Positions 1 to 64,000 of a DNA stretch of 64,000 nucleotides are shown here, piece by piece. The notes beneath the pieces were generated by a model, which was not told where the DNA came from, ran no database searches, and saw only the letters and a program-made list of their open reading frames with translations. The stretch spans positions 396,882-460,881 of the forward strand of contig NZ_CP046182.1 in the NCBI RefSeq assembly GCF_012567545.1, written 5' to 3'. This DNA is from Enterobacteriaceae endosymbiont of Donacia fulgens. GTDB lineage: Bacteria > Pseudomonadota > Gammaproteobacteria > Enterobacterales > Enterobacteriaceae. Both the position numbers and the translations under genes were made by a program. How positions within the stretch are numbered: position 1 is the first letter of the stretch; every line of letters starts with the position of its first letter.

Positions 1-623
1 TAGAACCATTTGAAATATTAATTTTAGATTTTCAACAAAATAAAAAAGGTAATATAATACAATTAATTAGTCGTAGAAGAGCAATTATAAATAATATTAT
101 TTTAGATAATGATAATAATAGAATAAAAATTGAAGCAATTATTTCAAGTAAAGGTTTAATTGGTTTTCGTAATGAATTTATAAATGCAACTTCAGGTAAT
201 GGTATCATGAATTCTTTTTTTAGTCATTATGATGTTAATAAATATCATATGATTGAAAATAGAAATAATGGAGTTTTAATTGCAAATAAAGAAGGTTATG
301 CTGTTGCTTTTTCTTTATATAATTTACAATCTAGGGGTAAATTATTAATTAATCCAGGAGAAAAAGTATATGAAGGACAAATAATAGGAATAAATAATAA
401 ATCTAATGATCTTACTGTAAATTGTTTAATTAATAAAAAATTAACTAATATGAGAGCATCAGGTAATGATAATCCTATTAATTTAATTTCTATAAAAAAA
501 ATGTCATTAGAAGAAGCAATAGATTTTATTAATAATGATGAATTAGTTGAAATAACTCCAAAATCAATTCGTATTAGAAAAAAATATTTAAAAAAATCCC
601 AGCGTAAACTAAAAAAAATATAA
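1..623 (+). CDS. typA: TypA/BipA ribosome-associated GTPase, C-terminal part (5' end outside window)
   Basis: TypA (BipA) is a translational GTPase that binds the 70S ribosome and helps 50S assembly at low temperature and under stress. Only about the last 206 codons lie in the window; the open frame runs back to the first bases with no start, so the GTPase domain is off the left edge. The visible part covers the domain V-like region and the TypA-specific C-terminal domain. Near-identical family motifs are SSKGLIGFRNEF (about codons 48-59 of the fragment), YEGQIIGI, NDLTVNCL, KKLTNMRASG and DELVEITPKSIRIRKK. The C-terminus is slightly shorter than in E. coli. It ends only 12 bp before the 3' end of the convergent tmRNA gene. 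Identity is secure. Confidence 0.96.
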   Translation, partial: EPFEILILDFQQNKKGNIIQLISRRRAIINNIILDNDNNRIKIEAIISSKGLIGFRNEFINATSGNGIMNSFFSHYDVNKYHMIENRNNGVLIANKEGYAVAFSLYNLQSRGKLLINPGEKVYEGQIIGINNKSNDLTVNCLINKKLTNMRASGNDNPINLISIKKMSLEEAIDFINNDELVEITPKSIRIRKKYLKKSQRKLKKI

Positions 624-634
624 GAAATAATTAC

Positions 635-993
635 TGGAGCTGGGGGGAGTCGAACCCCCGTCCAAAATTACTACACTTTTGGAACTACATGTTTAGTTTT
701 ATCTTTTAAAAAATTATTAATATAAACTGACAAAACAAAGTTTAATATTATATAGTCTAATAATTTTTTAATATATAATTTTTAGACTAATTATATACGA
801 TCTCTTTTATTTATGACCTATTTACTTTTTATCAAAGAGCAAATAATAAGCAATAGGGCTTTTGCAGTTTTTTATGCTGCTAAAGCATAGTCTTGATTAT
901 TTGCAACTATTTTGTACGGTTTTTTTACAAGGCCTACCGTTCCTTGACATGCTCCTAGAGTTTTATAACTTTGTCAAATCCATAATCAGCCCC
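635..993 (-). ncRNA. ssrA: tmRNA (trans-translation RNA)
   Basis: tmRNA acts as tRNA-Ala and mRNA to release stalled ribosomes and tag the unfinished protein. Read on the minus strand, the 5' end GGGGCTGATTATGGATTTGA and the 3' T-arm and acceptor GGGGGTTCGACTCCCCCCAG then CTCCA match the one-piece E. coli tmRNA, and GGGGCUG pairs with CAGCUCC. The tag reading frame lies in the middle. The genome continues GTAA after the discriminator A, so the terminal CCA is not encoded and must be added by the CCA-adding enzyme; in E. coli it is encoded. The RNA would be about 359 nt before CCA addition. It stands out from its surroundings by local GC-rich stems. smpB lies immediately upstream on the same strand, as in E. 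coli. Confidence 0.96.
872..904 (-). other. tmRNA tag-peptide reading frame
   Basis: Within the tmRNA, the resume codon GCA is followed by AAT AAT CAA GAC TAT GCT TTA GCA GCA TAA, giving the tag A-NNQDYALAA. The C-terminal ALAA that ClpXP, ClpAP and Tsp recognise is identical to E. coli, while the middle differs (E. coli A-ANDENYALAA). The conserved AATAGT sequence precedes the resume codon. Confidence 0.93.
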
Positions 994-999
994 ATAATT

Positions 1000-1457
1000 T
1001 TAAATATTTTTTTTTAAAAAACGTAATTTATTAAAATTCCATTCTTTATTTTTTAAAATATTTCTTTTATCGTATTTTTTTTTACCTTTAACAACAGCAA
1101 TTTTTAATTTGCACCAAGATTTCTTCCAAAAAAGACCCATTACAACAATTGTAAAACCTTTTAAATTTATATAGTTTTTTAATAATTCTATTTCTTTTTT
1201 TTTTAATAATAATTGTTTTTTTCTATTATCATCATATTGTATATGATTACAAGCTGTAATAGTAGGACTAATATTTAAATTAAATACAAATACTTTATTA
1301 TATATAAAACTTATATAACTATTAATAATATTTACTCTATTTAATCTTAAAGATTTTACTTCCCAACCTTGTAAAATAAGTCCTGCATTCATTTTTTCCT
1401 TAATAAAAAAATTATAAAAAATTTTTTTATTAAAAATAATATATTTTTTTTTTCCAT
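1000..1457 (-). CDS. smpB: SmpB, tmRNA-binding protein, interrupted by a poly(A) frameshift near the N-terminus
   Basis: SmpB binds the tRNA-like part of tmRNA and delivers it to stalled ribosomes. From the ATG at 1392 down, a clean frame matches SmpB (AGLILQGWEVKSLR, KGKKKYDKR). That ATG is not the true start, because homology continues upstream in the same frame (IIFNKKIFYNFFIKEK against E. coli IALNKRARHEYFIEEE) and that stretch has no ATG, GTG or TTG before a stop at 1468-1470. A good ATG lies at 1455-1457 in another frame, followed by GA and a run of ten A (1444-1453). One extra A would give MEKKKYIIFNKK and join the two frames into about 152 residues (E. coli 160). I infer expression by polymerase slippage on the A tract, as described for other insect endosymbionts; an early pseudogene or a non-canonical ATT/ATA start are alternatives. 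Confidence 0.85.
1444..1453 (-). other. A10 slippage tract that would restore the smpB frame
   Basis: Ten consecutive T on the plus strand give ten A in the smpB coding strand, between ATG-G and the conserved frame. Eleven A (or eight) would make one continuous SmpB. No other lesion is visible in the gene, so the tract alone separates start codon and body. Confidence 0.7.
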
Positions 1458-1598
1458 TATAAAATATTTAAATATTAAATATTATTAATTATAATAGATT
1501 TATATGATAATTTCAATATATTATAAAATAATATATATTTTTTTTAAAAATATAATTTTTAAATTATATTTAATTATTATTTAATAAATTTTTAATAT

Positions 1599-1633
1599 TT
1601 ATTATTAATATAATAATATATTATTAATAATAA
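1599..1633. repeat. 12-bp inverted repeat upstream of grpE
   Basis: The arms TTATTATTAATA (1599-1610) and TATTAATAATAA (1622-1633) are perfect reverse complements around an 11-nt loop, 47 bp before the grpE start. They lie in the 223-bp divergent gap between smpB and grpE, which otherwise shows nothing recognisable. It is all A/T, so chance is a real possibility in this genome; it could also be a 5' leader hairpin of grpE. Confidence 0.35.
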
Positions 1634-1680
1634 GTATTCTATTTTTAAAATTTTATATAAAAATTATATAAGGATAATAT

Positions 1681-2343
1681 ATGAAAAATGATGAATTATT
1701 AAATGATATAGAACAAAATAATATAGAGGAAAAAAATAATAATCAATTAAATGATTTAAATAAAAATAATAATATAAAAAATGAAACACTTATAAATAAG
1801 TGTGAAAAAAAAAATAATGTTGAATATTTAAAAAAAAAAAATGATAATTATAAACTTAAAATTTTTGAATTTGAAAATAAATTAAAAAAATATAAAAACG
1901 ACATATGGGATTTAAAATTACGTTCTCAATCTGAAATTGAAAATATTAGACGTAGATCTTTATTAGATATAGAAAAAGCTTATAAATTTTCATTAGAAAA
2001 ATTTATTAATGAGTTATTACCTGTAATAGATAATTTAGAAAGAGCTATTAATTTAAAAATAATAAAAAAAAATGAAATTAATTTATCTATAATAGAAGGT
2101 ATTAAATTAACTTTAAAATCACTTTTAACATTAATTAAAAAATTTGGTGTTAGTATTATAGATGAAATTAATATACCTTTTGATCCTTCTAAACATCAAG
2201 CAATGTCTCTTATTGAATCAGATATTATTAAAGAAAACTATATTATAGAAATTTTACAAAAAGGATATTTTCTTAATAATCGATTATTAAGACCAGCTAT
2301 GGTTATAGTAGCAAAAAATAAAAAAATTGAAAAAAATAATTAA
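1681..2343 (+). CDS. grpE: GrpE, nucleotide exchange factor of DnaK
   Basis: GrpE releases ADP from the Hsp70 chaperone DnaK and so drives the DnaK-DnaJ folding cycle in the cytosol. The 220-residue protein has a charged, Asn-rich N-terminal extension (1-45), the long dimerising helix (about 46-105, with ENIRRR at 87-92), the core signature FINELLPVIDNLERA (108-122), and the C-terminal beta domain with HQAMSLIESD and the closing VIVAKN. It is a little longer than E. coli GrpE (197 aa) because of the low-complexity N-terminus. The start ATG is preceded by AAGGATA. A strong hairpin follows the gene, so it is probably transcribed alone. In E. coli it lies in the same neighbourhood as smpB-ssrA, so this is preserved synteny. 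Confidence 0.97.
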   Translation: MKNDELLNDIEQNNIEEKNNNQLNDLNKNNNIKNETLINKCEKKNNVEYLKKKNDNYKLKIFEFENKLKKYKNDIWDLKLRSQSEIENIRRRSLLDIEKAYKFSLEKFINELLPVIDNLERAINLKIIKKNEINLSIIEGIKLTLKSLLTLIKKFGVSIIDEINIPFDPSKHQAMSLIESDIIKENYIIEILQKGYFLNNRLLRPAMVIVAKNKKIEKNN

Positions 2344-2353
2344 CATTTATTTT

Positions 2354-2398
2354 AATAATATGTTCATATACTATAAAATAGTTTATGAACATATTATT
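2354..2398 (+). terminator. Hairpin after grpE, probable terminator
   Basis: The arms AATAATATGTTCATA (2354-2368) and TATGAACATATTATT (2384-2398) form a perfect 15-bp stem. An inner ACTAT/ATAGT pairing extends it after a one-base bulge. It lies between grpE and rpmB. The 3' T tail is short, so termination strength is uncertain, but such a long mixed-base stem is unlikely by chance. Confidence 0.65.
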
Positions 2399-2444
2399 TA
2401 TATGAATAATTTTTAAAAATTTATAAAAAATAAGGTATTAATAA

Positions 2445-2663
2445 ATGACTAAAATTTGTCAAGTAACAGGTAAAAAAACTATAAAGGGTAATAATCGGTC
2501 TCATGCAATGAATGCTACTAAAAGAAAATTTTTACCAAATATTCATTACCATAAATTTTGGTTAGAAAAAGAAAAAAAATTTATAACTATAAGAGTATCA
2601 AAAAAAGGAATGAGATTAATAAATAAAAAAGGAATAGAAAATATTTTTTTATATAAAAAATAA
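2445..2663 (+). CDS. rpmB: Large ribosomal subunit protein bL28
   Basis: bL28 is a small basic protein of the 50S subunit. The 72-residue sequence begins [11 protein letters not shown], followed by [14 protein letters not shown] and a C-terminal [15 protein letters not shown], all family hallmarks; E. coli bL28 has 78 residues. The upstream AAGG serves as ribosome binding site. rpmG follows after 9 bp, so the two form the conserved rpmBG operon. In E. coli mutM is the third gene of this operon; here mutM has moved to 42.3-43.1 kb. Confidence 0.97.
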
Positions 2664-2672
2664 GGTAATTTT

Positions 2673-2837
2673 ATGGCAAAAAAAACACGTATTTTAATAA
2701 AATTAATTTCATCAGCTAAAACTGGTCATTTTTATACTATTACTAAAAATAAAAAAAATATAAAAAAATTAGAAATTAAAAAATTTGATCCTTATGTTAG
2801 AAAACATATATTGTATAAAGAAAAAAAGATTAAATAA
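2673..2837 (+). CDS. rpmG: Large ribosomal subunit protein bL33
   Basis: This 54-residue frame encodes bL33, a 50S protein near the E site. It begins [15 protein letters not shown] and has [26 protein letters not shown] and a basic tail, matching the 55-residue E. coli protein over its whole length. It is the cysteine-free form of bL33 as in enterobacteria. The AAGG before the ATG overlaps the end of rpmB. It is followed by a bidirectional terminator shared with convergent rpmE. Confidence 0.96.
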
Positions 2838-2869
2838 AATTTAATTTCATTAAATTAAATATAAATTAT

Positions 2870-2918
2870 ATATTAATCAATAATGTTGTTTTTGTAATTA
2901 ACAATTATTGATTAATAT
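2870..2918. terminator. Bidirectional hairpin between rpmG and rpmE
   Basis: The arms ATATTAATCAATAAT (2870-2884) and ATTATTGATTAATAT (2904-2918) are perfect 15-bp complements, with an inner GTT/AAC pairing. It sits exactly between the convergent rpmG and rpmE genes, with T-rich sequence after the right arm, so it can end transcripts from both sides. Confidence 0.7.
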
Positions 2919-2930
2919 TTTTAAAAAATT

Positions 2931-3152
2931 TTATTCAAATATTTTAGAATTTTTAAATCTTTTTTTAAATTTTTCTACACGTCCTTTAGTATCTGTTATT
3001 TTTTGTTTTCCTGTATAGAAAGGATGACATAAATTACAAACATCTAAATTAAATTCTTTATTATTTTTTAAAGTTGATCTAGTATTAATAATATTACCAC
3101 AAGAACATTTCATAGTAATTTTATTATACTGAGGATGAATATTTTTTTTCAT
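2931..3152 (-). CDS. rpmE: Large ribosomal subunit protein bL31 (zinc-binding form)
   Basis: bL31 is a surface protein of the 50S subunit that bridges to the 30S. The 73-residue protein starts [13 protein letters not shown] and keeps the four cysteines of the zinc ribbon (CSC near residues 16-18, CNLC near 38-41) plus HPFYTGKQ and the tail [10 protein letters not shown]. It is therefore the C+ paralogue, RpmE, not the zinc-free YkgM type. It is divergent from priA, the same arrangement as in E. coli. Confidence 0.97.
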
Positions 3153-3248
3153 AAATTACCAATAATATTTTTTTAAAAAACTATTATTTATTTTATAAAT
3201 ATATTTTTTTATTACAAGGTTATTTTATAAAAAATAAAATTTTAAATT

Positions 3249-5282
3249 ATGAAAATCATTAAAGTAGTATTTAATAACACTATTATTTATAATAAATTTG
3301 ATTATTTATTATCTAAAAATATACCAATTTATATTGGATGCAGAGTAATAGTACCTATAAAAAAAAAAAATTATATAGGTATAGTAATAAAAATACAAAA
3401 TTATTCTAAAATATCCATAAAAAAATTAAAATTTTTATATAAAATTTTAGATAAAAAATCACTTTTTAATTCTTCAATTTTAAAATTTGCAAGTAAAGTT
3501 TCTAAATATTATAAATCTCCTATTGGATCAATTTTATTTCAAATATTACCAATTTTTTTAAGAAAAAAAAATAAATATGTTTTAAATTTAAAAGATAATT
3601 TACAAATTAATAAAATTAATATCACAAATAATAATAAAATAATAAAATTATATAGTTTGAAAAATATAGAAAATTTTAAAATACAAAATAAAAAAAATAA
3701 TATATTAAATTTATTCCAAAAAAAATATTTTCAACAAAATTTTTTTGTTTGGATTACACAAGATAATATTATTTTTCTTGAAAAAATAAATATTTATTTA
3801 GATCTTATAAAAATAATTTTATCTCAAAAAAAACAAATACTAATAATAGTACCTCAAAAATATAATTTTTTAAATTTATATCAATATTTTATGTCTAAAT
3901 TAAATATTTCAATTTGTTTATTATATTCAAATTTTTCAAATAAAAAAATATTATCTATTTGGGAAAATATAAAAAATGGTAAAATACCAATTGTTATTGG
4001 TACAAAATTTACTATTTTTACACAGTTTTTAAAATTAGGATTAATTATTTTAGTAGAAGAACATAATTTTATATATAAAAAAACAAATATATTTAAATAT
4101 AATATAAGAGATATTGCTATTTTAAGAGCAAAAATAGAAAATATACCAATAATATTAAGTTCTAAAACATTAAGTTTAGAAACATTATATAATGTTAATA
4201 TAAAAAAATTTAAATTTTTATTTAAAAATAATAAAAAAATATTATATAAAAATTTTTTTAAATTTATAATATTAGATATTAATAAACAAATATTACATTT
4301 AAAATTATTTTCTAAAATTTTAATAAAAAAAATACAAATATGTCTTGAAAATAATGAACAAGTTATTATTTATGATAAATATCAAGGTTATTCAAAATTA
4401 ATTTTATGTTTTTTTTGTAAAAAACCATTAAAATGTATTAATTGTAATAAAAATTATATTTTTTATAAAAAATTATGGAAATTATATTGTATATATTGTA
4501 AAAAAAATATTAGTATGTTAAATTATTGTCCTTTATGTAAAAAAAATTTTTTTATACCAATTGGTGTTGGAAATGAACAATTAATTCAATTTTTAAAAAA
4601 ATTATTTCCAAAAATATTAATCTTAAATATTAATAATAAAAATTTTTTAAAACAAACTTTTTTAATTAAAAATAATAAACCATCTATAATAATTTCTTCT
4701 CAAATTTTATATAAAGAATATTTTTATTTTTTAAAAAATAATTTAATTATTATTTTAAATATAGATAATATTTTTTTTTCAAAAAATTTTAGAGCAATAG
4801 AATATTTTTCCCAATATATTTTTAGTATATTAAATAATCATTTAGATATAAAAAAAAAAACAATTATCATTCAAACATATTATCCACAAAATAAAATTAT
4901 TAAAGAAATTTTTAAAAAATATAATACATATTTTGATATATCAAATTTTCTTTTAAAAGAAAGAGAAGTAATGTTATTACCTCCTTTTACTAATCATATT
5001 ATTCTAATATTAGAATCTAATAATAAGAAAATTTTATTAAATTTTTTAGATATTTTAAAAAAAAAAATTATGTTTAAATATATAAATGAAAAAGATTTTT
5101 TTATTATTGGTCCTTTATCATTAATACAAAATAAAAGAAAAGGATTATTTAGAAAACAAATTATTTTACAACATTTTCTTAAAAAAAGATTACAAATTAT
5201 TATAAAATATATTATTTCTATTTTTAAAAAAATTATAAATTTTAATAAAATAAAATTAATAATTAATGTCGATCCAATATAA
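3249..5282 (+). CDS. priA: PriA-like primosome protein with all helicase motifs lost
   Basis: PriA recognises stalled forks and D-loops and loads the replicative helicase. The 677-residue protein aligns with E. coli PriA (732) from the N-terminal DNA-binding domain (FDYLLSKNIPIYIGCRVIVP, about 18-37) to the last residues INVDPI, so identity is firm. The ATPase is dead by sequence. The P-loop is IIFLEKI at 174-180, with no glycine and Ile for Thr. DEEH is VEEH (269-272). The motif III, V (GTQMLAKG to SSQILYKE) and VI (arginines gone) segments have drifted. In contrast all eight zinc-ligand cysteines are kept as four CxxC pairs (about residues 395-440). I infer an ATP-independent scaffold for restart; slow decay towards a pseudogene is the alternative. 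It is divergent from rpmE. Confidence 0.93.
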   Translation: MKIIKVVFNNTIIYNKFDYLLSKNIPIYIGCRVIVPIKKKNYIGIVIKIQNYSKISIKKLKFLYKILDKKSLFNSSILKFASKVSKYYKSPIGSILFQILPIFLRKKNKYVLNLKDNLQINKINITNNNKIIKLYSLKNIENFKIQNKKNNILNLFQKKYFQQNFFVWITQDNIIFLEKINIYLDLIKIILSQKKQILIIVPQKYNFLNLYQYFMSKLNISICLLYSNFSNKKILSIWENIKNGKIPIVIGTKFTIFTQFLKLGLIILVEEHNFIYKKTNIFKYNIRDIAILRAKIENIPIILSSKTLSLETLYNVNIKKFKFLFKNNKKILYKNFFKFIILDINKQILHLKLFSKILIKKIQICLENNEQVIIYDKYQGYSKLILCFFCKKPLKCINCNKNYIFYKKLWKLYCIYCKKNISMLNYCPLCKKNFFIPIGVGNEQLIQFLKKLFPKILILNINNKNFLKQTFLIKNNKPSIIISSQILYKEYFYFLKNNLIIILNIDNIFFSKNFRAIEYFSQYIFSILNNHLDIKKKTIIIQTYYPQNKIIKEIFKKYNTYFDISNFLLKEREVMLLPPFTNHIILILESNNKKILLNFLDILKKKIMFKYINEKDFFIIGPLSLIQNKRKGLFRKQIILQHFLKKRLQIIIKYIISIFKKIINFNKIKLIINVDPI

Positions 5283-5340
5283 TTTTAAATATTAAAATAG
5301 AATTATTTAATATTTTATACTTAAATAAGGTAAATATTTT

Positions 5341-7224
5341 ATGTGTAATTTTAATAAATTTGATGTAATAGTTATAGGTGGAGGACATGCTGGAACTGAA
5401 GCTGCTATTGCTAGTGCAAAAATGCAAAAAAAAACTCTTTTAATTACAAATAATCTAGATACAATAGGGCAAATGTCTTGTAATCCGGCAATAGGAGGTA
5501 TTGGTAAAAGTCATCTAGTAAAAGAAATTGATGCATTAAATGGTATCATGGCTACTGCAATTGATTATTCTGGAATTAATTTTAAAATACTTAATAGTAG
5601 TAAGGGTCCTGCTGTTCAATCAACAAGAGCACAAGCAGATAGAGAGTTATACAAATCTCAAATTAAATTACTTTTAAATAAAGAAAAAAATTTATTTATT
5701 TTTCAACAAGAAGTAAAAAAAATTATAATTAAGAATTATAAAATAATAGGAATTATTACTAATAATAATGATATTATAAATACAAAAATTGTAATTTTAA
5801 CTACTGGTACTTTTTTAAATGGTAAAATTTTTATTGGATTAAATAATAAATTTAATGGTGGGCGAATTAATGATTCTACATCTACAGAATTAGCAAATTT
5901 TTTAAATGAATTACCCTTAAAAAAGGGAAGATTAAAAACAGGCACCCCCCCCCGTCTTGATAAAAGAAGTATTAATTTTTCAAAATTAGAAATACAAAAT
6001 AGTGATAATCCTTTACCTTATTTTTCTTTTATTGGTAATGCTAAACAACATCCTAAACAATTACCTTGTTATATTACATATACTAATAAAAATACACATC
6101 AAATAATAATAGATAATATTATTAAAAGCCCAGTATATAGTGGATTGATTAAAAGTAAAGGTCCTAGATATTGTCCCTCTATAGAAGATAAAATTATTAA
6201 ATTTCCTAATAAAGATAAACATCAAATATTTCTAGAACCAGAAGGTATATTTAGTTATGAAATTTATCCTAATGGTATTTCTACTAGTCTTCCTTTTAAT
6301 ATGCAATCTTCTATTATAAAATCTATTAAAGGATTAGAAAATGCATATATTACAAGACCAGGATATGCTGTAGAATATGATTTCTATGATCCTAAAGGAT
6401 TAAAACCAACTATGGAAAGTAAATTTATAAAAGGATTATTTTTTGCAGGACAAATTAATGGTACTACTGGTTATGAAGAAGCTGCTGCACAAGGATTAAT
6501 AGCTGGATTAAATGCTTCTCTTTTAATTGATAAAAAAAAAAATTGGTATCCATTAAGAAATCAAGCATATATTGGAGTATTAATAGATGATTTATGTACT
6601 TTAGGTACAAAAGAACCATATCGAATGTTTACTTCTAGAGCAGAATATAGATTACTTTTACGAGAAAATAATGCAGATATAAGATTAACAAAAATAGGAT
6701 ATAAATTAGGTTTAGTTGATAATTTACGTTGGCAAAAATTTAATGAAAAATTAGAAAATATAGAAAAAGAATATCAAAAAATTAAAAATTTTTATATTAA
6801 TTCTAATGATAAAGAAAATAATAAAAAAATAAATTCTTTATTAAAAAATCCTATTAAGGACCATATAAATGGTATAAATTTATTAAAACGTTCTGAAATT
6901 AATTATTTAGATTTAATAAAATTAAATATTTTTAATTTTAAAATAAAAAATTTAGAAATTATTAAATATATTGAAACAGAATTAAAATATGAAGGATATA
7001 TAAAAAGACAAGAAAAATTTATAAAAAAATTTAAAAAAAATGAAAAAATATTAATACCAATAAATATTAAATATTGTAATATAAAAAGTTTATCTCATGA
7101 AGCAATAGATAAATTTAACTTATATAAACCTTTTAATCTTGGACAAGCTTCTAGAATACCTGGTATAACACCTGCAGATATTTCAATACTATTAATTTAT
7201 TTATTAAAAATTAAAAATAGTTAA
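5341..7224 (+). CDS. mnmG: MnmG (GidA), tRNA U34 carboxymethylaminomethyl-modifying FAD enzyme
   Basis: With MnmE, MnmG installs the cmnm5 group on wobble U34 of several tRNAs, using FAD, NADH and methylene-THF. The 627-residue protein has the FAD loop [10 protein letters not shown] (13-22), the family signatures [36 protein letters not shown] and [16 protein letters not shown], and the C-terminal [10 protein letters not shown] that contacts MnmE; E. coli MnmG has 629. Its partner is mnmE at 43.1-44.5 kb. A run of nine C at 5945-5953 encodes T-P-P-R (202-205) with CCC codons, very unusual here. In E. coli rsmG and atpIBEFHAGDC lie between mnmG and glmU; here a glmU remnant follows directly. 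Confidence 0.98.
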
Positions 7225-7255
7225 TATATATTAATTTAATATATTTTTTATTTAA

Positions 7256-7286
7256 TTTTTAATTAATTTAAATAATTAATTAAAAA
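7256..7286 (+). terminator. Hairpin after mnmG
   Basis: TTTTTAATTAATT (7256-7268) and AATTAATTAAAAA (7274-7286) form a 13-bp perfect stem with a 5-nt loop, 32 bp after the mnmG stop. All bases are A/T, so stability is modest. It lies just upstream of the glmU remnant. Confidence 0.45.
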
Positions 7287-7356
7287 TATTTTATTAAATC
7301 AAATAATTTAAATAAAATTTATTATTAAATATTTAAAATTTAATTATAGGAAATAT

Positions 7357-8477
7357 ATGATTTATGTTAAAAAAAAAATTAAATCTCTAGATGTTATTAT
7401 TTTTGCTGCTGGTAAAGATACCCGTATATATTCTAATATATCTAAAGTATTACATACTTTAACTGGAAAACTTTTAATTCAATATATTATTATTGAAACA
7501 TTAAAAAATATTAATAATTTAATTAATAATATATATTATAATATATGTTTTTGGTAAAGAAAAACTTAAAAAATTTTTAAAATATTAAACATATATTAAA
7601 TGGATATGATATATCAACCAGATATAATTAGGTACTGGGGATACTGTAAAACAATTTTTATTAAATTTTAATAAAAATAAAAATATTTTAATATTATATG
7701 GAAATATTCCTTTTATTTTAAAAAAAATAATAATGAAATTATTATAATGAAAAATTTAAACAAGGTATTTCTTTATTTTCAGTAAAAATAAATAATCCTA
7801 AAGGATATGGTAGAATTTTACGTAATAAAAAAGATGATATAATTGATATTATTGAACATATAGAAACAAATCAAAAAAATTGAAGATTAAAGAAATTAAT
7901 ACTGGTATATTAATTATCAATAATATTTATTTAAAAAAATGGATTAATAAAATTAATAATAATAATCTAAAATTAGAGTTTTATATTACAGATATCATAA
8001 ATTTAGTTTATAAAGATAAAAAAAATATTAAATGTGTAAATTCTAAAGATTTAATAAAAATTAAGGGTGTTAATAATCATTTATAATTATCACAATTAGA
8101 ATAATTATATCAAAAAAAAACAAATTAAAAAATTACTTATTAATGGACTTAAAATTTTAAGTCCAAATAGATTTAATTTAAGAGGTTATTTAAAATATGT
8201 ATTAGATGTTATAATAAAAGAAGATGTATTAATAATTGATGATTATGTAAAATTAGGAGATAGAGTAATAATAAGGAAAGGTTATATAATAAAAAATAGT
8301 ATTATTACTAATGATTGTCAAATACTTGCTTATTCTATAATAGAAAATACAATTTTAGATAAAAAATACTAAATTGAACCTTTTAGTTATATAAATAAAG
8401 TTAATAAAATAAATAAAAAAAATAATATTAGTAATTATATAAATAGAAAAAAAATAATTATTTATAACAAATACTAA
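7357..8477 (+). pseudogene. glmU: Decayed glmU (GlcNAc-1-P uridyltransferase/acetyltransferase)
   Basis: GlmU makes UDP-GlcNAc, the precursor of peptidoglycan and lipid A. Pieces of GlmU are collinear across this stretch but in three frames. They are the nucleotide-binding start IIFAAGKDTRIYS with SKVLHTL (7390-7464), GTGDTVKQFL and ILYGNIPF (7631-7717), PKGYGRIL and IIEHIET (7798-7869), INTGILI and FYITDIINLVY (7898-8015), KGVNNHL (8065-8085) and FNLRGYLKYVLD (8172-8207), then the first hexapeptide-repeat strands to about 8370. There are at least three frameshifts and several TAA codons in conserved positions, and most of the left-handed beta-helix acetyltransferase domain is gone. The GKGTR loop has Asp for the second Gly. 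One shift is at an A7 run (7873-7879), but the others plus the nonsense codons exclude rescue by slippage. It is non-functional. Confidence 0.92.
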
Positions 8478-9048
8478 AGATAAAAAGTTTAATTATATTA
8501 AATTATATATAATAATATTTTATTATTTTTAATTTATTATGATTAATAATGTATTAATAAATAACATATAAAAAATAATTAACAAAATTATATTAAAAAA
8601 TTTAATTTTTTTAAAAAAATTTAAAAAAATATTTTATTTTAAAAATATATAATTTTATAAAACAAAATTTTTTTTATAAAAAAATTATGTAATCAAAAAA
8701 TTAAATTATTAATTACTAACTTAATTAGTACATTTGAATTATATATTATTTTAATATATAAATAATTTTTAAAAAAAATTAAATCTAATATGAAAAATAT
8801 CTATTTTTTTAATAAATTAAAATAGTAATATTATTAAAATTTCTATTACTTTAATATAAAAGTATTAAAAAAGATATTTAGATAAATAATCTAAAAAATT
8901 TAGTAAAATCTATTAATTTTCAATAAAATATTTTTAATACAAAAAATTTTTTATTTTTTTAAAAAATAATTTTTAATTATTATTTTATTATATTTTTAAA
9001 TTTATTAATAAATATTATTAATATTTTTATTTTAAAAAGGTTTTATAT
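8478..9048. other. 571-bp non-coding spacer between glmU remnant and nrdA
   Basis: The stretch is almost pure A/T, with no open frame resembling a known protein, no tRNA and no repeat family. In E. coli glmS follows glmU; no recognisable GlmS motif remains, so this may be fully eroded sequence. It must hold the nrdAB promoter, but I cannot single out one convincing -35/-10 pair. The dyad AGTAATA...TATTACT near 8825-8853 is not a clear NrdR box. Confidence 0.6.
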
Positions 9049-11331
9049 ATGAAACAAAATTTATTTGTTATAAAAAGAAATGGTTATAAAGAATTAATAA
9101 ATATAAATAAAATAAATTTATTATTATCTCGTACAGCAAAAAATTTAAAAAAAATATCCTTATCACAAATAAAAAAACAATTATATTTACAATTATATAA
9201 TGAAATTAATACAATAAATATTCATAATATTATAATTAAAATTACAGCAGATCTTATTTCAGAAACAAATCCTGATTATCAATATATGGCAGCTAGATTA
9301 GCTATTTCATATTTACGAAAAGAAGCTTATGGAAAATTTATTCCTCCAAAACTATATATTCATATTAAAAAAATGGTTCATTTAAAAAAATACGATAAAT
9401 TTCTTTTAAAAGAATATACTAAAAAAGATTTTTATTTAATGGAAAAATTTATTGATCATAATCGTGATATGAATTTTTCATATGCTGCAGTAAAACAATT
9501 AGAAGGAAAATATTTAGTTAAAAATAGAATTACAGGAAAAATTTATGAAAGTGCACAATTTTTATATATATTAATTGCAGCTTGTTTGTTTGCTAAATAC
9601 CCATCTAATAAAAGAATAAATTATATAAAAATTTTTTATGATGCTATTTCCACATTTAAAATTTCTTTACCAACTCCAATTATGTCTGGTGTACGTACAT
9701 GTACAAAACAATTTAGCTCATGTATTTTAATAGAATGTGGGGATAATATTGATTCAATTAATGCAACTACTAGTAGTATAGTAAAATATGTTTCTCAAAA
9801 AGCAGGTATTGGTATTAATGCAGGGAGAATTCGTGCTGTAGGTAGTCCAATTAGAAATGGTGAGGCATTACATACTGGATGTATTCCATTTTATAAACAC
9901 TTTCAAACAGCAATTAAATCTTGTTCACAAGGAGGAGTTCGAGGAGGTGCAGGAACATTATTTTATCCTTTATGGCATTTAGAAATTACTAACTTATTAG
10001 TTTTAAAAAATAATAGAGGAATTGAAACTAACAGAGTAAGACATCTTGATTATGGAGTACAAATTAATAAATTATTATATCAACGTTTAATTAATGGAGA
10101 AATAATTACTTTATTTAGTCCTTCAGATGTTCCTGATTTATATGAATATTTTTTTTCAAATCAAAAAAAATTTAATAATCTTTATGAAAAATATGAAAAA
10201 GATATTAAAATTAGAAAAAAAACAATTAGTGCTGTAAATTTATTTTCTTTAATGATGCGAGAACGAACTTCAACTGGAAGAATATATATTCAAAATGTTG
10301 ATCATTGTAACACTCATTCTGCATTTAATCCTAAAATAGCTCCAATAAAACAATCAAATCTTTGTTTAGAAATTACTCTTCCAACAAAAATTTTACATAA
10401 AATTGATGATCCTAATGGTGAAATAGGATTATGTACATTAGCTGCTATAAATTTAGGACAAATTAAAAATTTAAAAGAAATAAAAAATTTATCAGATTTA
10501 ATAGTAAGAGCATTAAATTGTTTATTAGATTATCAAAAATATTTAATTCCTGCTGCAAAAAATTCTGCCTTAGGTCGTAGACCATTAGGTATAGGAGTAA
10601 TTAATTTTGCATATTATTTAGCAAAAAATAATGTACGTTATTCTGATAATAGTGCAAATAATTTAACACATAAAACTTTTGAAGCTATACAATATTATTT
10701 ATTAAAAGCATCTAATAATTTAGCTAAGATTAAAGGAGCTTGTCCTTTATTTAAGGATACAAATTATTCAAAAGGGATATTACCTATCGATACTTATAAA
10801 AAATTTATTGATAATCTTCATACAGAAAAATTACATTATAATTGGGAAAAATTAAGAAAGAATATAAAAAAATATGGATTACGTAATTCTACTTTATCAG
10901 CTTTAATGCCATCTGAAACTTCTTCTCAAATATCTAATGCTACTAATGGTATTGAACCACCTAGAGGATTTATTAGTATTAAAACATCTAAAAATGGTAT
11001 TTTAAAACAAGTAGTACCTGAATTTTTAAAATTAAAAAAAAAATATGAATTATTATGGAATATACCTAATAATGATGGATATTTAAATTTAATAGGAATT
11101 ATGCAGAAATTTATTGATCAATCTATTTCTTCAAATATAAATTACGATCCTAGTCGTTTTAATAAAAATAAAATACCAATGCAACAATTATTAAAAGATT
11201 TATTAATTTCATATAAATTAGGTATTAAAACTTTATATTATCAAAATACTAGAGATGGTGCTAAAGATAATCAAAATGAAAATATCTTACAAAATAATAA
11301 TGGATGTTTAAATGGATCTTGTATAATTTAA
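9049..11331 (+). CDS. nrdA: Ribonucleoside-diphosphate reductase class Ia, alpha subunit
   Basis: NrdA reduces ribonucleoside diphosphates to dNDPs, using the radical held by NrdB. The 760-residue protein matches E. coli NrdA (761) throughout. The N-terminal ATP-cone starts at about residue 5 (FVIKRNGYKELI). The redox pair C225 and C462 and the thiyl radical C439 are at the E. coli positions, and the C-terminal shuttle cysteines are C753 and C758 in CLNGSCII. The radical-transfer region near the C-terminus (LYYQNTRDGAKD) is intact. The start has an AAAAGG site. nrdB follows after 35 bp in an operon; the ferredoxin gene yfaE that follows nrdB in E. coli is missing here. All catalytic residues suggest an active enzyme. 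Confidence 0.98.
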   Translation: MKQNLFVIKRNGYKELININKINLLLSRTAKNLKKISLSQIKKQLYLQLYNEINTINIHNIIIKITADLISETNPDYQYMAARLAISYLRKEAYGKFIPPKLYIHIKKMVHLKKYDKFLLKEYTKKDFYLMEKFIDHNRDMNFSYAAVKQLEGKYLVKNRITGKIYESAQFLYILIAACLFAKYPSNKRINYIKIFYDAISTFKISLPTPIMSGVRTCTKQFSSCILIECGDNIDSINATTSSIVKYVSQKAGIGINAGRIRAVGSPIRNGEALHTGCIPFYKHFQTAIKSCSQGGVRGGAGTLFYPLWHLEITNLLVLKNNRGIETNRVRHLDYGVQINKLLYQRLINGEIITLFSPSDVPDLYEYFFSNQKKFNNLYEKYEKDIKIRKKTISAVNLFSLMMRERTSTGRIYIQNVDHCNTHSAFNPKIAPIKQSNLCLEITLPTKILHKIDDPNGEIGLCTLAAINLGQIKNLKEIKNLSDLIVRALNCLLDYQKYLIPAAKNSALGRRPLGIGVINFAYYLAKNNVRYSDNSANNLTHKTFEAIQYYLLKASNNLAKIKGACPLFKDTNYSKGILPIDTYKKFIDNLHTEKLHYNWEKLRKNIKKYGLRNSTLSALMPSETSSQISNATNGIEPPRGFISIKTSKNGILKQVVPEFLKLKKKYELLWNIPNNDGYLNLIGIMQKFIDQSISSNINYDPSRFNKNKIPMQQLLKDLLISYKLGIKTLYYQNTRDGAKDNQNENILQNNNGCLNGSCII

Positions 11332-11366
11332 TTTTTAATAATTTTTATTATTATTTGGATAATTAA

Positions 11367-12497
11367 ATGAGTTATACTACTTTTTCAAAAAAAAAAAACA
11401 ATCAATTAAAAGAACCTATGTTTTTTGGACAATCTGTAAATATTGCACGTTATGATCAACAAAAACATTATATTTTTGAAAATTTAATTGAAAAACAATT
11501 AAGTTTTTTTTGGAGACCTGAAGAAATAGATATATCATATGATCAAATTCATTATCAAAATTTACCAAAAAATGAAAAACATATATTTATTAGTAATCTA
11601 AAATATCAAACTTTATTAGATTCAATTCAGGGAAGAAGTCCTAATATAGCATTACTACCTCTTGTTTCTATTCCAGAATTAGAAACATGGATAGAAACAT
11701 GGTCTTTTTTTGAAACAATACATTCTAGATCATATACACATATAATTAGAAATATTGTAAATGATCCATCAATAGTTTTTGATGATATTGTTACTAATAA
11801 TAATATTATTCTTCGTACAAATGATATTATCAAATATTATGATGAATTAATTAAAACAACTAATTATTGGCATTTATTTGGTGAAGGTAATTTTTTATTT
11901 AATAAAAAAAAAATTAATATTAATTTATACGATTTAAAAAAAAAATTATATTTATGTTTAATGAGTGTTAATATTTTAGAAGCTATTAGATTTTATGTAA
12001 GTTTTGCATGTTCATTTGCTTTTGCTGAAAGAGAATTAATGGAAGGTAATGCTAAAATTATTAGGTTTATAGCCCGTGATGAATATTTACATTTAATAGG
12101 TACTCAATATATCATAAATATGATGCAAAAAGGAGAAGAAGATAAAGATATGGCAAAAATTGCAATTGAATGTCAAAAACAATGTTATCAATTATTTATT
12201 GATGCTTCTATACAAGAACAAAAATGGGCAGAATATCTTTTTTCTAATGGATCAATGATTGGGTTAAATAAAAATATTTTATGTAAATATATTAAATATA
12301 TTACTAATATTAGAATGGAAAAAGTTGGTTTAAAAAGCCCATTTTCTATAAAAAAAAATCCTATTCCATGGATTAATTCTTGGTTAATATCAGATAATGT
12401 CCAAATGGCACCTCAAGAAGTAGAAGTAAGTTCTTATTTAATTGGCCAAATTGATTCTACAGTAGATATTAAAAAATTTAAAAATTTTAAATTATAA
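11367..12497 (+). CDS. nrdB: Ribonucleoside-diphosphate reductase class Ia, beta subunit
   Basis: NrdB carries the diiron-tyrosyl radical cofactor and passes the radical to NrdA. The 376-residue protein has the same length as E. coli NrdB. Y123 (Y122 in mature numbering) lies in [11 protein letters not shown], and the iron ligands are present in [21 protein letters not shown] and ARDEYLHL. The C-terminal tail that docks in NrdA is [10 protein letters not shown] followed by a short acidic end. It is the second gene of nrdAB and is closed by a clear hairpin before the convergent permease gene. Without yfaE in the operon, cofactor maintenance would need another ferredoxin. Confidence 0.98.
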
Positions 12498-12511
12498 TTT
12501 TATTATTATTT

Positions 12512-12543
12512 TATGACTGTTATTTTAACATATAACAGTCATA
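12512..12543. terminator. Hairpin between convergent nrdB and ydgI
   Basis: TATGACTGTTAT (12512-12523) and ATAACAGTCATA (12532-12543) form a perfect 12-bp stem with an 8-nt loop. It lies 14 bp after the nrdB stop and serves either strand. The mixed base composition makes chance unlikely. Confidence 0.65.
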
Positions 12544-12573
12544 TTATATTTTAAATTAATTAATTAATTATTA

Positions 12574-13965
12574 TTATTTAATTAAAAAATATAAAGAATA
12601 AAAAGATATTAATAATAAAATAAAACAAAAAAATTTTTCTATTTTATTTAAAAATAAAATATTTGGATTATTAATTTTAGTTAATATTAAAAATATTAAT
12701 CCAGGAATGTATAATACTAATGATAATAATAAATTTGTAAATCCTGCTGCATATAATAACCATATAGAATAGATACAAGAACCTAAACTTATAAAAAAAT
12801 TAAATTTATTTTTTTTTCTAAAAGATATTTTTAATAAATATGCACCTACTAAAAAATATGGTACTAATATCATTTCAGATGCAATAGTTAATAACTTATT
12901 ATAATTTACTTTAGAGATCCAGATTAATATTAAACATAATTGCATACTAATATTAGTAAACCATAAAGCATATGATGGTGCATTATTACAATTTTGTTTA
13001 GATAATATCTTAGGAAATATATTATTTTTAGAAGCAATACATGGAACTTCTGCTGCCATAATAGTCCAGCTTAAATAAGCTCCGCATACTGATATAATTA
13101 ATCCTATTGCAGTAAATAAATTACCAAATTTACCAATTAAAATTGTCATTAGCCCTGCCATTGAAGGATTTTTCATACTTGCTAAATCTATTCTATTCAT
13201 AATTCCAAAAGATAATAAAGTTACTAATGAATATATAAATAATGCAATAATCACTGCTAATAAAGTAGCTTTACCAACATCATTTTTATTTTTTGCTCTA
13301 GATGATAAAATCACAGCTCCTTCTACTCCAATAAATACCCATAAAGTAATTAACATTGTATTTTTAATTTGTTTTAACAGAGAAATATTTAAATAATATC
13401 CCATTAAATCTATTTGAAATTTTTTAAAATTAAAAGCGATAAAAGATAAAAGAATAAAAATACTTAAAGGTATTAATTTACATAATGTAGTTATTTTATT
13501 AATGATAGATGCAGTTTGTGCTCCATTAAGTAATAAAAAATGAACTAACCATAATAAAATTGATGCTCCTAATATAGATTGCCATGTATTACCATTACTA
13601 AAAATAATATTTTTTGGAGTATCAATAAAAAAACTAATAGCAGAAAATACGATAACTAAATAAGAAACATTTGCAATAATAGCACATAACCAATATCCCC
13701 ATGCAGAAAAAAATCCAATTAAATTACCAAATCCATTTTTTGCATATGAAAAAATTCCTCCTTGAAGATCAGGTTTTATTTTATTTAATAATAATAATGT
13801 TGTAGCTAAAAAAATAATTCCAATCCCAGTGATAATCCATCCTATTATTAAAGCTAAAGGACCAGCAATTATAGCCATATTTTGTGGTAAACTAAATACT
13901 CCAGCTCCTAACATAGAACTAAGAACTAATGATGTAAGTGATATTAAATTTAATTTTTTATTCAA
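12574..13965 (-). CDS. ydgI: Basic amino acid antiporter, ArcD/YdgI type (APC superfamily)
   Basis: This is a 463-residue inner-membrane protein with about 12 hydrophobic segments, closely similar to E. coli YdgI, a putative arginine/ornithine antiporter of the basic amino acid/polyamine antiporter branch. Signatures are LSSMLGAGVFSLPQNMA (16-32) in the first unwound helix, FSAWGYWLCAIIANVSYLV, TLWVFIGVEGAVILSSRAK and SASEMILVPYFL-like ASEMILVPYFLVGAYL. It stands alone between nrdB (convergent) and ybgI (same strand, about 100 bp upstream). The substrate cannot be read from the sequence; arginine, ornithine and lysine are the family substrates. Such exporters or exchangers could move amino acids between symbiont and host. 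Confidence 0.88.
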   Translation of the reverse strand: MNKKLNLISLTSLVLSSMLGAGVFSLPQNMAIIAGPLALIIGWIITGIGIIFLATTLLLLNKIKPDLQGGIFSYAKNGFGNLIGFFSAWGYWLCAIIANVSYLVIVFSAISFFIDTPKNIIFSNGNTWQSILGASILLWLVHFLLLNGAQTASIINKITTLCKLIPLSIFILLSFIAFNFKKFQIDLMGYYLNISLLKQIKNTMLITLWVFIGVEGAVILSSRAKNKNDVGKATLLAVIIALFIYSLVTLLSFGIMNRIDLASMKNPSMAGLMTILIGKFGNLFTAIGLIISVCGAYLSWTIMAAEVPCIASKNNIFPKILSKQNCNNAPSYALWFTNISMQLCLILIWISKVNYNKLLTIASEMILVPYFLVGAYLLKISFRKKNKFNFFISLGSCIYSIWLLYAAGFTNLLLSLVLYIPGLIFLILTKINNPNILFLNKIEKFFCFILLLISFYSLYFLIK

Positions 13966-14062
13966 AATAATTCCTTTTTTATAAAATTATTAATTTTAAT
14001 TATTTAGTTTTAATTTTTAATTTAAAATTAAAAATTTAATTAAAAGTAAAAAAATATTATTT

Positions 14063-14812
14063 TTATACTGGATTATTTATATTAATAAAATTAGTATTTA
14101 ATTTAAATTTTTTTTTTAACCAATTACCTAGCATAATAACTCCACCTTTTTCAGTTGCATGATGTCCAGCACTAATAAAATGAATTTTATTTTCATTTGC
14201 AATATGAAAATTCATTTCTGATACTTCTCCTGTAATAAAAACATCTATATTATATTTTATAACTTTTTCTAAAAATTTTTGTCCTGCTCCACTACACCAA
14301 GCAATTTTATAAATTTTTTTTGGAGCATTTTCTCCGAAATGTAACGGTGTTCTATTTAATTTATTTTTTATAATAAAAAGAAATTTTTTTATACTAATTT
14401 TATTTTTTAAATATCCATAAAAAACAAAAGGATTAATTATACCTTTAAAATTTATATTTAAAATTTTAGCTAAATAAATATTATTTCCTATTTGTTGATT
14501 AATATCTAAAGGAAGATGCCAACTATATAAATTAATATTATTTTTTAATATTGTATATATTCTTTTTTTTTTCAATCCTCTAATAACTGAAGATTCATTA
14601 TTCCAAAAATATCCATGATGAACTATAATAGCATCTGTCTTTAATTTTACAGCAATATCTAATAATTTTTGGCAAGCACTAACTCCCATTATAATATTTT
14701 TTATATATTTTTTACCTTCTATTTGTAATCCATTCGGTATATAATCTTGTATACTAAAATTAGTATTTAACTTATTATTAATAATAATTTCTAATTCTTT
14801 ATTTTTTATCAT
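14063..14812 (-). CDS. ybgI: NIF3-family metal-binding protein YbgI
   Basis: YbgI belongs to the NIF3/DUF34 family of dinuclear-metal proteins; its biochemical role is unsettled, although databases call it GTP cyclohydrolase 1 type 2-like. The 249-residue protein matches E. coli YbgI (247) along its length. The metal-site motifs are DAIIVHHGYFW (about 60-70), SWHLPLDINQQIGNN, ITGEVSEM and SAGHHATEKGG. In E. coli ybgI starts an operon with pxpBCA (ybgJKL) and nei; none of those is here. Its retention in so small a genome argues for a housekeeping role. The family call is certain; the function is not. Confidence 0.95.
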   Translation of the reverse strand: MIKNKELEIIINNKLNTNFSIQDYIPNGLQIEGKKYIKNIIMGVSACQKLLDIAVKLKTDAIIVHHGYFWNNESSVIRGLKKKRIYTILKNNINLYSWHLPLDINQQIGNNIYLAKILNINFKGIINPFVFYGYLKNKISIKKFLFIIKNKLNRTPLHFGENAPKKIYKIAWCSGAGQKFLEKVIKYNIDVFITGEVSEMNFHIANENKIHFISAGHHATEKGGVIMLGNWLKKKFKLNTNFININNPV

Positions 14813-14943
14813 TTTATTTTATTAAAATTTATTTTATTTATAAAATAAATTTATGTTTTTTAGTCTTAGGAAATTAATAATTAATTTTTTAAAATAAAAC
14901 AATATTTTTTGTAAAATAAATAAAATTTATGTGAGGAATGTAA

Positions 14944-16317
14944 ATGTTTGAAAATTTAAGTAATAAATTATCTAAAATATTATCAAGAATTAGAAATTAT
15001 GGACGTTTAACAGAAAAAAATATTCAAGATACTTTAGATGAAATCTATATTAATTTATTAGAAGCTGATGTTGCATTAGAAGTAACTAAAAATTTTATTA
15101 ATAAAATTAAAAAAGATGCTATTGGTAAAAAAATTAATAATAATTTTACCCCAGGACAAGAATTTATAAAATTAATACATAAGAATTTAATAAAAATTAT
15201 GGATTCTTCTGATAAGAATATTAATCTTGCAATTCAACCTCCAGCTATAATATTATTTATAGGATTACAAGGTGTAGGTAAAACAACTAGTGTTGTAAAA
15301 TTAGCATATTTTTTAAAAAAAAAATATAAAAAAAAAGTTTTAGTAGCATCAACAGATATATATAGACCAGCAGCTATACAGCAATTAAAAATTTTAGCAA
15401 AAAGTGTAAAAATTGATTTTTTTGATATAAATTTAAATCTTTCACCAATAGAAATATCCGAAAAAGTACTAAATTATGCTAGAATAAACTTTTATGACAT
15501 ATTAATTATAGATACAGCTGGTAGATTACATATTGATAAGAAAATGATGAAAGAAATAAAAAATATCTCTAATTTATTATGTCCTATAGAAATTTTATTT
15601 GTTATTGATGCAATGACAGGACAAGATTCAATTAATAGTGCTAAAAAATTTAATGAATTATTACCAATAACAGGAATTTTTTTAACTAAAGCTGATAGTG
15701 ATACTAGAGGGGGAGCTTTTTTATCTACAAAATATGTTATAAAAAAACCTATTAAATTTGTTGGTAATGGAGAAAAAATAAATAATATTACAATATTTTC
15801 TCCTGATATAATTGCTTCTAAAATATTAGGTATGTCTTCTGAATTAGCTGTTATTGAAAACATCAAAAAAAAAATTAATTTCAAAGAAAATCAAAAAATA
15901 ATTAATAAATTAAAAAGTAAAAAAACATTAGATTTTAAAGATTTTTTAGAACAATTAGAACAAATAAAATTAATAGGTAATAAAAATATTTCTTTTTTAT
16001 TAAACAAAATGAAAATGAATAATATTCAATATCCTACAAATTCTATAATAAATATTATGAATATAGACGATTCAACTATAAAAAATATTAAAGCAATAAT
16101 GACATCTATGACTAAATCAGAAAAACAAAATATTAACATACTTAATTATTCTCGGAAAAAAAGAATATCATTAGGATCAGGAGTTTCTATTTTAAAAATA
16201 AATGTTATACTAAAACAATATAATCAAATGAAATTAATTAATAAAAAAATGAAAAAAAATAATAATATTAATAAAATAATAAAATATGTAAAAAACTTTT
16301 TTAATTTTAGAAAATAG
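14944..16317 (+). CDS. ffh: Ffh, signal recognition particle GTPase
   Basis: Ffh with 4.5S RNA recognises nascent membrane proteins and brings them to FtsY and SecYEG/YidC. The 457-residue protein has the N domain (1-95), the G domain with P-loop GLQGVGKTT (107-115), DTAGRLHID and TKADSDTRGG, and the M domain (about 300-430) with SRKKRISLGSGVS, the RNA-binding stretch. The methionine-rich finger loop has lost several Met compared with E. coli (453 aa) in favour of Ile and Asn, which follows the AT bias. It starts after GTGAGGA and is the first gene of ffh-rpsP-rimM-trmD-rplS. rpsP follows after 8 bp. Confidence 0.98.
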   Translation: MFENLSNKLSKILSRIRNYGRLTEKNIQDTLDEIYINLLEADVALEVTKNFINKIKKDAIGKKINNNFTPGQEFIKLIHKNLIKIMDSSDKNINLAIQPPAIILFIGLQGVGKTTSVVKLAYFLKKKYKKKVLVASTDIYRPAAIQQLKILAKSVKIDFFDINLNLSPIEISEKVLNYARINFYDILIIDTAGRLHIDKKMMKEIKNISNLLCPIEILFVIDAMTGQDSINSAKKFNELLPITGIFLTKADSDTRGGAFLSTKYVIKKPIKFVGNGEKINNITIFSPDIIASKILGMSSELAVIENIKKKINFKENQKIINKLKSKKTLDFKDFLEQLEQIKLIGNKNISFLLNKMKMNNIQYPTNSIINIMNIDDSTIKNIKAIMTSMTKSEKQNINILNYSRKKRISLGSGVSILKINVILKQYNQMKLINKKMKKNNNINKIIKYVKNFFNFRK

Positions 16318-16325
16318 GAGTAAAT

Positions 16326-16565
16326 ATGATTAAAATTAGATTATCTAGAAAAGGTATAAAAAAAAAACCTTTTTATCAAATAATTGTTACTGATAGTAGA
16401 AATTCTAGAGATGGACGTTTTATAGAAAAATTAGGTTATTTTAATCCTTTTAATTCTAAAAAAAATTGTAAAAAAAAAATAATAAAATTTAATAAAGATA
16501 GAATTAATTTTTGGTTATCTAAGGGCGCTATTCTCTCAAAAAGAGTATATAGTTTAATAAAATAA
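16326..16565 (+). CDS. rpsP: Small ribosomal subunit protein bS16
   Basis: bS16 is an essential assembly protein of the 30S subunit. The 79-residue sequence starts MIKIRLSRKGIKKKPFYQI, then VTDSRNSRDGRFIEKLGYFNP and the helical part INFWLSKGAILSKRV; E. coli bS16 has 82. GGAG precedes the ATG by six bases. It lies between ffh and rimM in the conserved operon, with a gap of only 8 bp to rimM. Confidence 0.97.
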   Translation: MIKIRLSRKGIKKKPFYQIIVTDSRNSRDGRFIEKLGYFNPFNSKKNCKKKIIKFNKDRINFWLSKGAILSKRVYSLIK

Positions 16566-16573
16566 ATTTATTC

Positions 16574-17098
16574 ATGAATATTTTAAATAAAAAAATAATT
16601 TTAGGTAAATTTGGTAAAATTTATGGTATTAAAGGATTAATTAGATTATTTTCTTACACTGAAAAAAAAAAAAGTATTTTTTTATATAAAAAATTATTTA
16701 TTATTAATAATATAAAAGATATTTTTTTTATAAAATTTAATAAATATAAAGATAAAAAAAAATATTTTATTGTTAAAATTAATAATGTTAATAAAAATGA
16801 AGATACTATTAAATTTATCAATCATGAAATTTATATTTTTAAAAATGAATTAATAAAATATAAAAAAGAAAAAGAATATTATTGGGATGAGATAATTGGA
16901 TGTTATATATTAAATAATAATAATATTAATATAGGTAAAGTTATAAATATTATAACAATAAAATTATATGATATACTTATTATTCAACCTAATAACTTAT
17001 ATATGAAAAAAAAAATATTAATTCCTTTTATTGAACCTAATATAATTAAAAATATAGATTTAATAAATAAAATTATTAAAGTAAATTGGGATTTTTAA
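16574..17098 (+). CDS. rimM: RimM, 16S rRNA processing / 30S maturation factor
   Basis: RimM binds uS19 and helps maturation of the 30S head. The 174-residue protein has the N-terminal barrel motif GKFGKIYGIKGLIRL (12-26) and the PRC-like C-terminal barrel with YYWDEIIGC and IPFIEPNIIK. It is divergent in the middle and somewhat shorter than E. coli RimM (182), but the position between rpsP and trmD makes the call firm. No strong Shine-Dalgarno site is visible, so translation may be coupled to rpsP. Confidence 0.93.
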   Translation: MNILNKKIILGKFGKIYGIKGLIRLFSYTEKKKSIFLYKKLFIINNIKDIFFIKFNKYKDKKKYFIVKINNVNKNEDTIKFINHEIYIFKNELIKYKKEKEYYWDEIIGCYILNNNNINIGKVINIITIKLYDILIIQPNNLYMKKKILIPFIEPNIIKNIDLINKIIKVNWDF

Positions 17099-17131
17099 TT
17101 TCTTAAAATAAAAAAATAAAAAATAATAATT

Positions 17132-17890
17132 ATGTGGATTAGTATTATTAGTTTATTTCCAGAAATGTTCAAAAAAATTATAAAATATGGATTAATTCAT
17201 AAAAGTATAAAAAAAAAATTACTAAATATTAATTTTTGGAATCCTAGAGATTTTATAAAAAATAAATTTAGTAAAATAGATTCTAATATTTATGGAGGTG
17301 GTGGAGGAGTTATATTAAAAGCAGAACCATTAATAAAATCTATTTATAAAGCAAAATTAGAAATGAAAAATAATGTTAAAATAATTTATTTATCTCCACA
17401 AGGTAAAAAAATTAATATTGCTTATATAAAAAAATTAGTATCATATAACAAAATGATATTTATTTGTGGAAGATATAAAGGTATAGATGAACGTGTTATT
17501 AATAATTTTGTAGATGAAGAAGTATCTATTGGTGATTATATTCTTAGTGGGGGAGAATTACCTGCTATGATATTATTAGATATATTAGTAAGACAAATAC
17601 CTGGTGTATTAAATAATATATCATCTGCTAATACTGATTCTTTTTTTAATAATGGTTTATTAGATGCTCCTAATTATACTCATCCTAAAAAATTAACAAA
17701 TTTAAAAAAAAATATTGTGCCTTCCATATTATTATCAGGAAATCATAAAAAAATACAAGAATGGAAATTACAACAATCTTTAGGAATAACTTGGTTAAAA
17801 AGACCTGATTTATTAAGAAAAAAGAAATTAACAAAAAAAGAGAAAATTTTATTTCAAAATTTTAAAAAATCTTATTTAAAAAATAAATAA
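17132..17890 (+). CDS. trmD: TrmD, tRNA (guanine37-N1)-methyltransferase
   Basis: TrmD methylates G37 next to the anticodon of tRNAs reading CUN, CCN and CGG and so prevents +1 frameshifting. The 252-residue SPOUT enzyme begins [13 protein letters not shown] and has IYGGGGGV (YGGGPGM in E. coli), [19 protein letters not shown] and the knot signature [15 protein letters not shown]. The catalytic Asp region [17 protein letters not shown] is present. Length and residues agree with an active enzyme. It lies in the ffh-rplS operon; rplS follows within about 16 bp. Confidence 0.97.
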
Positions 17891-17906
17891 TTTAATGGAG
17901 TTAAAG

Positions 17907-18263
17907 ATGAATAATATTATTTCTTATGTAGAAAAAAAACAAATAAAAAATTATAATAAATTTCCTATATTTAGATCTGGAGATACATTAGAAATAAAAA
18001 TTTGGGTTGTAGAAGGATTAAAAAAAAGACTTCAAAATTTTGAAGGTATTGTTATTTCTTTAGTTAAGAAAAATAGTTTTAATTGTTCTTTTACAATTAG
18101 AAAATTATCCAATGGTATTGGAGTTGAACGTGTTTTTCCTTTATATTCTAAAATAATTCATTCTATTATAATTAAAAAAACAGGTCATGTAAGAAAAGCA
18201 AAATTATATTATTTACGTAAATTAACAGGTAAAGCAGCTAGAATTAAAGAAAGATTACTTTAA
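17907..18263 (+). CDS. rplS: Large ribosomal subunit protein bL19
   Basis: bL19 sits at the 30S-50S interface. I start the 118-residue protein at the ATG at 17907 ([12 protein letters not shown]), which aligns with the E. coli start MSNIIKQLEQEQ and has GGAG six bases upstream; an ATG at 17895 would add four residues and overlaps that ribosome binding site. Family motifs are [61 protein letters not shown]. It is the last gene of the operon and ends 13 bp before the stop of convergent recD, with a palindrome between. Confidence 0.97.
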
Positions 18264-18272
18264 CATTTAAAT

Positions 18273-18296
18273 AAAATTATTTATAAATAATTTTTT
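18273..18296. terminator. Palindrome with T tail between rplS and recD
   Basis: AAAATTATTT and AAATAATTTT flank a 2-base centre and are followed by TTTTTT in total. The structure overlaps the last codons of recD and lies 10 bp after the rplS stop. It is AT-only but placed where a bidirectional terminator is needed. Confidence 0.45.
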
Positions 18297-20148
18297 CTAT
18301 ATAATGAAGTATTTTTTTTTTAATATTAGAAAATCTTTTAATTTTTAATTTTATTGCTTTATAAAAAATTGATTTGTGACTATAAATATTTATTTTTTTT
18401 TTAGCTCTAGTAATTGCAGTATAAATTAATTCTCTAGTTAAAATAGGATAAAATTTATTTGGTAATACTAATGATATTTTTTCAAATTCTGATCCTTGAG
18501 ATTTATGTGTAGTTATTGCATAAGCTATATCATAAGGAGGTAAATTTTTGATAGATATCACTTGATATTTATCATTAGCTAATAAAAATTTTATTTTTAA
18601 TTTTTTATCATTTTCATCAAAAAAAGTGATTCCAATATCTCCATTAAATAAATTTAAAAAATTATTATTTTGGTTAATAATAATTGGTCTTCCTATATAC
18701 CAATTATGATATTTAATATTATTTATTAATATTTTTTTATTAAATAATTCTTGTTCTATAATATTATTAATTGTTTTTGTACCAAATAAACCATGTTTAA
18801 CTGCACATATAATTTGATAATAATTAAATTTTTGCAAAATATTTTTATGATTATGATTTTTTTTTAAAAAAATAAAATATTTTTTATACTCATTAATAAA
18901 TGAGTTAATCATGAATTTATAATTTTTTTCATTCATAATATTAATATAATTAATATCATTATATTTTTTTAATAAAAATAATTTTTTAATTTTTTTTATA
19001 TTACCTTTTTTAATCATTATAGCTAATTTATTAATACCAGAATTATTTGGATATCTATAATTATGTTGTAATACAGTAATAAAATTACGGAAAAAAAAAT
19101 TTGGAATATTATAATTTTCTTGTAATTTATTATTAGTTATACTATTTAACCATATAAAATATTTTCTTGTAAAAAAAAAATTTTTAAAATAACATAAATC
19201 TTTAAACATATTACCATACTCTATTGAAGGTAATTGATATTCATCTCCTAATAATATTAATTTAGTTTTTTTAGATAAAGATTTTAAAATAATAGACATT
19301 AAATTAAAATTAATCATAGATGCTTCATCTATTATTAATAGATCTAAATTTAATTTATTTTGAGAATTATATAAGGTATCTTCAGTATAGATTTTCATTT
19401 TTAATAAATTATGTATAGTAGTTGCTTTTTTTGGAATATTTTTTTTTTCGTTTTTATTTATTAAATTTAAAGATATTTTTTTAAAAAAGTTGTTTATAGA
19501 TTGAGTTAGTCTTACAGAAGCTTTACCAGTAGTTGCAACAACCCTAATTTTTAAAGGATTGTTAAAAATTTTTATAAATGTAAAAATTATTTTAGATATT
19601 ATACTTGTTTTGCCAGTTCCTGGAGATCCACTAATAATACTAATTCTATGTGTTAAAGCAGCACAAATAGCTTGTTTCTGAAAAAAATCATCTTTATTAT
19701 TATTAATAAATAAAAATTTTAATATATTTTTAATTTTATCTTGTTCTACTAACATACATTGATTTTTAAGAAAATTTTTTACTATTGTATTTTCTTCATC
19801 CCATATTTTATATAAATAAAGGCAATTATCTTCTAAAATAATAGGAGTAATTTTTTTACCATTACTAATAATTTTTTTATCTAAAAATAATATATTTTTC
19901 CAATTTGTAATTTTATTTATTTCTTTTATTTTTTTTATAAAAAATTTATTTTTTTGATTTTTAATATTTATATCTAAATATAATTTAGATATTGGTAAAC
20001 AAATATTACCTTTACTAATATTATTACTAAGTAATGTAATTGAATATTTTAAAAATTCTTGTTTCTTTGTTGTGAATATAGATGCAAAATAAAGATCAAT
20101 TAATCTAATAATACCTATTTCACATAATTTTTTTAAAAAATATTGCAT
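18277..20148 (-). CDS. recD: RecD, 5'-3' helicase subunit of exonuclease V
   Basis: RecD is the fast 5'-3' motor of RecBCD and activates its nuclease. The 623-residue protein (E. coli 608) keeps the SF1B helicase motifs: P-loop GSPGTGKT (174-181), Walker B LLIDEASMI, a GDEYQLPS motif III, and the C-terminal AITTHKSQGSEF and TAITRAKKKI. The N-terminal domain is divergent. It is the last gene of lgt-recC-recB-recD, 30 bp after recB. In E. coli ptrA lies between recC and recB; it is absent here. RecD looks functional. Confidence 0.96.
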   Translation of the reverse strand: MQYFLKKLCEIGIIRLIDLYFASIFTTKKQEFLKYSITLLSNNISKGNICLPISKLYLDINIKNQKNKFFIKKIKEINKITNWKNILFLDKKIISNGKKITPIILEDNCLYLYKIWDEENTIVKNFLKNQCMLVEQDKIKNILKFLFINNNKDDFFQKQAICAALTHRISIISGSPGTGKTSIISKIIFTFIKIFNNPLKIRVVATTGKASVRLTQSINNFFKKISLNLINKNEKKNIPKKATTIHNLLKMKIYTEDTLYNSQNKLNLDLLIIDEASMINFNLMSIILKSLSKKTKLILLGDEYQLPSIEYGNMFKDLCYFKNFFFTRKYFIWLNSITNNKLQENYNIPNFFFRNFITVLQHNYRYPNNSGINKLAIMIKKGNIKKIKKLFLLKKYNDINYINIMNEKNYKFMINSFINEYKKYFIFLKKNHNHKNILQKFNYYQIICAVKHGLFGTKTINNIIEQELFNKKILINNIKYHNWYIGRPIIINQNNNFLNLFNGDIGITFFDENDKKLKIKFLLANDKYQVISIKNLPPYDIAYAITTHKSQGSEFEKISLVLPNKFYPILTRELIYTAITRAKKKINIYSHKSIFYKAIKLKIKRFSNIKKKILHYIEKIIYK

Positions 20149-20178
20149 ATATTTTATTTTAATATTTTAAAAATAAAT

Positions 20179-23100
20179 TTAAACAAACAGTTGATTTAAT
20201 TTATTAATTAATTTTAAAGATGGTTTTGTTATCCAAATACCATTTTGATTTTTTTTATTATTAATTCCTCTAATATATAAATATATTACCCCCCCAAAAT
20301 GTTTTTTATAATTATAATTATTAATACGATATTTTAAATATTTATGTAAAGCTAATGAATAAATTTGATATTGTATATCATAACGATTGAAACATATATC
20401 ATTTTGAATATATTTTTTTTTATAATTTTTATAATTATTACCTAACCAAGTGGATTTATAATCTATAATATAATATTTTTTTCCCCATAAGAAAATTAAA
20501 TCAATTATACCTGATAAAAATCCTTCTATTACTTTAAATTTTAATTTATATAAATGACAAGAAATTAAATCATATTTACTTATAAAGTTATTATATTTAG
20601 TGGAAGAAAATGATTTTTTAATAGATAAATAAAATTTAAATTCTGTTTTTTTATTTTTATTTTCTATTTTATTTAGAATAATATTTTCATTACCTATTGG
20701 TTTCTTTAAAATATTATTAAACCAATTAGTTAGCATAATATGCCAAGTAAAATTAATATTATTTTTTATTAGTTCTTTTTTAATAAATTTTCTAGAAATA
20801 ATTTGGGTAAAATCTAGTTTTTCTAAAATATTATGTAATATAATTCCTATTTGTTTACCATGAGGAAAATTATATTGTGTTTTTTTTAATTTTTCTTTAT
20901 TTAAATTTGAAAATATATTTTTTAGATTAATATTTAAATAATTAAAATTAATATTTTGTTGTTTTTTTATCTTAGAAAAATTAGATATTGTTTTATTTTT
21001 AAAAAAAAAATTATTAATTTTCTGTGTAAATAATAATTTTTTTTTTTTTTTTTTTAAAATTTTATTATCTATTTTTATTAATTTTTTTTTTTTTACAATT
21101 TTAATCGAAATATCTTTATTTTTTAAATTATTTAAAATTTTTTCTAATTCTATATTAGAAATATTATTTTTTTTTTTAAGTAAAAAATCTAAAGAATTAA
21201 AATATTTTAAATATAAATTTAATTTTTTTAAGTTAAAAAATTTAATATTAGCAATACCAATACTACAATGGAAAATTGATCTTGTTAATGAAACATATAA
21301 TAATCTTAAATTTTCAGCAAGTGATTCTTCTAAAAAAAATTTTTTACTTTCTTCATCTTTTTTAAAATCTAAAATTAATTTAAAATTTTTTCTATCATGA
21401 TAAATGATAGCATCTTTATTTATAGATTCTATAATATTCGAAGAAATAAATGGTAACCAAACAATAGGAAATTGTAATCCTTTTGATTTATGTATTGTCA
21501 TAATTTTTATTTTATTAATATTATAATATAATTTTATTTGTTTATTTAATAAATTTTTATTAGTATGTATAATTTGTTCTGATAACCAATCTATAATTTG
21601 ATTATAATTTATAATATTTATACATGATGTTTGAATTAATTCTCCTAAATATAAAATATTTTTTATTTTTTTTGCTATAAAATTATTAATAAAATTTTCT
21701 TTATAAAAAATAGCATCTTTTATAAAAATTGTTTCTAACATAGTTAAAATACCATATTTCTCCCAAAGTAATTTATAATTAATAAATTTATTAATTATTG
21801 TACTTATATAATTTTTTTCTTTATTATCTATAAAAAAAGATAAATTAACATTAAATAATGCACTTGATAGAAGATTAATAATCTTTTGTTTATTTGGTTG
21901 TAAAATAGTTTTTAACAATAAAATTAGTTCTTTTGCTTCTTGTTTTTCAAATATATTGTCTGAATTAGATAAATAAATAGAAGGTAATTTGAATTTAATA
22001 AATTCTTTTTGTAAAATATATGCTTCAAAACGATTTCTTACTAAAACTGTGATATCTGAAATTTTAATTTTTTGATTTTTATTATTTTTTTGTAAAAATG
22101 CTTGATTTTTATTTCCTAAAATTATTAATTGACATATTTCATATGCACATGTATATGCTATTTTTTGTTTATATGAATTAATATCAATAATTTTATTAAT
22201 AAACCAGAAAGTAATCCCAGGTTTAATTTTTTTATTAATGATAAGATTATAGTTTAATTTTTTATTTGTATATCTAATAGGATAAAAAATAATATTTTTA
22301 AATAAAAAAGGATAAGTTCTATAAGAAAATATTTTATTTATACTATTTACCATAGTACTAGAAGAACGCCAGTTATTTTTTAATGTATAACGTTTTTTTA
22401 TTTCAAATGAAGCTTTTAAATAAGTAAAAATATCAGCTCCTCTAAAAGAATAGATAGATTGTTTTGGATCACCAATTAGTATAATTATACTATTTGATTT
22501 ATTAATATAAATTTTTTTTAAAATATTATATTGTTGTATATCTGTATCTTGAAATTCATCTACTAATATTATAGGAAATAATTTTTTTATATCTTTTGCA
22601 ATTTTTATACCATATGGGCTATTTAATCCTTTATTTAAAATAATTAATAAATCATTAAAACTTATTTCATTATTTTTTTCTTTTTTTTTTATTACATATT
22701 GATTTATATATTTAATAGCTTTTAAAATTATTAAAAATTTTAAATTATTAAATTTTTTTAAAAAAATATCTATATATTTAAATAAAATATATTTTGGTAT
22801 TTTAATATTATTAATTGTGTTATTAATTAATAATTTTTGAGAAAATTTAGATAATTCTTTAGGATAAAAATTATCTTTACTTTTTGTTATACTCCATAAA
22901 TTAATAATATTTATCCATTTATTTATTAAATTTTTATTATAAATATGTTTATTAACATTAGAATTAATAATAATGTTAAATATATTATTTTTATATTTTA
23001 TCCAATATTTTTTTATTATTTTAATATATTTTAAATTTTTATAAAATTGTATATAAAAATTTTTATTTTTAATTAGATATTTAATTTTTGGAAAAGGTTT

Positions 23101-23721
23101 TTTTAGTAAAAAAGGGCTTATTGTATTTAATAAATCAAAAGGAGATTTCCAATAAAAAAAAACTATTCTTGCTATTTTTTTTGGTAATTTATAAAAATAT
23201 TTTCTCCAAAAATTAATAGAAGCTTCTTGTTGTAAAGTTAATTCATCACTAATAATTTTTTTATTAGAAAAAAAATCATAAATTTCATAATTTTTAAAAT
23301 TTAAAATTTTTTGACAAAAAGAATGTATTGTATAAATAGATGCATTATTAATATTTAATTCAGCTTTTAACAATAAATTATTAGCTACTTTATAATCTTT
23401 AATTTCTTTTATAAAATTATTTATAATATCATATTTACTTTTTTTTTCTAAACATCCTTTTCTTAAAATATTAATACTTTTCTTTATTCTTTTACGTAAA
23501 TTTTGTGTTGCAAGGTCAGTAAAAGTTACTACTAAAATTTGTTCTACAGTTAATGGTAATACATTACAATTTTTTTGATGTAAACCTAAAAGCATTCTTA
23601 AATATAAGATAATAATAGTAAATGTTTTTCCAGTACCAGCAGAAGCTTCAATAAGATATTGACCTTTTAAATTTTCTTTAAATGGATCAAATTCTTTTAA
23701 TTTTATTAATTTTTTTATCAT
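20179..23721 (-). CDS. recB: RecB, helicase-nuclease subunit of exonuclease V
   Basis: RecB has the 3'-5' helicase, the only nuclease site of RecBCD and the RecA-loading surface; it starts repair of double-strand breaks. The 1180-residue protein has the same length as in E. coli. The N-terminal P-loop is ASAGTGKT (26-33), followed by VDEFQDTD, GDPKQSIYSFRGAD and the motif with MTIHKSKGLQFP. The C-terminal nuclease domain keeps H in GIILHNILEKLDF, D1074, D1087 and K1089 (IIDYKST). The linker before the nuclease domain holds a 19-A run (codons 889-895, in frame) and is poorly conserved, so slippage there could give helicase-only products. It starts 15 bp after recC. Confidence 0.96.
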   Translation of the reverse strand: MIKKLIKLKEFDPFKENLKGQYLIEASAGTGKTFTIIILYLRMLLGLHQKNCNVLPLTVEQILVVTFTDLATQNLRKRIKKSINILRKGCLEKKSKYDIINNFIKEIKDYKVANNLLLKAELNINNASIYTIHSFCQKILNFKNYEIYDFFSNKKIISDELTLQQEASINFWRKYFYKLPKKIARIVFFYWKSPFDLLNTISPFLLKKPFPKIKYLIKNKNFYIQFYKNLKYIKIIKKYWIKYKNNIFNIIINSNVNKHIYNKNLINKWINIINLWSITKSKDNFYPKELSKFSQKLLINNTINNIKIPKYILFKYIDIFLKKFNNLKFLIILKAIKYINQYVIKKKEKNNEISFNDLLIILNKGLNSPYGIKIAKDIKKLFPIILVDEFQDTDIQQYNILKKIYINKSNSIIILIGDPKQSIYSFRGADIFTYLKASFEIKKRYTLKNNWRSSSTMVNSINKIFSYRTYPFLFKNIIFYPIRYTNKKLNYNLIINKKIKPGITFWFINKIIDINSYKQKIAYTCAYEICQLIILGNKNQAFLQKNNKNQKIKISDITVLVRNRFEAYILQKEFIKFKLPSIYLSNSDNIFEKQEAKELILLLKTILQPNKQKIINLLSSALFNVNLSFFIDNKEKNYISTIINKFINYKLLWEKYGILTMLETIFIKDAIFYKENFINNFIAKKIKNILYLGELIQTSCINIINYNQIIDWLSEQIIHTNKNLLNKQIKLYYNINKIKIMTIHKSKGLQFPIVWLPFISSNIIESINKDAIIYHDRKNFKLILDFKKDEESKKFFLEESLAENLRLLYVSLTRSIFHCSIGIANIKFFNLKKLNLYLKYFNSLDFLLKKKNNISNIELEKILNNLKNKDISIKIVKKKKLIKIDNKILKKKKKKLLFTQKINNFFFKNKTISNFSKIKKQQNINFNYLNINLKNIFSNLNKEKLKKTQYNFPHGKQIGIILHNILEKLDFTQIISRKFIKKELIKNNINFTWHIMLTNWFNNILKKPIGNENIILNKIENKNKKTEFKFYLSIKKSFSSTKYNNFISKYDLISCHLYKLKFKVIEGFLSGIIDLIFLWGKKYYIIDYKSTWLGNNYKNYKKKYIQNDICFNRYDIQYQIYSLALHKYLKYRINNYNYKKHFGGVIYLYIRGINNKKNQNGIWITKPSLKLINKLNQLFV
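21037..21055 (-). repeat. A19 homopolymer inside recB
   Basis: Nineteen consecutive T on the plus strand make nineteen A in the recB coding strand, read as the last base of a Leu codon plus six Lys codons (residues 890-895). It is the longest homopolymer I noticed. It lies in the linker between the helicase and nuclease domains. Confidence 0.9.
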
Positions 23722-23736
23722 TTTATTAAATCTAAA

Positions 23737-26700
23737 TTAATTATTATAATATAATAAATCATTCATCCATTTTTGAATTAATTTTTTAATTTTTATCCAT
23801 TCTTTTTCATTTAAATTAAAATTTAATTTTTTAAAATATGGATCATTTTTTTCATTAATAAAGTTATTATTATTCCAATAATAGAAAAATTTTTTTTTTG
23901 CTTGTTTTTGTATTAATAAATCATTATTAATACATTTTTTTTTTTTATCATAACAAGTATTTATCCAAATCCAAGAACTTTTCATAGGTAAAAAGATAGG
24001 ATGATTTATACCAGACAAATAACCATTTATATATTTTTCTAATAAAAAAATAGCTTTATTTTTTGTTAAAAATTTAAAATTATATTTTGTTTTTTTTAAA
24101 CCATAAATAAATAAATTTATTTTTTTATTATCAATATTATTTGCACATAAAATTAAATATTTAATCCAAAGACTAATAATAGTTTTAATATCTATTATTT
24201 TAGGTTCAAATTTAATTAAACCTTTTTCATAATTAAAAAATTTTATTTTTCCTTTTAAAATAATATTTAAAATTTTAAAATTAATTGTATAAATCTTTTC
24301 TATATATTTATACTTCTGAAATTGATTATTAAACATTTGATTAATTTTATATATTTTTTCTTCCCACCATATTTCTCCATAATAACCATAAGGTAAAATA
24401 CCATTATTTAAATAAAAATAGTATAAATCATTAATGTTTTCATTTAAAATTAGTGTACGTAATATTTTTTTATTTATAATATATTCTTGTAAATAATTAA
24501 TAGTAAATGGTTCTGTATTAGATACTTTTATTTTATCCAAATTTTCTAAATATATTCTCAATCCTTGATTAAAATATCCTTTAATTGGATGTTTCCAAAA
24601 ATTAATTAAATTATTAATTTTTAATTTAATAATTTTTATTGGTTTATTTATAATAATTTTATTATTAACTATAACATCAAGTTTTTTTTTATTAAAAAAA
24701 TTAATATTTTTATATTTATAATTTCTATAAAAATATTTAATAATATTATTATTAATTATTTTTTTTTTAAAAAAATAATTTTTAGAAATATATGATAGTA
24801 ATTTTTTTACTATACTAGATAAATTATTATTAATTTGTTTATTATCAGTAAAACTAATAAATAATTTATTTTCTGTAGAAATAATTATTTTTAAAAATAA
24901 ATTTTTTTCTTTATCTAAATAATTATTTTTATAAATATTATTTTTTAATAAATCAAATGTAATAGGATATTTTTTTTTTGGAAAATAATCATTATTCATT
25001 CCAATTACAAAAATTTGTTTAAAAAATATATTTTGAAATATATTTAAAGGACAAAAATTAATCTTATTTATAGAAAATAAGAAATTTTCATTTTTTTTTT
25101 TAATAAAAAATTTAACTTTTTTTATAATTATTTTAATTGAAATTTTTTTTTTATATTTTATATCAATACCTTGATCAAGGAACAAAAAAATTTTATTTAA
25201 AATAAAATAGATATTTTTATCTATAAACTTATTTTTAGGAAAAAAATTTTGATAAAGTTTTAATAAAATATTTTTCCATTGTTTTAAAAAATATTTTTTA
25301 TTAAGTTTATTTTTCCATTTTTCTAATTGAATTAAAAAATAAAGAAATTTACCTATTAATTCCTTTGATAATCCAATAGATATATTATATGGAATTAAAT
25401 TTTTCCATTTTCCTATATTTTGATTTAAAGCAAATCCCAAAAATATACGATAAATACCTAATTTCCATGTATATTGATCTTTAGGTAAATTAATATTATT
25501 AAAATTTTTAATATTTAGACCATATTTAATTCCTAAATCTTTTATCCAATAATGTAAATATTCTAAATCATCTTTATTTAAAAGAAATTTATTAGATATA
25601 TAATCATCATCTAATAAAAAAAATATTTCTTTAGGAGTTAAATCTTTATAAGATATTTTTAATAAAAATAAAAATTTATTTAAAATATCTAAATTTTCTA
25701 TTTTATTCTGATTAGAATATATATTAATAGGTATATTAATATTTTTAAATATTGTATTAATATAAGGAATATATAATTTTAAATTAGGAGATAAAACAAT
25801 AATATCATGTAAAAAATAATCTTGATTATTTTTTAGAGTATATAGTATATTATTATATAATAATTCTGTTTCGGTATAAAGATCTTCACAGATATTTATC
25901 TGAATAGATTTATCTAAATAATTAATTTTTTTTTTATATTTTAAATTATTTTCATTTAAATATAAAATGTCATTTTTTATATTATCTAATAAACTTAGAT
26001 TTTTATTTTCTATAAAAGTTTCAATATATCTAGATGATAAATTTATTAATTTGTTTATATTATTTAAACAATAATTACCCCAAGAAAATAATAATGTATT
26101 AAAATTAACATTTTTTTTCTTATTAATATAAGTATATTTAGAAATATTACCCCAATAATATTTAGAAGGATTACATATTAAAATGTGTATTTCTATGTAT
26201 TTTTCTATTTTTTTTAATAAATTTAAATGTATTAAAGGAATATTTTGTATATCTAATATAAAAATTCTTTCTGGAATTAAATTATATTTAAATAATATAT
26301 TTTTTTTATATTTTTCATAAAAATAAAATAATTTACCATAATGCCATAATTTTTTATCTAAAGTATTTTTATAATATTTTAATAATGTTCTCCATAATTT
26401 AGCTTGCCATATTTGATGTTCATTATTTATAGTTAAAAAAAATTTTTTTTTTTCCCATAAAAATAATAATTCTGGTTTATATTTTTGATAATCATTATAT
26501 AAATTAGAAATTTGAGTAGATATTTGAAATAAATAATTAAAATTTTTAATTTTAGATCCAAATTTTTTTTTAAAATTTATAAATTCTTTTGTAGATATTA
26601 ATGTAGGAATTAATAATAATATTAACCAAACAATATTTTCCTTATATAAAATATTATTTTTAGATATATTAGGTACAATTTTTATAAAAGTATTCCAAAT

Positions 26701-26907
26701 AAATTTATCAAAAGTAATAAATTTAATATTACTATATATTCCTAAAATTTTTGAAAAATTAATTTTAATTAATTTAGAAAAATTTTTATGTTTATCATAT
26801 AAGATTATTTCTGGATTTAAAGGATTTTTTAAAGGATTTTTTTTAATTTGTATTTTTATTATATTTAATAAAATATTAATATTATTTGAATAATAGTTTG
26901 TAAACAT
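23737..26907 (-). CDS. recC: RecC, Chi-recognition subunit of exonuclease V
   Basis: RecC holds RecB and RecD together, splits the DNA strands and reads Chi through a degenerate helicase/nuclease fold. The 1056-residue protein (E. coli 1122) is rich in Lys, Asn, Tyr and Ile and weakly conserved. Recognisable stretches are RIFILDIQNIPLIHL, ILICNPSKYYWG, HDIIVLSPNL, NQNKIENLD, LLDDDYI, IFVIGMNNDYFPKK and the C-terminal KIKKLIQKWM. Its position between lgt and recB settles identity. It starts 6 bp after the lgt stop. Whether it still recognises the E. coli Chi octamer cannot be told; I noticed no GCTGGTGG in the window. Confidence 0.93.
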   Translation of the reverse strand: MFTNYYSNNINILLNIIKIQIKKNPLKNPLNPEIILYDKHKNFSKLIKINFSKILGIYSNIKFITFDKFIWNTFIKIVPNISKNNILYKENIVWLILLLIPTLISTKEFINFKKKFGSKIKNFNYLFQISTQISNLYNDYQKYKPELLFLWEKKKFFLTINNEHQIWQAKLWRTLLKYYKNTLDKKLWHYGKLFYFYEKYKKNILFKYNLIPERIFILDIQNIPLIHLNLLKKIEKYIEIHILICNPSKYYWGNISKYTYINKKKNVNFNTLLFSWGNYCLNNINKLINLSSRYIETFIENKNLSLLDNIKNDILYLNENNLKYKKKINYLDKSIQINICEDLYTETELLYNNILYTLKNNQDYFLHDIIVLSPNLKLYIPYINTIFKNINIPINIYSNQNKIENLDILNKFLFLLKISYKDLTPKEIFFLLDDDYISNKFLLNKDDLEYLHYWIKDLGIKYGLNIKNFNNINLPKDQYTWKLGIYRIFLGFALNQNIGKWKNLIPYNISIGLSKELIGKFLYFLIQLEKWKNKLNKKYFLKQWKNILLKLYQNFFPKNKFIDKNIYFILNKIFLFLDQGIDIKYKKKISIKIIIKKVKFFIKKKNENFLFSINKINFCPLNIFQNIFFKQIFVIGMNNDYFPKKKYPITFDLLKNNIYKNNYLDKEKNLFLKIIISTENKLFISFTDNKQINNNLSSIVKKLLSYISKNYFFKKKIINNNIIKYFYRNYKYKNINFFNKKKLDVIVNNKIIINKPIKIIKLKINNLINFWKHPIKGYFNQGLRIYLENLDKIKVSNTEPFTINYLQEYIINKKILRTLILNENINDLYYFYLNNGILPYGYYGEIWWEEKIYKINQMFNNQFQKYKYIEKIYTINFKILNIILKGKIKFFNYEKGLIKFEPKIIDIKTIISLWIKYLILCANNIDNKKINLFIYGLKKTKYNFKFLTKNKAIFLLEKYINGYLSGINHPIFLPMKSSWIWINTCYDKKKKCINNDLLIQKQAKKKFFYYWNNNNFINEKNDPYFKKLNFNLNEKEWIKIKKLIQKWMNDLLYYNN

Positions 26908-26913
26908 ATTAAT

Positions 26914-27774
26914 TTATATTTGATTAAATGATTTTTTTTTTATAAATAAAATTAATCCAATAATTATCATAATTATTGAAAATAATTGATTAATAGTTAA
27001 AATAATATTATTTTTAAAAAAAGTAAATTGGATATCAGGTTCTCTAAAATATTCAACAATAAACCTTATTATACCATAAAAAATTAAGAATAAAATAGAT
27101 TTATATCCTGTAAATATATTTTTTTTAAAAATTATATTTAAAATTAAAAATAAAATTATACCTTCTAATAAACATTCATAAATTTGTGTTGGATGTCTAG
27201 GTAAATTACCATATTGTATAAAAATTTTTTTATATTTTAAATTTTTTTGTAAAAAAATTAGATCTTTTTTAATTGAATTAGGAAATATAATAGCCCATGG
27301 TACATTTGTTACTTTTCCCCATAATTCACTATTAATAAAATTTCCTATTCTTCCCATACCAATCCCGATTGGAACCATAGGTACTATAAAATCTGTAATT
27401 TGTAAAAAATTTTTCTTTTTTATGTAAGAAATAAAAGATATAACTATAATAGTACCTATTAAACCTCCAAAAAATGACATCCCTCCTGTCCAAATTTTTA
27501 TTAAAATAATTGGATTTTTTATAAAAACATGTATATTATACAGTAGTATACATCCTAATTTACCTCCTAATAATAAACCTAAAAAACATAAACATAATAA
27601 ATTATTAATTTCTTCTTTTTTCCCAAAATTATTATTTTTATTTCTTATATAAGAAATTTTTTTTACTAAAATAAAACTAATAAAATACATAATTCCATAC
27701 CAATAAATATTAATTTTATTTATTTTTAAAAAAATTGGATTTATTTTTGGAAATAAAAAATATTTTTTATACAT
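26914..27774 (-). CDS. lgt: Lgt, prolipoprotein diacylglyceryl transferase, with an unusual active-site residue
   Basis: Lgt attaches diacylglycerol from phosphatidylglycerol to the lipobox cysteine of lipoproteins, in the inner membrane. The 286-residue protein (E. coli 291) has seven or so membrane segments, YWYGIMY near the N-terminus, GRIGNFINSELWG with the essential Arg (R142), RHPTQIYE, and YGIIRFIVEYFREP with the essential Tyr and Arg near the C-terminus. In E. coli the motif MSFHGGLIG carries His103, reported as needed for activity; here it reads MSFFGGLIG, Phe at 102. Lgt is first in a tight lgt-recC-recB-recD unit. In E. coli thyA and others separate lgt from recC. Confidence 0.95.
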   Translation of the reverse strand: MYKKYFLFPKINPIFLKINKINIYWYGIMYFISFILVKKISYIRNKNNNFGKKEEINNLLCLCFLGLLLGGKLGCILLYNIHVFIKNPIILIKIWTGGMSFFGGLIGTIIVISFISYIKKKNFLQITDFIVPMVPIGIGMGRIGNFINSELWGKVTNVPWAIIFPNSIKKDLIFLQKNLKYKKIFIQYGNLPRHPTQIYECLLEGIILFLILNIIFKKNIFTGYKSILFLIFYGIIRFIVEYFREPDIQFTFFKNNIILTINQLFSIIMIIIGLILFIKKKSFNQI

Positions 27775-27849
27775 TTTTATTATAGATTAATTAATTTTAT
27801 TAATATATTATACAATATATTTATTTATAAATATAATTTATGTAAATAT

Positions 27850-28527
27850 ATGAAAAAAATTTTTTCTACCTTTATTCCTAATGAAAATATTTTGTTTTTA
27901 AGAGCAAAATTAATAACAGGGTATTATATACTAGATATTGCAAGATGGTTAAATTATAAAATATCTAATAATTTTAAAAAAGATAAAGGAATAATAGGTA
28001 AATTAATAGAATTTTATTTAATAGGTAAAAAAAATAATAATTTATTTAATCAAGACATACCATATCTTGGTATAGAAATTAAAACAATAACTATTGATTT
28101 AAACAATAAAACTATAAATAATAGTTTTATTTGTTCTTTACCTTTAATTAATAAAGATCTTTTACTTTTTTATAAAAGTAAATTATATAATAAAGTATCT
28201 AAAATTTTATGGATACCTATTATCATTAAAAATATAAATACACCTCTCCATATGAGAAAGATAGGTAAACCATTTTTTTGGGTACCAAATATAGATGATA
28301 AAATAAAGTTAAATTATGATTGGTCTAATTTAGTAAAATTATTAATTTTAGGAAAAATAAAAAGTATAAATTCTTATAATGGTTATATTTTATTAATCAA
28401 AAACAAAGGAGGTAAAAAATCTTTTACCAAAACTATCAATAATTTAGGTAAAGTTATATCTGTTGTTCCTAAAGCTTTATATTTTAAAAAAAAATTTTTA
28501 AATTCTTTATTAAAAAATAATTATTAA
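27850..28527 (+). CDS. mutH: MutH, mismatch repair nicking endonuclease
   Basis: MutH nicks the unmethylated strand at hemimethylated GATC when activated by MutS and MutL. The 225-residue protein (E. coli 229) keeps the catalytic D69, E76 and K78 in DIPYLGIEIKT, plus KDKGIIGKLIEFYL, KILWIPI and VVPKALYFKKKF. It diverges from lgt, the same neighbourhood as in E. coli where mutH and lgt are separated by rppH and ptsP. A working MutH implies that mutS, mutL and dam exist elsewhere in the genome; none is in this window. It is nearly contiguous (9 bp) with the convergent lysA. Confidence 0.96.
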   Translation: MKKIFSTFIPNENILFLRAKLITGYYILDIARWLNYKISNNFKKDKGIIGKLIEFYLIGKKNNNLFNQDIPYLGIEIKTITIDLNNKTINNSFICSLPLINKDLLLFYKSKLYNKVSKILWIPIIIKNINTPLHMRKIGKPFFWVPNIDDKIKLNYDWSNLVKLLILGKIKSINSYNGYILLIKNKGGKKSFTKTINNLGKVISVVPKALYFKKKFLNSLLKNNY

Positions 28528-28536
28528 AAAAATTTT

Positions 28537-29802
28537 TTAAAACAATTCTAAATTAATTAATTCTTGTATTTTTTGACGACGTCTAATAATTTTAGGTATA
28601 TTATTTTCAATTAAAATTTCAGGTATTAAAGGTCTACTATTATAATTAGAAGACATTGAAGCTCCATATGCTCCAGTATCATGAAAAATTAAATAATCCC
28701 CAATATTAACTATAGGTAACTTAAAATAAGAAATTTCACCATTATCTAATTGTGTAAATATATCTCCTGATTCACATAAAGGACCTGCAACAATAGTATT
28801 AATTTTTAAATCATTAGACATATCTTGACCCTTAGAAGAAATTGCAGATATATAATGATAACTACCATACATTACAGGCCTAATTAAATCATTAAAACCC
28901 GCGTCTACTATAACAAACCTTTTATTTTTTATATTTTTTATAGCACAAACTTGACAAATTAAAATACCTGATTCTGCTACTAAAAATCTTCCTGGTTCAA
29001 TTTCTAATTTTATATTTCTTTTAAAAAACTTATTAATAATATTTCTTGTATTATTCCATAATTTAAAATAATGATTAGTATTTACTTTAATATCATTTTT
29101 TTTATAAGGTATAGATAAGCCTCCTCCAGCTGAGATTATATTAATTTTAGGCATATAAGGTTGTAATACATTATTTAACATTGAATTACATACTTTCTGT
29201 AAATGATAATAATCAACTCCTGAACCTATATGCATATGTATTCCAATTAGATTTAAATTATATTTTTTTATAAAATAAATTGATTTTTTTAAATCTGTAT
29301 ACCAAATACCATGTTTACTTGTCTCTCCTCCTGTGTTTGTTTTTTTATTATGACCATGCCCAAAACCAGGATTAATTCTTAACCATATATTATGACCTTT
29401 AGAAATATTACCTAATTGATGTATCATATCTATTGAACCAATATTTACAGTAATGTTTAACTCAATAATACGTTTTAACGTTTGTTTATCAAAAATATCA
29501 GATGTAAATACAATATCATTAATTTTTTTAGGATCATATCCAGCAATTAAAGCTCTTTCTATTTCTCCTAATGAAATAGCATCAACTTTAACTCCTTCAT
29601 ATCTCATAATTTTTAAAATATTTATATTAGAACAAGACTTTTGTGCAAATCTTATTATATCAAATTGTTTTAATTGTAAAATTTTATTTTTTATATTTTC
29701 AGCACAATATAGCCAAAATGGAGTTTGATATTTTTTTATTAAGAATAAAATTGTTTTAATTGAAATATTATTTTTATTAAATTTTTTATCAAAAATTTTC
29801 AT
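28537..29802 (-). CDS. lysA: Diaminopimelate decarboxylase (last step of lysine synthesis)
   Basis: LysA decarboxylates meso-diaminopimelate to L-lysine with PLP. The 421-residue protein matches E. coli LysA (420) closely. The PLP lysine is K55 in RFAQKSCSN, followed by GIHMHIGSG, the phosphate-binding ISAGGGLS, EPGRFLVAESG, GPLCESGD from the partner subunit, and HDTGAYGASMSSNYNSRP. All catalytic residues are present, so lysine synthesis is likely to be a service to the host, or simply supplies the symbiont. No lysR regulator is beside it, unlike E. coli, so expression may be constitutive. Confidence 0.98.
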   Translation of the reverse strand: MKIFDKKFNKNNISIKTILFLIKKYQTPFWLYCAENIKNKILQLKQFDIIRFAQKSCSNINILKIMRYEGVKVDAISLGEIERALIAGYDPKKINDIVFTSDIFDKQTLKRIIELNITVNIGSIDMIHQLGNISKGHNIWLRINPGFGHGHNKKTNTGGETSKHGIWYTDLKKSIYFIKKYNLNLIGIHMHIGSGVDYYHLQKVCNSMLNNVLQPYMPKINIISAGGGLSIPYKKNDIKVNTNHYFKLWNNTRNIINKFFKRNIKLEIEPGRFLVAESGILICQVCAIKNIKNKRFVIVDAGFNDLIRPVMYGSYHYISAISSKGQDMSNDLKINTIVAGPLCESGDIFTQLDNGEISYFKLPIVNIGDYLIFHDTGAYGASMSSNYNSRPLIPEILIENNIPKIIRRRQKIQELINLELF

Positions 29803-30164
29803 TTTTATATAATAACCTTATAAATAAAATATTTTTAAAATATTAAAATAAATATTTTAAATAATTAAGTATATAATTATTTATCTTTATTTTTTTTAAA
29901 AATAAATAATAATTTATATATAATATATATATATTCTAAATTATATTAAAATAATTTTTTTATTAAAATTTAGATTTATTATTATTTTAATAATAAATAA
30001 AATATATAATATATATATCTTAATAAATTTAGTAGCCAAGATAATTTATCTATGTTATTTATACAATAAAATATTTAAATATATAAAAATTATTTATTAT
30101 TGATAAATTAATATTTTAATTATTATATAATTATTGTTTAATATATTAAAATTAAGGAAAAATA
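29803..30164. other. 362-bp non-coding gap between lysA and ptsH
   Basis: This divergent, almost pure A/T region holds the upstream signals of lysA and ptsH. I see alternating TA runs (29917-29935, 30001-30018), no open frame with homology and no tRNA. The least AT-rich patch, AGTAGCCAAGAT near 30031, does not resemble any gene I know. Confidence 0.6.
30100..30131 (+). promoter_or_regulatory. Possible sigma-70 promoter of ptsH
   Basis: TTGATA (30100-30105) is followed after 18 bp by TATATA (30124-30129) overlapping TATAAT (30126-30131), 33 bp before the ptsH ATG. In such AT-rich sequence -10-like hexamers are common, so this is only a candidate. Confidence 0.3.
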
Positions 30165-30419
30165 ATGTTACAAAAAGAAATTATTATTAATAACACTCAT
30201 GGTTTTCATACTCGTCCAGCAGCACTTTTTGTAAAAGAAGCTAAAAATTTTATATCAGATATTACAATTACATCTAAAGGAAAAACAGTAAACGCTAAAA
30301 GTTTATTTAAAATTCAAACATTAGGATTAACTAAAGGAACTTTAATTATTTTAAAAACTTCAGGAATAGATGAAAAAAATGCTATAGAACATTTGACTAA
30401 AATTATTCAAAAATTATAA
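30165..30419 (+). CDS. ptsH: HPr, phosphocarrier of the PTS
   Basis: HPr carries phosphate from enzyme I to the sugar-specific enzyme II proteins. The 84-residue protein has the phosphorylated H15 in NTHGFHTRPAA and S46 in NAKSLFKIQTL, and its length is that of E. coli HPr (85). AAGGA precedes the ATG. It is first in ptsH-ptsI-crr. A 138-bp gap to ptsI contains a weak AAACTAA/TTAGTTT dyad (near 30473-30492) that could slow transcription. The membrane EIIBC for a given sugar is not in this window. Confidence 0.98.
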   Translation: MLQKEIIINNTHGFHTRPAALFVKEAKNFISDITITSKGKTVNAKSLFKIQTLGLTKGTLIILKTSGIDEKNAIEHLTKIIQKL

Positions 30420-30557
30420 AATAATTTTTTAATTTTATAATAAAAAATATAATTTATAAAGATTTTACTAATAAAACTAATTCTTAGTTTAGTAACTTAT
30501 TTAAATTATTATTTCAATAAATATTGATATAAAATTATTATATAATGAGGTAAAAAT

Positions 30558-32276
30558 ATGATTTCAGGAATTTTAGCTTCTCCTGGTATTTCTTTTGGTA
30601 AAGCTTTTTTATTAAAAAAAAATAATATTATTATTAATCGTAATAAAATTACTGATAATCAAATAAATATAGAAATTAATAAATTTTTAGATAGCCAAAA
30701 AAAATCTATAAGACAATTAGAATATATTAAAAAAAAATCATTAAATAATTTAAATTCTGAAAAAGAATTAATTCTTGATGGACATATTCTTTTTTTAGAA
30801 GATGAAGAAATGACTAAAGAAATTATTTTTTTAATAAAAAATAATTTATTTTCAGCAGATGCTGCTGTAGATTCAGTAATAAAATCTCAAATTAAAATAT
30901 TAGAAAATTTAGATGATAAATATTTAAAAGAAAGGATTATTGATATAAAAGATATTGGTGATCGTTTAATAAAAAATATTTTAAATTTAAATATTTTAAA
31001 TTTAAATCAAATAAATAAAAAAGTAATTTTAATTGCAAAGGACCTAACACCTTCAGAAACTGCTCAATTAGACTTAAAAAAAATTTTAGGTTTTATCACT
31101 GATTTAGGAAGTAAAACTTCTCATACAGCTATAATGGCACGTTCATTAGAAATACCAGCAATTGTTGGAACAGGAAATATAACAACTAAAGTTAAAACAA
31201 ATGATTATATTATTTTAGATAGTATTAATAATTTAATTTATATAAATCCTTCTATAAATAAAATTAAAGAAAAAAAAATATTATTTAATCAATATCTTTT
31301 TGAAAAAGAAAAATTAAAAAAAAATAGTAATTTACCAGCTAAAACAAAAGATAATTTTAAAATAAAAGTATGTGCTAATATAGGATCATTAAAAGAGTTA
31401 AGTAATATTGAAAAAAATGGTGCTGATGGTATTGGTTTATATAGAACAGAATTTTTATTTATGAATCGTACTTCTTTACCTACAGAAGAAGAACAATTTA
31501 ATATTTATAAAACTGTTGCAACAAATATGCATGATAAATCAGTTATTATTAGAACTATGGATATAGGTGGGGATAAAAAAATACCATATATGAATTTACC
31601 TAAAGAAGAAAATCCTTTTTTAGGTTATAGAGCTATTAGAATAAGTATGGATCGGAAAGATATTTTACATACACAATTAAGAGCACTCTTAAGAGCATCT
31701 TTTTTTGGTAAATTATATATAATGTTTCCTATGGTTATTTCAGTAGAAGAAGTTTTATTCTTAAAAGAAGAATTAGATTTTTTAAAAAAACAATTACAAA
31801 AACAAAAATATAATTTTAATAAAAATATTCCTATAGGAATAATGATAGAAACTCCAGCTTCAGCTATAATAGCTCATCATTTAATAAAAGAAATAGATTT
31901 TTTTAGTATAGGTACTAATGATTTAACCCAATATACATTAGCAGTAGATAGAGGTAATGATTTAATTTCACATTTATATAATCCTATTCATCCTGCTATA
32001 TTTTTTTTAATAAAAAAAGTAATAGATGCTTCACATGAAGAAGGAAAATGGACAGGAATGTGTGGAGAATTAGCAAGTGATGAATGTTTTATTCCTATAT
32101 TATTAGGTATGGGATTAGATGAATTAAGTATGAATTCTATTTCTATTCCAAAAATTAAAAATATTATTTGTAATATAGAAATGGTTCAAGCAAAAGAACT
32201 AGCTAATAATGTCTTATTACAACCTACAATTAAAAATATTAAAAATTTATTATTAAAATTTAATAAAAAAAAATAA
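30558..32276 (+). CDS. ptsI: Enzyme I of the PTS (PEP-protein phosphotransferase)
   Basis: Enzyme I takes phosphate from phosphoenolpyruvate and passes it to HPr. The 572-residue protein (E. coli 575) has the phosphorylated H189 in [13 protein letters not shown] and the PEP-binding C-terminal barrel with [34 protein letters not shown] and the cysteine loop [10 protein letters not shown]. The start has TGAGG. crr follows after 20 bp. All motifs are intact, so the general PTS is probably working. Confidence 0.98.
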
Positions 32277-32296
32277 TTTTTCTAAAAGGAAAATAA

Positions 32297-32803
32297 ATGA
32301 ATATTTTTTCTAATTTTTTTAAAAAAAAACAAAAAAAAATTGAAATTACTAAAATATTTGCTCCTATTTCAGGTAATATAATAGATATAGAAAAAGTTCC
32401 TGATATTGTTTTTTCAGATAAAATTGTAGGAGATGGTATTGCAATTAATCCAACTGAAAACATTATCGTTTCTCCTGTTGATGGAATAATTGGTAAAATA
32501 TTTGAAACTAATCATGCATTCTCAATAAAAACATTAAATAAAATAGAATTATTTGTACATTTTGGAATTGATACAGTTAAATTAAAAGGAAAAGGATTTA
32601 TAAGAAAATTTAATTTTGAAAAAACTAATATAGTAAAAAAAGGAGAAATAATTATTGAATTAGATTTGGCTTTTTTAAAAAAAGTTGCTAAATCTATATA
32701 TACTCCAGTAATAGTTTCTAATATTGAAGATATTAATAAAATAAAAAAATATTCTGGAAATGTAATTGCTGGTATTGATCCTATATTAGAAATATATAAA
32801 TAA
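32297..32803 (+). CDS. crr: EIIA-Glc (Crr) of the PTS
   Basis: Crr passes phosphate from HPr to the glucose-family EIIBC and in free-living relatives controls adenylate cyclase and sugar permeases. The 168-residue protein matches E. coli Crr (169). The active H88 lies in ELFVHFGIDTV and the partner H73 in TNHAFSI. The C-terminus EIYK resembles E. coli. It is the third gene of the operon and is followed by a clear hairpin. A glucose or N-acetylglucosamine type EIIBC encoded elsewhere would be its partner. Confidence 0.98.
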   Translation: MNIFSNFFKKKQKKIEITKIFAPISGNIIDIEKVPDIVFSDKIVGDGIAINPTENIIVSPVDGIIGKIFETNHAFSIKTLNKIELFVHFGIDTVKLKGKGFIRKFNFEKTNIVKKGEIIIELDLAFLKKVAKSIYTPVIVSNIEDINKIKKYSGNVIAGIDPILEIYK

Positions 32804-32820
32804 AAAACTTATATTAAAAG

Positions 32821-32858
32821 CATTTTTTAATAATTAATTTTTTTATTATTAAAAAATG
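32821..32858. terminator. Bidirectional hairpin between crr and ruvC
   Basis: CATTTTTTAATAA (32821-32833) and TTATTAAAAAATG (32846-32858) form a perfect 13-bp stem with a 12-nt loop, between convergent crr and ruvC. A/T runs are present on both strands of the stem, as in bidirectional terminators. Confidence 0.6.
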
Positions 32859-32902
32859 TAATTTAGGTATTTATTTTTAAATAAAAATTTTTAATAATTT
32901 TT

Positions 32903-33376
32903 TTATAAATGAAGACGACTATGTGTAATTGCAATTGCTAATGCATCAGCAGCATCTTTTTTTGGATAAAAGGATAATTTTAACAACATAAATACTGTAT
33001 CTTGTACTTGTTTTTTTTTTGCATTACCAATACCAGCTACAATCATTTTTACTTTACTTGCTGAATATTCAAAAACAGAAAGATTATGATTTACAGCTGA
33101 TATTATTGCTGCACTTCTTGCATGACCTAATTTTAATGCAGAATCAGCATTTTTAGACATAAAAATTTGTTCTATAGCAAAATTATCAGGTTTAAATTTT
33201 TTTATTATTTTACTTATATTTTTATAAATTATTTTTAATCTTGTAGGAAAATCTTTAATTTTTAAAGTTAAAATACATCCACTATCAATATAAATAATCT
33301 TATTATTTTTGAGTTTTTTAATTAAACCATATCCTGTAATTCTAGATCCTGGATCAATACCTAAAATTATTGTCAT
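32903..33376 (-). CDS. ruvC: RuvC, Holliday junction resolvase
   Basis: RuvC cuts Holliday junctions made during recombination. The 157-residue protein (E. coli 173) keeps the acidic active site: D in [14 protein letters not shown] (residue 8), E in FAIEQIFM, and two Asp in [14 protein letters not shown] near the C-terminus. Order is aspS-yebC-ruvC as in E. coli, but ruvA and ruvB, which should follow ruvC, are replaced by convergent crr. Unless they are elsewhere, RuvC would act without its branch-migration motor. Confidence 0.97.
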
Positions 33377-33415
33377 AATATTTTATCTTTTAAATTATAT
33401 AAAAATAATTGTTCA

Positions 33416-34129
33416 TTAAATTTCAGCATTATGATAAATATTTTTTATATCTTCATATCTCTTACATAAAGATAAAAAAATAAATAATTTATTTTTTGTA
33501 GAAATATCAATTTTTTTTTTTATAAATGGTTCAATAAATAAATTGATTTTTATTGGTTTAATTTTAAAATTTTTTATTTCTTTAGTAAGAAGTTTATATT
33601 TTTTTTTAGAAAAAATAATTTGAATATTTTTTTTATTAAAAATAATATCATCTGCTTTTAATTTTTCTGCTATATCAATAATATAATTTGGATTATTTTT
33701 ATATGAATATGAAATAAAAATTTGTTTTTTAAAAATATAATTGACAGCGCCTTTTTGTTTTAAACTACCCCCGGTTTTATTAAAAATATTACGTATTAAA
33801 GAACTAGTTCTATTATTATTATTAGTTAAACATTGAATCATTAATGCAATATTATTTGGTCCAAATCCTTCATAATAAATTTCTTTTAACTGATTATTAT
33901 TTTTTTTTTTTTTTTCTAAAATATTATTAATTGTTGATCTACTCATATTAAATGATAATGCTTTTTCTATAATTAAACGTAATTTAGAATTATATTGTGG
34001 ATTTATATTTTCACTTTTTTTTATAACTGTATTTAATTCTTTAATAATTCTAGAAAAAATTTTATCTTTTTTATTATCTTGTAATTCTTTACGATGACGT
34101 GTATTAGCCCATTTACTATGTCCAGACAT
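33416..34129 (-). CDS. yebC: YebC/TACO1-family translation-associated protein
   Basis: YebC belongs to the YebC/TACO1 family; some members help ribosomes through proline-rich stretches and others have been described as transcription regulators. The 237-residue protein (E. coli 246) starts MSGHSKWANTRHRK and has IYYEGFGPNNIALMIQ and NKTGGSLKQKGAVNYIF. An in-frame run of 16 A (33900-33915) encodes part of EKKKKNNN. It lies between aspS and ruvC; nudB, which is between aspS and yebC in E. coli, is gone. Confidence 0.95.
   Translation of the reverse strand: MSGHSKWANTRHRKELQDNKKDKIFSRIIKELNTVIKKSENINPQYNSKLRLIIEKALSFNMSRSTINNILEKKKKNNNQLKEIYYEGFGPNNIALMIQCLTNNNNRTSSLIRNIFNKTGGSLKQKGAVNYIFKKQIFISYSYKNNPNYIIDIAEKLKADDIIFNKKNIQIIFSKKKYKLLTKEIKNFKIKPIKINLFIEPFIKKKIDISTKNKLFIFLSLCKRYEDIKNIYHNAEI
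33900..33915 (-). repeat. A16 homopolymer inside yebC
   Basis: Sixteen consecutive T on the plus strand give sixteen A in the yebC coding strand (Glu, four Lys, start of Asn). The run is in frame as given but prone to replication and transcription slippage. Confidence 0.85.
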
Positions 34130-34171
34130 AAAATTATATTCCTTTTATTATTATTTATATTTAATTAATCA

Positions 34172-35917
34172 TTATAATAATGATAATCCTAAATCTTTTA
34201 AAATATTTATATCAACTTTATTAGGAGATTGTGTTAATAAACAATTTGCTGATGTAGTTTTTGGAAAAGCAATAACATCACGAATATTATCAGTGTTAGT
34301 TAATAACATAATTAATCTATCTAATCCTAAAGCCATACCTATATGTGGAGGAGTACCAAATTGTAAAGCTTCTAAAAAAAAACCAAAATTTTTTTTTTGA
34401 ACTACTTCATTTATTTTAAGAAAATCAAATATTTTTTTTTGTATTTTATAATTATTTATTCGTGCAGAACCACTACCTATTTCATAACCATTAATTACTA
34501 AATCATATGAATCAGATATTATCTGATGAGGATTTTTTTGTAAAAAATTATCTATATTTTTAATAAATTTTTTTTTTGGAGATGTAAATGGATGATTCAT
34601 AGGAATTAATTTACCTATTTTATTTTTTTTGAATAAAGGGAAATCAATTATCCATAACGGACACCATTTCTTATTTTTAATAAGATTAAAATCTTTTCCT
34701 AATTTTTTACGTAAATATCCCATAGAAGATATATTATCATTAATAATTTCTGTTCCAATAAAAATAATATCATTATTATGACATTTATTTTTAATAATAA
34801 TATCTTTAATTTGTTCATCATTTAAATTAAATGTAAAATTATTTTTTATATTTAAAATATTTATTAATTTATTATTATTTACTTGGAATATATTTAAATC
34901 ATTTGTATTATATTTCTTAATATAAGAAATATATTTATTTAAATTTTTTTTTTTAAAATTAGATAAATATTTATTTTTTATAGAAATTGAAACTATTCTA
35001 TTCTTATTTTTTACAATAAAAAAATTACTTAGATCTATTAATTTTAATTTATTTCTTAAATCAGGTTTATCTGTACCAAAATATTTCATTGATTTTTTAA
35101 AAGTTAATACTTTAAATTTATCTAGAAATATATTTTTTATATTTTTCCATAAATTAAAAATCATTTTTTCTATAAAAAATCTAAATATTTCTGAATTTGT
35201 AAAAGATATCTCTATATCAATTTGTGTAAATTCTGGTTGACGATCAGAACGTAAATCTTCATCACGAAAACATTTAGCAATTTGATAATAACGATCCAAT
35301 CCAGCAATCATTAATAATTGTTTAAAAATTTGTGGAGATTGAGGTAATGCATAAAAATTATGTTTATGAATTCTGCTTGGAACTAAATAATCTCTTGACC
35401 CTTCAGGGGTTGAATTTGTTAATATAGGAGTTTCAATATTTAAAAAATTATTTTTTTCTAAAAAATTTCTGATATAACTTATTACTATTGATCTTTGTTT
35501 TAAAATTTTAGTCATTCTTATTTGTCTTAAATCTAAATATCGATATTTTAATCTTATTTCTTCTGTATTAATCATATTGTTATCAATAGGTAATGATTTA
35601 GATTTATTAAGTATAGATATACTAAATACGATAATTTCTATTTCTCCAGTTATTAAATTAAAATTTTTATTTTTTTTTGTTCTTTCTACTATTTTACCTT
35701 TAATTTTTACACAAAAATTATTACGTAATTTAATAGCTATATTATAAGCTATTTTATATTCTGGTTTAAATACCGCTTGAATAATACCTTCTCTATCTTT
35801 TATATTAACAAAAATTAGTTTTCCTAAATTTCGATAACTATCAACCCATCCATAAATAATTATTTCTTTATTTATAAATTTTTTATTAATTTCACCACAG
35901 TAAATTTTATTTTTCAT
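34172..35917 (-). CDS. aspS: Aspartyl-tRNA synthetase
   Basis: AspS charges tRNA-Asp. The 581-residue class II enzyme (E. coli 590) has the N-terminal OB anticodon-binding fold (IIYGWVDSYRNLGKLIFVNI, 19-38), motif 1 around FLNIETPILTNSTPEGSRDY, motif 2 FRDEDLRSDRQPEFTQIDIE, the bacterial GAD insertion (about 280-420, divergent) and motif 3 GMALGLDRLIMLL. It is the first gene of aspS-yebC-ruvC and diverges from argS across a 576-bp gap. Confidence 0.98.
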   Translation of the reverse strand: MKNKIYCGEINKKFINKEIIIYGWVDSYRNLGKLIFVNIKDREGIIQAVFKPEYKIAYNIAIKLRNNFCVKIKGKIVERTKKNKNFNLITGEIEIIVFSISILNKSKSLPIDNNMINTEEIRLKYRYLDLRQIRMTKILKQRSIVISYIRNFLEKNNFLNIETPILTNSTPEGSRDYLVPSRIHKHNFYALPQSPQIFKQLLMIAGLDRYYQIAKCFRDEDLRSDRQPEFTQIDIEISFTNSEIFRFFIEKMIFNLWKNIKNIFLDKFKVLTFKKSMKYFGTDKPDLRNKLKLIDLSNFFIVKNKNRIVSISIKNKYLSNFKKKNLNKYISYIKKYNTNDLNIFQVNNNKLINILNIKNNFTFNLNDEQIKDIIIKNKCHNNDIIFIGTEIINDNISSMGYLRKKLGKDFNLIKNKKWCPLWIIDFPLFKKNKIGKLIPMNHPFTSPKKKFIKNIDNFLQKNPHQIISDSYDLVINGYEIGSGSARINNYKIQKKIFDFLKINEVVQKKNFGFFLEALQFGTPPHIGMALGLDRLIMLLTNTDNIRDVIAFPKTTSANCLLTQSPNKVDINILKDLGLSLL

Positions 35918-36493
35918 TTATAAATCCTTTATTTAAAATAAATATTTTTGTGTTATTAAATTATTTGTGTATAAAATATGATTTAATATAAATTAAATTT
36001 ATAATTTATGTTAATTTATATTAAAATTATTTATTATTTTTACATAATATAATTATTTATTAAAATATTATTTTAATAAATTTATTTATAGAATAAATAA
36101 AAAATTAATATATTATTAATATGATTAAAATATCTTTATAAGATATAATAATAATTAATTTAAATTTGTTAATTATAAAATCAATGAAATAATTAATTAT
36201 TTCTTTTAATAAAGAAAAAATTTTATTTTTTTTATAAAAAATATAAATAATTTTATTATTATTATTTTTTAAAATATTTATTTTATTTTTAATTTTAAAT
36301 TTATTTAATTTTAATTTATTTTTAAAATAATAATTTATAATTATAATTATAATAATTAGATAGAAAATAAAATATTTTTTTAAAAAAAAAATACTGTATT
36401 AATTTATTTAAATTTTATATTTTAAAATGTATTTATAAAATAAATAAATAAGTATTTATATATAATATTTAAAATAATAAAAAAGAAAAATAT
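35918..36493. other. 576-bp non-coding gap between aspS and argS
   Basis: The region is extremely AT-rich, with no open frame that resembles a protein and no RNA gene. In E. coli aspS and argS are also divergent, with cmoAB, torYZ, cutC and others between them, so this gap is probably what is left of that block. Short AT palindromes, for example ATAATTATAATTATAATTAT near 36335-36355, are not distinctive. Confidence 0.6.
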
Positions 36494-38224
36494 ATGAATA
36501 TAAAAAAAATTCTTTCAAAAAAAATTCATAAATCTATGATAAAAGTAGGTATCCCAAAAAAATATAATGTAATATTACGTTCATGTAAAAGAAAAGAATT
36601 AGGACATTATCAAATTAATGGTATTATATCTGCAGCTATTTATTTAAATATTAATCCTAATGATTTAGCTATTAAAGTAGTAAAAAATTTAAATATAAAA
36701 AAAATAATATCTAAAATTACAATATCTAAATTAGGATTTATTAATCTTTTTATTAAAAAAGAATGGTTATCAAAACAAATTAATTTATTAATTAATTCTA
36801 AAAAATTAGGATTAACAAAAAAAATTATATCAAAAAATATTGTTATTGATTATTCAAGTCCTAATATAGCTAAAGAAATGCATGTTGGACATTTAAGATC
36901 TACAATTATAGGAGATTCTGTTGTAAGAATTTTATCTTTTGTTGGTCATAATGTTATTAAATCCAATCATATTGGAGATTGGGGAACAAATTTTGGTATA
37001 CTTATAGCTTTTTTAAAGTTAAAAAATAAAAAAAATAACTTGTTACTTGCTGATATAGAAAAATTATATAAACAAGCTCAAAAAAAATATATTGAAGATG
37101 TAAATTTTGCAAAAGAAGCTAAATTATATGTAGTTAAATTACAAAAGAAAGATATTTCTTGTTTAAAAATATGGAAAGAAATAGTTAATATTACAATGAA
37201 TTATAATTACCAACTATATAATAAACTTAATATTAAACTAACATATCTTGATACTATGGGAGAAAGCACATATAATGATATGTTATCAAATATAATTATA
37301 GATTTACAAAAAAAAGGAATAGCCATTAATAATAATGGGACTATCATTATCCCAATGAAGGGAATAAAGAATATAAAAGGAGAATTAATGGCAGTTATTA
37401 TTAAAAAAAAAGATGGAGCTTATCTTTATGCTACAACAGATATTGCGTGTATTAAATATCGTTATGAAAAATTTAAAGCAGATAGGATTATTTATTATGT
37501 AGATGCACGTCAAAATCAATATTTAAGACAAATTTTTCAAATAGTTAAAAAAGCAAAATATGTACCTTCTAATATAAAATTAGAACATCATATGTTCGGA
37601 ATGATTTTAAATAATAAAAATAAACCTTTTAAAACAAGAGAAGGAAAAAATATAAAATTAAATGATTTAATAAATAAATCTATTTTAAAAGCTAAAAATA
37701 TAATTCTTCAAAAGAATCCTCTTATTAAAAAAAATAAATTAGAAGATTTATCTTCTAATATTGGTATTGGAGCAATAAAATATGCTGATTTATCTAAAAA
37801 TAGAATAAATAACTATATTTTTAGTTGGGATAAAATGTTATCTTTAAATGGAAATACATCTTTATATATACAATATGCTTATGTAAGAGCTATATCTTTA
37901 TTAAAAAAATCTAATATTAATTTAAAAAATTTTTTAGATTTAAAGATTAATTTTATAAATCATTATGAACTTAATTTAGCTATATCATTTTTAGATTTTG
38001 AAGAAATTATTTTAAAAATTGTTGACAAAGGTACTCCACATATATTATGTAATTGGTTATATAAAATTACAGTTTTATTTACTTCATTTTATGAAAATTG
38101 TAATATTTTAAATTTAAAAGATAAAATGCTAAAAATTAGCAGATTAAAAATAGTTTTTTTAACATCATTATTTTTAAAAAAGGGATTATATTTATTAGGA
38201 ATAAAAATTATAAAAAAAATATAA
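36494..38224 (+). CDS. argS: Arginyl-tRNA synthetase
   Basis: ArgS charges tRNA-Arg. The 576-residue class I enzyme (E. coli 577) has the N-terminal additional domain, the HIGH-type motif AKEMHVGHLRST, SNHIGDWGTNFG, the YATTDIA segment, the region FKTREGKNIKL that replaces KMSKS in this family, and the DALR anticodon domain with NTSLYIQYAYVRA. Length and motifs show a complete enzyme. Confidence 0.97.
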   Translation: MNIKKILSKKIHKSMIKVGIPKKYNVILRSCKRKELGHYQINGIISAAIYLNINPNDLAIKVVKNLNIKKIISKITISKLGFINLFIKKEWLSKQINLLINSKKLGLTKKIISKNIVIDYSSPNIAKEMHVGHLRSTIIGDSVVRILSFVGHNVIKSNHIGDWGTNFGILIAFLKLKNKKNNLLLADIEKLYKQAQKKYIEDVNFAKEAKLYVVKLQKKDISCLKIWKEIVNITMNYNYQLYNKLNIKLTYLDTMGESTYNDMLSNIIIDLQKKGIAINNNGTIIIPMKGIKNIKGELMAVIIKKKDGAYLYATTDIACIKYRYEKFKADRIIYYVDARQNQYLRQIFQIVKKAKYVPSNIKLEHHMFGMILNNKNKPFKTREGKNIKLNDLINKSILKAKNIILQKNPLIKKNKLEDLSSNIGIGAIKYADLSKNRINNYIFSWDKMLSLNGNTSLYIQYAYVRAISLLKKSNINLKNFLDLKINFINHYELNLAISFLDFEEIILKIVDKGTPHILCNWLYKITVLFTSFYENCNILNLKDKMLKISRLKIVFLTSLFLKKGLYLLGIKIIKKI

Positions 38225-38305
38225 AAAAATATTAATAATAAATACATTTTTTAAAATACTATTAATTAAATTAATTTATATAAAAATTTATATTTTATAA
38301 AATTT

Positions 38306-39406
38306 ATGTTTAAAAAAAAAGTAATAATTGCAATGTCTGGTGGTATAGATTCTTCTTTTTCTGCCTGGTTATTAAAAAAACAAAATTATCAGGTAGAAGG
38401 ATTATTTATGAAAAATTGGGAAGAAGATGATACAAATAATATTTGTAATATTGAAAAAGATTTATATGATGCAGAAATTATTTGTAAAAAATTAAAAATA
38501 CCTTTACATAAAATTAATTTTTCATCTGAATATTGGGATTATGTTTTTAAAAAATTTCTTTCTGAATATAAAAAAGGAAATACACCAAATCCTGATATTT
38601 TATGTAATAAAATTATTAAATTTAAATATTTTATGAATTTTGCTATTAATAATCTAGGAGCTGATTTTATCAGTACTGGTCATTATGTACGTTGTAAAAA
38701 AATAAAAGATAAATTTTTTTTATTAAAAGGAATTGATTCTATTAAAGATCAAAGTTATTTTTTATATACAATAAAAGAAAAACAATTAAAAAAAATTTTG
38801 TTCCCTATTGGAGGTTTAAAAAAAACAGAAGTAAGATATTTTGCAAAAAAACTTAAATTTATAAATGCTAATAAAAAAGATTCAACAGGTATTTGTTTTA
38901 TAGGTGAAAAAAATTTTCCTAAGTTTTTAAATAAATATATATCTTCTCCATCAGGAGATATAGTTAATATTAATGGTAAAATTATAGGAAAACATAGAGG
39001 ATTAATTCATTATACTATAGGACAAAGAAAGGGTATTGGGTTAGGAGGATCTATATTTTATGAAAATAAACCATGGTATGTTTATAAAAAAGACATAAAA
39101 AAAAATATTTTAGTTACCCTACAAGGTAGGGAAAATTTATATTTATATTCTATTGGTTTAATAGTTAAAGAAATTAATTGGATAAATTATATACCAAAAA
39201 ATATAAAAAAAAAATGTACAATTAAAACTAGATATCGACAAAAAGATGTAAAATGTAAAATTATTTTTTTAAATAATAATAGAATTAAAGTATATTTATA
39301 TACTCCTATTTCAAGTATTACAAAGGGACAATCAGCTGTATTTTATTATGGTAAAATTTGTTTAGGGGGTGGAATTATTGAAAAAGAAATTCCATTAATT
39401 AACTAA
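38306..39406 (+). CDS. mnmA: MnmA (TrmU), tRNA U34 2-thiolase
   Basis: MnmA puts sulfur on C2 of wobble U34 in tRNA-Lys, Glu and Gln, using sulfur relayed from IscS by the Tus proteins. The 366-residue protein (E. coli 368) has the PP-loop SGGIDSSFSAWLL (about 10-22), NWEEDD, the catalytic cysteine in TPNPDILCNK, the second in DSTGICFIGE, and the C-terminal KGQSAVFYYG and CLGGGII. With mnmE and mnmG also in the window, the whole mnm5s2U34 pathway core is retained. Confidence 0.98.
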   Translation: MFKKKVIIAMSGGIDSSFSAWLLKKQNYQVEGLFMKNWEEDDTNNICNIEKDLYDAEIICKKLKIPLHKINFSSEYWDYVFKKFLSEYKKGNTPNPDILCNKIIKFKYFMNFAINNLGADFISTGHYVRCKKIKDKFFLLKGIDSIKDQSYFLYTIKEKQLKKILFPIGGLKKTEVRYFAKKLKFINANKKDSTGICFIGEKNFPKFLNKYISSPSGDIVNINGKIIGKHRGLIHYTIGQRKGIGLGGSIFYENKPWYVYKKDIKKNILVTLQGRENLYLYSIGLIVKEINWINYIPKNIKKKCTIKTRYRQKDVKCKIIFLNNNRIKVYLYTPISSITKGQSAVFYYGKICLGGGIIEKEIPLIN

Positions 39407-39493
39407 AATAAATTTAAATATTTGAAGTTATTTTTTAATTATATAAATTAATAATTAAATAAAAAATAATATTTTATTAAATAGAGTATTATT

Positions 39494-40621
39494 ATGGAAA
39501 AAAAATCTTTTGAGAAAATTTTAATTAAATTAATTAATATTAATAAATCTTTTGCAAGTAAAAAAATTATTTATAATTTAAATTTAAGTATAAATGATGG
39601 AGAATTTATTACTTTATTAGGACCATCTGGTTCTGGTAAAACTACTATTATACGTTTAATAGCAGGGTTAGAAAAAGTAGATAGTGGTTCTATTTTTCTT
39701 AATGAAAAAGAAATAACACAATATCCAGCAGAAAAAAGACAAATAAATACTGTTTTTCAAAGCTATGCATTATTCCCCCATATGTCTGTATTTGATAATA
39801 TAGCTTTTGGATTAAGAATGCAAAAAAAAACACATAAAGAAATACTTAAAAAAGTTGAAAAAATTTTAAATATAGTTCAATTAAAAAAATTTATAAATAG
39901 AAAACCCCATGAATTATCTGGAGGTCAACAACAAAGAGTTGCTATAGCAAGAGCTGTAATTAATCAACCTAGATTATTATTATTAGATGAGCCATTGTCA
40001 GCTTTAGATTATAGATTACGTAAAAAAATGCAAAATGAATTAAAAGCATTACAAAGAAAATTAGGTATTACTTTTATATTAGTTACACATAATCAAGAAG
40101 AAGCTTTAAGTATATCAGATCGTATTATTTTATTAAGAAATGGTATAATAGAACAAGATGGCTCACCAAGAGAAATATATGAAGAACCTAAAAATTTATT
40201 TGTTGCTAATTTTATAGGTGATATTAATATATTTAATGCTTTAATTTTAAAAAAATTTAATTCTAATCAAGTATTAGCTAATTTAGAAGGTTATATATGT
40301 AAGATCAAAGTCCCATTTCATATTATTGTTGGTGAAAAAATACACGTTTTATTAAGACCAGAAGATTTAAGAATTAAAGAAATTAATAATAAAACTGATT
40401 TAAATACAGGTTTAGTTGGTTATATAAAAGAAAAAAATTATAAAGGTATGACTTTAGAATCAACATTAAAACTTAATAATGGTAAAATTATTATTGTAAG
40501 TGAATTTTTTAATGAAAATGATCCTTATGTTGATCATTCTTTGAATCAAAAAATGTTAATAAATTGGGTTGAAACATGGGAGGTTGTATTACCTTATGAA
40601 AAGGATAATGGGATATTTTAA
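39494..40621 (+). CDS. potA: PotA, ATPase of the spermidine/putrescine importer
   Basis: PotA powers the polyamine ABC importer PotABCD. The 375-residue protein (E. coli 378) has Walker [10 protein letters not shown] (43-51), the Q loop in [10 protein letters not shown], signature [14 protein letters not shown], Walker [13 protein letters not shown] and the H loop [10 protein letters not shown], then the TOBE regulatory domain (about 240-370) with LLRPEDLRI. potB overlaps its end and potC follows, as in E. coli. Confidence 0.98.
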
Positions 40622-41462
40622 AAAAATTACGATTTTTATAATTATTAGTTGGTTATTATTATTTATTTTATTACCTAATATAATTATAATTATAATTAGT
40701 TTTTTAAAAAAAGATAATTATAATCTAATTACGTTTAAATTTTCTTTTAATAACTATTTAAATCTATTAGATTTTTTATATATTAGAGTCTTTGTAAATT
40801 CTTTATTTATTTCATTTATTACAATGATAATATGTCTTCTAATAGGTTATCCATTTGCATGGTGTTTAACAAAAATATCTAATAAAAAAAAATCTTTAAT
40901 GTTATTTTTTTTATTTTTACCATTTTGGGTTAATTCATTAATTAGAATATATTGTCTTAAAATATTTTTAGGAATTAATGGATGGCTTAATAATATTTTA
41001 ATATATTTTAAAGTTATTAATTCTCCTATTCATATAATTTATACCCCAACTGCTGTAATAATAGGATTAGTATATATTTTATTACCTTTTATGATCGTTC
41101 CAATATATTCTAGTTTTGAAAAATTAGATCAATTATGTATTGAAGCAGCTAAAGATCTAGGAGCACAATCTTGGAAAATATTTTTTTATATAATAATACC
41201 TTTAACTACTTCAGGAATTATAGCAGGATGTCTTTTAGTTTTTTTACCTAGTATGGGGATGTTTTATATTTCCGATTTAATGGGAGGATCTAAAAATCTA
41301 TTAATAGGAAATATTATTAAGAATCAATTTTTAAATATTAGAGATTGGCCATTAGGAGCTGCTACAAGTACAATAATAACATTATTTACAGGTATTTTAT
41401 TAATATTATATTTTAAAACTATTAAATTTTTAAATAAAAAGGAATTTAAAAAAAATGTTTAA
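40596..41462 (+). CDS. potB: PotB, permease of the spermidine/putrescine importer
   Basis: PotB is one of two membrane subunits of the polyamine importer. The protein has about six transmembrane helices, [28 protein letters not shown] and the EAA coupling motif [20 protein letters not shown], with E. coli-like ending. I start at ATG 40596, overlapping potA by 26 bp; ATG 40608 is also possible (AGGA close upstream). A TTG at 40569 would extend it but has no homology support. It overlaps potC by 8 bp, so translation is probably coupled. Confidence 0.95.
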
Positions 41463-42255
41463 ATATATATGTCGAATGATATTTATAAATATCATTTATT
41501 TTTGTTTTTATATCCCTATTATTTTATTAATAATTAATTCTTTTAATAAATCACGTTTTAGTATTATATGGCAAGGATTTACTATTAAATGGTATAAACT
41601 AATTATACATAATTCTTCTTTGTTAGAAGTTACATATCATTCTTTATTTATTGGTATTATTACAGCAACTTTTACAACTTTTCTTGGATTATTAACTGCA
41701 TTATCATTATATCATTTTAATATGCATATTAAAACTTTTATAAATACGCTATTATTTATAGTAATTATTTCTCCTGATATTGTAATGGGTATTTCTTTAT
41801 TATTATTATTTATTTTTTTAAATTTATCTTTAGGTTTTTGGACTTTATTATTTGCACATATTACATTTTGTTTTCCATATGTAGTTATTACTATTCATTC
41901 TAGATTACAAGATTTTGATAATCGTATGATAGAAGCTGCAAAAGATTTGGGTGCTAATGAAATTGTTATTTTAACAAAAATTATACTTCCTATAATATTT
42001 CCTACTATTATTTCAAGTTGGTTATTAAGTTTTGCTTTATCGATGGATGATATAACAATATCAACTTTTGTAACAGGGCCAGAATATGAAATACTCCCAT
42101 TAAAAATTTATTCAATGTCTAAAATAGGTATTACTCCTGAAATTAATGTTTTAGCAACAATATTAATAATAATATCTTTATTTTTAGTAATAATAAGCAG
42201 AATAATATTAGGAAAATATAAAACATATAATCAAATTACATCTTTATTAGATTAA
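41455..42255 (+). CDS. potC: PotC, permease of the spermidine/putrescine importer
   Basis: PotC is the second membrane subunit. The 266-residue protein (E. coli 264) has about six helices, SPDIVMGISLLLLFI, the coupling motif [20 protein letters not shown] and LSFALSMDDITISTFVTGP. In E. coli potD, the periplasmic polyamine-binding protein, follows; here a hairpin and convergent mutM begin 19 bp later, so potD is missing from the operon. Confidence 0.97.
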   Translation: MFKYICRMIFINIIYFCFYIPIILLIINSFNKSRFSIIWQGFTIKWYKLIIHNSSLLEVTYHSLFIGIITATFTTFLGLLTALSLYHFNMHIKTFINTLLFIVIISPDIVMGISLLLLFIFLNLSLGFWTLLFAHITFCFPYVVITIHSRLQDFDNRMIEAAKDLGANEIVILTKIILPIIFPTIISSWLLSFALSMDDITISTFVTGPEYEILPLKIYSMSKIGITPEINVLATILIIISLFLVIISRIILGKYKTYNQITSLLD

Positions 42256-42275
42256 TTATTTTATTTTAAATAATT
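42254..42275. terminator. Palindrome between potC and mutM
   Basis: AATTATTT (42254-42261) and AAATAATT (42268-42275) form an 8-bp stem with a 6-nt loop followed by T-rich sequence. It overlaps the potC and mutM stop codons. AT-only, so modest support. Confidence 0.4.
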
Positions 42276-43093
42276 TATTTTTGACATTTATAACAAAAAA
42301 ATGTACTTCTATTTCTTTGTGTTTTTCTAATAATTTTTTTTTTACATATTTTACATAGTTCATTTTCTCTTCCATATACAAAGAAGTATTGAGAAAAATT
42401 CCCAGTATTATTATTAGGTAATCTATAATTAGATATAGTTGAACCTCCATGTTTTATTGATTTATATAAAATATATTTAATATTTTTAGTTAAAACTGTA
42501 ACTTCTTTTATATTTAAAGTATTAGATATACGAAATGGAGAAATTTTTGATAAAAATAAAGATTCATTAGAATATATATTTCCTATACCAGTTACAATTT
42601 TATTATCCATTAATAATATTTTAATATAAATATTTTTTTTTTTTGTAAAATTATATAAATATGAATTATTAAATTTATTTTCTAAAGGTTCTGGACCTAA
42701 TTTTCTTAAAAATATATTTTTTTTATAATTTTTCATTTCCCATAACCAAAATCCAAATTTTCTTATATCAGTATATCTTAAAGTAAAATTATTATTTATA
42801 ACTAAATCAATATGATCATGTTTATGATAAAAAATATTATTATTACTATTAATAATAGATAATATCCCTGTCATACCTAAATGTATGATAATTGTATTTT
42901 TAAATAAAATTATTATAATATATCTACCTCTTCTTTTAACATTTAAAATTTTTTGATTTTTTATTTTAAAAATATCATTAGGGATAATATATCTTAATTT
43001 TTTAGTTCTAATTATAGAATAATTAATTATTTTTCCTTTTAAAAAAGGTTTTATAATATTCTTAATTACTTCTACTTCAGGTAATTCAGGCAT
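42275..43093 (-). CDS. mutM: MutM (Fpg), formamidopyrimidine-DNA glycosylase
   Basis: MutM removes 8-oxoguanine and ring-opened purines and cleaves the abasic site. The 272-residue protein (E. coli 269) begins MPELPEVEV with the catalytic Pro2 and Glu3, and has GNIYSNESLF and a complete C-terminal zinc finger (CKIC and CYKC) with the RSTFFC arginine. Position 57, a conserved Lys in E. coli (RRAKY), is Arg here (RRGRY). It follows mnmE by 5 bp on the same strand, whereas in E. coli it is next to rpmBG, so the gene has moved. Confidence 0.97.
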   Translation of the reverse strand: MPELPEVEVIKNIIKPFLKGKIINYSIIRTKKLRYIIPNDIFKIKNQKILNVKRRGRYIIIILFKNTIIIHLGMTGILSIINSNNNIFYHKHDHIDLVINNNFTLRYTDIRKFGFWLWEMKNYKKNIFLRKLGPEPLENKFNNSYLYNFTKKKNIYIKILLMDNKIVTGIGNIYSNESLFLSKISPFRISNTLNIKEVTVLTKNIKYILYKSIKHGGSTISNYRLPNNNTGNFSQYFFVYGRENELCKICKKKIIRKTQRNRSTFFCYKCQK

Positions 43094-43098
43094 AAATT

Positions 43099-44463
43099 TT
43101 ATTTACCAACACAAAATTGAGAAAAAATATTATTTAATAAATCTTCAGAATAAAATTTTCCAGTAATAGAATCTAATTCTTTTTGTATTAATCTAAAATC
43201 TTCAGATAATAATTCTAGAGAATTTGTATTTAAAAAATTTTTTTTTCCTTTTATAAGATATTTATAAATAGAATTTAAAATTTCTAAATATCTTTCTCTT
43301 GCTGTAAATTGATTTTCATTAGTATTTTTATTTAAAATTCTTTCTTTTATAAAATGCATTAAATTTGATATACCAATTTTTTTTTTAATTGATATTTTTA
43401 TAATTGTATAATCATTATTATATATTATTTCAGGAACATTATTTGTTATATCTATTTTATTACGTATAATAATAATAGGAATACTTTTTATAAAATTTTT
43501 TAAATATTTTTTAATAATTATAGATAAATTATCTTCTGACATTTTATCTTCTATAACTAAAAATAAATAATTAGAATTTTTAATTTCTTCAAAGGTTTTT
43601 TTTATACCTAATATTTCAATCTGATTATCAGTATTTCTAATACCAGCGGTATCTATAATTTCTATAGGAACTGAATCTATATAAATATTTTCATGTAAAA
43701 TATCTCTAGTTGTTCCAGGAATATTAGTTACTATAGAAATATCTTTATCAGTTATTAAATTCATTAAACTAGATTTACCAGAATTAGGTGGTCCAATTAA
43801 TATTATTTTAATTCCTTCTTTAATTCTAATACCGTTTTCTACATATTCTATAATATTTATTAAAAATTTTAATAATTTTTCTAATGTTATTATAATTTTT
43901 TTACAAAAAGTAGAATAATTAATTTTGTAATCAAATTCTAAAAAAGATTCTATTTTTACTCTTAAATTAATAATTATTTTTGTAAATTTTGTTAATAAAA
44001 ATGATAATTTACCATTCATTAAATTCATTGCAGAAAATATAGCTGCTTTTGAATTAGCTGAAATTATATCAGAAATTGCTTCTACTTGAGTTAAATCAAA
44101 CTTTTTATTTAAAAATGCTCTTCTAGAAAATTCTCCTGGAGCTGCTATTCTAATTCCTGAGATATTTAAAATATTATTTATTAATAAATCTATTAAAATA
44201 GAATTTCCATGACATTGTAATTCTAAAATATCTTCTCCAGTAAAAGAATTAGGTTTTGGAAACCATAAGACTATACCTTTATCTATAATTTTATTTTTAT
44301 AAAAAAATGGTAAATAATGTGCATACCTAGGTTTAATATAAGTTAATTTTAATATATATTTTATTACATCTATTACTTTACTACCAGATATTCTTATTAC
44401 TCCTATACTTCCTTGTCCTGTAGGAGTTGCTCTTGCTATTATTGTATTGTTTTTTTTTTCCAT
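43099..44463 (-). CDS. mnmE: MnmE (TrmE), tRNA U34-modifying GTPase
   Basis: MnmE supplies the one-carbon unit and GTPase cycle for cmnm5U34 with MnmG. The 454-residue protein (E. coli 454) has the N-terminal folate-binding domain (1-120; TPTGQGSIGVIRISG), a helical domain, the inserted G domain (P-loop GPPNSGKSS near 224, DTAGIRNT, NKID) and the C-terminal catalytic CVGK. Order rpmH-rnpA-yidC-mnmE is as in E. coli, without yidD. It is complete. Confidence 0.98.
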   Translation of the reverse strand: MEKKNNTIIARATPTGQGSIGVIRISGSKVIDVIKYILKLTYIKPRYAHYLPFFYKNKIIDKGIVLWFPKPNSFTGEDILELQCHGNSILIDLLINNILNISGIRIAAPGEFSRRAFLNKKFDLTQVEAISDIISANSKAAIFSAMNLMNGKLSFLLTKFTKIIINLRVKIESFLEFDYKINYSTFCKKIIITLEKLLKFLINIIEYVENGIRIKEGIKIILIGPPNSGKSSLMNLITDKDISIVTNIPGTTRDILHENIYIDSVPIEIIDTAGIRNTDNQIEILGIKKTFEEIKNSNYLFLVIEDKMSEDNLSIIIKKYLKNFIKSIPIIIIRNKIDITNNVPEIIYNNDYTIIKISIKKKIGISNLMHFIKERILNKNTNENQFTARERYLEILNSIYKYLIKGKKNFLNTNSLELLSEDFRLIQKELDSITGKFYSEDLLNNIFSQFCVGK

Positions 44464-44479
44464 AATTTAATTATCATAT

Positions 44480-46105
44480 TTAATAATATTTATTATTTAT
44501 TTTATAAAAAACCCATTTTTGTTGTAAAATGGTTATTAAGTTATTTATTATATAATAAAGAACTAATCCTGAAGGTAACCATAAAAAAAATAAACTAAAA
44601 AAGATGGGTATGATATATGTAAATTTTTCTTGTACAGAATCATTATCAAAATTATTTTGAGAAATTTTTTGTATTACTAACATAGTAATACTCATTATAA
44701 TTGGTAAAATATAATATGGATCTTCTGATGATAGATCTTTGATCCAAAAAATAAATGGAGCATGTCTTAATTCTATAGAATTAATTAACATATAATATAA
44801 AGCTAAAAAAATAGGCATTTGTATAATAAAAGGAATAAACCCCATTAGTGGATTTAAGTTTTCCTTTTTGTATAATAAAATTATTTCTTTACTAAAACGT
44901 TCTTTATCATTACTAAATTTTTCTTTTATTTTTTTTATTTTTGGTTGTAAAAAATTCATTTTATTTATAGCAATAAATTGTTTTTTAGATAATGGGTATG
45001 TTATTACTCTTATTATAAGAGTAATTATAATTATGGAAAAACCCCAATTTCCTATTAAATAAAATAATAAATTTAATAAATTAAATAATGGTTTAGATAA
45101 AAATCCTAAAAAACCATAATCTATAGTTAAATCTAAAAAAGGCGCTATTTTAGACATTTTATCTTGAATTTTAGGACCTATCCAGACTTTAGATACAAAA
45201 TTATATTTTTTTTTTGGTAAAATTGAATAATATGAAGATTTAAAACCAGCACTAATAGTATTATGAAAATTTTTTTTTATATATATATTATTTTTTTTAG
45301 AAAAACTAGGGATAATCCAAGCTGAAGTAAAATATTGCTGTAATACAGCTATCCATCCATTATTAGTATAAATATTTATCTTTTTTTTTTTTAATATTTT
45401 AGAAAATTTATATTTTTTAAATTTATTATAATCTGTAGAAATAGCTACACTATCAAATGTTTTAATAGAAATATTATTATGTTGTTTATCTAAATATTTT
45501 TTAGGTGTATTAATAGATTTATCTATTTGTCCAAATATACTTATTTTAACAGGTTTTAGACTTTTATTAAAAACTTGATGATTAATTTTTATTAAATAAT
45601 CTCCTCTTTTAAATGAGAAAATTTTAATATATAAAATATTTTTTTTTATAAAAAATAAAGGTATTTTTAATATATCTTTATTTTTTTCTAATTTAAAATA
45701 ATATGATTTTGAAAAAAATTTATTATTTTTATTAAAATATTGATTTTTTTTAAAATTATTTTTCTGAATTATACCACTTTTTATTTGATAAATAAAATCA
45801 TTATTCTTTCTTAATAAAGTAAAAAAATTTTTAGAATTTAGTTTTTCTAGATAATCTAATAATTTTACTTTTTCAATATTACCTCCATAGGGATTAATAT
45901 ATAGAAAAAATTTGTCAGTTTTAATTAAAATATTTTTATTTTTAATACTTTTTTTAGTAATAAATTGATATTTATCATTTATATTTTCATGACTAATTTG
46001 TTTTTTATTATTTTTTATATAATTATATATTTTTTGCCAATTACCTAAAATAATAAAAAAAAATAAACAAAAAATAATTATAAAAATATTATTTTTTGAA
46101 TTCAT
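44480..46105 (-). CDS. yidC: YidC, membrane protein insertase
   Basis: YidC inserts and folds inner-membrane proteins alone or with SecYEG. The 541-residue protein (E. coli 548) has an N-terminal anchor (about 7-25), the large periplasmic P1 domain (about 50-330, poorly conserved and Lys/Asn rich), and the conserved core of five helices, including GNWGFSIIIITLIIR with the hydrophilic-groove Arg, MNFLQPKIKKIKEKF, the LNPLMGFIPFIIQMPIFLA segment and SGLVLYYIINNLITI. It lies in the rpmH-rnpA-yidC-mnmE unit. Confidence 0.97.
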   Translation of the reverse strand: MNSKNNIFIIIFCLFFFIILGNWQKIYNYIKNNKKQISHENINDKYQFITKKSIKNKNILIKTDKFFLYINPYGGNIEKVKLLDYLEKLNSKNFFTLLRKNNDFIYQIKSGIIQKNNFKKNQYFNKNNKFFSKSYYFKLEKNKDILKIPLFFIKKNILYIKIFSFKRGDYLIKINHQVFNKSLKPVKISIFGQIDKSINTPKKYLDKQHNNISIKTFDSVAISTDYNKFKKYKFSKILKKKKINIYTNNGWIAVLQQYFTSAWIIPSFSKKNNIYIKKNFHNTISAGFKSSYYSILPKKKYNFVSKVWIGPKIQDKMSKIAPFLDLTIDYGFLGFLSKPLFNLLNLLFYLIGNWGFSIIIITLIIRVITYPLSKKQFIAINKMNFLQPKIKKIKEKFSNDKERFSKEIILLYKKENLNPLMGFIPFIIQMPIFLALYYMLINSIELRHAPFIFWIKDLSSEDPYYILPIIMSITMLVIQKISQNNFDNDSVQEKFTYIIPIFFSLFFLWLPSGLVLYYIINNLITILQQKWVFYKINNKYY

Positions 46106-46214
46106 TATTTTATACTCATTTTAATTTATTTAATAATAAAAACTTATTATAACTTAAAATTAATAATTAGTTTAATTTTCTTAAAAGAAAAAATATAAAT
46201 TTTTATTTAAAAAA

Positions 46215-46562
46215 TTATTTTATTTTAAAAATATTCCATATTTTTTCTAAATATTTTTTAAAATAAAAATTATTTATTTTTAAAATATTTTTATTATTTA
46301 CAATTATAATATAATCCATAATAACAAATGAATATTGATTCAAACGAAAATATTCACGAATAATTCTTTTAAATTTATTTCTAATATTTGTTTGATCAAT
46401 TATTTTTTTAGGGACAATTATACCTATACGAGAATGTTTTATTTTATTTTTTTTACTTAAAATAGAATAATATTTATTATGTAATTTAGTAGGATTATTA
46501 AATACTAAATCAAAACTTGATGAAGTTAAACGTTTTTTTTTAGAAAAATTAAAATACTTCAT
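46215..46562 (-). CDS. rnpA: RnpA, protein component of RNase P
   Basis: RnpA binds the RNase P RNA and helps 5' maturation of tRNAs. The 115-residue basic protein (E. coli 119) starts MKYFNFSKKKRLTSSSF and keeps the RNA-binding signature RNKFKRIIREYFR. It begins 3 bp after rpmH and is followed by 109 bp in which yidD would be in E. coli; no yidD remnant is recognisable. Confidence 0.95.
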   Translation of the reverse strand: MKYFNFSKKKRLTSSSFDLVFNNPTKLHNKYYSILSKKNKIKHSRIGIIVPKKIIDQTNIRNKFKRIIREYFRLNQYSFVIMDYIIIVNNKNILKINNFYFKKYLEKIWNIFKIK

Positions 46563-46565
46563 TTT

Positions 46566-46718
46566 TTATTTTGATATTTTATCTGATATACTTAAATATA
46601 TACGATGTTTAGCACGACGACGATTTATTATTTGTCTTCCATTTTTTGTTTTCATTCTATTTCTAAAACCATGAGATCTTTTTTTTTTTAATATAGATGG
46701 TTGAAAAGTACGTTTCAT
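46566..46718 (-). CDS. rpmH: Large ribosomal subunit protein bL34
   Basis: bL34 is a short, very basic 50S protein. The 50-residue frame begins [19 protein letters not shown] and continues [19 protein letters not shown], diagnostic of bL34; E. coli has 46 residues, and here a short Ser/Ile/Lys-rich tail is added. It is first in rpmH-rnpA-yidC-mnmE. It diverges from dnaN across 171 bp; in E. coli dnaA lies between rpmH and dnaN. Confidence 0.96.
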
Positions 46719-46837
46719 AAAATTATACTTATAAATATTTTACAATATATCAATTATTACATAATTTTTATATTTAATAAATTATTTTTTATAAATTTTT
46801 TAATTTTAAATTTTAGTAATTAAAAGTTTATATATGT

Positions 46838-46843
46838 TATAAT
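46838..46843 (+). promoter_or_regulatory. Possible -10 element of the dnaN promoter
   Basis: A perfect TATAAT followed by AACG lies 46 bp before the dnaN start, in the rpmH-dnaN gap. No convincing -35 element is seen at 16-18 bp, and no DnaA-box-like sequence (TTATNCACA) is present in the gap. Weak candidate. Confidence 0.25.
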
Positions 46844-46889
46844 AACGAATAAAGATTTTTTATTATAATTTTTTTTTAAAAATAAAAAA

Positions 46890-48014
46890 ATGATAGAAAA
46901 TAATATTATTATTAATCGAGAGTTATTAATTAAACCATTAAAATATGTAACAAATATTATTAATAATAAATCTATATATCAAAATATTAGTAATATTTTA
47001 ATAGATATTTTAGATAATGGTTTAATTTTGTTTAAAAGTACTAATTTAGAAATTGAAATTTCATCATTTATTAAAAATATAAATAATAAAAAAAAATATT
47101 CAATTATAATTGAAGGGAAAAAGTTTTATAATATATGTCGTAGTTTACCTAAAAATCATGATATAAATATATTATTTAGTAATAATAAAGCTATTATATC
47201 ATCACAAAATTGTTATTTTAGTATAGCTACTTTACCAGCAAATAATTTTCCTACTATAGATTTTATAAAATCTGATATAGAATTTGATCTTCAACATAAA
47301 ACAATAAAAAAATTTATATATGCTACTTATTTTTCAATAGCAGATAATGATGTAAGAAAATATTTAAATGGATTATTATTACAAATTAAAAATAATATTT
47401 TAAATATTGTATCAACTGATGGGCATAGATTATCTATTTATACTTATTTAATAAGTAAAAATATTATTAACTATTATGCTATAATTCCTAAAAAAAGTAT
47501 TTTTGAATTATCTAAATTACTTAATAATACTAATGAATTAATTAATATTAAAATTAATAAAAATAATATTTGCTTTATTTTTAATAATTTAAAATTTATA
47601 TCTAAATTAATTGAAAATAATTTTCCTGATTATGAAAAAATTATACCTAAATTTTTTTATAAAGTTATAAAAATTAATCGTATAGAATTTAAAAATTCTT
47701 TAAATAGGATTTCTATCTTAGTTAATGAAAGAACTAAAGGAGTAACTTTATTAGTTAATAATAATTATTTAAAAATCTCTAGTATTAATATAAATAATGA
47801 AAAAGCAGAAGAAATATTAAAAATAGAAAAATATAATAATGAAAAAAAAAATAATATTAATATATCTTTAAATATTAATTATTTAATTAATGTCATTAAT
47901 ATATTAGAAAGTGATATAATTAAAATTTCTTTTATTGATAATATTTCTAGTATTAAGATAGAAGATTGTTATAAAAAAAATAAAATTTATTTAATCATGC
48001 CAATGAAAATTTAA
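46890..48014 (+). CDS. dnaN: DNA polymerase III sliding clamp (beta)
   Basis: The clamp tethers DNA polymerase III to DNA. The 374-residue protein (E. coli 366) has the three-fold clamp architecture. Recognisable parts are NRELLIKPLKYV, IVSTDGHRLSIYT, IIPKKSIFELSKLL, FPDYEKIIP and the C-terminal YLIMPMKI, equivalent to the VVMPMRL end that forms the partner-binding pocket. dnaA upstream and recF downstream are both missing compared with E. coli; gyrB begins 38 bp later. Confidence 0.97.
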   Translation: MIENNIIINRELLIKPLKYVTNIINNKSIYQNISNILIDILDNGLILFKSTNLEIEISSFIKNINNKKKYSIIIEGKKFYNICRSLPKNHDINILFSNNKAIISSQNCYFSIATLPANNFPTIDFIKSDIEFDLQHKTIKKFIYATYFSIADNDVRKYLNGLLLQIKNNILNIVSTDGHRLSIYTYLISKNIINYYAIIPKKSIFELSKLLNNTNELINIKINKNNICFIFNNLKFISKLIENNFPDYEKIIPKFFYKVIKINRIEFKNSLNRISILVNERTKGVTLLVNNNYLKISSININNEKAEEILKIEKYNNEKKNNINISLNINYLINVINILESDIIKISFIDNISSIKIEDCYKKNKIYLIMPMKI

Positions 48015-48052
48015 AATTATATTTATTTTTTATAAAAAAATGAGAGTTTAAT

Positions 48053-50467
48053 GTGACAAATAAATATTATAATGCATCAAGTATTCAAATTTTAAAAGGA
48101 TTAGATGCAGTAAAAAAAAGACCAGGTATGTATATTGGAAATACAGATGATGGGACAGGGTTACATCATATGGTTTTTGAAGTTATAGATAATGCGATAG
48201 ATGAATCTCTTGCTGGTTTTTGTAAAAATATAAAGATTATCATTCATAATGATGATTCTATATCTATTATTGATGATGGAAGGGGTATTCCTACAGATAT
48301 ACATAAAGAAGCACAAATTTCAGCAGCTGAAGTAATTATGACTATATTACATTCAGGAGGTAAATTTAATAATAAATCATATAAATTATCAGGAGGATTA
48401 CATGGAGTAGGTATTTCAGTTGTAAATGCTTTATCTAGAAAACTAGAATTAATAATTAAAAGAAATGGAAAATTATATAAACAATTATATTGTTATGGTA
48501 TTCCTCAAAATAAATTAAAAAATATTGCTAATAGTACTACTACCGGTACTCATATTAGATTTTGGCCTAATTTTAATATTTTTAAAAATATTCAATCTTT
48601 TGATTATAAAATTTTATCTAAAAGATTAAGAGAATTATCATTCCTAAATTCAGGATTATTTATTTCAATAAATGATATAAGAATTAATAAATCTAATTCA
48701 TTTCAATATAATGGTGGTATAAAAGAATTTATAAAATATTTAAATAAAAATCAAAATATTATTCATAATAATATTTTTTATTGTTATAATAAAAATAGTA
48801 AAATAAATATAGAAATTGCTATGCAATGGAATAATTCTTTTAAAGAAAGAATATATTGTTTTACAAATAATATACCTCAAGAAAGTGGAGGTACTCATTT
48901 ATCTGGATTAAAAGCAGCTATAACACGTACAATTAATTTATATATAGATAAAGAAAAATATAATAAAAAAAAAAAATATATTAATATTACGGGAGAAGAT
49001 ACTAGAGAAGGATTAATAGCTATTATATCTATTAAAATTTCAAATCCTAAATTTTCTTCTCAAACTAAAGAAAAATTAATTTCATCAGAAATAAAATCTT
49101 TAGTAGAATGTTATGTTAATCAACAATTAATGTTTTTTTTATTAGAAAATCCTAATGATGCAAAAAAAATAATAGAAAAAATTATACATGCAGCAAAAAT
49201 AAGAGATGTTGCAAGAAAAACAAAAGAAATAATAAAGAATCAAAATATTTTTAGTATATCTAGACTTCCAGGAAAATTATCTGATTGTCAAGAAAATAAT
49301 CCAAAATTATCTGAAATTTATTTAGTAGAAGGAGATTCTGCTGGAGGATCAGCAAAACAAGGAAGAAATAGAAAAAATCAAGCAGTATTACCATTAAAGG
49401 GTAAAATACTTAATGTAGAAAAAGCTGGGTTTAATAAAATTATTTCTTCACAAGAAATTATTACATTAATTACTGCTTTAGGATGTAATATTGATAAAAA
49501 CCAATATAGTATAGATAAATTAAGATATCATAATATCATTATTATGACAGATGCAGATGTAGATGGAGCACATATTCGTACTTTATTATTAACATTTTTT
49601 TATCGTCAAATACCTCAAATAATAGAAAAAGGATATGTATATATTGCACAACCTCCATTATATAGAATTAAAAAAGGAAATAAAAAATTATATATTAAAA
49701 ATAATGAAGAAATGGAAATTTTTACATTAAATATAGCTTTTAATAAAGCTATGTTTTTTTTTAAAAATTCAAAAAAGATTTTATCAGATAAAAAATTATT
49801 AATATTAGTTAACAAATATAATTATATTAAAAAAATCATAAAATTTTCAAAATACATTTTTTCTGATAAAATATTATTTTCATTATTATATAATCCAAAA
49901 TTAGAAAAATTAAATGACTATAATAATGTCAAAATATGGTTAGATAATTTATTATTATTTTTAAATAAAAAATATATTAATATTAATTTTTCAGGAAATA
50001 TAAATAAAAATATAAAACAAAATATTTTTGAACCAATAATTTATGAAAATAAATATGGTAATATAAATAAATATCAATTAAATTATGACTTTTTTATTAG
50101 TAATGAATATAAAAAAATATGTTTATTAGGAAATAAATTACTTTCTTTAAAAGAGAAAAAAATTTTTCGTGTAGAAAAAGGGGAAAAATATAAGAATATT
50201 AATTCTTTTGAAGAAGGTATCGAATGGTTATTAAAAGAATGTAAAAAAAAATTTATTATACAAAGGTATAAAGGATTAGGTGAAATGAATCCAACCCAAT
50301 TATGGGAAACAACTATGAATCCTTTAACTCGTAATATGTTACAAGTTACAATTAAAGATGCAAAAAAAGCAGATAAATTATTTTCAACTCTTATGGGTGA
50401 TGAAGTAGAACCTAGAAGGTTATTTATAAAAAATAATGCGTTAAAAGTAATTAATATCGATATTTAA
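48053..50467 (+). CDS. gyrB: DNA gyrase subunit B
   Basis: GyrB provides the ATPase and TOPRIM parts of gyrase, which supercoils DNA. The 804-residue protein matches E. coli (804). The GHKL ATPase has VFEVIDNAIDES, DDGRGIPTDIH and GGLHGVGISVVNALS; the TOPRIM has LVEGDSAGGSAKQGR and IMTDADVDGAHIRTL; the C-terminus is RYKGLGEMNPTQLWETTM. The start is GTG with GAGAG upstream, the only non-ATG start I am confident of in the window. Confidence 0.98.
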   Translation: MTNKYYNASSIQILKGLDAVKKRPGMYIGNTDDGTGLHHMVFEVIDNAIDESLAGFCKNIKIIIHNDDSISIIDDGRGIPTDIHKEAQISAAEVIMTILHSGGKFNNKSYKLSGGLHGVGISVVNALSRKLELIIKRNGKLYKQLYCYGIPQNKLKNIANSTTTGTHIRFWPNFNIFKNIQSFDYKILSKRLRELSFLNSGLFISINDIRINKSNSFQYNGGIKEFIKYLNKNQNIIHNNIFYCYNKNSKINIEIAMQWNNSFKERIYCFTNNIPQESGGTHLSGLKAAITRTINLYIDKEKYNKKKKYINITGEDTREGLIAIISIKISNPKFSSQTKEKLISSEIKSLVECYVNQQLMFFLLENPNDAKKIIEKIIHAAKIRDVARKTKEIIKNQNIFSISRLPGKLSDCQENNPKLSEIYLVEGDSAGGSAKQGRNRKNQAVLPLKGKILNVEKAGFNKIISSQEIITLITALGCNIDKNQYSIDKLRYHNIIIMTDADVDGAHIRTLLLTFFYRQIPQIIEKGYVYIAQPPLYRIKKGNKKLYIKNNEEMEIFTLNIAFNKAMFFFKNSKKILSDKKLLILVNKYNYIKKIIKFSKYIFSDKILFSLLYNPKLEKLNDYNNVKIWLDNLLLFLNKKYININFSGNINKNIKQNIFEPIIYENKYGNINKYQLNYDFFISNEYKKICLLGNKLLSLKEKKIFRVEKGEKYKNINSFEEGIEWLLKECKKKFIIQRYKGLGEMNPTQLWETTMNPLTRNMLQVTIKDAKKADKLFSTLMGDEVEPRRLFIKNNALKVINIDI

Positions 50468-50508
50468 GATAAATTTTTTTAAATAAAATAGTTTTTTTTT
50501 ATAAAAAA

Positions 50509-50760
50509 TTAATAGTTATGTAAATCAATAGATTGAAATTTTTTATCTATATTTTTTTCATAATTATCTATAATTTTTTTATTTATTAACCCTTGTTCAA
50601 TTTCTCGTAATGCTAAAATAGTTGTTTTATCATTTTTTTCTGGTAATAAAGGTATTTTTCCTCTAATTTGGATTTGTCTAGCTCTTTTAGCTGCTATTAT
50701 AACTAAATCGAATCTATTACCTATTTTTTGAATAGCTTTTTCTATAGTAATTCTAGCCAT
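50509..50760 (-). CDS. rpoZ: RNA polymerase omega subunit
   Basis: Omega helps RNA polymerase assembly. The 83-residue protein starts [19 protein letters not shown] and has [30 protein letters not shown]. coli RpoZ has 91, and the C-terminal tail is shortened. In E. coli it is followed by spoT and preceded by gmk; neither is beside it here. It is convergent with gyrB. Confidence 0.96.
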
Positions 50761-50932
50761 AATTAATATACCATTTTTTATTAAAAATAAATAAATTAAT
50801 TTGTTTATTTTGTTTAAATAATAATAATATTATATATATTAATTATAATATCATATTTTTTAAAAATATAAAATTTTAAAATTATAATATTTTATATAAA
50901 GTATATTTTTTATATATAAAGGAAATTATTAT

Positions 50933-51475
50933 ATGAATTTAAATTGTATTCCTTCTGGGAAAAATATTCCCAATGATATTAATGTTATTATTGAAATATC
51001 TTCTAATTCTAATCCAATAAAATATGAAATTAATAAAAAATACGGAATATTATTTGTAGATCGTTTTATTAATATACCTATCTTTTATCCATGTAATTAT
51101 GGATATATAAATAATACATTATCATTAGATGATGATCCTTTAGATGTAATGGTAATAACAAAATATCAAATTATACCAGGATCTGTAATTAGATGTCGTC
51201 CTATAGGTTTATTAAATATGATAGATGAGTCTGGAGATGATAAAAAAATAATTGCAGTACCACATGATAAAATTTCTCAAGAATATACTTTTATTAAAAG
51301 TATAAAAGATTTATCTATTTTTTTACAAAAACAAATTATATATTTTTTTAAACATTATAAAGATTTAGAACAAAATAAATGGTGTAAAGTAAATAATTGG
51401 GAAGATGTTTTTCAAGCAGAAAATGAAATTTTACTTTCTATTAAAAGATTTAAACAAAAAAATAATAGTTATTAA
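50933..51475 (+). CDS. ppa: Inorganic pyrophosphatase
   Basis: Ppa hydrolyses pyrophosphate and so drives biosynthetic reactions. The 180-residue family I enzyme (E. coli 176) has KYEINKKYG, VDRFINIPIFYPCNYGYI and the metal-binding signature DDDPLDVMV (with the catalytic aspartates), plus CRPIGLLNMIDESGDD. AAGGA precedes the ATG. It stands alone, with eno downstream after 136 bp. Confidence 0.98.
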   Translation: MNLNCIPSGKNIPNDINVIIEISSNSNPIKYEINKKYGILFVDRFINIPIFYPCNYGYINNTLSLDDDPLDVMVITKYQIIPGSVIRCRPIGLLNMIDESGDDKKIIAVPHDKISQEYTFIKSIKDLSIFLQKQIIYFFKHYKDLEQNKWCKVNNWEDVFQAENEILLSIKRFKQKNNSY

Positions 51476-51611
51476 TATTTTAATAAATTTAAATTATTAT
51501 TTAATTAAGTTAAAATAATTTAATAAACAATTTTTAAAATTTTAATATATTTTTTATAAAAAAATTTTAGTAAAATATTACTTATATTATAAATTTCATT
51601 AAGAGAATAAA

Positions 51612-52859
51612 ATGTCTAAAATAAAAAAAATAATAGGTAGAGAAATTATTGATTCTAGAGGTTATCCAACTATTGAAGCAGAAGTACATTTAAATAATAA
51701 CATAATTGGGATCGCATCTGTTCCTTCTGGTGCATCAACAGGATCTAAAGAAGCAATTGAATTGCGTGATGGAGATAAAAAAAGATTTTTAGGTAAAGGA
51801 GTTTTAAAATCAGTTGAAATAATTAATAATATTTTAAATAAATATTTAATTAATCAAAATTCATTAGATCAAGAAAATATTGATAAAATTATGATTAATT
51901 TAGATAATACTGAAAACAAATCTAATTTTGGAGCTAATACTATTTTAGCAGTTTCTTTAGCTAATGCTAGGGCTGCTGCTTTATTTAATAATATACCATT
52001 ATTTCAATATATTAGTATTATTAATAATACAAAAGAAAAACTTTCTATGCCATTACCAATGATTAATGTTATTAATGGAGGTAAACATGCTGATAATAAT
52101 TTAGATATACAAGAATTTATGATACAACCTATTAGTGCAAAAAATATAAAAGAAGCTATACGTTATGGGGCTGAAATATTCCATCATTTAGCATTAGTAC
52201 TTAAAAAAAAAAAATTAATTACTTCAGTTGGGGATGAAGGGGGATATGCTCCTAATTTAAATAATAATAGTGAAGCATTTGATATAATATCAACGGCTAT
52301 TTATAATGCAGGATTTATTATTGGTAAAGATATTACTTTTGCTATTGATTGTGCTGCTTCAGAATTATTTTATAATAAAAAATATTATTTAAAAAGTGAA
52401 AATATAAATTTTTCTTCAAAAGAGTTTACAAATTTTTTATTTAATTTAGTTAAAAAATATCCTATTACCTCAATAGAGGATGGATTAAATGAATCTGATT
52501 GGGATGGTTTTATATATCAAACAAAAATATTAGGTAATAAAATTCAATTAGTAGGAGATGATTTATTTGTTACAAATCAAAAATATTTAAAAAAAGGAAT
52601 TAAATATAAGGTAGCTAATGCAATTTTAATAAAATTAAATCAAATAGGATCCCTTACAGAAACATTATCTACTATTAAAATAGCTAAAAAAGCAGGATAT
52701 AAAATTATTATTTCACATAGATCTGGCGAAACAGAAGATACTTTTATTTCAGATTTAGCAGTAGGTACAAATGCTGATCAAATTAAAACAGGTTCTATGA
52801 GTCGTTCTGATAGAAATGCAAAATATAATCAATTAATTAGAATTGAAGAAAAATTATAA
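51612..52859 (+). CDS. eno: Enolase
   Basis: Enolase interconverts 2-phosphoglycerate and PEP, giving the PEP used by the PTS. The 415-residue protein (E. coli 432) starts [17 protein letters not shown] and has [17 protein letters not shown], the metal ligands in IDCAAS, SIEDGL and GDDL, the catalytic Lys in LIKLNQIGS, and SHRSGETED. It ends at RIEEKL, so the last 15 or so residues of the E. coli C-terminus are absent, a harmless trim. In E. coli pyrG precedes it; not here. A good terminator follows. Confidence 0.98.
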
Positions 52860-52867
52860 ATAATTTA

Positions 52868-52899
52868 TTACTATGTTGTATATATATTCAACATAGTAA
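52868..52899 (+). terminator. Hairpin after eno
   Basis: TTACTATGTTG (52868-52878) and CAACATAGTAA (52889-52899) form a perfect 11-bp stem with a 10-nt loop, followed by AGTTTT. It lies 8 bp after the eno stop and before cydD. Confidence 0.7.
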
Positions 52900-52929
52900 A
52901 GTTTTATTTAAATAAAATTTAAATTTAAA

Positions 52930-54651
52930 ATGAAAATATATTCGGAAGAAAAAATAATTTTTTGGTTAAAAAAACAGAGTTCTTTTGCTAAAAATTTATT
53001 AATAATTTCTTATTTGTTAAATTTTATTAACATATGTGTATTAATAATACAAAATTGGATATTATCTAAACAAATACAAACTTTCTTTTTTAAAGAAAAT
53101 AAAAAAAAGATTTTTTATTATTATATAATATTATTTTTATGTTTTATTATAAAAATATTTTTAACTATTATAATAAATAAAATAAATTTTTATTATAGTG
53201 AAATAATAAAAATCTCTATTAGAAAAAAAATTTTAAGTAAATTAACATCTAGATATTATGAAAAATTAAAAAATCAAACAACTGGATCTGATATATCATT
53301 AATTATAAATCAAGTAGAAAATTTACAAGATTATTATAAACAATATATACCTCAATTTTTTAATGTAAAAATATCATCATTAATAATTTTAATTAATATA
53401 TTATTTATTAGTTGGATTATAGATTTAATAATAATTATTATTAGTATAATAATTATTTTTTTTATAATATTAATTGGAAAAAAAACTATACAAAAAAATA
53501 AAAAAAATTTTAAATTATTATCACTTTTAAACGGATTATTTTTTGATAGATTAAAAGGAATAGAAACTATTAGATTATTTAATCTTTACAAAATAGAAAT
53601 AAAGAAAATTTCTTTTTATATTGAACAATATAGAAAAAAAAATATTGAAATATTAAAAATTATTTTTTTAACTTCAGCTATTTTAGAATTTTTTTCTTCT
53701 ATTTCTTTAGCTTTTATTATTATGTATTTTAGTTTTACATATTTACATATAATAAATTTTGGTTTTTATAATAAAAATATTAAAATATTACATAGTTTTT
53801 TTATATTAATGTTAATTTCTGAATATTTTCAAAATTTTAGTAATTTAGGAATATTATATCATATTAAATCTAAAGCTATTGGTGCAGCAGATAATATTAT
53901 AAAATTATTAAATAATAAAATTTATATTTTAAAAAAAAAAAAACAATTTTTTTTTAAAAAAACAAATAATTTAGAAATAATAGCAAAAAATTTAATAATT
54001 AAAGATAACAAAGGTAAGATATTAATAGGTCCTATATCTTTTAAAATATTTTCTGGTAAAAATATAGTTATTATTGGTGATAATGGATGTGGTAAAACAA
54101 CATTATTTAATGTTTTTTTAGGTCTTTTACCATATAATGGATCATTAAAAATTAATAATATTGAATTTAAAAATATAAATTTATATAGTTGGTATAAAAA
54201 AATATCATTTATAAAACAAAATCCTAAACTACCTGCTATAACAATTAAAAAAAGTTTATTTTTTAATAAAAAAATAAATATTTCTAAAATAGAAAAAATT
54301 ATTAAGGATATTGGTATAATAAATTTTCTAAAAAAATTACCTAATGGAATAGATACTTCTTTATATAAAGAAAATATATATTTATCAGTTGGACAACTAC
54401 AAAGAATAGCTATTGCTAGAGCTTTAATTAAAGATCATCTAATATTATTATTAGATGAACCAATATCTAATATTGATATTAGAAGTCAATATGATATTAT
54501 TAAATCAATAAAAAAAAATAATTCACCTTTTAAAATTAGTATAACAATTACACATAAAATATATCAAATAAATTATTGTAATGAAATATGGTATATGAAA
54601 AATGGGAAAATTGTTAAAAAACATATTTTAAAACTAAAAGAAAACAAATAA
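52930..54651 (+). CDS. cydD: CydD, subunit of the CydDC ABC exporter
   Basis: CydDC is a heterodimeric ABC transporter needed for assembly of cytochrome bd; it has been linked to export of cysteine and glutathione and to haem. The 573-residue protein (E. coli 588) has about six N-terminal membrane helices (1-320) and a C-terminal ATPase with Walker A GDNGCGKTT (near 385), the degenerate signature LSVGQLQRIAIARA, Walker B LILLLDEPIS and a THK switch. An in-frame A13 run (53931-53943) lies in the linker. cydC follows after 28 bp. No cydAB is in the window. Confidence 0.95.
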   Translation: MKIYSEEKIIFWLKKQSSFAKNLLIISYLLNFINICVLIIQNWILSKQIQTFFFKENKKKIFYYYIILFLCFIIKIFLTIIINKINFYYSEIIKISIRKKILSKLTSRYYEKLKNQTTGSDISLIINQVENLQDYYKQYIPQFFNVKISSLIILINILFISWIIDLIIIIISIIIIFFIILIGKKTIQKNKKNFKLLSLLNGLFFDRLKGIETIRLFNLYKIEIKKISFYIEQYRKKNIEILKIIFLTSAILEFFSSISLAFIIMYFSFTYLHIINFGFYNKNIKILHSFFILMLISEYFQNFSNLGILYHIKSKAIGAADNIIKLLNNKIYILKKKKQFFFKKTNNLEIIAKNLIIKDNKGKILIGPISFKIFSGKNIVIIGDNGCGKTTLFNVFLGLLPYNGSLKINNIEFKNINLYSWYKKISFIKQNPKLPAITIKKSLFFNKKINISKIEKIIKDIGIINFLKKLPNGIDTSLYKENIYLSVGQLQRIAIARALIKDHLILLLDEPISNIDIRSQYDIIKSIKKNNSPFKISITITHKIYQINYCNEIWYMKNGKIVKKHILKLKENK

Positions 54652-54679
54652 ATTTTTTATTTAAAAAAGAGTTTTTAAA

Positions 54680-56425
54680 ATGTTTTATGTATTTTATTTT
54701 TTAAAAAATAATAAAAATTATATTAAAAAAATTTTTTTAGGAATTTTTCTATCTGTAATAAATAATTTAATGAATTTATTCTTATCTATAATTTCTGGAT
54801 ATTTATTAACTTATACTTTTTTATTAAGTATGGAAAATAATCAAATTTATTATAATTATATTATACCTTCAACTATTATTAGATTAATTTCAGTAATAAA
54901 AATTATTACTAAATATTTCGAAAAAATAATTCAACATAATAATACTTTATATTTTTTAAAAAATTTAAGAATTATAATTTTAAAAAAAATATTTCCTTTA
55001 TATCCATCTAATTTAATTTCAATCAATAATATTGAAATATTAAATATATTAATTTCAGATATTGAAATATTAGATTTTTTATATTTACGAATAATTACAC
55101 CTTTTTTGATTATTATTATAATCACTTTATTAGTTTTAATATATTTAAGTATATTTAATACATTTTTTTTTATAATTTTATTTATTAATATATTAATATT
55201 AATTATATTTTATTTTTTTTATTTTTATAAAAAAGGAAAAATAATAGGAGAAAAAAACATAAATACAAAAAAAAAATATTATTATCTAATAAATAATTTT
55301 TTATCACATTATACTGAATATAAAGTATTTGAAGGTATAAAATATATATCTAATAAAATCAATATTTTAGAATTAAAATTACAACAAATACAATTAACAA
55401 AAAATAATAATAATATTTATTCACAATTATTAATAATTATTATTACTGATATGAATATATTATTATTGTTAATATATAACCATATATATTTTAATAATAT
55501 AGAATTACAGCATAAAATTATATTATTTTTATTATTTTTAATAACATTTTCAAAAATATTATTTCCTTTAAATAATATTTTTCAAAATATTCATGAAATA
55601 TTTTTTTCAGCTAAAAAGATTTTTAATTTTATAAATAAAAAACCAACTATTATTTTTATAAATAAAAAAAAAAATAATAGAAATTACTGTTTAGAATTAA
55701 AGATAAAAAATTTATCTTTTTATTATAAAAAAAATTATCCATATATATTAAAAAATATATCTTTACATATAAAAAAAAAACAAAAAATTGCTATTACCGG
55801 ATATAATGGATGTGGAAAAACAACATTATTTATGTTACTAACTAGAGCATGGAATCCAATAAAAGGCAAAATTTATTTAAATAAATATAATTTAAATAAA
55901 TGGAATTTATCTTTACTAAGAAAAAATATAAGTGTTTTACCTCAAAAAATATATTTATTTAGTGATACATTAAAAAATAATATATTATTAAATAATCAAA
56001 ATAATATAGATATTAATAATAAATATTTAATAAAAATTTTAAAATTAGTTGGTTTAAAAAATTTATTAGATAAAAAAAATAATTTAAATATATGGATGGG
56101 AGAAGGAGGAAGAACACTTTCAGGAGGAGAATTAAAAAAATTAGGAATAGCAAGAATTATCTTTCATAATGGAGATTTGATTTTATTAGATGAACTTACA
56201 GAAGGATTAGATCCAAATTCATCTATTAAAATTATTAATTTAATTTTATCAATTTTTCAAAAAAAAATAATTATATTTATTACACATAATATTAATATTA
56301 TGAAAAAAATGGATTGTATTTATTTTATGGATAATGGTTTTTTAGTTGAAAAAGGAAATTATAAAGAGTTAATAAATAAAAAAGGATATTATTGGAATTA
56401 TATAAAAAATAATATAAAATTATAA
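54680..56425 (+). CDS. cydC: CydC, subunit of the CydDC ABC exporter
   Basis: CydC pairs with CydD. The 581-residue protein (E. coli 573) has six predicted N-terminal helices, divergent and Ile/Leu/Asn rich, and a C-terminal ATPase with Walker A GYNGCGKTT (near 376), signature LSGGELKKLGIARI, Walker B DLILLDELTEGLD and the H loop FITHN. Order cydD-cydC is as in E. coli; infA follows after 35 bp, with aat lost between them. Confidence 0.95.
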   Translation: MFYVFYFLKNNKNYIKKIFLGIFLSVINNLMNLFLSIISGYLLTYTFLLSMENNQIYYNYIIPSTIIRLISVIKIITKYFEKIIQHNNTLYFLKNLRIIILKKIFPLYPSNLISINNIEILNILISDIEILDFLYLRIITPFLIIIIITLLVLIYLSIFNTFFFIILFINILILIIFYFFYFYKKGKIIGEKNINTKKKYYYLINNFLSHYTEYKVFEGIKYISNKINILELKLQQIQLTKNNNNIYSQLLIIIITDMNILLLLIYNHIYFNNIELQHKIILFLLFLITFSKILFPLNNIFQNIHEIFFSAKKIFNFINKKPTIIFINKKKNNRNYCLELKIKNLSFYYKKNYPYILKNISLHIKKKQKIAITGYNGCGKTTLFMLLTRAWNPIKGKIYLNKYNLNKWNLSLLRKNISVLPQKIYLFSDTLKNNILLNNQNNIDINNKYLIKILKLVGLKNLLDKKNNLNIWMGEGGRTLSGGELKKLGIARIIFHNGDLILLDELTEGLDPNSSIKIINLILSIFQKKIIIFITHNINIMKKMDCIYFMDNGFLVEKGNYKELINKKGYYWNYIKNNIKL

Positions 56426-56460
56426 TTATAATATTTTATTTATTTAAATAAGGTATAATA

Positions 56461-56679
56461 ATGTCAAAAGAAGATCATATAGAAATGCAAGGTATAGTAT
56501 TAAATACATTACCAAATACTATTTTTCATGTAAAATTAGAAAATGGGCATATAATAACAGCTCATATTTCAGGTAAAATGAGGAAAAATTATATTCGTAT
56601 ATTAACAGGAGATAAAGTTACAGTAGAATTAACACCATATGATTTAGAAAAAGGAAGAATTATTTTTCGTAGTCGTTAA
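56461..56679 (+). CDS. infA: Translation initiation factor IF-1
   Basis: IF-1 blocks the A site of the 30S subunit during initiation. The 72-residue OB-fold protein has the same length as in E. coli, starting [14 protein letters not shown] and including [23 protein letters not shown] split around the loop, then [17 protein letters not shown] and the ending RIIFRSR. The ATG follows AAGGTATAAT. It may be co-transcribed with cydDC and ends before a hairpin. Confidence 0.98.
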
Positions 56680-56708
56680 TAATTTGATTATTTAAAATAA
56701 TATAATTT

Positions 56709-56728
56709 ATAGTAAAATAATTTACTAT
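56709..56728. terminator. Hairpin between convergent infA and trxB
   Basis: ATAGTAAA (56709-56716) and TTTACTAT (56721-56728) form an 8-bp stem with a 4-nt loop, followed by T-rich sequence, between the two convergent genes. Confidence 0.5.
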
Positions 56729-56770
56729 TTATTTATTAATATTAATTATTTTTAATAAATTAATTATTTA

Positions 56771-57736
56771 TTAATAATTTTTATTTAAAAATTTTTGTGC
56801 ATCTAATGCAGCCATACATCCTGTAGCTGATGATGTAATTGCCTGTCTATAAGTATTATCCATAACATCACCAGCAGCAAAAATTCCAGGGATATTTGTT
56901 TCTGTAAAATAGGAATTATTTAATTTATTTTTATTAGTAATAATATAACCATATTCATCTAATTCTAATATTTTTTTAAATAAAATACTATTAGGAATAG
57001 TACCAATTAAAATAAATATCCCATATAATGGGATTATTTGAATATTTTTATTGTATAAAGAATAAATTTTTATACCTGTTACTCCAATATTATTCCCTAA
57101 TATTTTTTTTACTATATAAGGAGTATGTAAAATGACTTTATTATTTTTTATTAATATTTCTAATTTTTGAAGTAATATTTTTTCAGCAGTAAAATTATTT
57201 TTTCTATGAATTAAATGTACTTTAGAAGCAATTTTTCCTAAATATAATGCTTCTTCTATTGCAGAATTACCTCCTCCTATAATAGCTACTACTTTATTAC
57301 GATAAAAAAAACCATCACAAACAGCACAAGAAGAAACCCCTTTTCCTATAAATTTTTTTTCAGAATCTAAACCTAAAAATTTTGGATATGATCCAGTTGC
57401 AATAATTATACTATTGCAAATATATCTAAATAAATTACCTTCTACAATAAAAGGTGATTTATTAAAATTAATAATTTTTATTATTGTATCATTTATAATA
57501 TTAGTATTAAAATATAAAGCATGATTACATAATTGATCCATTAATTTTTTGCCAGTTATTTGTGGAAAATTCCCTGGCCAATTTTCTATACTAAATGTTT
57601 TTGTTAATTGTCCTCCAATATTATTTCCTGTTACAATAATAGGACTTAAATTAGCTCTTGCAGCATATATTGCTGATGTATAACCAGCAGGACCAGATCC
57701 TAAAATAAGAAGTTTTGTTTTTTTTAAATTTTTCAT
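56771..57736 (-). CDS. trxB: Thioredoxin reductase
   Basis: TrxB reduces thioredoxin with NADPH and FAD, which keeps ribonucleotide reductase supplied with electrons. The 321-residue protein equals E. coli in length. The FAD loop is GSGPAGYTSA (13-22), the redox pair is C137 and C140 in CAVCDGF, the NADPH loop is GGGNSAIEEAL, and the C-terminal FAD motif is IPGIFAAGDVMD. In E. coli trxB and cydDC are on the same strand; here trxB is opposite and on the far side of infA, so a local rearrangement occurred. Confidence 0.98.
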   Translation of the reverse strand: MKNLKKTKLLILGSGPAGYTSAIYAARANLSPIIVTGNNIGGQLTKTFSIENWPGNFPQITGKKLMDQLCNHALYFNTNIINDTIIKIINFNKSPFIVEGNLFRYICNSIIIATGSYPKFLGLDSEKKFIGKGVSSCAVCDGFFYRNKVVAIIGGGNSAIEEALYLGKIASKVHLIHRKNNFTAEKILLQKLEILIKNNKVILHTPYIVKKILGNNIGVTGIKIYSLYNKNIQIIPLYGIFILIGTIPNSILFKKILELDEYGYIITNKNKLNNSYFTETNIPGIFAAGDVMDNTYRQAITSSATGCMAALDAQKFLNKNY

Positions 57737-57876
57737 ATAAACTTATTTTTTTAATATTTAGAATGTTAATTTAAAATATATTATATTAATATCAAATATT
57801 TTTAAAAATTAAAATATACATAAAATAAATTTATATTATTATATAATATGTTTTTTATTTAATATAGGAAAAAATT

Positions 57877-59160
57877 ATGTTAGACGTAAAATTATTAAGG
57901 AATAATATTAATTATGTATATTCAATTTTAAAAAAAAGAAACTTTTTTTTAGATATTAATTTAATAAATCAATTAGAAAAAAAACGTAAAGATATACAAA
58001 TAAGAATAGAAAATCTACAGATTAAAAGAAATCAAATATCTAAAATTTTATCAAAAAAAAATATTAATAATACATCTGAATTAAAAAACAAAGTAATTCA
58101 TATTAATAAAAAAATTTTAAAAGATAAAATTATATTTAATGATATAAAAAAAAATATAAATAATATTTATATTTCAATACCTAATTTACCATTAGATGAT
58201 GTACCGATAGGAAATAATTCAAAAGAAAATAAAGAAATAAAAAAATGGGGGAAAAAAAATAAATATAATTTTCCTATACGTGATCACCTAGAATTAGGTT
58301 ATTTAAATAAAGGTATTGATTTAGAAGCAGGTGTTAGTTTAAGTGGTTCAAAATTTTTTGTATTAAAAGGATTAATTGCTTATTTATATAGAATACTTAT
58401 TCAATTTATGTTAAATATTCATATTACTAATCATCATTATACAGAAATTTATGTCCCTTATATAGTAAATAAAAGAGCTTTATATGGTACTGGACAATTA
58501 CCTAAATTTAGTAAGGATCTTTTACATATAAAAAATTTTAAAAATTCTGATATATGTGAAGAATTTTTAATACCTACAGCAGAAGTACCTTTAACAAATT
58601 TAGTATATAATAAAATTATTGAAGAAAAAAAATTACCAATTAAATTAGTCGCTCATAGTCCCTGTTTTAGGTCAGAAGTTGGTTCATATGGTAAATATAA
58701 TAAAGGATTAATACGTACACATCAATTTGATAAAGTAGAATTAGTACAACTAGTTAAACCTAAAAATTCTCTTATTGCTTTAGAACAAATTACTAATAAT
58801 GCAGAAAAAATATTACAATTATTAGAACTACCATATAGAAAAGTATTGTTATGTACAGGTGATATGAGTTTTGCATCAAGTAAAACTTATGATTTAGAAG
58901 TATGGTTTCCTTCAAAAAATAAATATTATGAAATTTCTTCTTGCTCTAATATGTGGGATTTTCAATCTAGAAGAATAAAAGCTAGATATAGAAGAATAAG
59001 AGATAAAAAAGTTTTGTTTATACATACTTTAAATGGTTCTGGATTAGCAATTGGTAGAACATTAGCCGCTATTATGGAAAATTATCAACTTAAAAATGGA
59101 AATATTAAAATTCCTAAAATTTTAAGAACATATATGAATGGATTAAAATATATAAAATAA
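57877..59160 (+). CDS. serS: Seryl-tRNA synthetase
   Basis: SerS charges tRNA-Ser and tRNA-Sec. The 427-residue class II enzyme (E. coli 430) has the N-terminal coiled-coil arm (about 28-105) that grips the tRNA long variable arm, TAEVPLTN, motif 2 with CFRSEVGSYGKYNKGLIRTHQF split over two strands, and motif 3 GSGLAIGRTLAAIMENY. AGGA precedes the ATG. In E. coli serS and trxB are also near each other, separated by lrp, ftsK, lolA and rarA, all lost here. Confidence 0.98.
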   Translation: MLDVKLLRNNINYVYSILKKRNFFLDINLINQLEKKRKDIQIRIENLQIKRNQISKILSKKNINNTSELKNKVIHINKKILKDKIIFNDIKKNINNIYISIPNLPLDDVPIGNNSKENKEIKKWGKKNKYNFPIRDHLELGYLNKGIDLEAGVSLSGSKFFVLKGLIAYLYRILIQFMLNIHITNHHYTEIYVPYIVNKRALYGTGQLPKFSKDLLHIKNFKNSDICEEFLIPTAEVPLTNLVYNKIIEEKKLPIKLVAHSPCFRSEVGSYGKYNKGLIRTHQFDKVELVQLVKPKNSLIALEQITNNAEKILQLLELPYRKVLLCTGDMSFASSKTYDLEVWFPSKNKYYEISSCSNMWDFQSRRIKARYRRIRDKKVLFIHTLNGSGLAIGRTLAAIMENYQLKNGNIKIPKILRTYMNGLKYIK

Positions 59161-59185
59161 AATTTTTTGCAAATTTTATTATATA

Positions 59186-59665
59186 TTAAAATTTTTGTTC
59201 GAATAAATTTTGTATAGAATTATATAAATGAATAGTTTTAAATAAACGAGTAGGTACTACAAAAATAGTATCATCACCTGCAATTGTACCTAATATTCCT
59301 TCTGATTTACCTAAAGAGTCTAATAATCTAGCTATTAATTGAGCAGCTCCAGGACTAGTATGAATAATAATTAAAATATCATTATAATCAATGTCTAATA
59401 CTAAATTTTTTAATGGACTAGTTGTATTTGGTACACCTAATTCTAAAGGAAAACAATATACCATTTCCATTTTAGTATTTCTGATTCTTACAGCTCCAAA
59501 TTTTGTTAACATTCTAGATACTTTAGATTGATTAATATTATTAAATCCTTCTTCTTGTAAAGCACGTACAATTTCTGTTTGTGTACTAAATTTTTCTTTT
59601 TTTATTAAATTTTTAAATATTTTAATTAAATTAGCTTCTTTTTTTTTTGTAGAAATTAGATTCAT
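59186..59665 (-). CDS. argR: ArgR, arginine repressor
   Basis: ArgR is the arginine-responsive repressor of arginine biosynthesis and an accessory factor in XerCD recombination at cer-type sites. The 159-residue protein (E. coli 156) keeps the winged helix ([33 protein letters not shown]) and the hexamer core with the arginine-binding [19 protein letters not shown] and [11 protein letters not shown]. Conservation is very high for this genome. Its adjacency to rplM-rpsI is E. coli order with mdh, degQS and zapEG deleted. I see no clear ARG box in its upstream region. Confidence 0.97.
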
Positions 59666-59764
59666 AAAATCACCAAAAAAATAAAATAAAAATATTATCT
59701 ATTTAAAATAAAAATTTTATTTTAAATATAACAAAATGTGTAATATTAAAATAAAAAAGACTAA

Positions 59765-59793
59765 TTGCATTTGTAATATAACTATATTATCAT
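59765..59793 (+). promoter_or_regulatory. Possible promoter of rplM-rpsI
   Basis: TTGCAT (59765-59770) and TATCAT (59788-59793) are separated by 17 bp, about 92 bp before the rplM ATG. The spacing is ideal and the -35 is less AT-only than its surroundings, but the evidence is pattern only. Confidence 0.35.
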
Positions 59794-59885
59794 ATTTTAA
59801 TAAAAATTTATATTTTTTTATAAAAAAATTAAAAATAAATAAATTACATAATTTTATTAATTAATCATATTTTGGATATATATAA

Positions 59886-60308
59886 ATGAATATTTTATTA
59901 AAAAAAAAAATTCATCGTCAATGGCATCTTATAGATGCAAAAAATAAAATTTTAGGAAGATTATCAAGTATAATTGCATATTATTTGATGGGAAAACATA
60001 AAATTTTTTATTTACCTTATACTGATATTGGTGACTATATTATAATTATAAATGCTAATAAAATTAAAATTACAGGAAATAAAAAAAAAAATAAATTTTA
60101 TTTTAATCATAGTGGTTACTCTGGAGGATTAAAAAAAATTTCATTTGAAAAATTAATTAAAAAAAATCCTTGTAAAATAATTCAACATTCTGTTAAAGGA
60201 ATGTTACCTAAAAATAAAATAGGAATTTTAATGTTAAATAGATTAAAAGTTTATTCTGGGTTAACACATAAACATATAGCACAAAAACAAAATATTTTGA
60301 ATATTTAA
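59886..60308 (+). CDS. rplM: Large ribosomal subunit protein uL13
   Basis: uL13 is an early 50S assembly protein. The 140-residue protein (E. coli 142) has WHLIDAKNKILGRLSS, YLMGKHKIFYLPYTDIGDY, NHSGYSGGLKK and VKGMLPKNKIGILMLNRLKVY split across the C-terminal part. It is preceded by TTGGATAT and forms the universal rplM-rpsI pair with the next gene 24 bp downstream. Confidence 0.98.
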   Translation: MNILLKKKIHRQWHLIDAKNKILGRLSSIIAYYLMGKHKIFYLPYTDIGDYIIIINANKIKITGNKKKNKFYFNHSGYSGGLKKISFEKLIKKNPCKIIQHSVKGMLPKNKIGILMLNRLKVYSGLTHKHIAQKQNILNI

Positions 60309-60332
60309 TCATATTATTAAGGATATAAATTA

Positions 60333-60731
60333 ATGAAAAAAACTAATTATGATTATAATGCAACAGGAAGAAGAAAAAGTTCTTCTTCTAGGGTATTTAT
60401 TAAAAAAGGTAATGGTAATATTTTAATTAATAAAAAAAATATAAATATTTTTTTTTCCAGAAAAACATATATTATCATGATAATGAAACCTTTAGAATTA
60501 ATAAAAATGAATAATAAATTAGATTTATATATTACTGTAAAAGGGGGAGGTACTTCAGGACAAGCAGGTGCTATTAGACATGGTATTACAAGAGCATTAA
60601 TAAAATATGATAATTTTTTTAGAAAAGATTTAAAAAAAGCAGGATTTATAACACGTGATGATCGTAAAGTAGAACGTAAAAAAGTAGGTTTAAGAAAAGC
60701 TAGACGTAGTCCTCAATTTTCTAAACGTTAA
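60333..60731 (+). CDS. rpsI: Small ribosomal subunit protein uS9
   Basis: uS9 contacts the P-site tRNA through its C-terminal tail. The 132-residue protein (E. coli 130) has [57 protein letters not shown] and ends in SKR as required for tRNA contact. AAGGA precedes the ATG. sspAB, which follow in E. coli, are gone. Confidence 0.98.
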
Positions 60732-60856
60732 AATTAAATTTTATTAATTAATTTTTTGTAAATTAATTAGAAAAACTATTTATCTTAATAATCTATAAAA
60801 TATTAAAATTTATTATTGTTTATTTTAAAATTTTATTAGTTTTTTCAGAGTAAAAT

Positions 60857-62113
60857 ATGGGTAAATTTATAGTAAAAGGTCCAGTAAAACTAAAAGGAGA
60901 AGTTAATATCTCTGGATCTAAAAACGCAGCTTTACCAATTTTATTTGCATCACTTTTAATAAAAGAAGTAATTGAAATTAAAAATATTCCTAAATTAAAA
61001 GATATAGATGTAGTAATAAAATTATTTTTACATTTAGGAGTAAAAATTAAAAACAGTAAATCATTAATAATTAATGCAAGTAATTTATACAATAATTTTA
61101 ATTTTCCAAAAAATTTAATAAAATCAATTAGAGCTTCTATTTGGTTAGTAAGTCCTTTATTATTTCGTTTAAAAAAAATAAATATATTTTTACCAGGAGG
61201 TTGTTCTATTGGTATAAGACCTGTTGATTTACATATCAAATATTTACAAAAATTAGGTGCTAATATTTATATAAAAAATAATTATATTATCGGATCTATA
61301 GATAAAGAATTTAAAGGATCTCATATTATAATGAAAAAAAGTAGTGTAGGAGCTACTATTAGTATTATTTTAGCTGCAATTTATGCTAAAAATATAACTA
61401 TTATTGATAATGCAGCAAGAGAACCAGAAATAAAAGATTTAATTAATTTTTTAAATATTATGGGAGCTAATATTAAAGGAGCTGGGACTAATAAAATAAT
61501 AATTAAAGGTGTATTACAATTAAGAGGAGGTATTTATACAATTATGGATGATAGAATAGAAACAGGAACTTTTTTAATAGCTGCTGCAATCTCAAGAGGA
61601 AATATTTTATGTAAAAATACTAATCCTAAAAATTTAAAAATAGTTTTAAAAAAATTAAAATATTCAGGAGCAGAGATTAAAACAGGAATAAACTGGTGTA
61701 GTATTAATATGAATAATAAAAAACCTAAAGCTGTTAATATTATAACAGGACCATATCCTAATTTTCCTACAGATATGCAACCTCAATTTACTTTATTAAA
61801 TTGTATTGCTTCGGGATTTAGTATAGTACAAGAAACTATTTTTGAAAATCGTTTTTTATATATACATGAATTAAATAAAATGGGAGCAAAGATTTTTATA
61901 AAAAATAACAAAGCATTTTGTAAAGGAGTTTCATCACTTTATAGTACAAAAATTAAAGCTACAGATTTAAGAGCATCAATTAGTTTAGTTTTAGCTGGAT
62001 GTATTGCTACTGGGATAACTATTATTGATAATATTGAGTATATTGATAGAGGATATGAAGATATAGAAAAAAAATTAATTTCCTTAGGTGCAAAAATAAA
62101 AAGATTAAAATAA
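60857..62113 (+). CDS. murA: MurA, UDP-GlcNAc enolpyruvyl transferase
   Basis: MurA transfers enolpyruvate from PEP to UDP-GlcNAc, the first committed step of peptidoglycan synthesis. The 418-residue protein (E. coli 419) has K22 and N23 in SGSKNAALPI, the catalytic C116 in LPGGCSIGIRPVDLH, R92 region SIRASIW, ENAAREPEI-like DNAAREPEIKD, and DRIETGTFL and DLRASISLVLAG. It looks fully active although glmU, which makes its substrate, is a pseudogene in the same window. In E. coli it lies near rplU-rpmA-obgE on the same segment. Confidence 0.98.
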   Translation: MGKFIVKGPVKLKGEVNISGSKNAALPILFASLLIKEVIEIKNIPKLKDIDVVIKLFLHLGVKIKNSKSLIINASNLYNNFNFPKNLIKSIRASIWLVSPLLFRLKKINIFLPGGCSIGIRPVDLHIKYLQKLGANIYIKNNYIIGSIDKEFKGSHIIMKKSSVGATISIILAAIYAKNITIIDNAAREPEIKDLINFLNIMGANIKGAGTNKIIIKGVLQLRGGIYTIMDDRIETGTFLIAAAISRGNILCKNTNPKNLKIVLKKLKYSGAEIKTGINWCSINMNNKKPKAVNIITGPYPNFPTDMQPQFTLLNCIASGFSIVQETIFENRFLYIHELNKMGAKIFIKNNKAFCKGVSSLYSTKIKATDLRASISLVLAGCIATGITIIDNIEYIDRGYEDIEKKLISLGAKIKRLK

Positions 62114-62210
62114 AAAGATTAATAACATAAAAATTATTAAATAATTTTATTATATTATATTTTTTATATTATTAATTATTTTTTTAAATATGTTATAAGG
62201 ATAATAATAA

Positions 62211-62528
62211 ATGTATGCTGTTTTTGATAGTTGTGGTAAACAATATAAAGTTATTCAAGGTCAAACTATTAAAGTAGAAAAAATTATAGGTAATATTGGA
62301 GATAAAATTGAATTTAAAAATGTTTTAATAATATATAATAAAGATAAAATTAATATAGGAAATCCTATTATTCCAGGAGCTAAAATAATAGCACAATTAA
62401 TTTTACATGGTAAAAATAAAAAAATTAAGATAATTAAATTTCGTAGAAGAAAACATTTTAGAAAAACACAAGGACATCGTCAATTATTTACTAATATAAA
62501 AATTCTTAAAATTAAATATTCAATATAG
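62211..62528 (+). CDS. rplU: Large ribosomal subunit protein bL21
   Basis: bL21 is a 50S protein that binds 23S rRNA together with bL20. The 105-residue protein (E. coli 103) starts MYAVFDSCGKQYKVIQGQ and has KVEKI, a central NPIIPGAKI and FRRRKHFRKTQGHRQ. AAGGATAAT precedes the ATG. rpmA begins 11 bp later in the conserved rplU-rpmA operon. Confidence 0.97.
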   Translation: MYAVFDSCGKQYKVIQGQTIKVEKIIGNIGDKIEFKNVLIIYNKDKINIGNPIIPGAKIIAQLILHGKNKKIKIIKFRRRKHFRKTQGHRQLFTNIKILKIKYSI

Positions 62529-62539
62529 GAAAATAATTT

Positions 62540-62797
62540 ATGGCACATAAAAAGGCTGGAGGTTCCTCCAGAAATGGTCGAGATTCACATTCTAAAAGAT
62601 TAGGAATTAAATGCTTTGGAGGAGAAAAAGTAAAACCAGGATATATTTTAATAAGACAAAGAGGTAATAAATTTCATGCTGGAGATAATGTAGGATGTGG
62701 TAAAGATCATACTTTATTTTCTAAAATAGAAGGAATTGTTAAATTTACTAATAAGGGGATAAAAAAAAAAAAATATATTAATGTTGTTTCTATTTAA
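62540..62797 (+). CDS. rpmA: Large ribosomal subunit protein bL27
   Basis: bL27 reaches the peptidyl-transferase centre with its N-terminal tail. The 85-residue protein (E. coli 85) begins [20 protein letters not shown] and has [35 protein letters not shown]. The N-terminus needs no cleavage, as in gammaproteobacteria. An in-frame A13 run (62761-62773) encodes KKKK near the C-terminus. obgE follows after 75 bp. Confidence 0.98.
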
Positions 62798-62872
62798 TTC
62801 TAAATTATATTTAAATAGAAAATAATTTTTTTTAATTAATAAAATATATTTTTTTAATAAAATGGAGTTATA

Positions 62873-63892
62873 ATGAAATTTTTTGACGAAGCTATTATAA
62901 ATATTAAAGCAGGTAAAGGAGGTAACGGATGTATTAGTTTTCATCGTGCAAAATTTATTCCTAAAGGGGGACCTGATGGAGGTAATGGAGGTAAAGGAGG
63001 TAATATATATTTTATATCTGATAATAATATTAATAACTTAAATAATTTTCATTGTAAAAAAAATTATATGTCTCAAGATGGATTTAAAGGACAAAATTAT
63101 CAATGTACAGGAAAAAATGGTAAAAATTTATTTATTAGAGTACCAATAGGTACAAATATTATTGATATAAAAAAAAAAATAGTTCTTATATCATTAAAAA
63201 AAAATAGACAAGTTTTTTTAGTAGCAAAAGGAGGAAATGGAGGATTAGGTAATATTAATTTTAAATCTTCTATAAATAGAACACCATATAAAAAAACTGA
63301 AGGTATTCTAGGAGAAAAAAAAAAAATAAAATTAGAATTTATTTTAAAAGCAGATATAAGTGTTTTAGGTTTACCTAATTCAGGAAAATCAACATTTATA
63401 AAAAAAATATCTTCTGCTAATACTAAAACCGGAAATTATTTTTTTACAACTACTAAACCTATTTTAGGTATTATTAAAAATAAATTAAATAATTCTTTTG
63501 TTTCAATATTAGATATCCCTAGTATTATAAAAAAATCTTCTCTTGGTAAAGGTTTAGGATTAAATTTTATTAAACATTTTGAATATTGTAATTTATTATT
63601 ACATTTTATAGATATATCTATGATTAATATTAAAAATAATTCATCTATATTTGATATTGTAAATATAATTAATTATGAAATTAAAAAATATAATAAAAAA
63701 TTTCTTTTAAAAGAACAATGGCTTATTTTAAATAAAATTGATTTACCACATAATAAAGATAATTTAATTTATTATAGTAAAAAGATTTTAATAAAATATA
63801 AATTTATAAAAAAATTTTATTTTATTTCATCTAAAAAAAATATTGGTATAGAAAAACTATCTTTAGATATTTTAAAATATTTAAATAAATAA
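62873..63892 (+). CDS. obgE: ObgE (CgtA) GTPase with altered switch II, no C-terminal acidic domain
   Basis: ObgE is a GTPase of 50S assembly. The 339-residue protein keeps the glycine-rich Obg domain (1-158; KAGKGGNGC, GGPDGGNGGKGGN, AKGGNGGLGN) and the G domain with P-loop GLPNSGKST (166-174) and LNKID. It stops after the G domain; the acidic tail of E. coli ObgE (390) is missing. The G3 motif DIPG is DIPS (214-217), and the following loop IEGAAEGAG is IKKSSLGKG, so GTP hydrolysis may be changed. yhbE, between rpmA and obgE in E. coli, is gone. The ATG follows GGAG. Confidence 0.96.
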   Translation: MKFFDEAIINIKAGKGGNGCISFHRAKFIPKGGPDGGNGGKGGNIYFISDNNINNLNNFHCKKNYMSQDGFKGQNYQCTGKNGKNLFIRVPIGTNIIDIKKKIVLISLKKNRQVFLVAKGGNGGLGNINFKSSINRTPYKKTEGILGEKKKIKLEFILKADISVLGLPNSGKSTFIKKISSANTKTGNYFFTTTKPILGIIKNKLNNSFVSILDIPSIIKKSSLGKGLGLNFIKHFEYCNLLLHFIDISMINIKNNSSIFDIVNIINYEIKKYNKKFLLKEQWLILNKIDLPHNKDNLIYYSKKILIKYKFIKKFYFISSKKNIGIEKLSLDILKYLNK

Positions 63893-64000
63893 AAAAATTA
63901 TAATATAAAATTATTTTACTAAAATATTTTATATAAAATAATTATATTTTTTTATAACAAAATTATATTAAATTAAATTTTATTTAATTTGGATTTTAAA

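Follow-up and report, generated by a model that had tools for sequence, protein, structure and literature searches.

In the symbionts of reed beetles the motor of PriA is, by its sequence, dead: the motifs for ATP binding and hydrolysis are gone in all 24 genomes sampled. PriA is maintained in these genomes by purifying selection in every domain, with omega values from 0.07 to 0.30. Such a combination, motor motifs lost and protein maintained, characterizes a pseudohelicase. We consider it probable, at roughly 0.6, that this PriA is kept as an ATP-independent platform, which would bring the replicative helicase DnaB to D-loops and forks by direct contact. It would be expected neither to hydrolyse ATP nor to unwind DNA.

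The window, that is, the whole stretch of DNA analyzed, corresponds to the last 64 kb of the 460,881-bp chromosome of the Donacia fulgens symbiont, whose assembly contains 465,858 bp in 2 contigs. Table 1 of PMC7289800 gives a chromosome of 460,881 and a plasmid of 4,977 for this symbiont, and our sample of 24 reed-beetle symbiont genomes corresponds to 24 of the 26 species of that paper. The features of priA and its surroundings are the following:

3249..5282, + strand: priA, 677 amino acids, ATG start, single open frame; helicase motor predicted from sequence to be non-working
3249..3563, + strand: 3'-DNA-binding domain, residues 1-105 approximately (Pfam match)
3768..3788, + strand: place of motif I (Walker A), IIFLEKI, residues 174-180
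4053..4064, + strand: place of motif II, VEEH (DEEH expected), residues 269-272
4158..4169, + strand: place of motif III, SSKT (GSAT in E. coli), residues 304-307
4407..4538, + strand: zinc region, eight cysteines at 387, 390, 396, 399, 414, 417, 427 and 430
4695..4718, + strand: place of motif V, SSQILYKE (GTQMLAKG in E. coli), residues 483-490
4824..4847, + strand: place of motif VI, SILNNHLD (QVAGRAGR in E. coli), residues 526-533
4983..5276, + strand: PriA C-terminal domain, residues 579-676 (Pfam PF18074)
5283..5340, no strand: gap of 58 bp between priA and mnmG (5341-7224, +)

The product of this gene is a PriA protein. It exceeds the cut-off of the equivalog model TIGR00595 (273.8 bits against 230.35, E 2.4e-81), with a match which begins only at model position 10, beyond the P-loop. 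The Pfam domains PriA_3primeBD (PF17764) and PriA_C (PF18074) are both found over their cut-offs; the other NCBIfam PriA models match under their own cut-offs. Residues 15-677 align in phmmer with the solved PriA chain 6dcr (E 3e-95), in agreement with the earlier note, which had aligned the protein to the last residues of PriA. The resemblance to the PriA of E. coli and K. pneumoniae (PDB 6dcr, 8fak, 4nl4) thus extends from end to end and includes the 3'-binding and C-terminal domains and the eight zinc cysteines, but those proteins have working SF2 motifs and an intact winged helix.

Motor motifs and binding residues

The drift of the P-loop and of motifs II, III, V and VI had been described in the earlier note, and we find IIFLEKI and VEEH at the residues it gave. 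The same situation is found throughout the genus. Motif I (GxxxxGK[ST]) is lost in 24/24 reed-beetle symbionts, and no GK[ST] is present anywhere in any of their PriAs. All 30 intact reference PriAs contain [AG]xxxxGK[ST], a difference beyond chance; these references were taken as the highest-scoring proteins for the PriA model among 99 genomes and are therefore intact by selection. The position of the Walker lysine is occupied by K in 13 of the 24 proteins, outside a GxGKT context, and the threonine which should follow is lost in 23. In motif II, the aspartate is kept in only two genomes, the last E in all and H in 22, so that EEH is found in 22/24. Four genomes keep the alanine of motif III, and T358 is present in 23; this motif reads GSAT in the symbionts of Plateumaris rustica and P. 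sericea, and SSKT, SSNT or similar in Donacia. The glycine of motif V (G538) is kept in none. The arginine of motif VI (E. coli R584) is N in 24/24, and the QxxGRxGR pattern of active SF2 helicases is missing. Since motifs I and VI are missing throughout the genus and motif III is partly kept, the simplest reading is that the first two disappeared before the genus radiated.

The regions involved in binding present a different picture. The PriA frame is open in all 24 genomes, and each protein keeps the eight zinc-ligand cysteines, which extends to the whole genus what had been noticed in the Donacia fulgens symbiont. The GVGNEQL stretch, noticed along with them, is present in this symbiont but gone in the five Plateumaris symbionts, so it cannot be considered a constant trait of these proteins. 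Among F16, G37 and K61, which we take to be residues of the 3'-end pocket, K61 is kept in 23/24 and F16 in 17/24. D17, a residue of this pocket according to PMC4129139, is kept in 22/24. In the SSB pocket, Y87 and K371 are kept in 24/24, and R698 is K or R in 23/24. Some losses count against a binding platform: G37 of the 3' pocket and the tryptophan of the SSB pocket are lost in 24/24, and Q702 remains in just 13/24.

The protein could also be kept for another binding job: it might cap or protect 3' ends and D-loops, or keep other enzymes away from them. The persistence of D17, K61 and the zinc ligands would suit such a job, as would the fact that the loading partners we have searched for are undetected. 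On the other hand, the zinc region, which in E. coli PriA is needed for primosome assembly, has the lowest omega in the protein, and Deinococcus PriA binds DnaB without PriB or DnaT. We regard this alternative as rather unlikely.

Selection on the domains of PriA

Codon models were fitted to 24 sequences with kappa fixed at 4, on alignment columns occupied in 80% or more of the sequences. Omega was obtained from a likelihood profile, since free IQ-TREE fits became stuck at omega 1 and kappa 1 (the zinc region in both sets; lobe2a, lobe2b and the C-terminal domain in the Donacia set). Each line below gives omega in the 24 species, followed by the amino-acid tree length relative to the 3'-binding domain (taken as 1), in the intact references and in the genus:

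3'-binding domain: 0.13; 1; 1
Lobe 1: 0.10; 0.40; 0.99
Lobe 2, first part: 0.20; 0.71; 1.44
Zinc region: 0.07; 0.46; 1.08
Lobe 2, second part: 0.13; 0.42; 1.09
C-terminal domain: 0.20; 0.89; 1.11
Winged helix: 0.25-0.30 (the highest; fitted separately with a laxer column filter); 1.26; 2.24
Whole PriA: omega 0.13

Doubling the log-likelihood difference from omega 1 gives at least 89 for each fitted domain of the 24-species set. In the set of 16 Donacia species, omega is equal or higher (0.10-0.25), with a similar order of domains. A neutral simulation (a single one, on the same tree and with strong AT bias) was fitted best at omega 1.0 and almost equally well at 0.85; base bias therefore does not explain the low values. 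With the assumed base bias, about 820 stop-making changes would be expected over the tree if the gene were neutral; no internal stops are observed. Purifying selection thus acts on every domain. The earlier note had named relaxed selection over all domains and frameshifts in sister strains as signs against its reading: there is no uniform relaxation, and none of the 24 frames is broken. The ATP-independent role which it suggested fits these results, a motor dead by sequence in a protein maintained in 24 species with an omega of about 0.13 and open frames.

Its further suggestion, that only the zinc and DNA-binding scaffold is kept, is too strong, because the helicase lobes are constrained like the 3'-binding domain: their omega (0.10-0.20) is similar to the 0.13 of that domain and tighter than in the C-terminal domain. 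A part of it holds when conserved residues are counted, that is, those conserved in 27 or more of the 30 intact references. On average 61% of them are retained in the 3'-binding domain, against 40% in lobe 1 and 27% and 39% in lobe 2. The zinc region retains just 36%, the C-terminal domain 43% and the winged helix 16%.

With the 3'-binding and C-terminal domains as a yardstick, the rate of the lobes is some 2 to 2.6 times that found in intact PriAs. This shift would be compatible with a release from catalysis, and much of it is due to the 3'-binding domain, which evolves slowly in the genus but rapidly in the references. It cannot be taken as proof of a release from catalysis only: the zinc region has shifted as much as the lobes.

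The same data have to be weighed against the idea that PriA is turning into a pseudogene, the unneeded motor having been lost first and the remainder following. The winged helix is eroding, the rate of the zinc region has risen as much as that of the lobes, and omega is higher in PriA (0.13) than in the neighbouring mnmG (0.05), a faster evolution which also counts against the platform. Outside the genus, the PriA of genome G053 has no 3'-binding domain, and some small relatives (G029, G030, G033, G041, G044 and G082) show a weak PriA match or none. However, the 24 open frames, an omega well below 1 in every domain, invariant zinc cysteines and the lack of the many stop-making changes expected under neutrality all speak against decay. 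The codon models make this idea improbable.

As for mnmG itself, its frame has 786 aa in the symbiont of Donacia bicoloricornis (L055) and 621-633 aa in the other 23, which may correspond to an upstream in-frame start.

Partner genes and the proposed role

The window contains other genes related to recombination and replication:

18277..26907, - strand: recD, recB and recC, open frames; RecD and RecB over an NCBIfam cut-off
32903..33376, - strand: ruvC, over its NCBIfam cut-off
46719..46889, no strand: gap of 171 bp between rpmH (46566-46718, -) and dnaN (46890-48014, +), dnaA missing

RecC matches along most of its length, with a score under its cut-off (501.5 bits against 582.9). In related bacteria dnaA is located between rpmH and dnaN. 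We have also noted that recF is absent between dnaN and gyrB, which are at most 113 bp apart (48015-48127 of the window).

Profile searches of the 24 genomes detect DnaB, RecA and RNase HI in all of them. DnaA is found in none, a firm negative, as all 17 non-genus genomes of the same search give a match, 16 of them over cut-off. RecG is also found in none: the best match in the genus has 34.5 bits, and the weak matches to its model correspond to PriA and to frames of about 490-590 aa (in the Donacia fulgens symbiont, a DEAD-box protein). As far as the profile models can tell, the PriA-PriB-DnaT primosome of E. coli is absent, PriB, DnaT and DnaC being found in 0/24 genomes each. The reliability of these negatives varies. 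No genus genome exceeds the PriB or the PriC cut-off, and both negatives are fair, each model being over cut-off in 21 of 60 genomes. The PriB model gives a single weak match in 23 of the 24 genomes (SSB, in the Donacia fulgens symbiont) and none in G013. The DnaT negative is soft, with only 6 positives in 60 genomes. That of DnaC is also soft: weakly matching stretches are found in frames of at least 417 aa, and the only clear positive among the non-genus genomes of that search is a 255-aa frame of G024. The SSB tail is DDIPF or DDLPF in all seven SSBs recognised, from nine loci.

The E. coli mutant PriA K230R cannot unwind DNA and retains primosome assembly. The symbiont protein (motor dead, replisome assembly expected) would be comparable to this mutant, priA300, as the earlier note had proposed. 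The analogy fails in one respect: the mutant has a single substitution and acts in a cell with PriB, DnaT, DnaC, PriC, DnaA and RecG, all six undetected in the symbionts. One might suppose that PriB, DnaT and DnaC are present, too diverged for the models, and that PriA works through them as K230R does. Small proteins of a very AT-rich genome can evade profile models, and the DnaT and DnaC negatives are soft, but all three proteins would have to be missed, and the PriB and PriC models, which succeed elsewhere, find nothing over cut-off in the genus. This makes the supposition very unlikely.

Hardly credible at all is a motor still functional with unorthodox motifs, in spite of the persistence of EEH and T358: the Walker context, R584 and the motif II aspartate are lost as described above, while RecB, RecD, MnmE and the DEAD-box protein of the Donacia fulgens symbiont keep their P-loops, as does DnaB in the four loci read among the 24 genomes.

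The platform we propose would work as follows. RecBCD and RecA would make D-loops; the motor-less PriA would recognise the 3' end and the branch of a D-loop or fork, and would then recruit DnaB through direct contact. We suggest a direct contact because PriB, DnaT, PriC and DnaC, the intermediaries in E. coli, are undetected. Of the possible DnaB recruiters covered by our searches (PriA, PriB, PriC, DnaT, DnaC and DnaA), PriA alone was detected. It therefore probably has a role in replication restart, and it may also take part in chromosome starts. A further step would make PriA the sole recruiter of DnaB, and hence the factor which starts every round of chromosome replication in place of DnaA, DnaC and the PriB-DnaT path, by an ATP-free, recombination-linked process; this seems doubtful to us.

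Loss of the motor may have been tolerated, or even favoured, where RecG is absent. According to PMC5055574, over-replication in E. coli lacking RecG needs the PriA helicase, and priA300 is a strong suppressor of recG. Since the helicase drives over-replication in such cells, its loss may have been acceptable or useful in symbionts without RecG. According to PMC4631800, PriA K230R still allows growth without an origin in E. coli dnaA rnhA tus rpo* mutants on minimal medium, with substantially reduced growth on LB, and origin-independent growth of dnaA recG cells requires the PriA helicase. This requirement is the opposite of what would be expected from a symbiont with neither RecG nor a PriA motor. 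The symbionts have RNase HI and no detected RecG, so origin-less growth of E. coli indicates a possibility and is partly contrary to our reading.

The presence of RNase HI in 24/24 genomes disfavours simple R-loop-driven starts, and we have rejected R-loop starts due to a lack of this enzyme. As for the place of an origin, oriC adjoins mnmG in E. coli. The 58 bp between priA and mnmG leave no space for it on this flank. Origins distributed along the chromosome were also considered and rejected: cumulative GC skew, calculated on sampled stretches and uncorrected for gene strand, has its minimum near 390 kb and its maximum near 110 kb, a hint of a single start region which is weakened by a second, less deep dip at about 426 kb. 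The minimum lies about 7 kb to the left of the window and is a possible replication start, with a possible end at the maximum, in a genome where DnaA is undetected.

Known systems and other genomes

PriA pseudohelicases are already known, and so are DnaA-less symbionts which retain PriA. A natural motor-less PriA as such is not new: according to PMC4504706, biochemical work of 2015 proved that the PriA of Deinococcus, whose genome has no clear priB and dnaT, lacks ATPase and helicase activity, binds forks and makes direct contact with DnaB. The symbiont PriA resembles this Deinococcus-Thermus pseudohelicase in its poor motifs I and II, in remaining otherwise recognisable as PriA, and in the lack of clear priB and dnaT. 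There are also differences. In Deinococcus the GKT lysine is replaced by arginine, whereas the reed-beetle symbionts have lost motifs I, V and VI and their winged helix is eroding. DnaA, DnaC and RecG are also undetected in the symbionts.

Moranella endobia is described in PMC3620526 as lacking dnaA, dnaT and dnaC and having priA, priB and recG. It is thus similar to the reed-beetle symbionts in retaining priA after these losses, unlike them in retaining priB and recG. This case counts against our reading, as it suggests that loss of partners may not have to be followed by loss of the motor.

The titles and abstract beginnings listed by our searches of open-licence papers mention no motor-less symbiont PriA. 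The words replication, DNA repair and recombination do not occur in the main text of the reed-beetle genome paper, nor do dnaA, priA, recA or replication in that of PMC12508126. How replication starts in DnaA-less symbionts is called an open question in PMC4285127. In a clade of 24 genomes where DnaA and the searched loaders are undetected, a motor-less PriA under selection offers a single protein to test. The clade may be seen as a natural experiment which asks what use PriA has once unwinding of DNA is lost.

A scan of our collection gave 86 PriA loci, of which 80 were retained; motif I was readable in 79, kept in 75 and lost in 4, those of the Donacia piscatrix symbiont and of three Candidatus Lightella neohaematopini (L129, L147, L154). 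Reduced genomes such as Wolbachia, Vesicomyosocius and Holospora are among those which keep it. In the search of 99 genomes, our own included, the PriA match begins beyond the P-loop in the 24 genus members, in a Lightella genome (G028, locus L056) and in G053 (locus L057). PriA is broken or partial in G051, G072 and G089, and several more genomes have no PriA-length match.

Lightella (L056) and G053 resemble the genus in having lost motif I, in keeping the zinc cysteines and in lacking a DnaA over cut-off. Unlike the genus, Lightella has a RecG-like frame (595.6 bits, cut-off 659.4) and DDEH as motif II, and G053 has no 3'-binding domain. The RecG-like frame of Lightella, with the motor lost, counts against our reading, and RecG loss fails as a general cause of motor loss.

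A search for DnaA covered 14 relatives (13 with genomes not exceeding 2 Mb, the small ones included) and gave no match over cut-off in G028, G053, G056, G052 (where there is a fragment), G029, G030 and G082. DnaA loss is also weak as a general cause of motor loss: PriA is intact in G056, where DnaA is undetected, and in G052, with its DnaA fragment, and the opposite case is found in G038, which has DnaA and a partly drifted PriA.

The PriA frame of G053 has 622 aa, with all eight zinc cysteines and no 3'-DNA-binding domain. In this genome a 247-aa frame is weakly matched by the DnaA model, and DnaC is possible.

A PriA tree which includes 8 of the 24 genus members places the motor-less lineages and G038 in one cluster, with 88-100% support and long branches. 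A grouping on such branches would be compatible with one loss of the motor or with several. In G038 (locus L058, on a 0.98-Mb chromosome) DnaA is kept and the motor of PriA is partly drifted, with GVINSGKT, HEEQ and ISSF in its motifs. This PriA is possibly an intermediate stage of motor loss.
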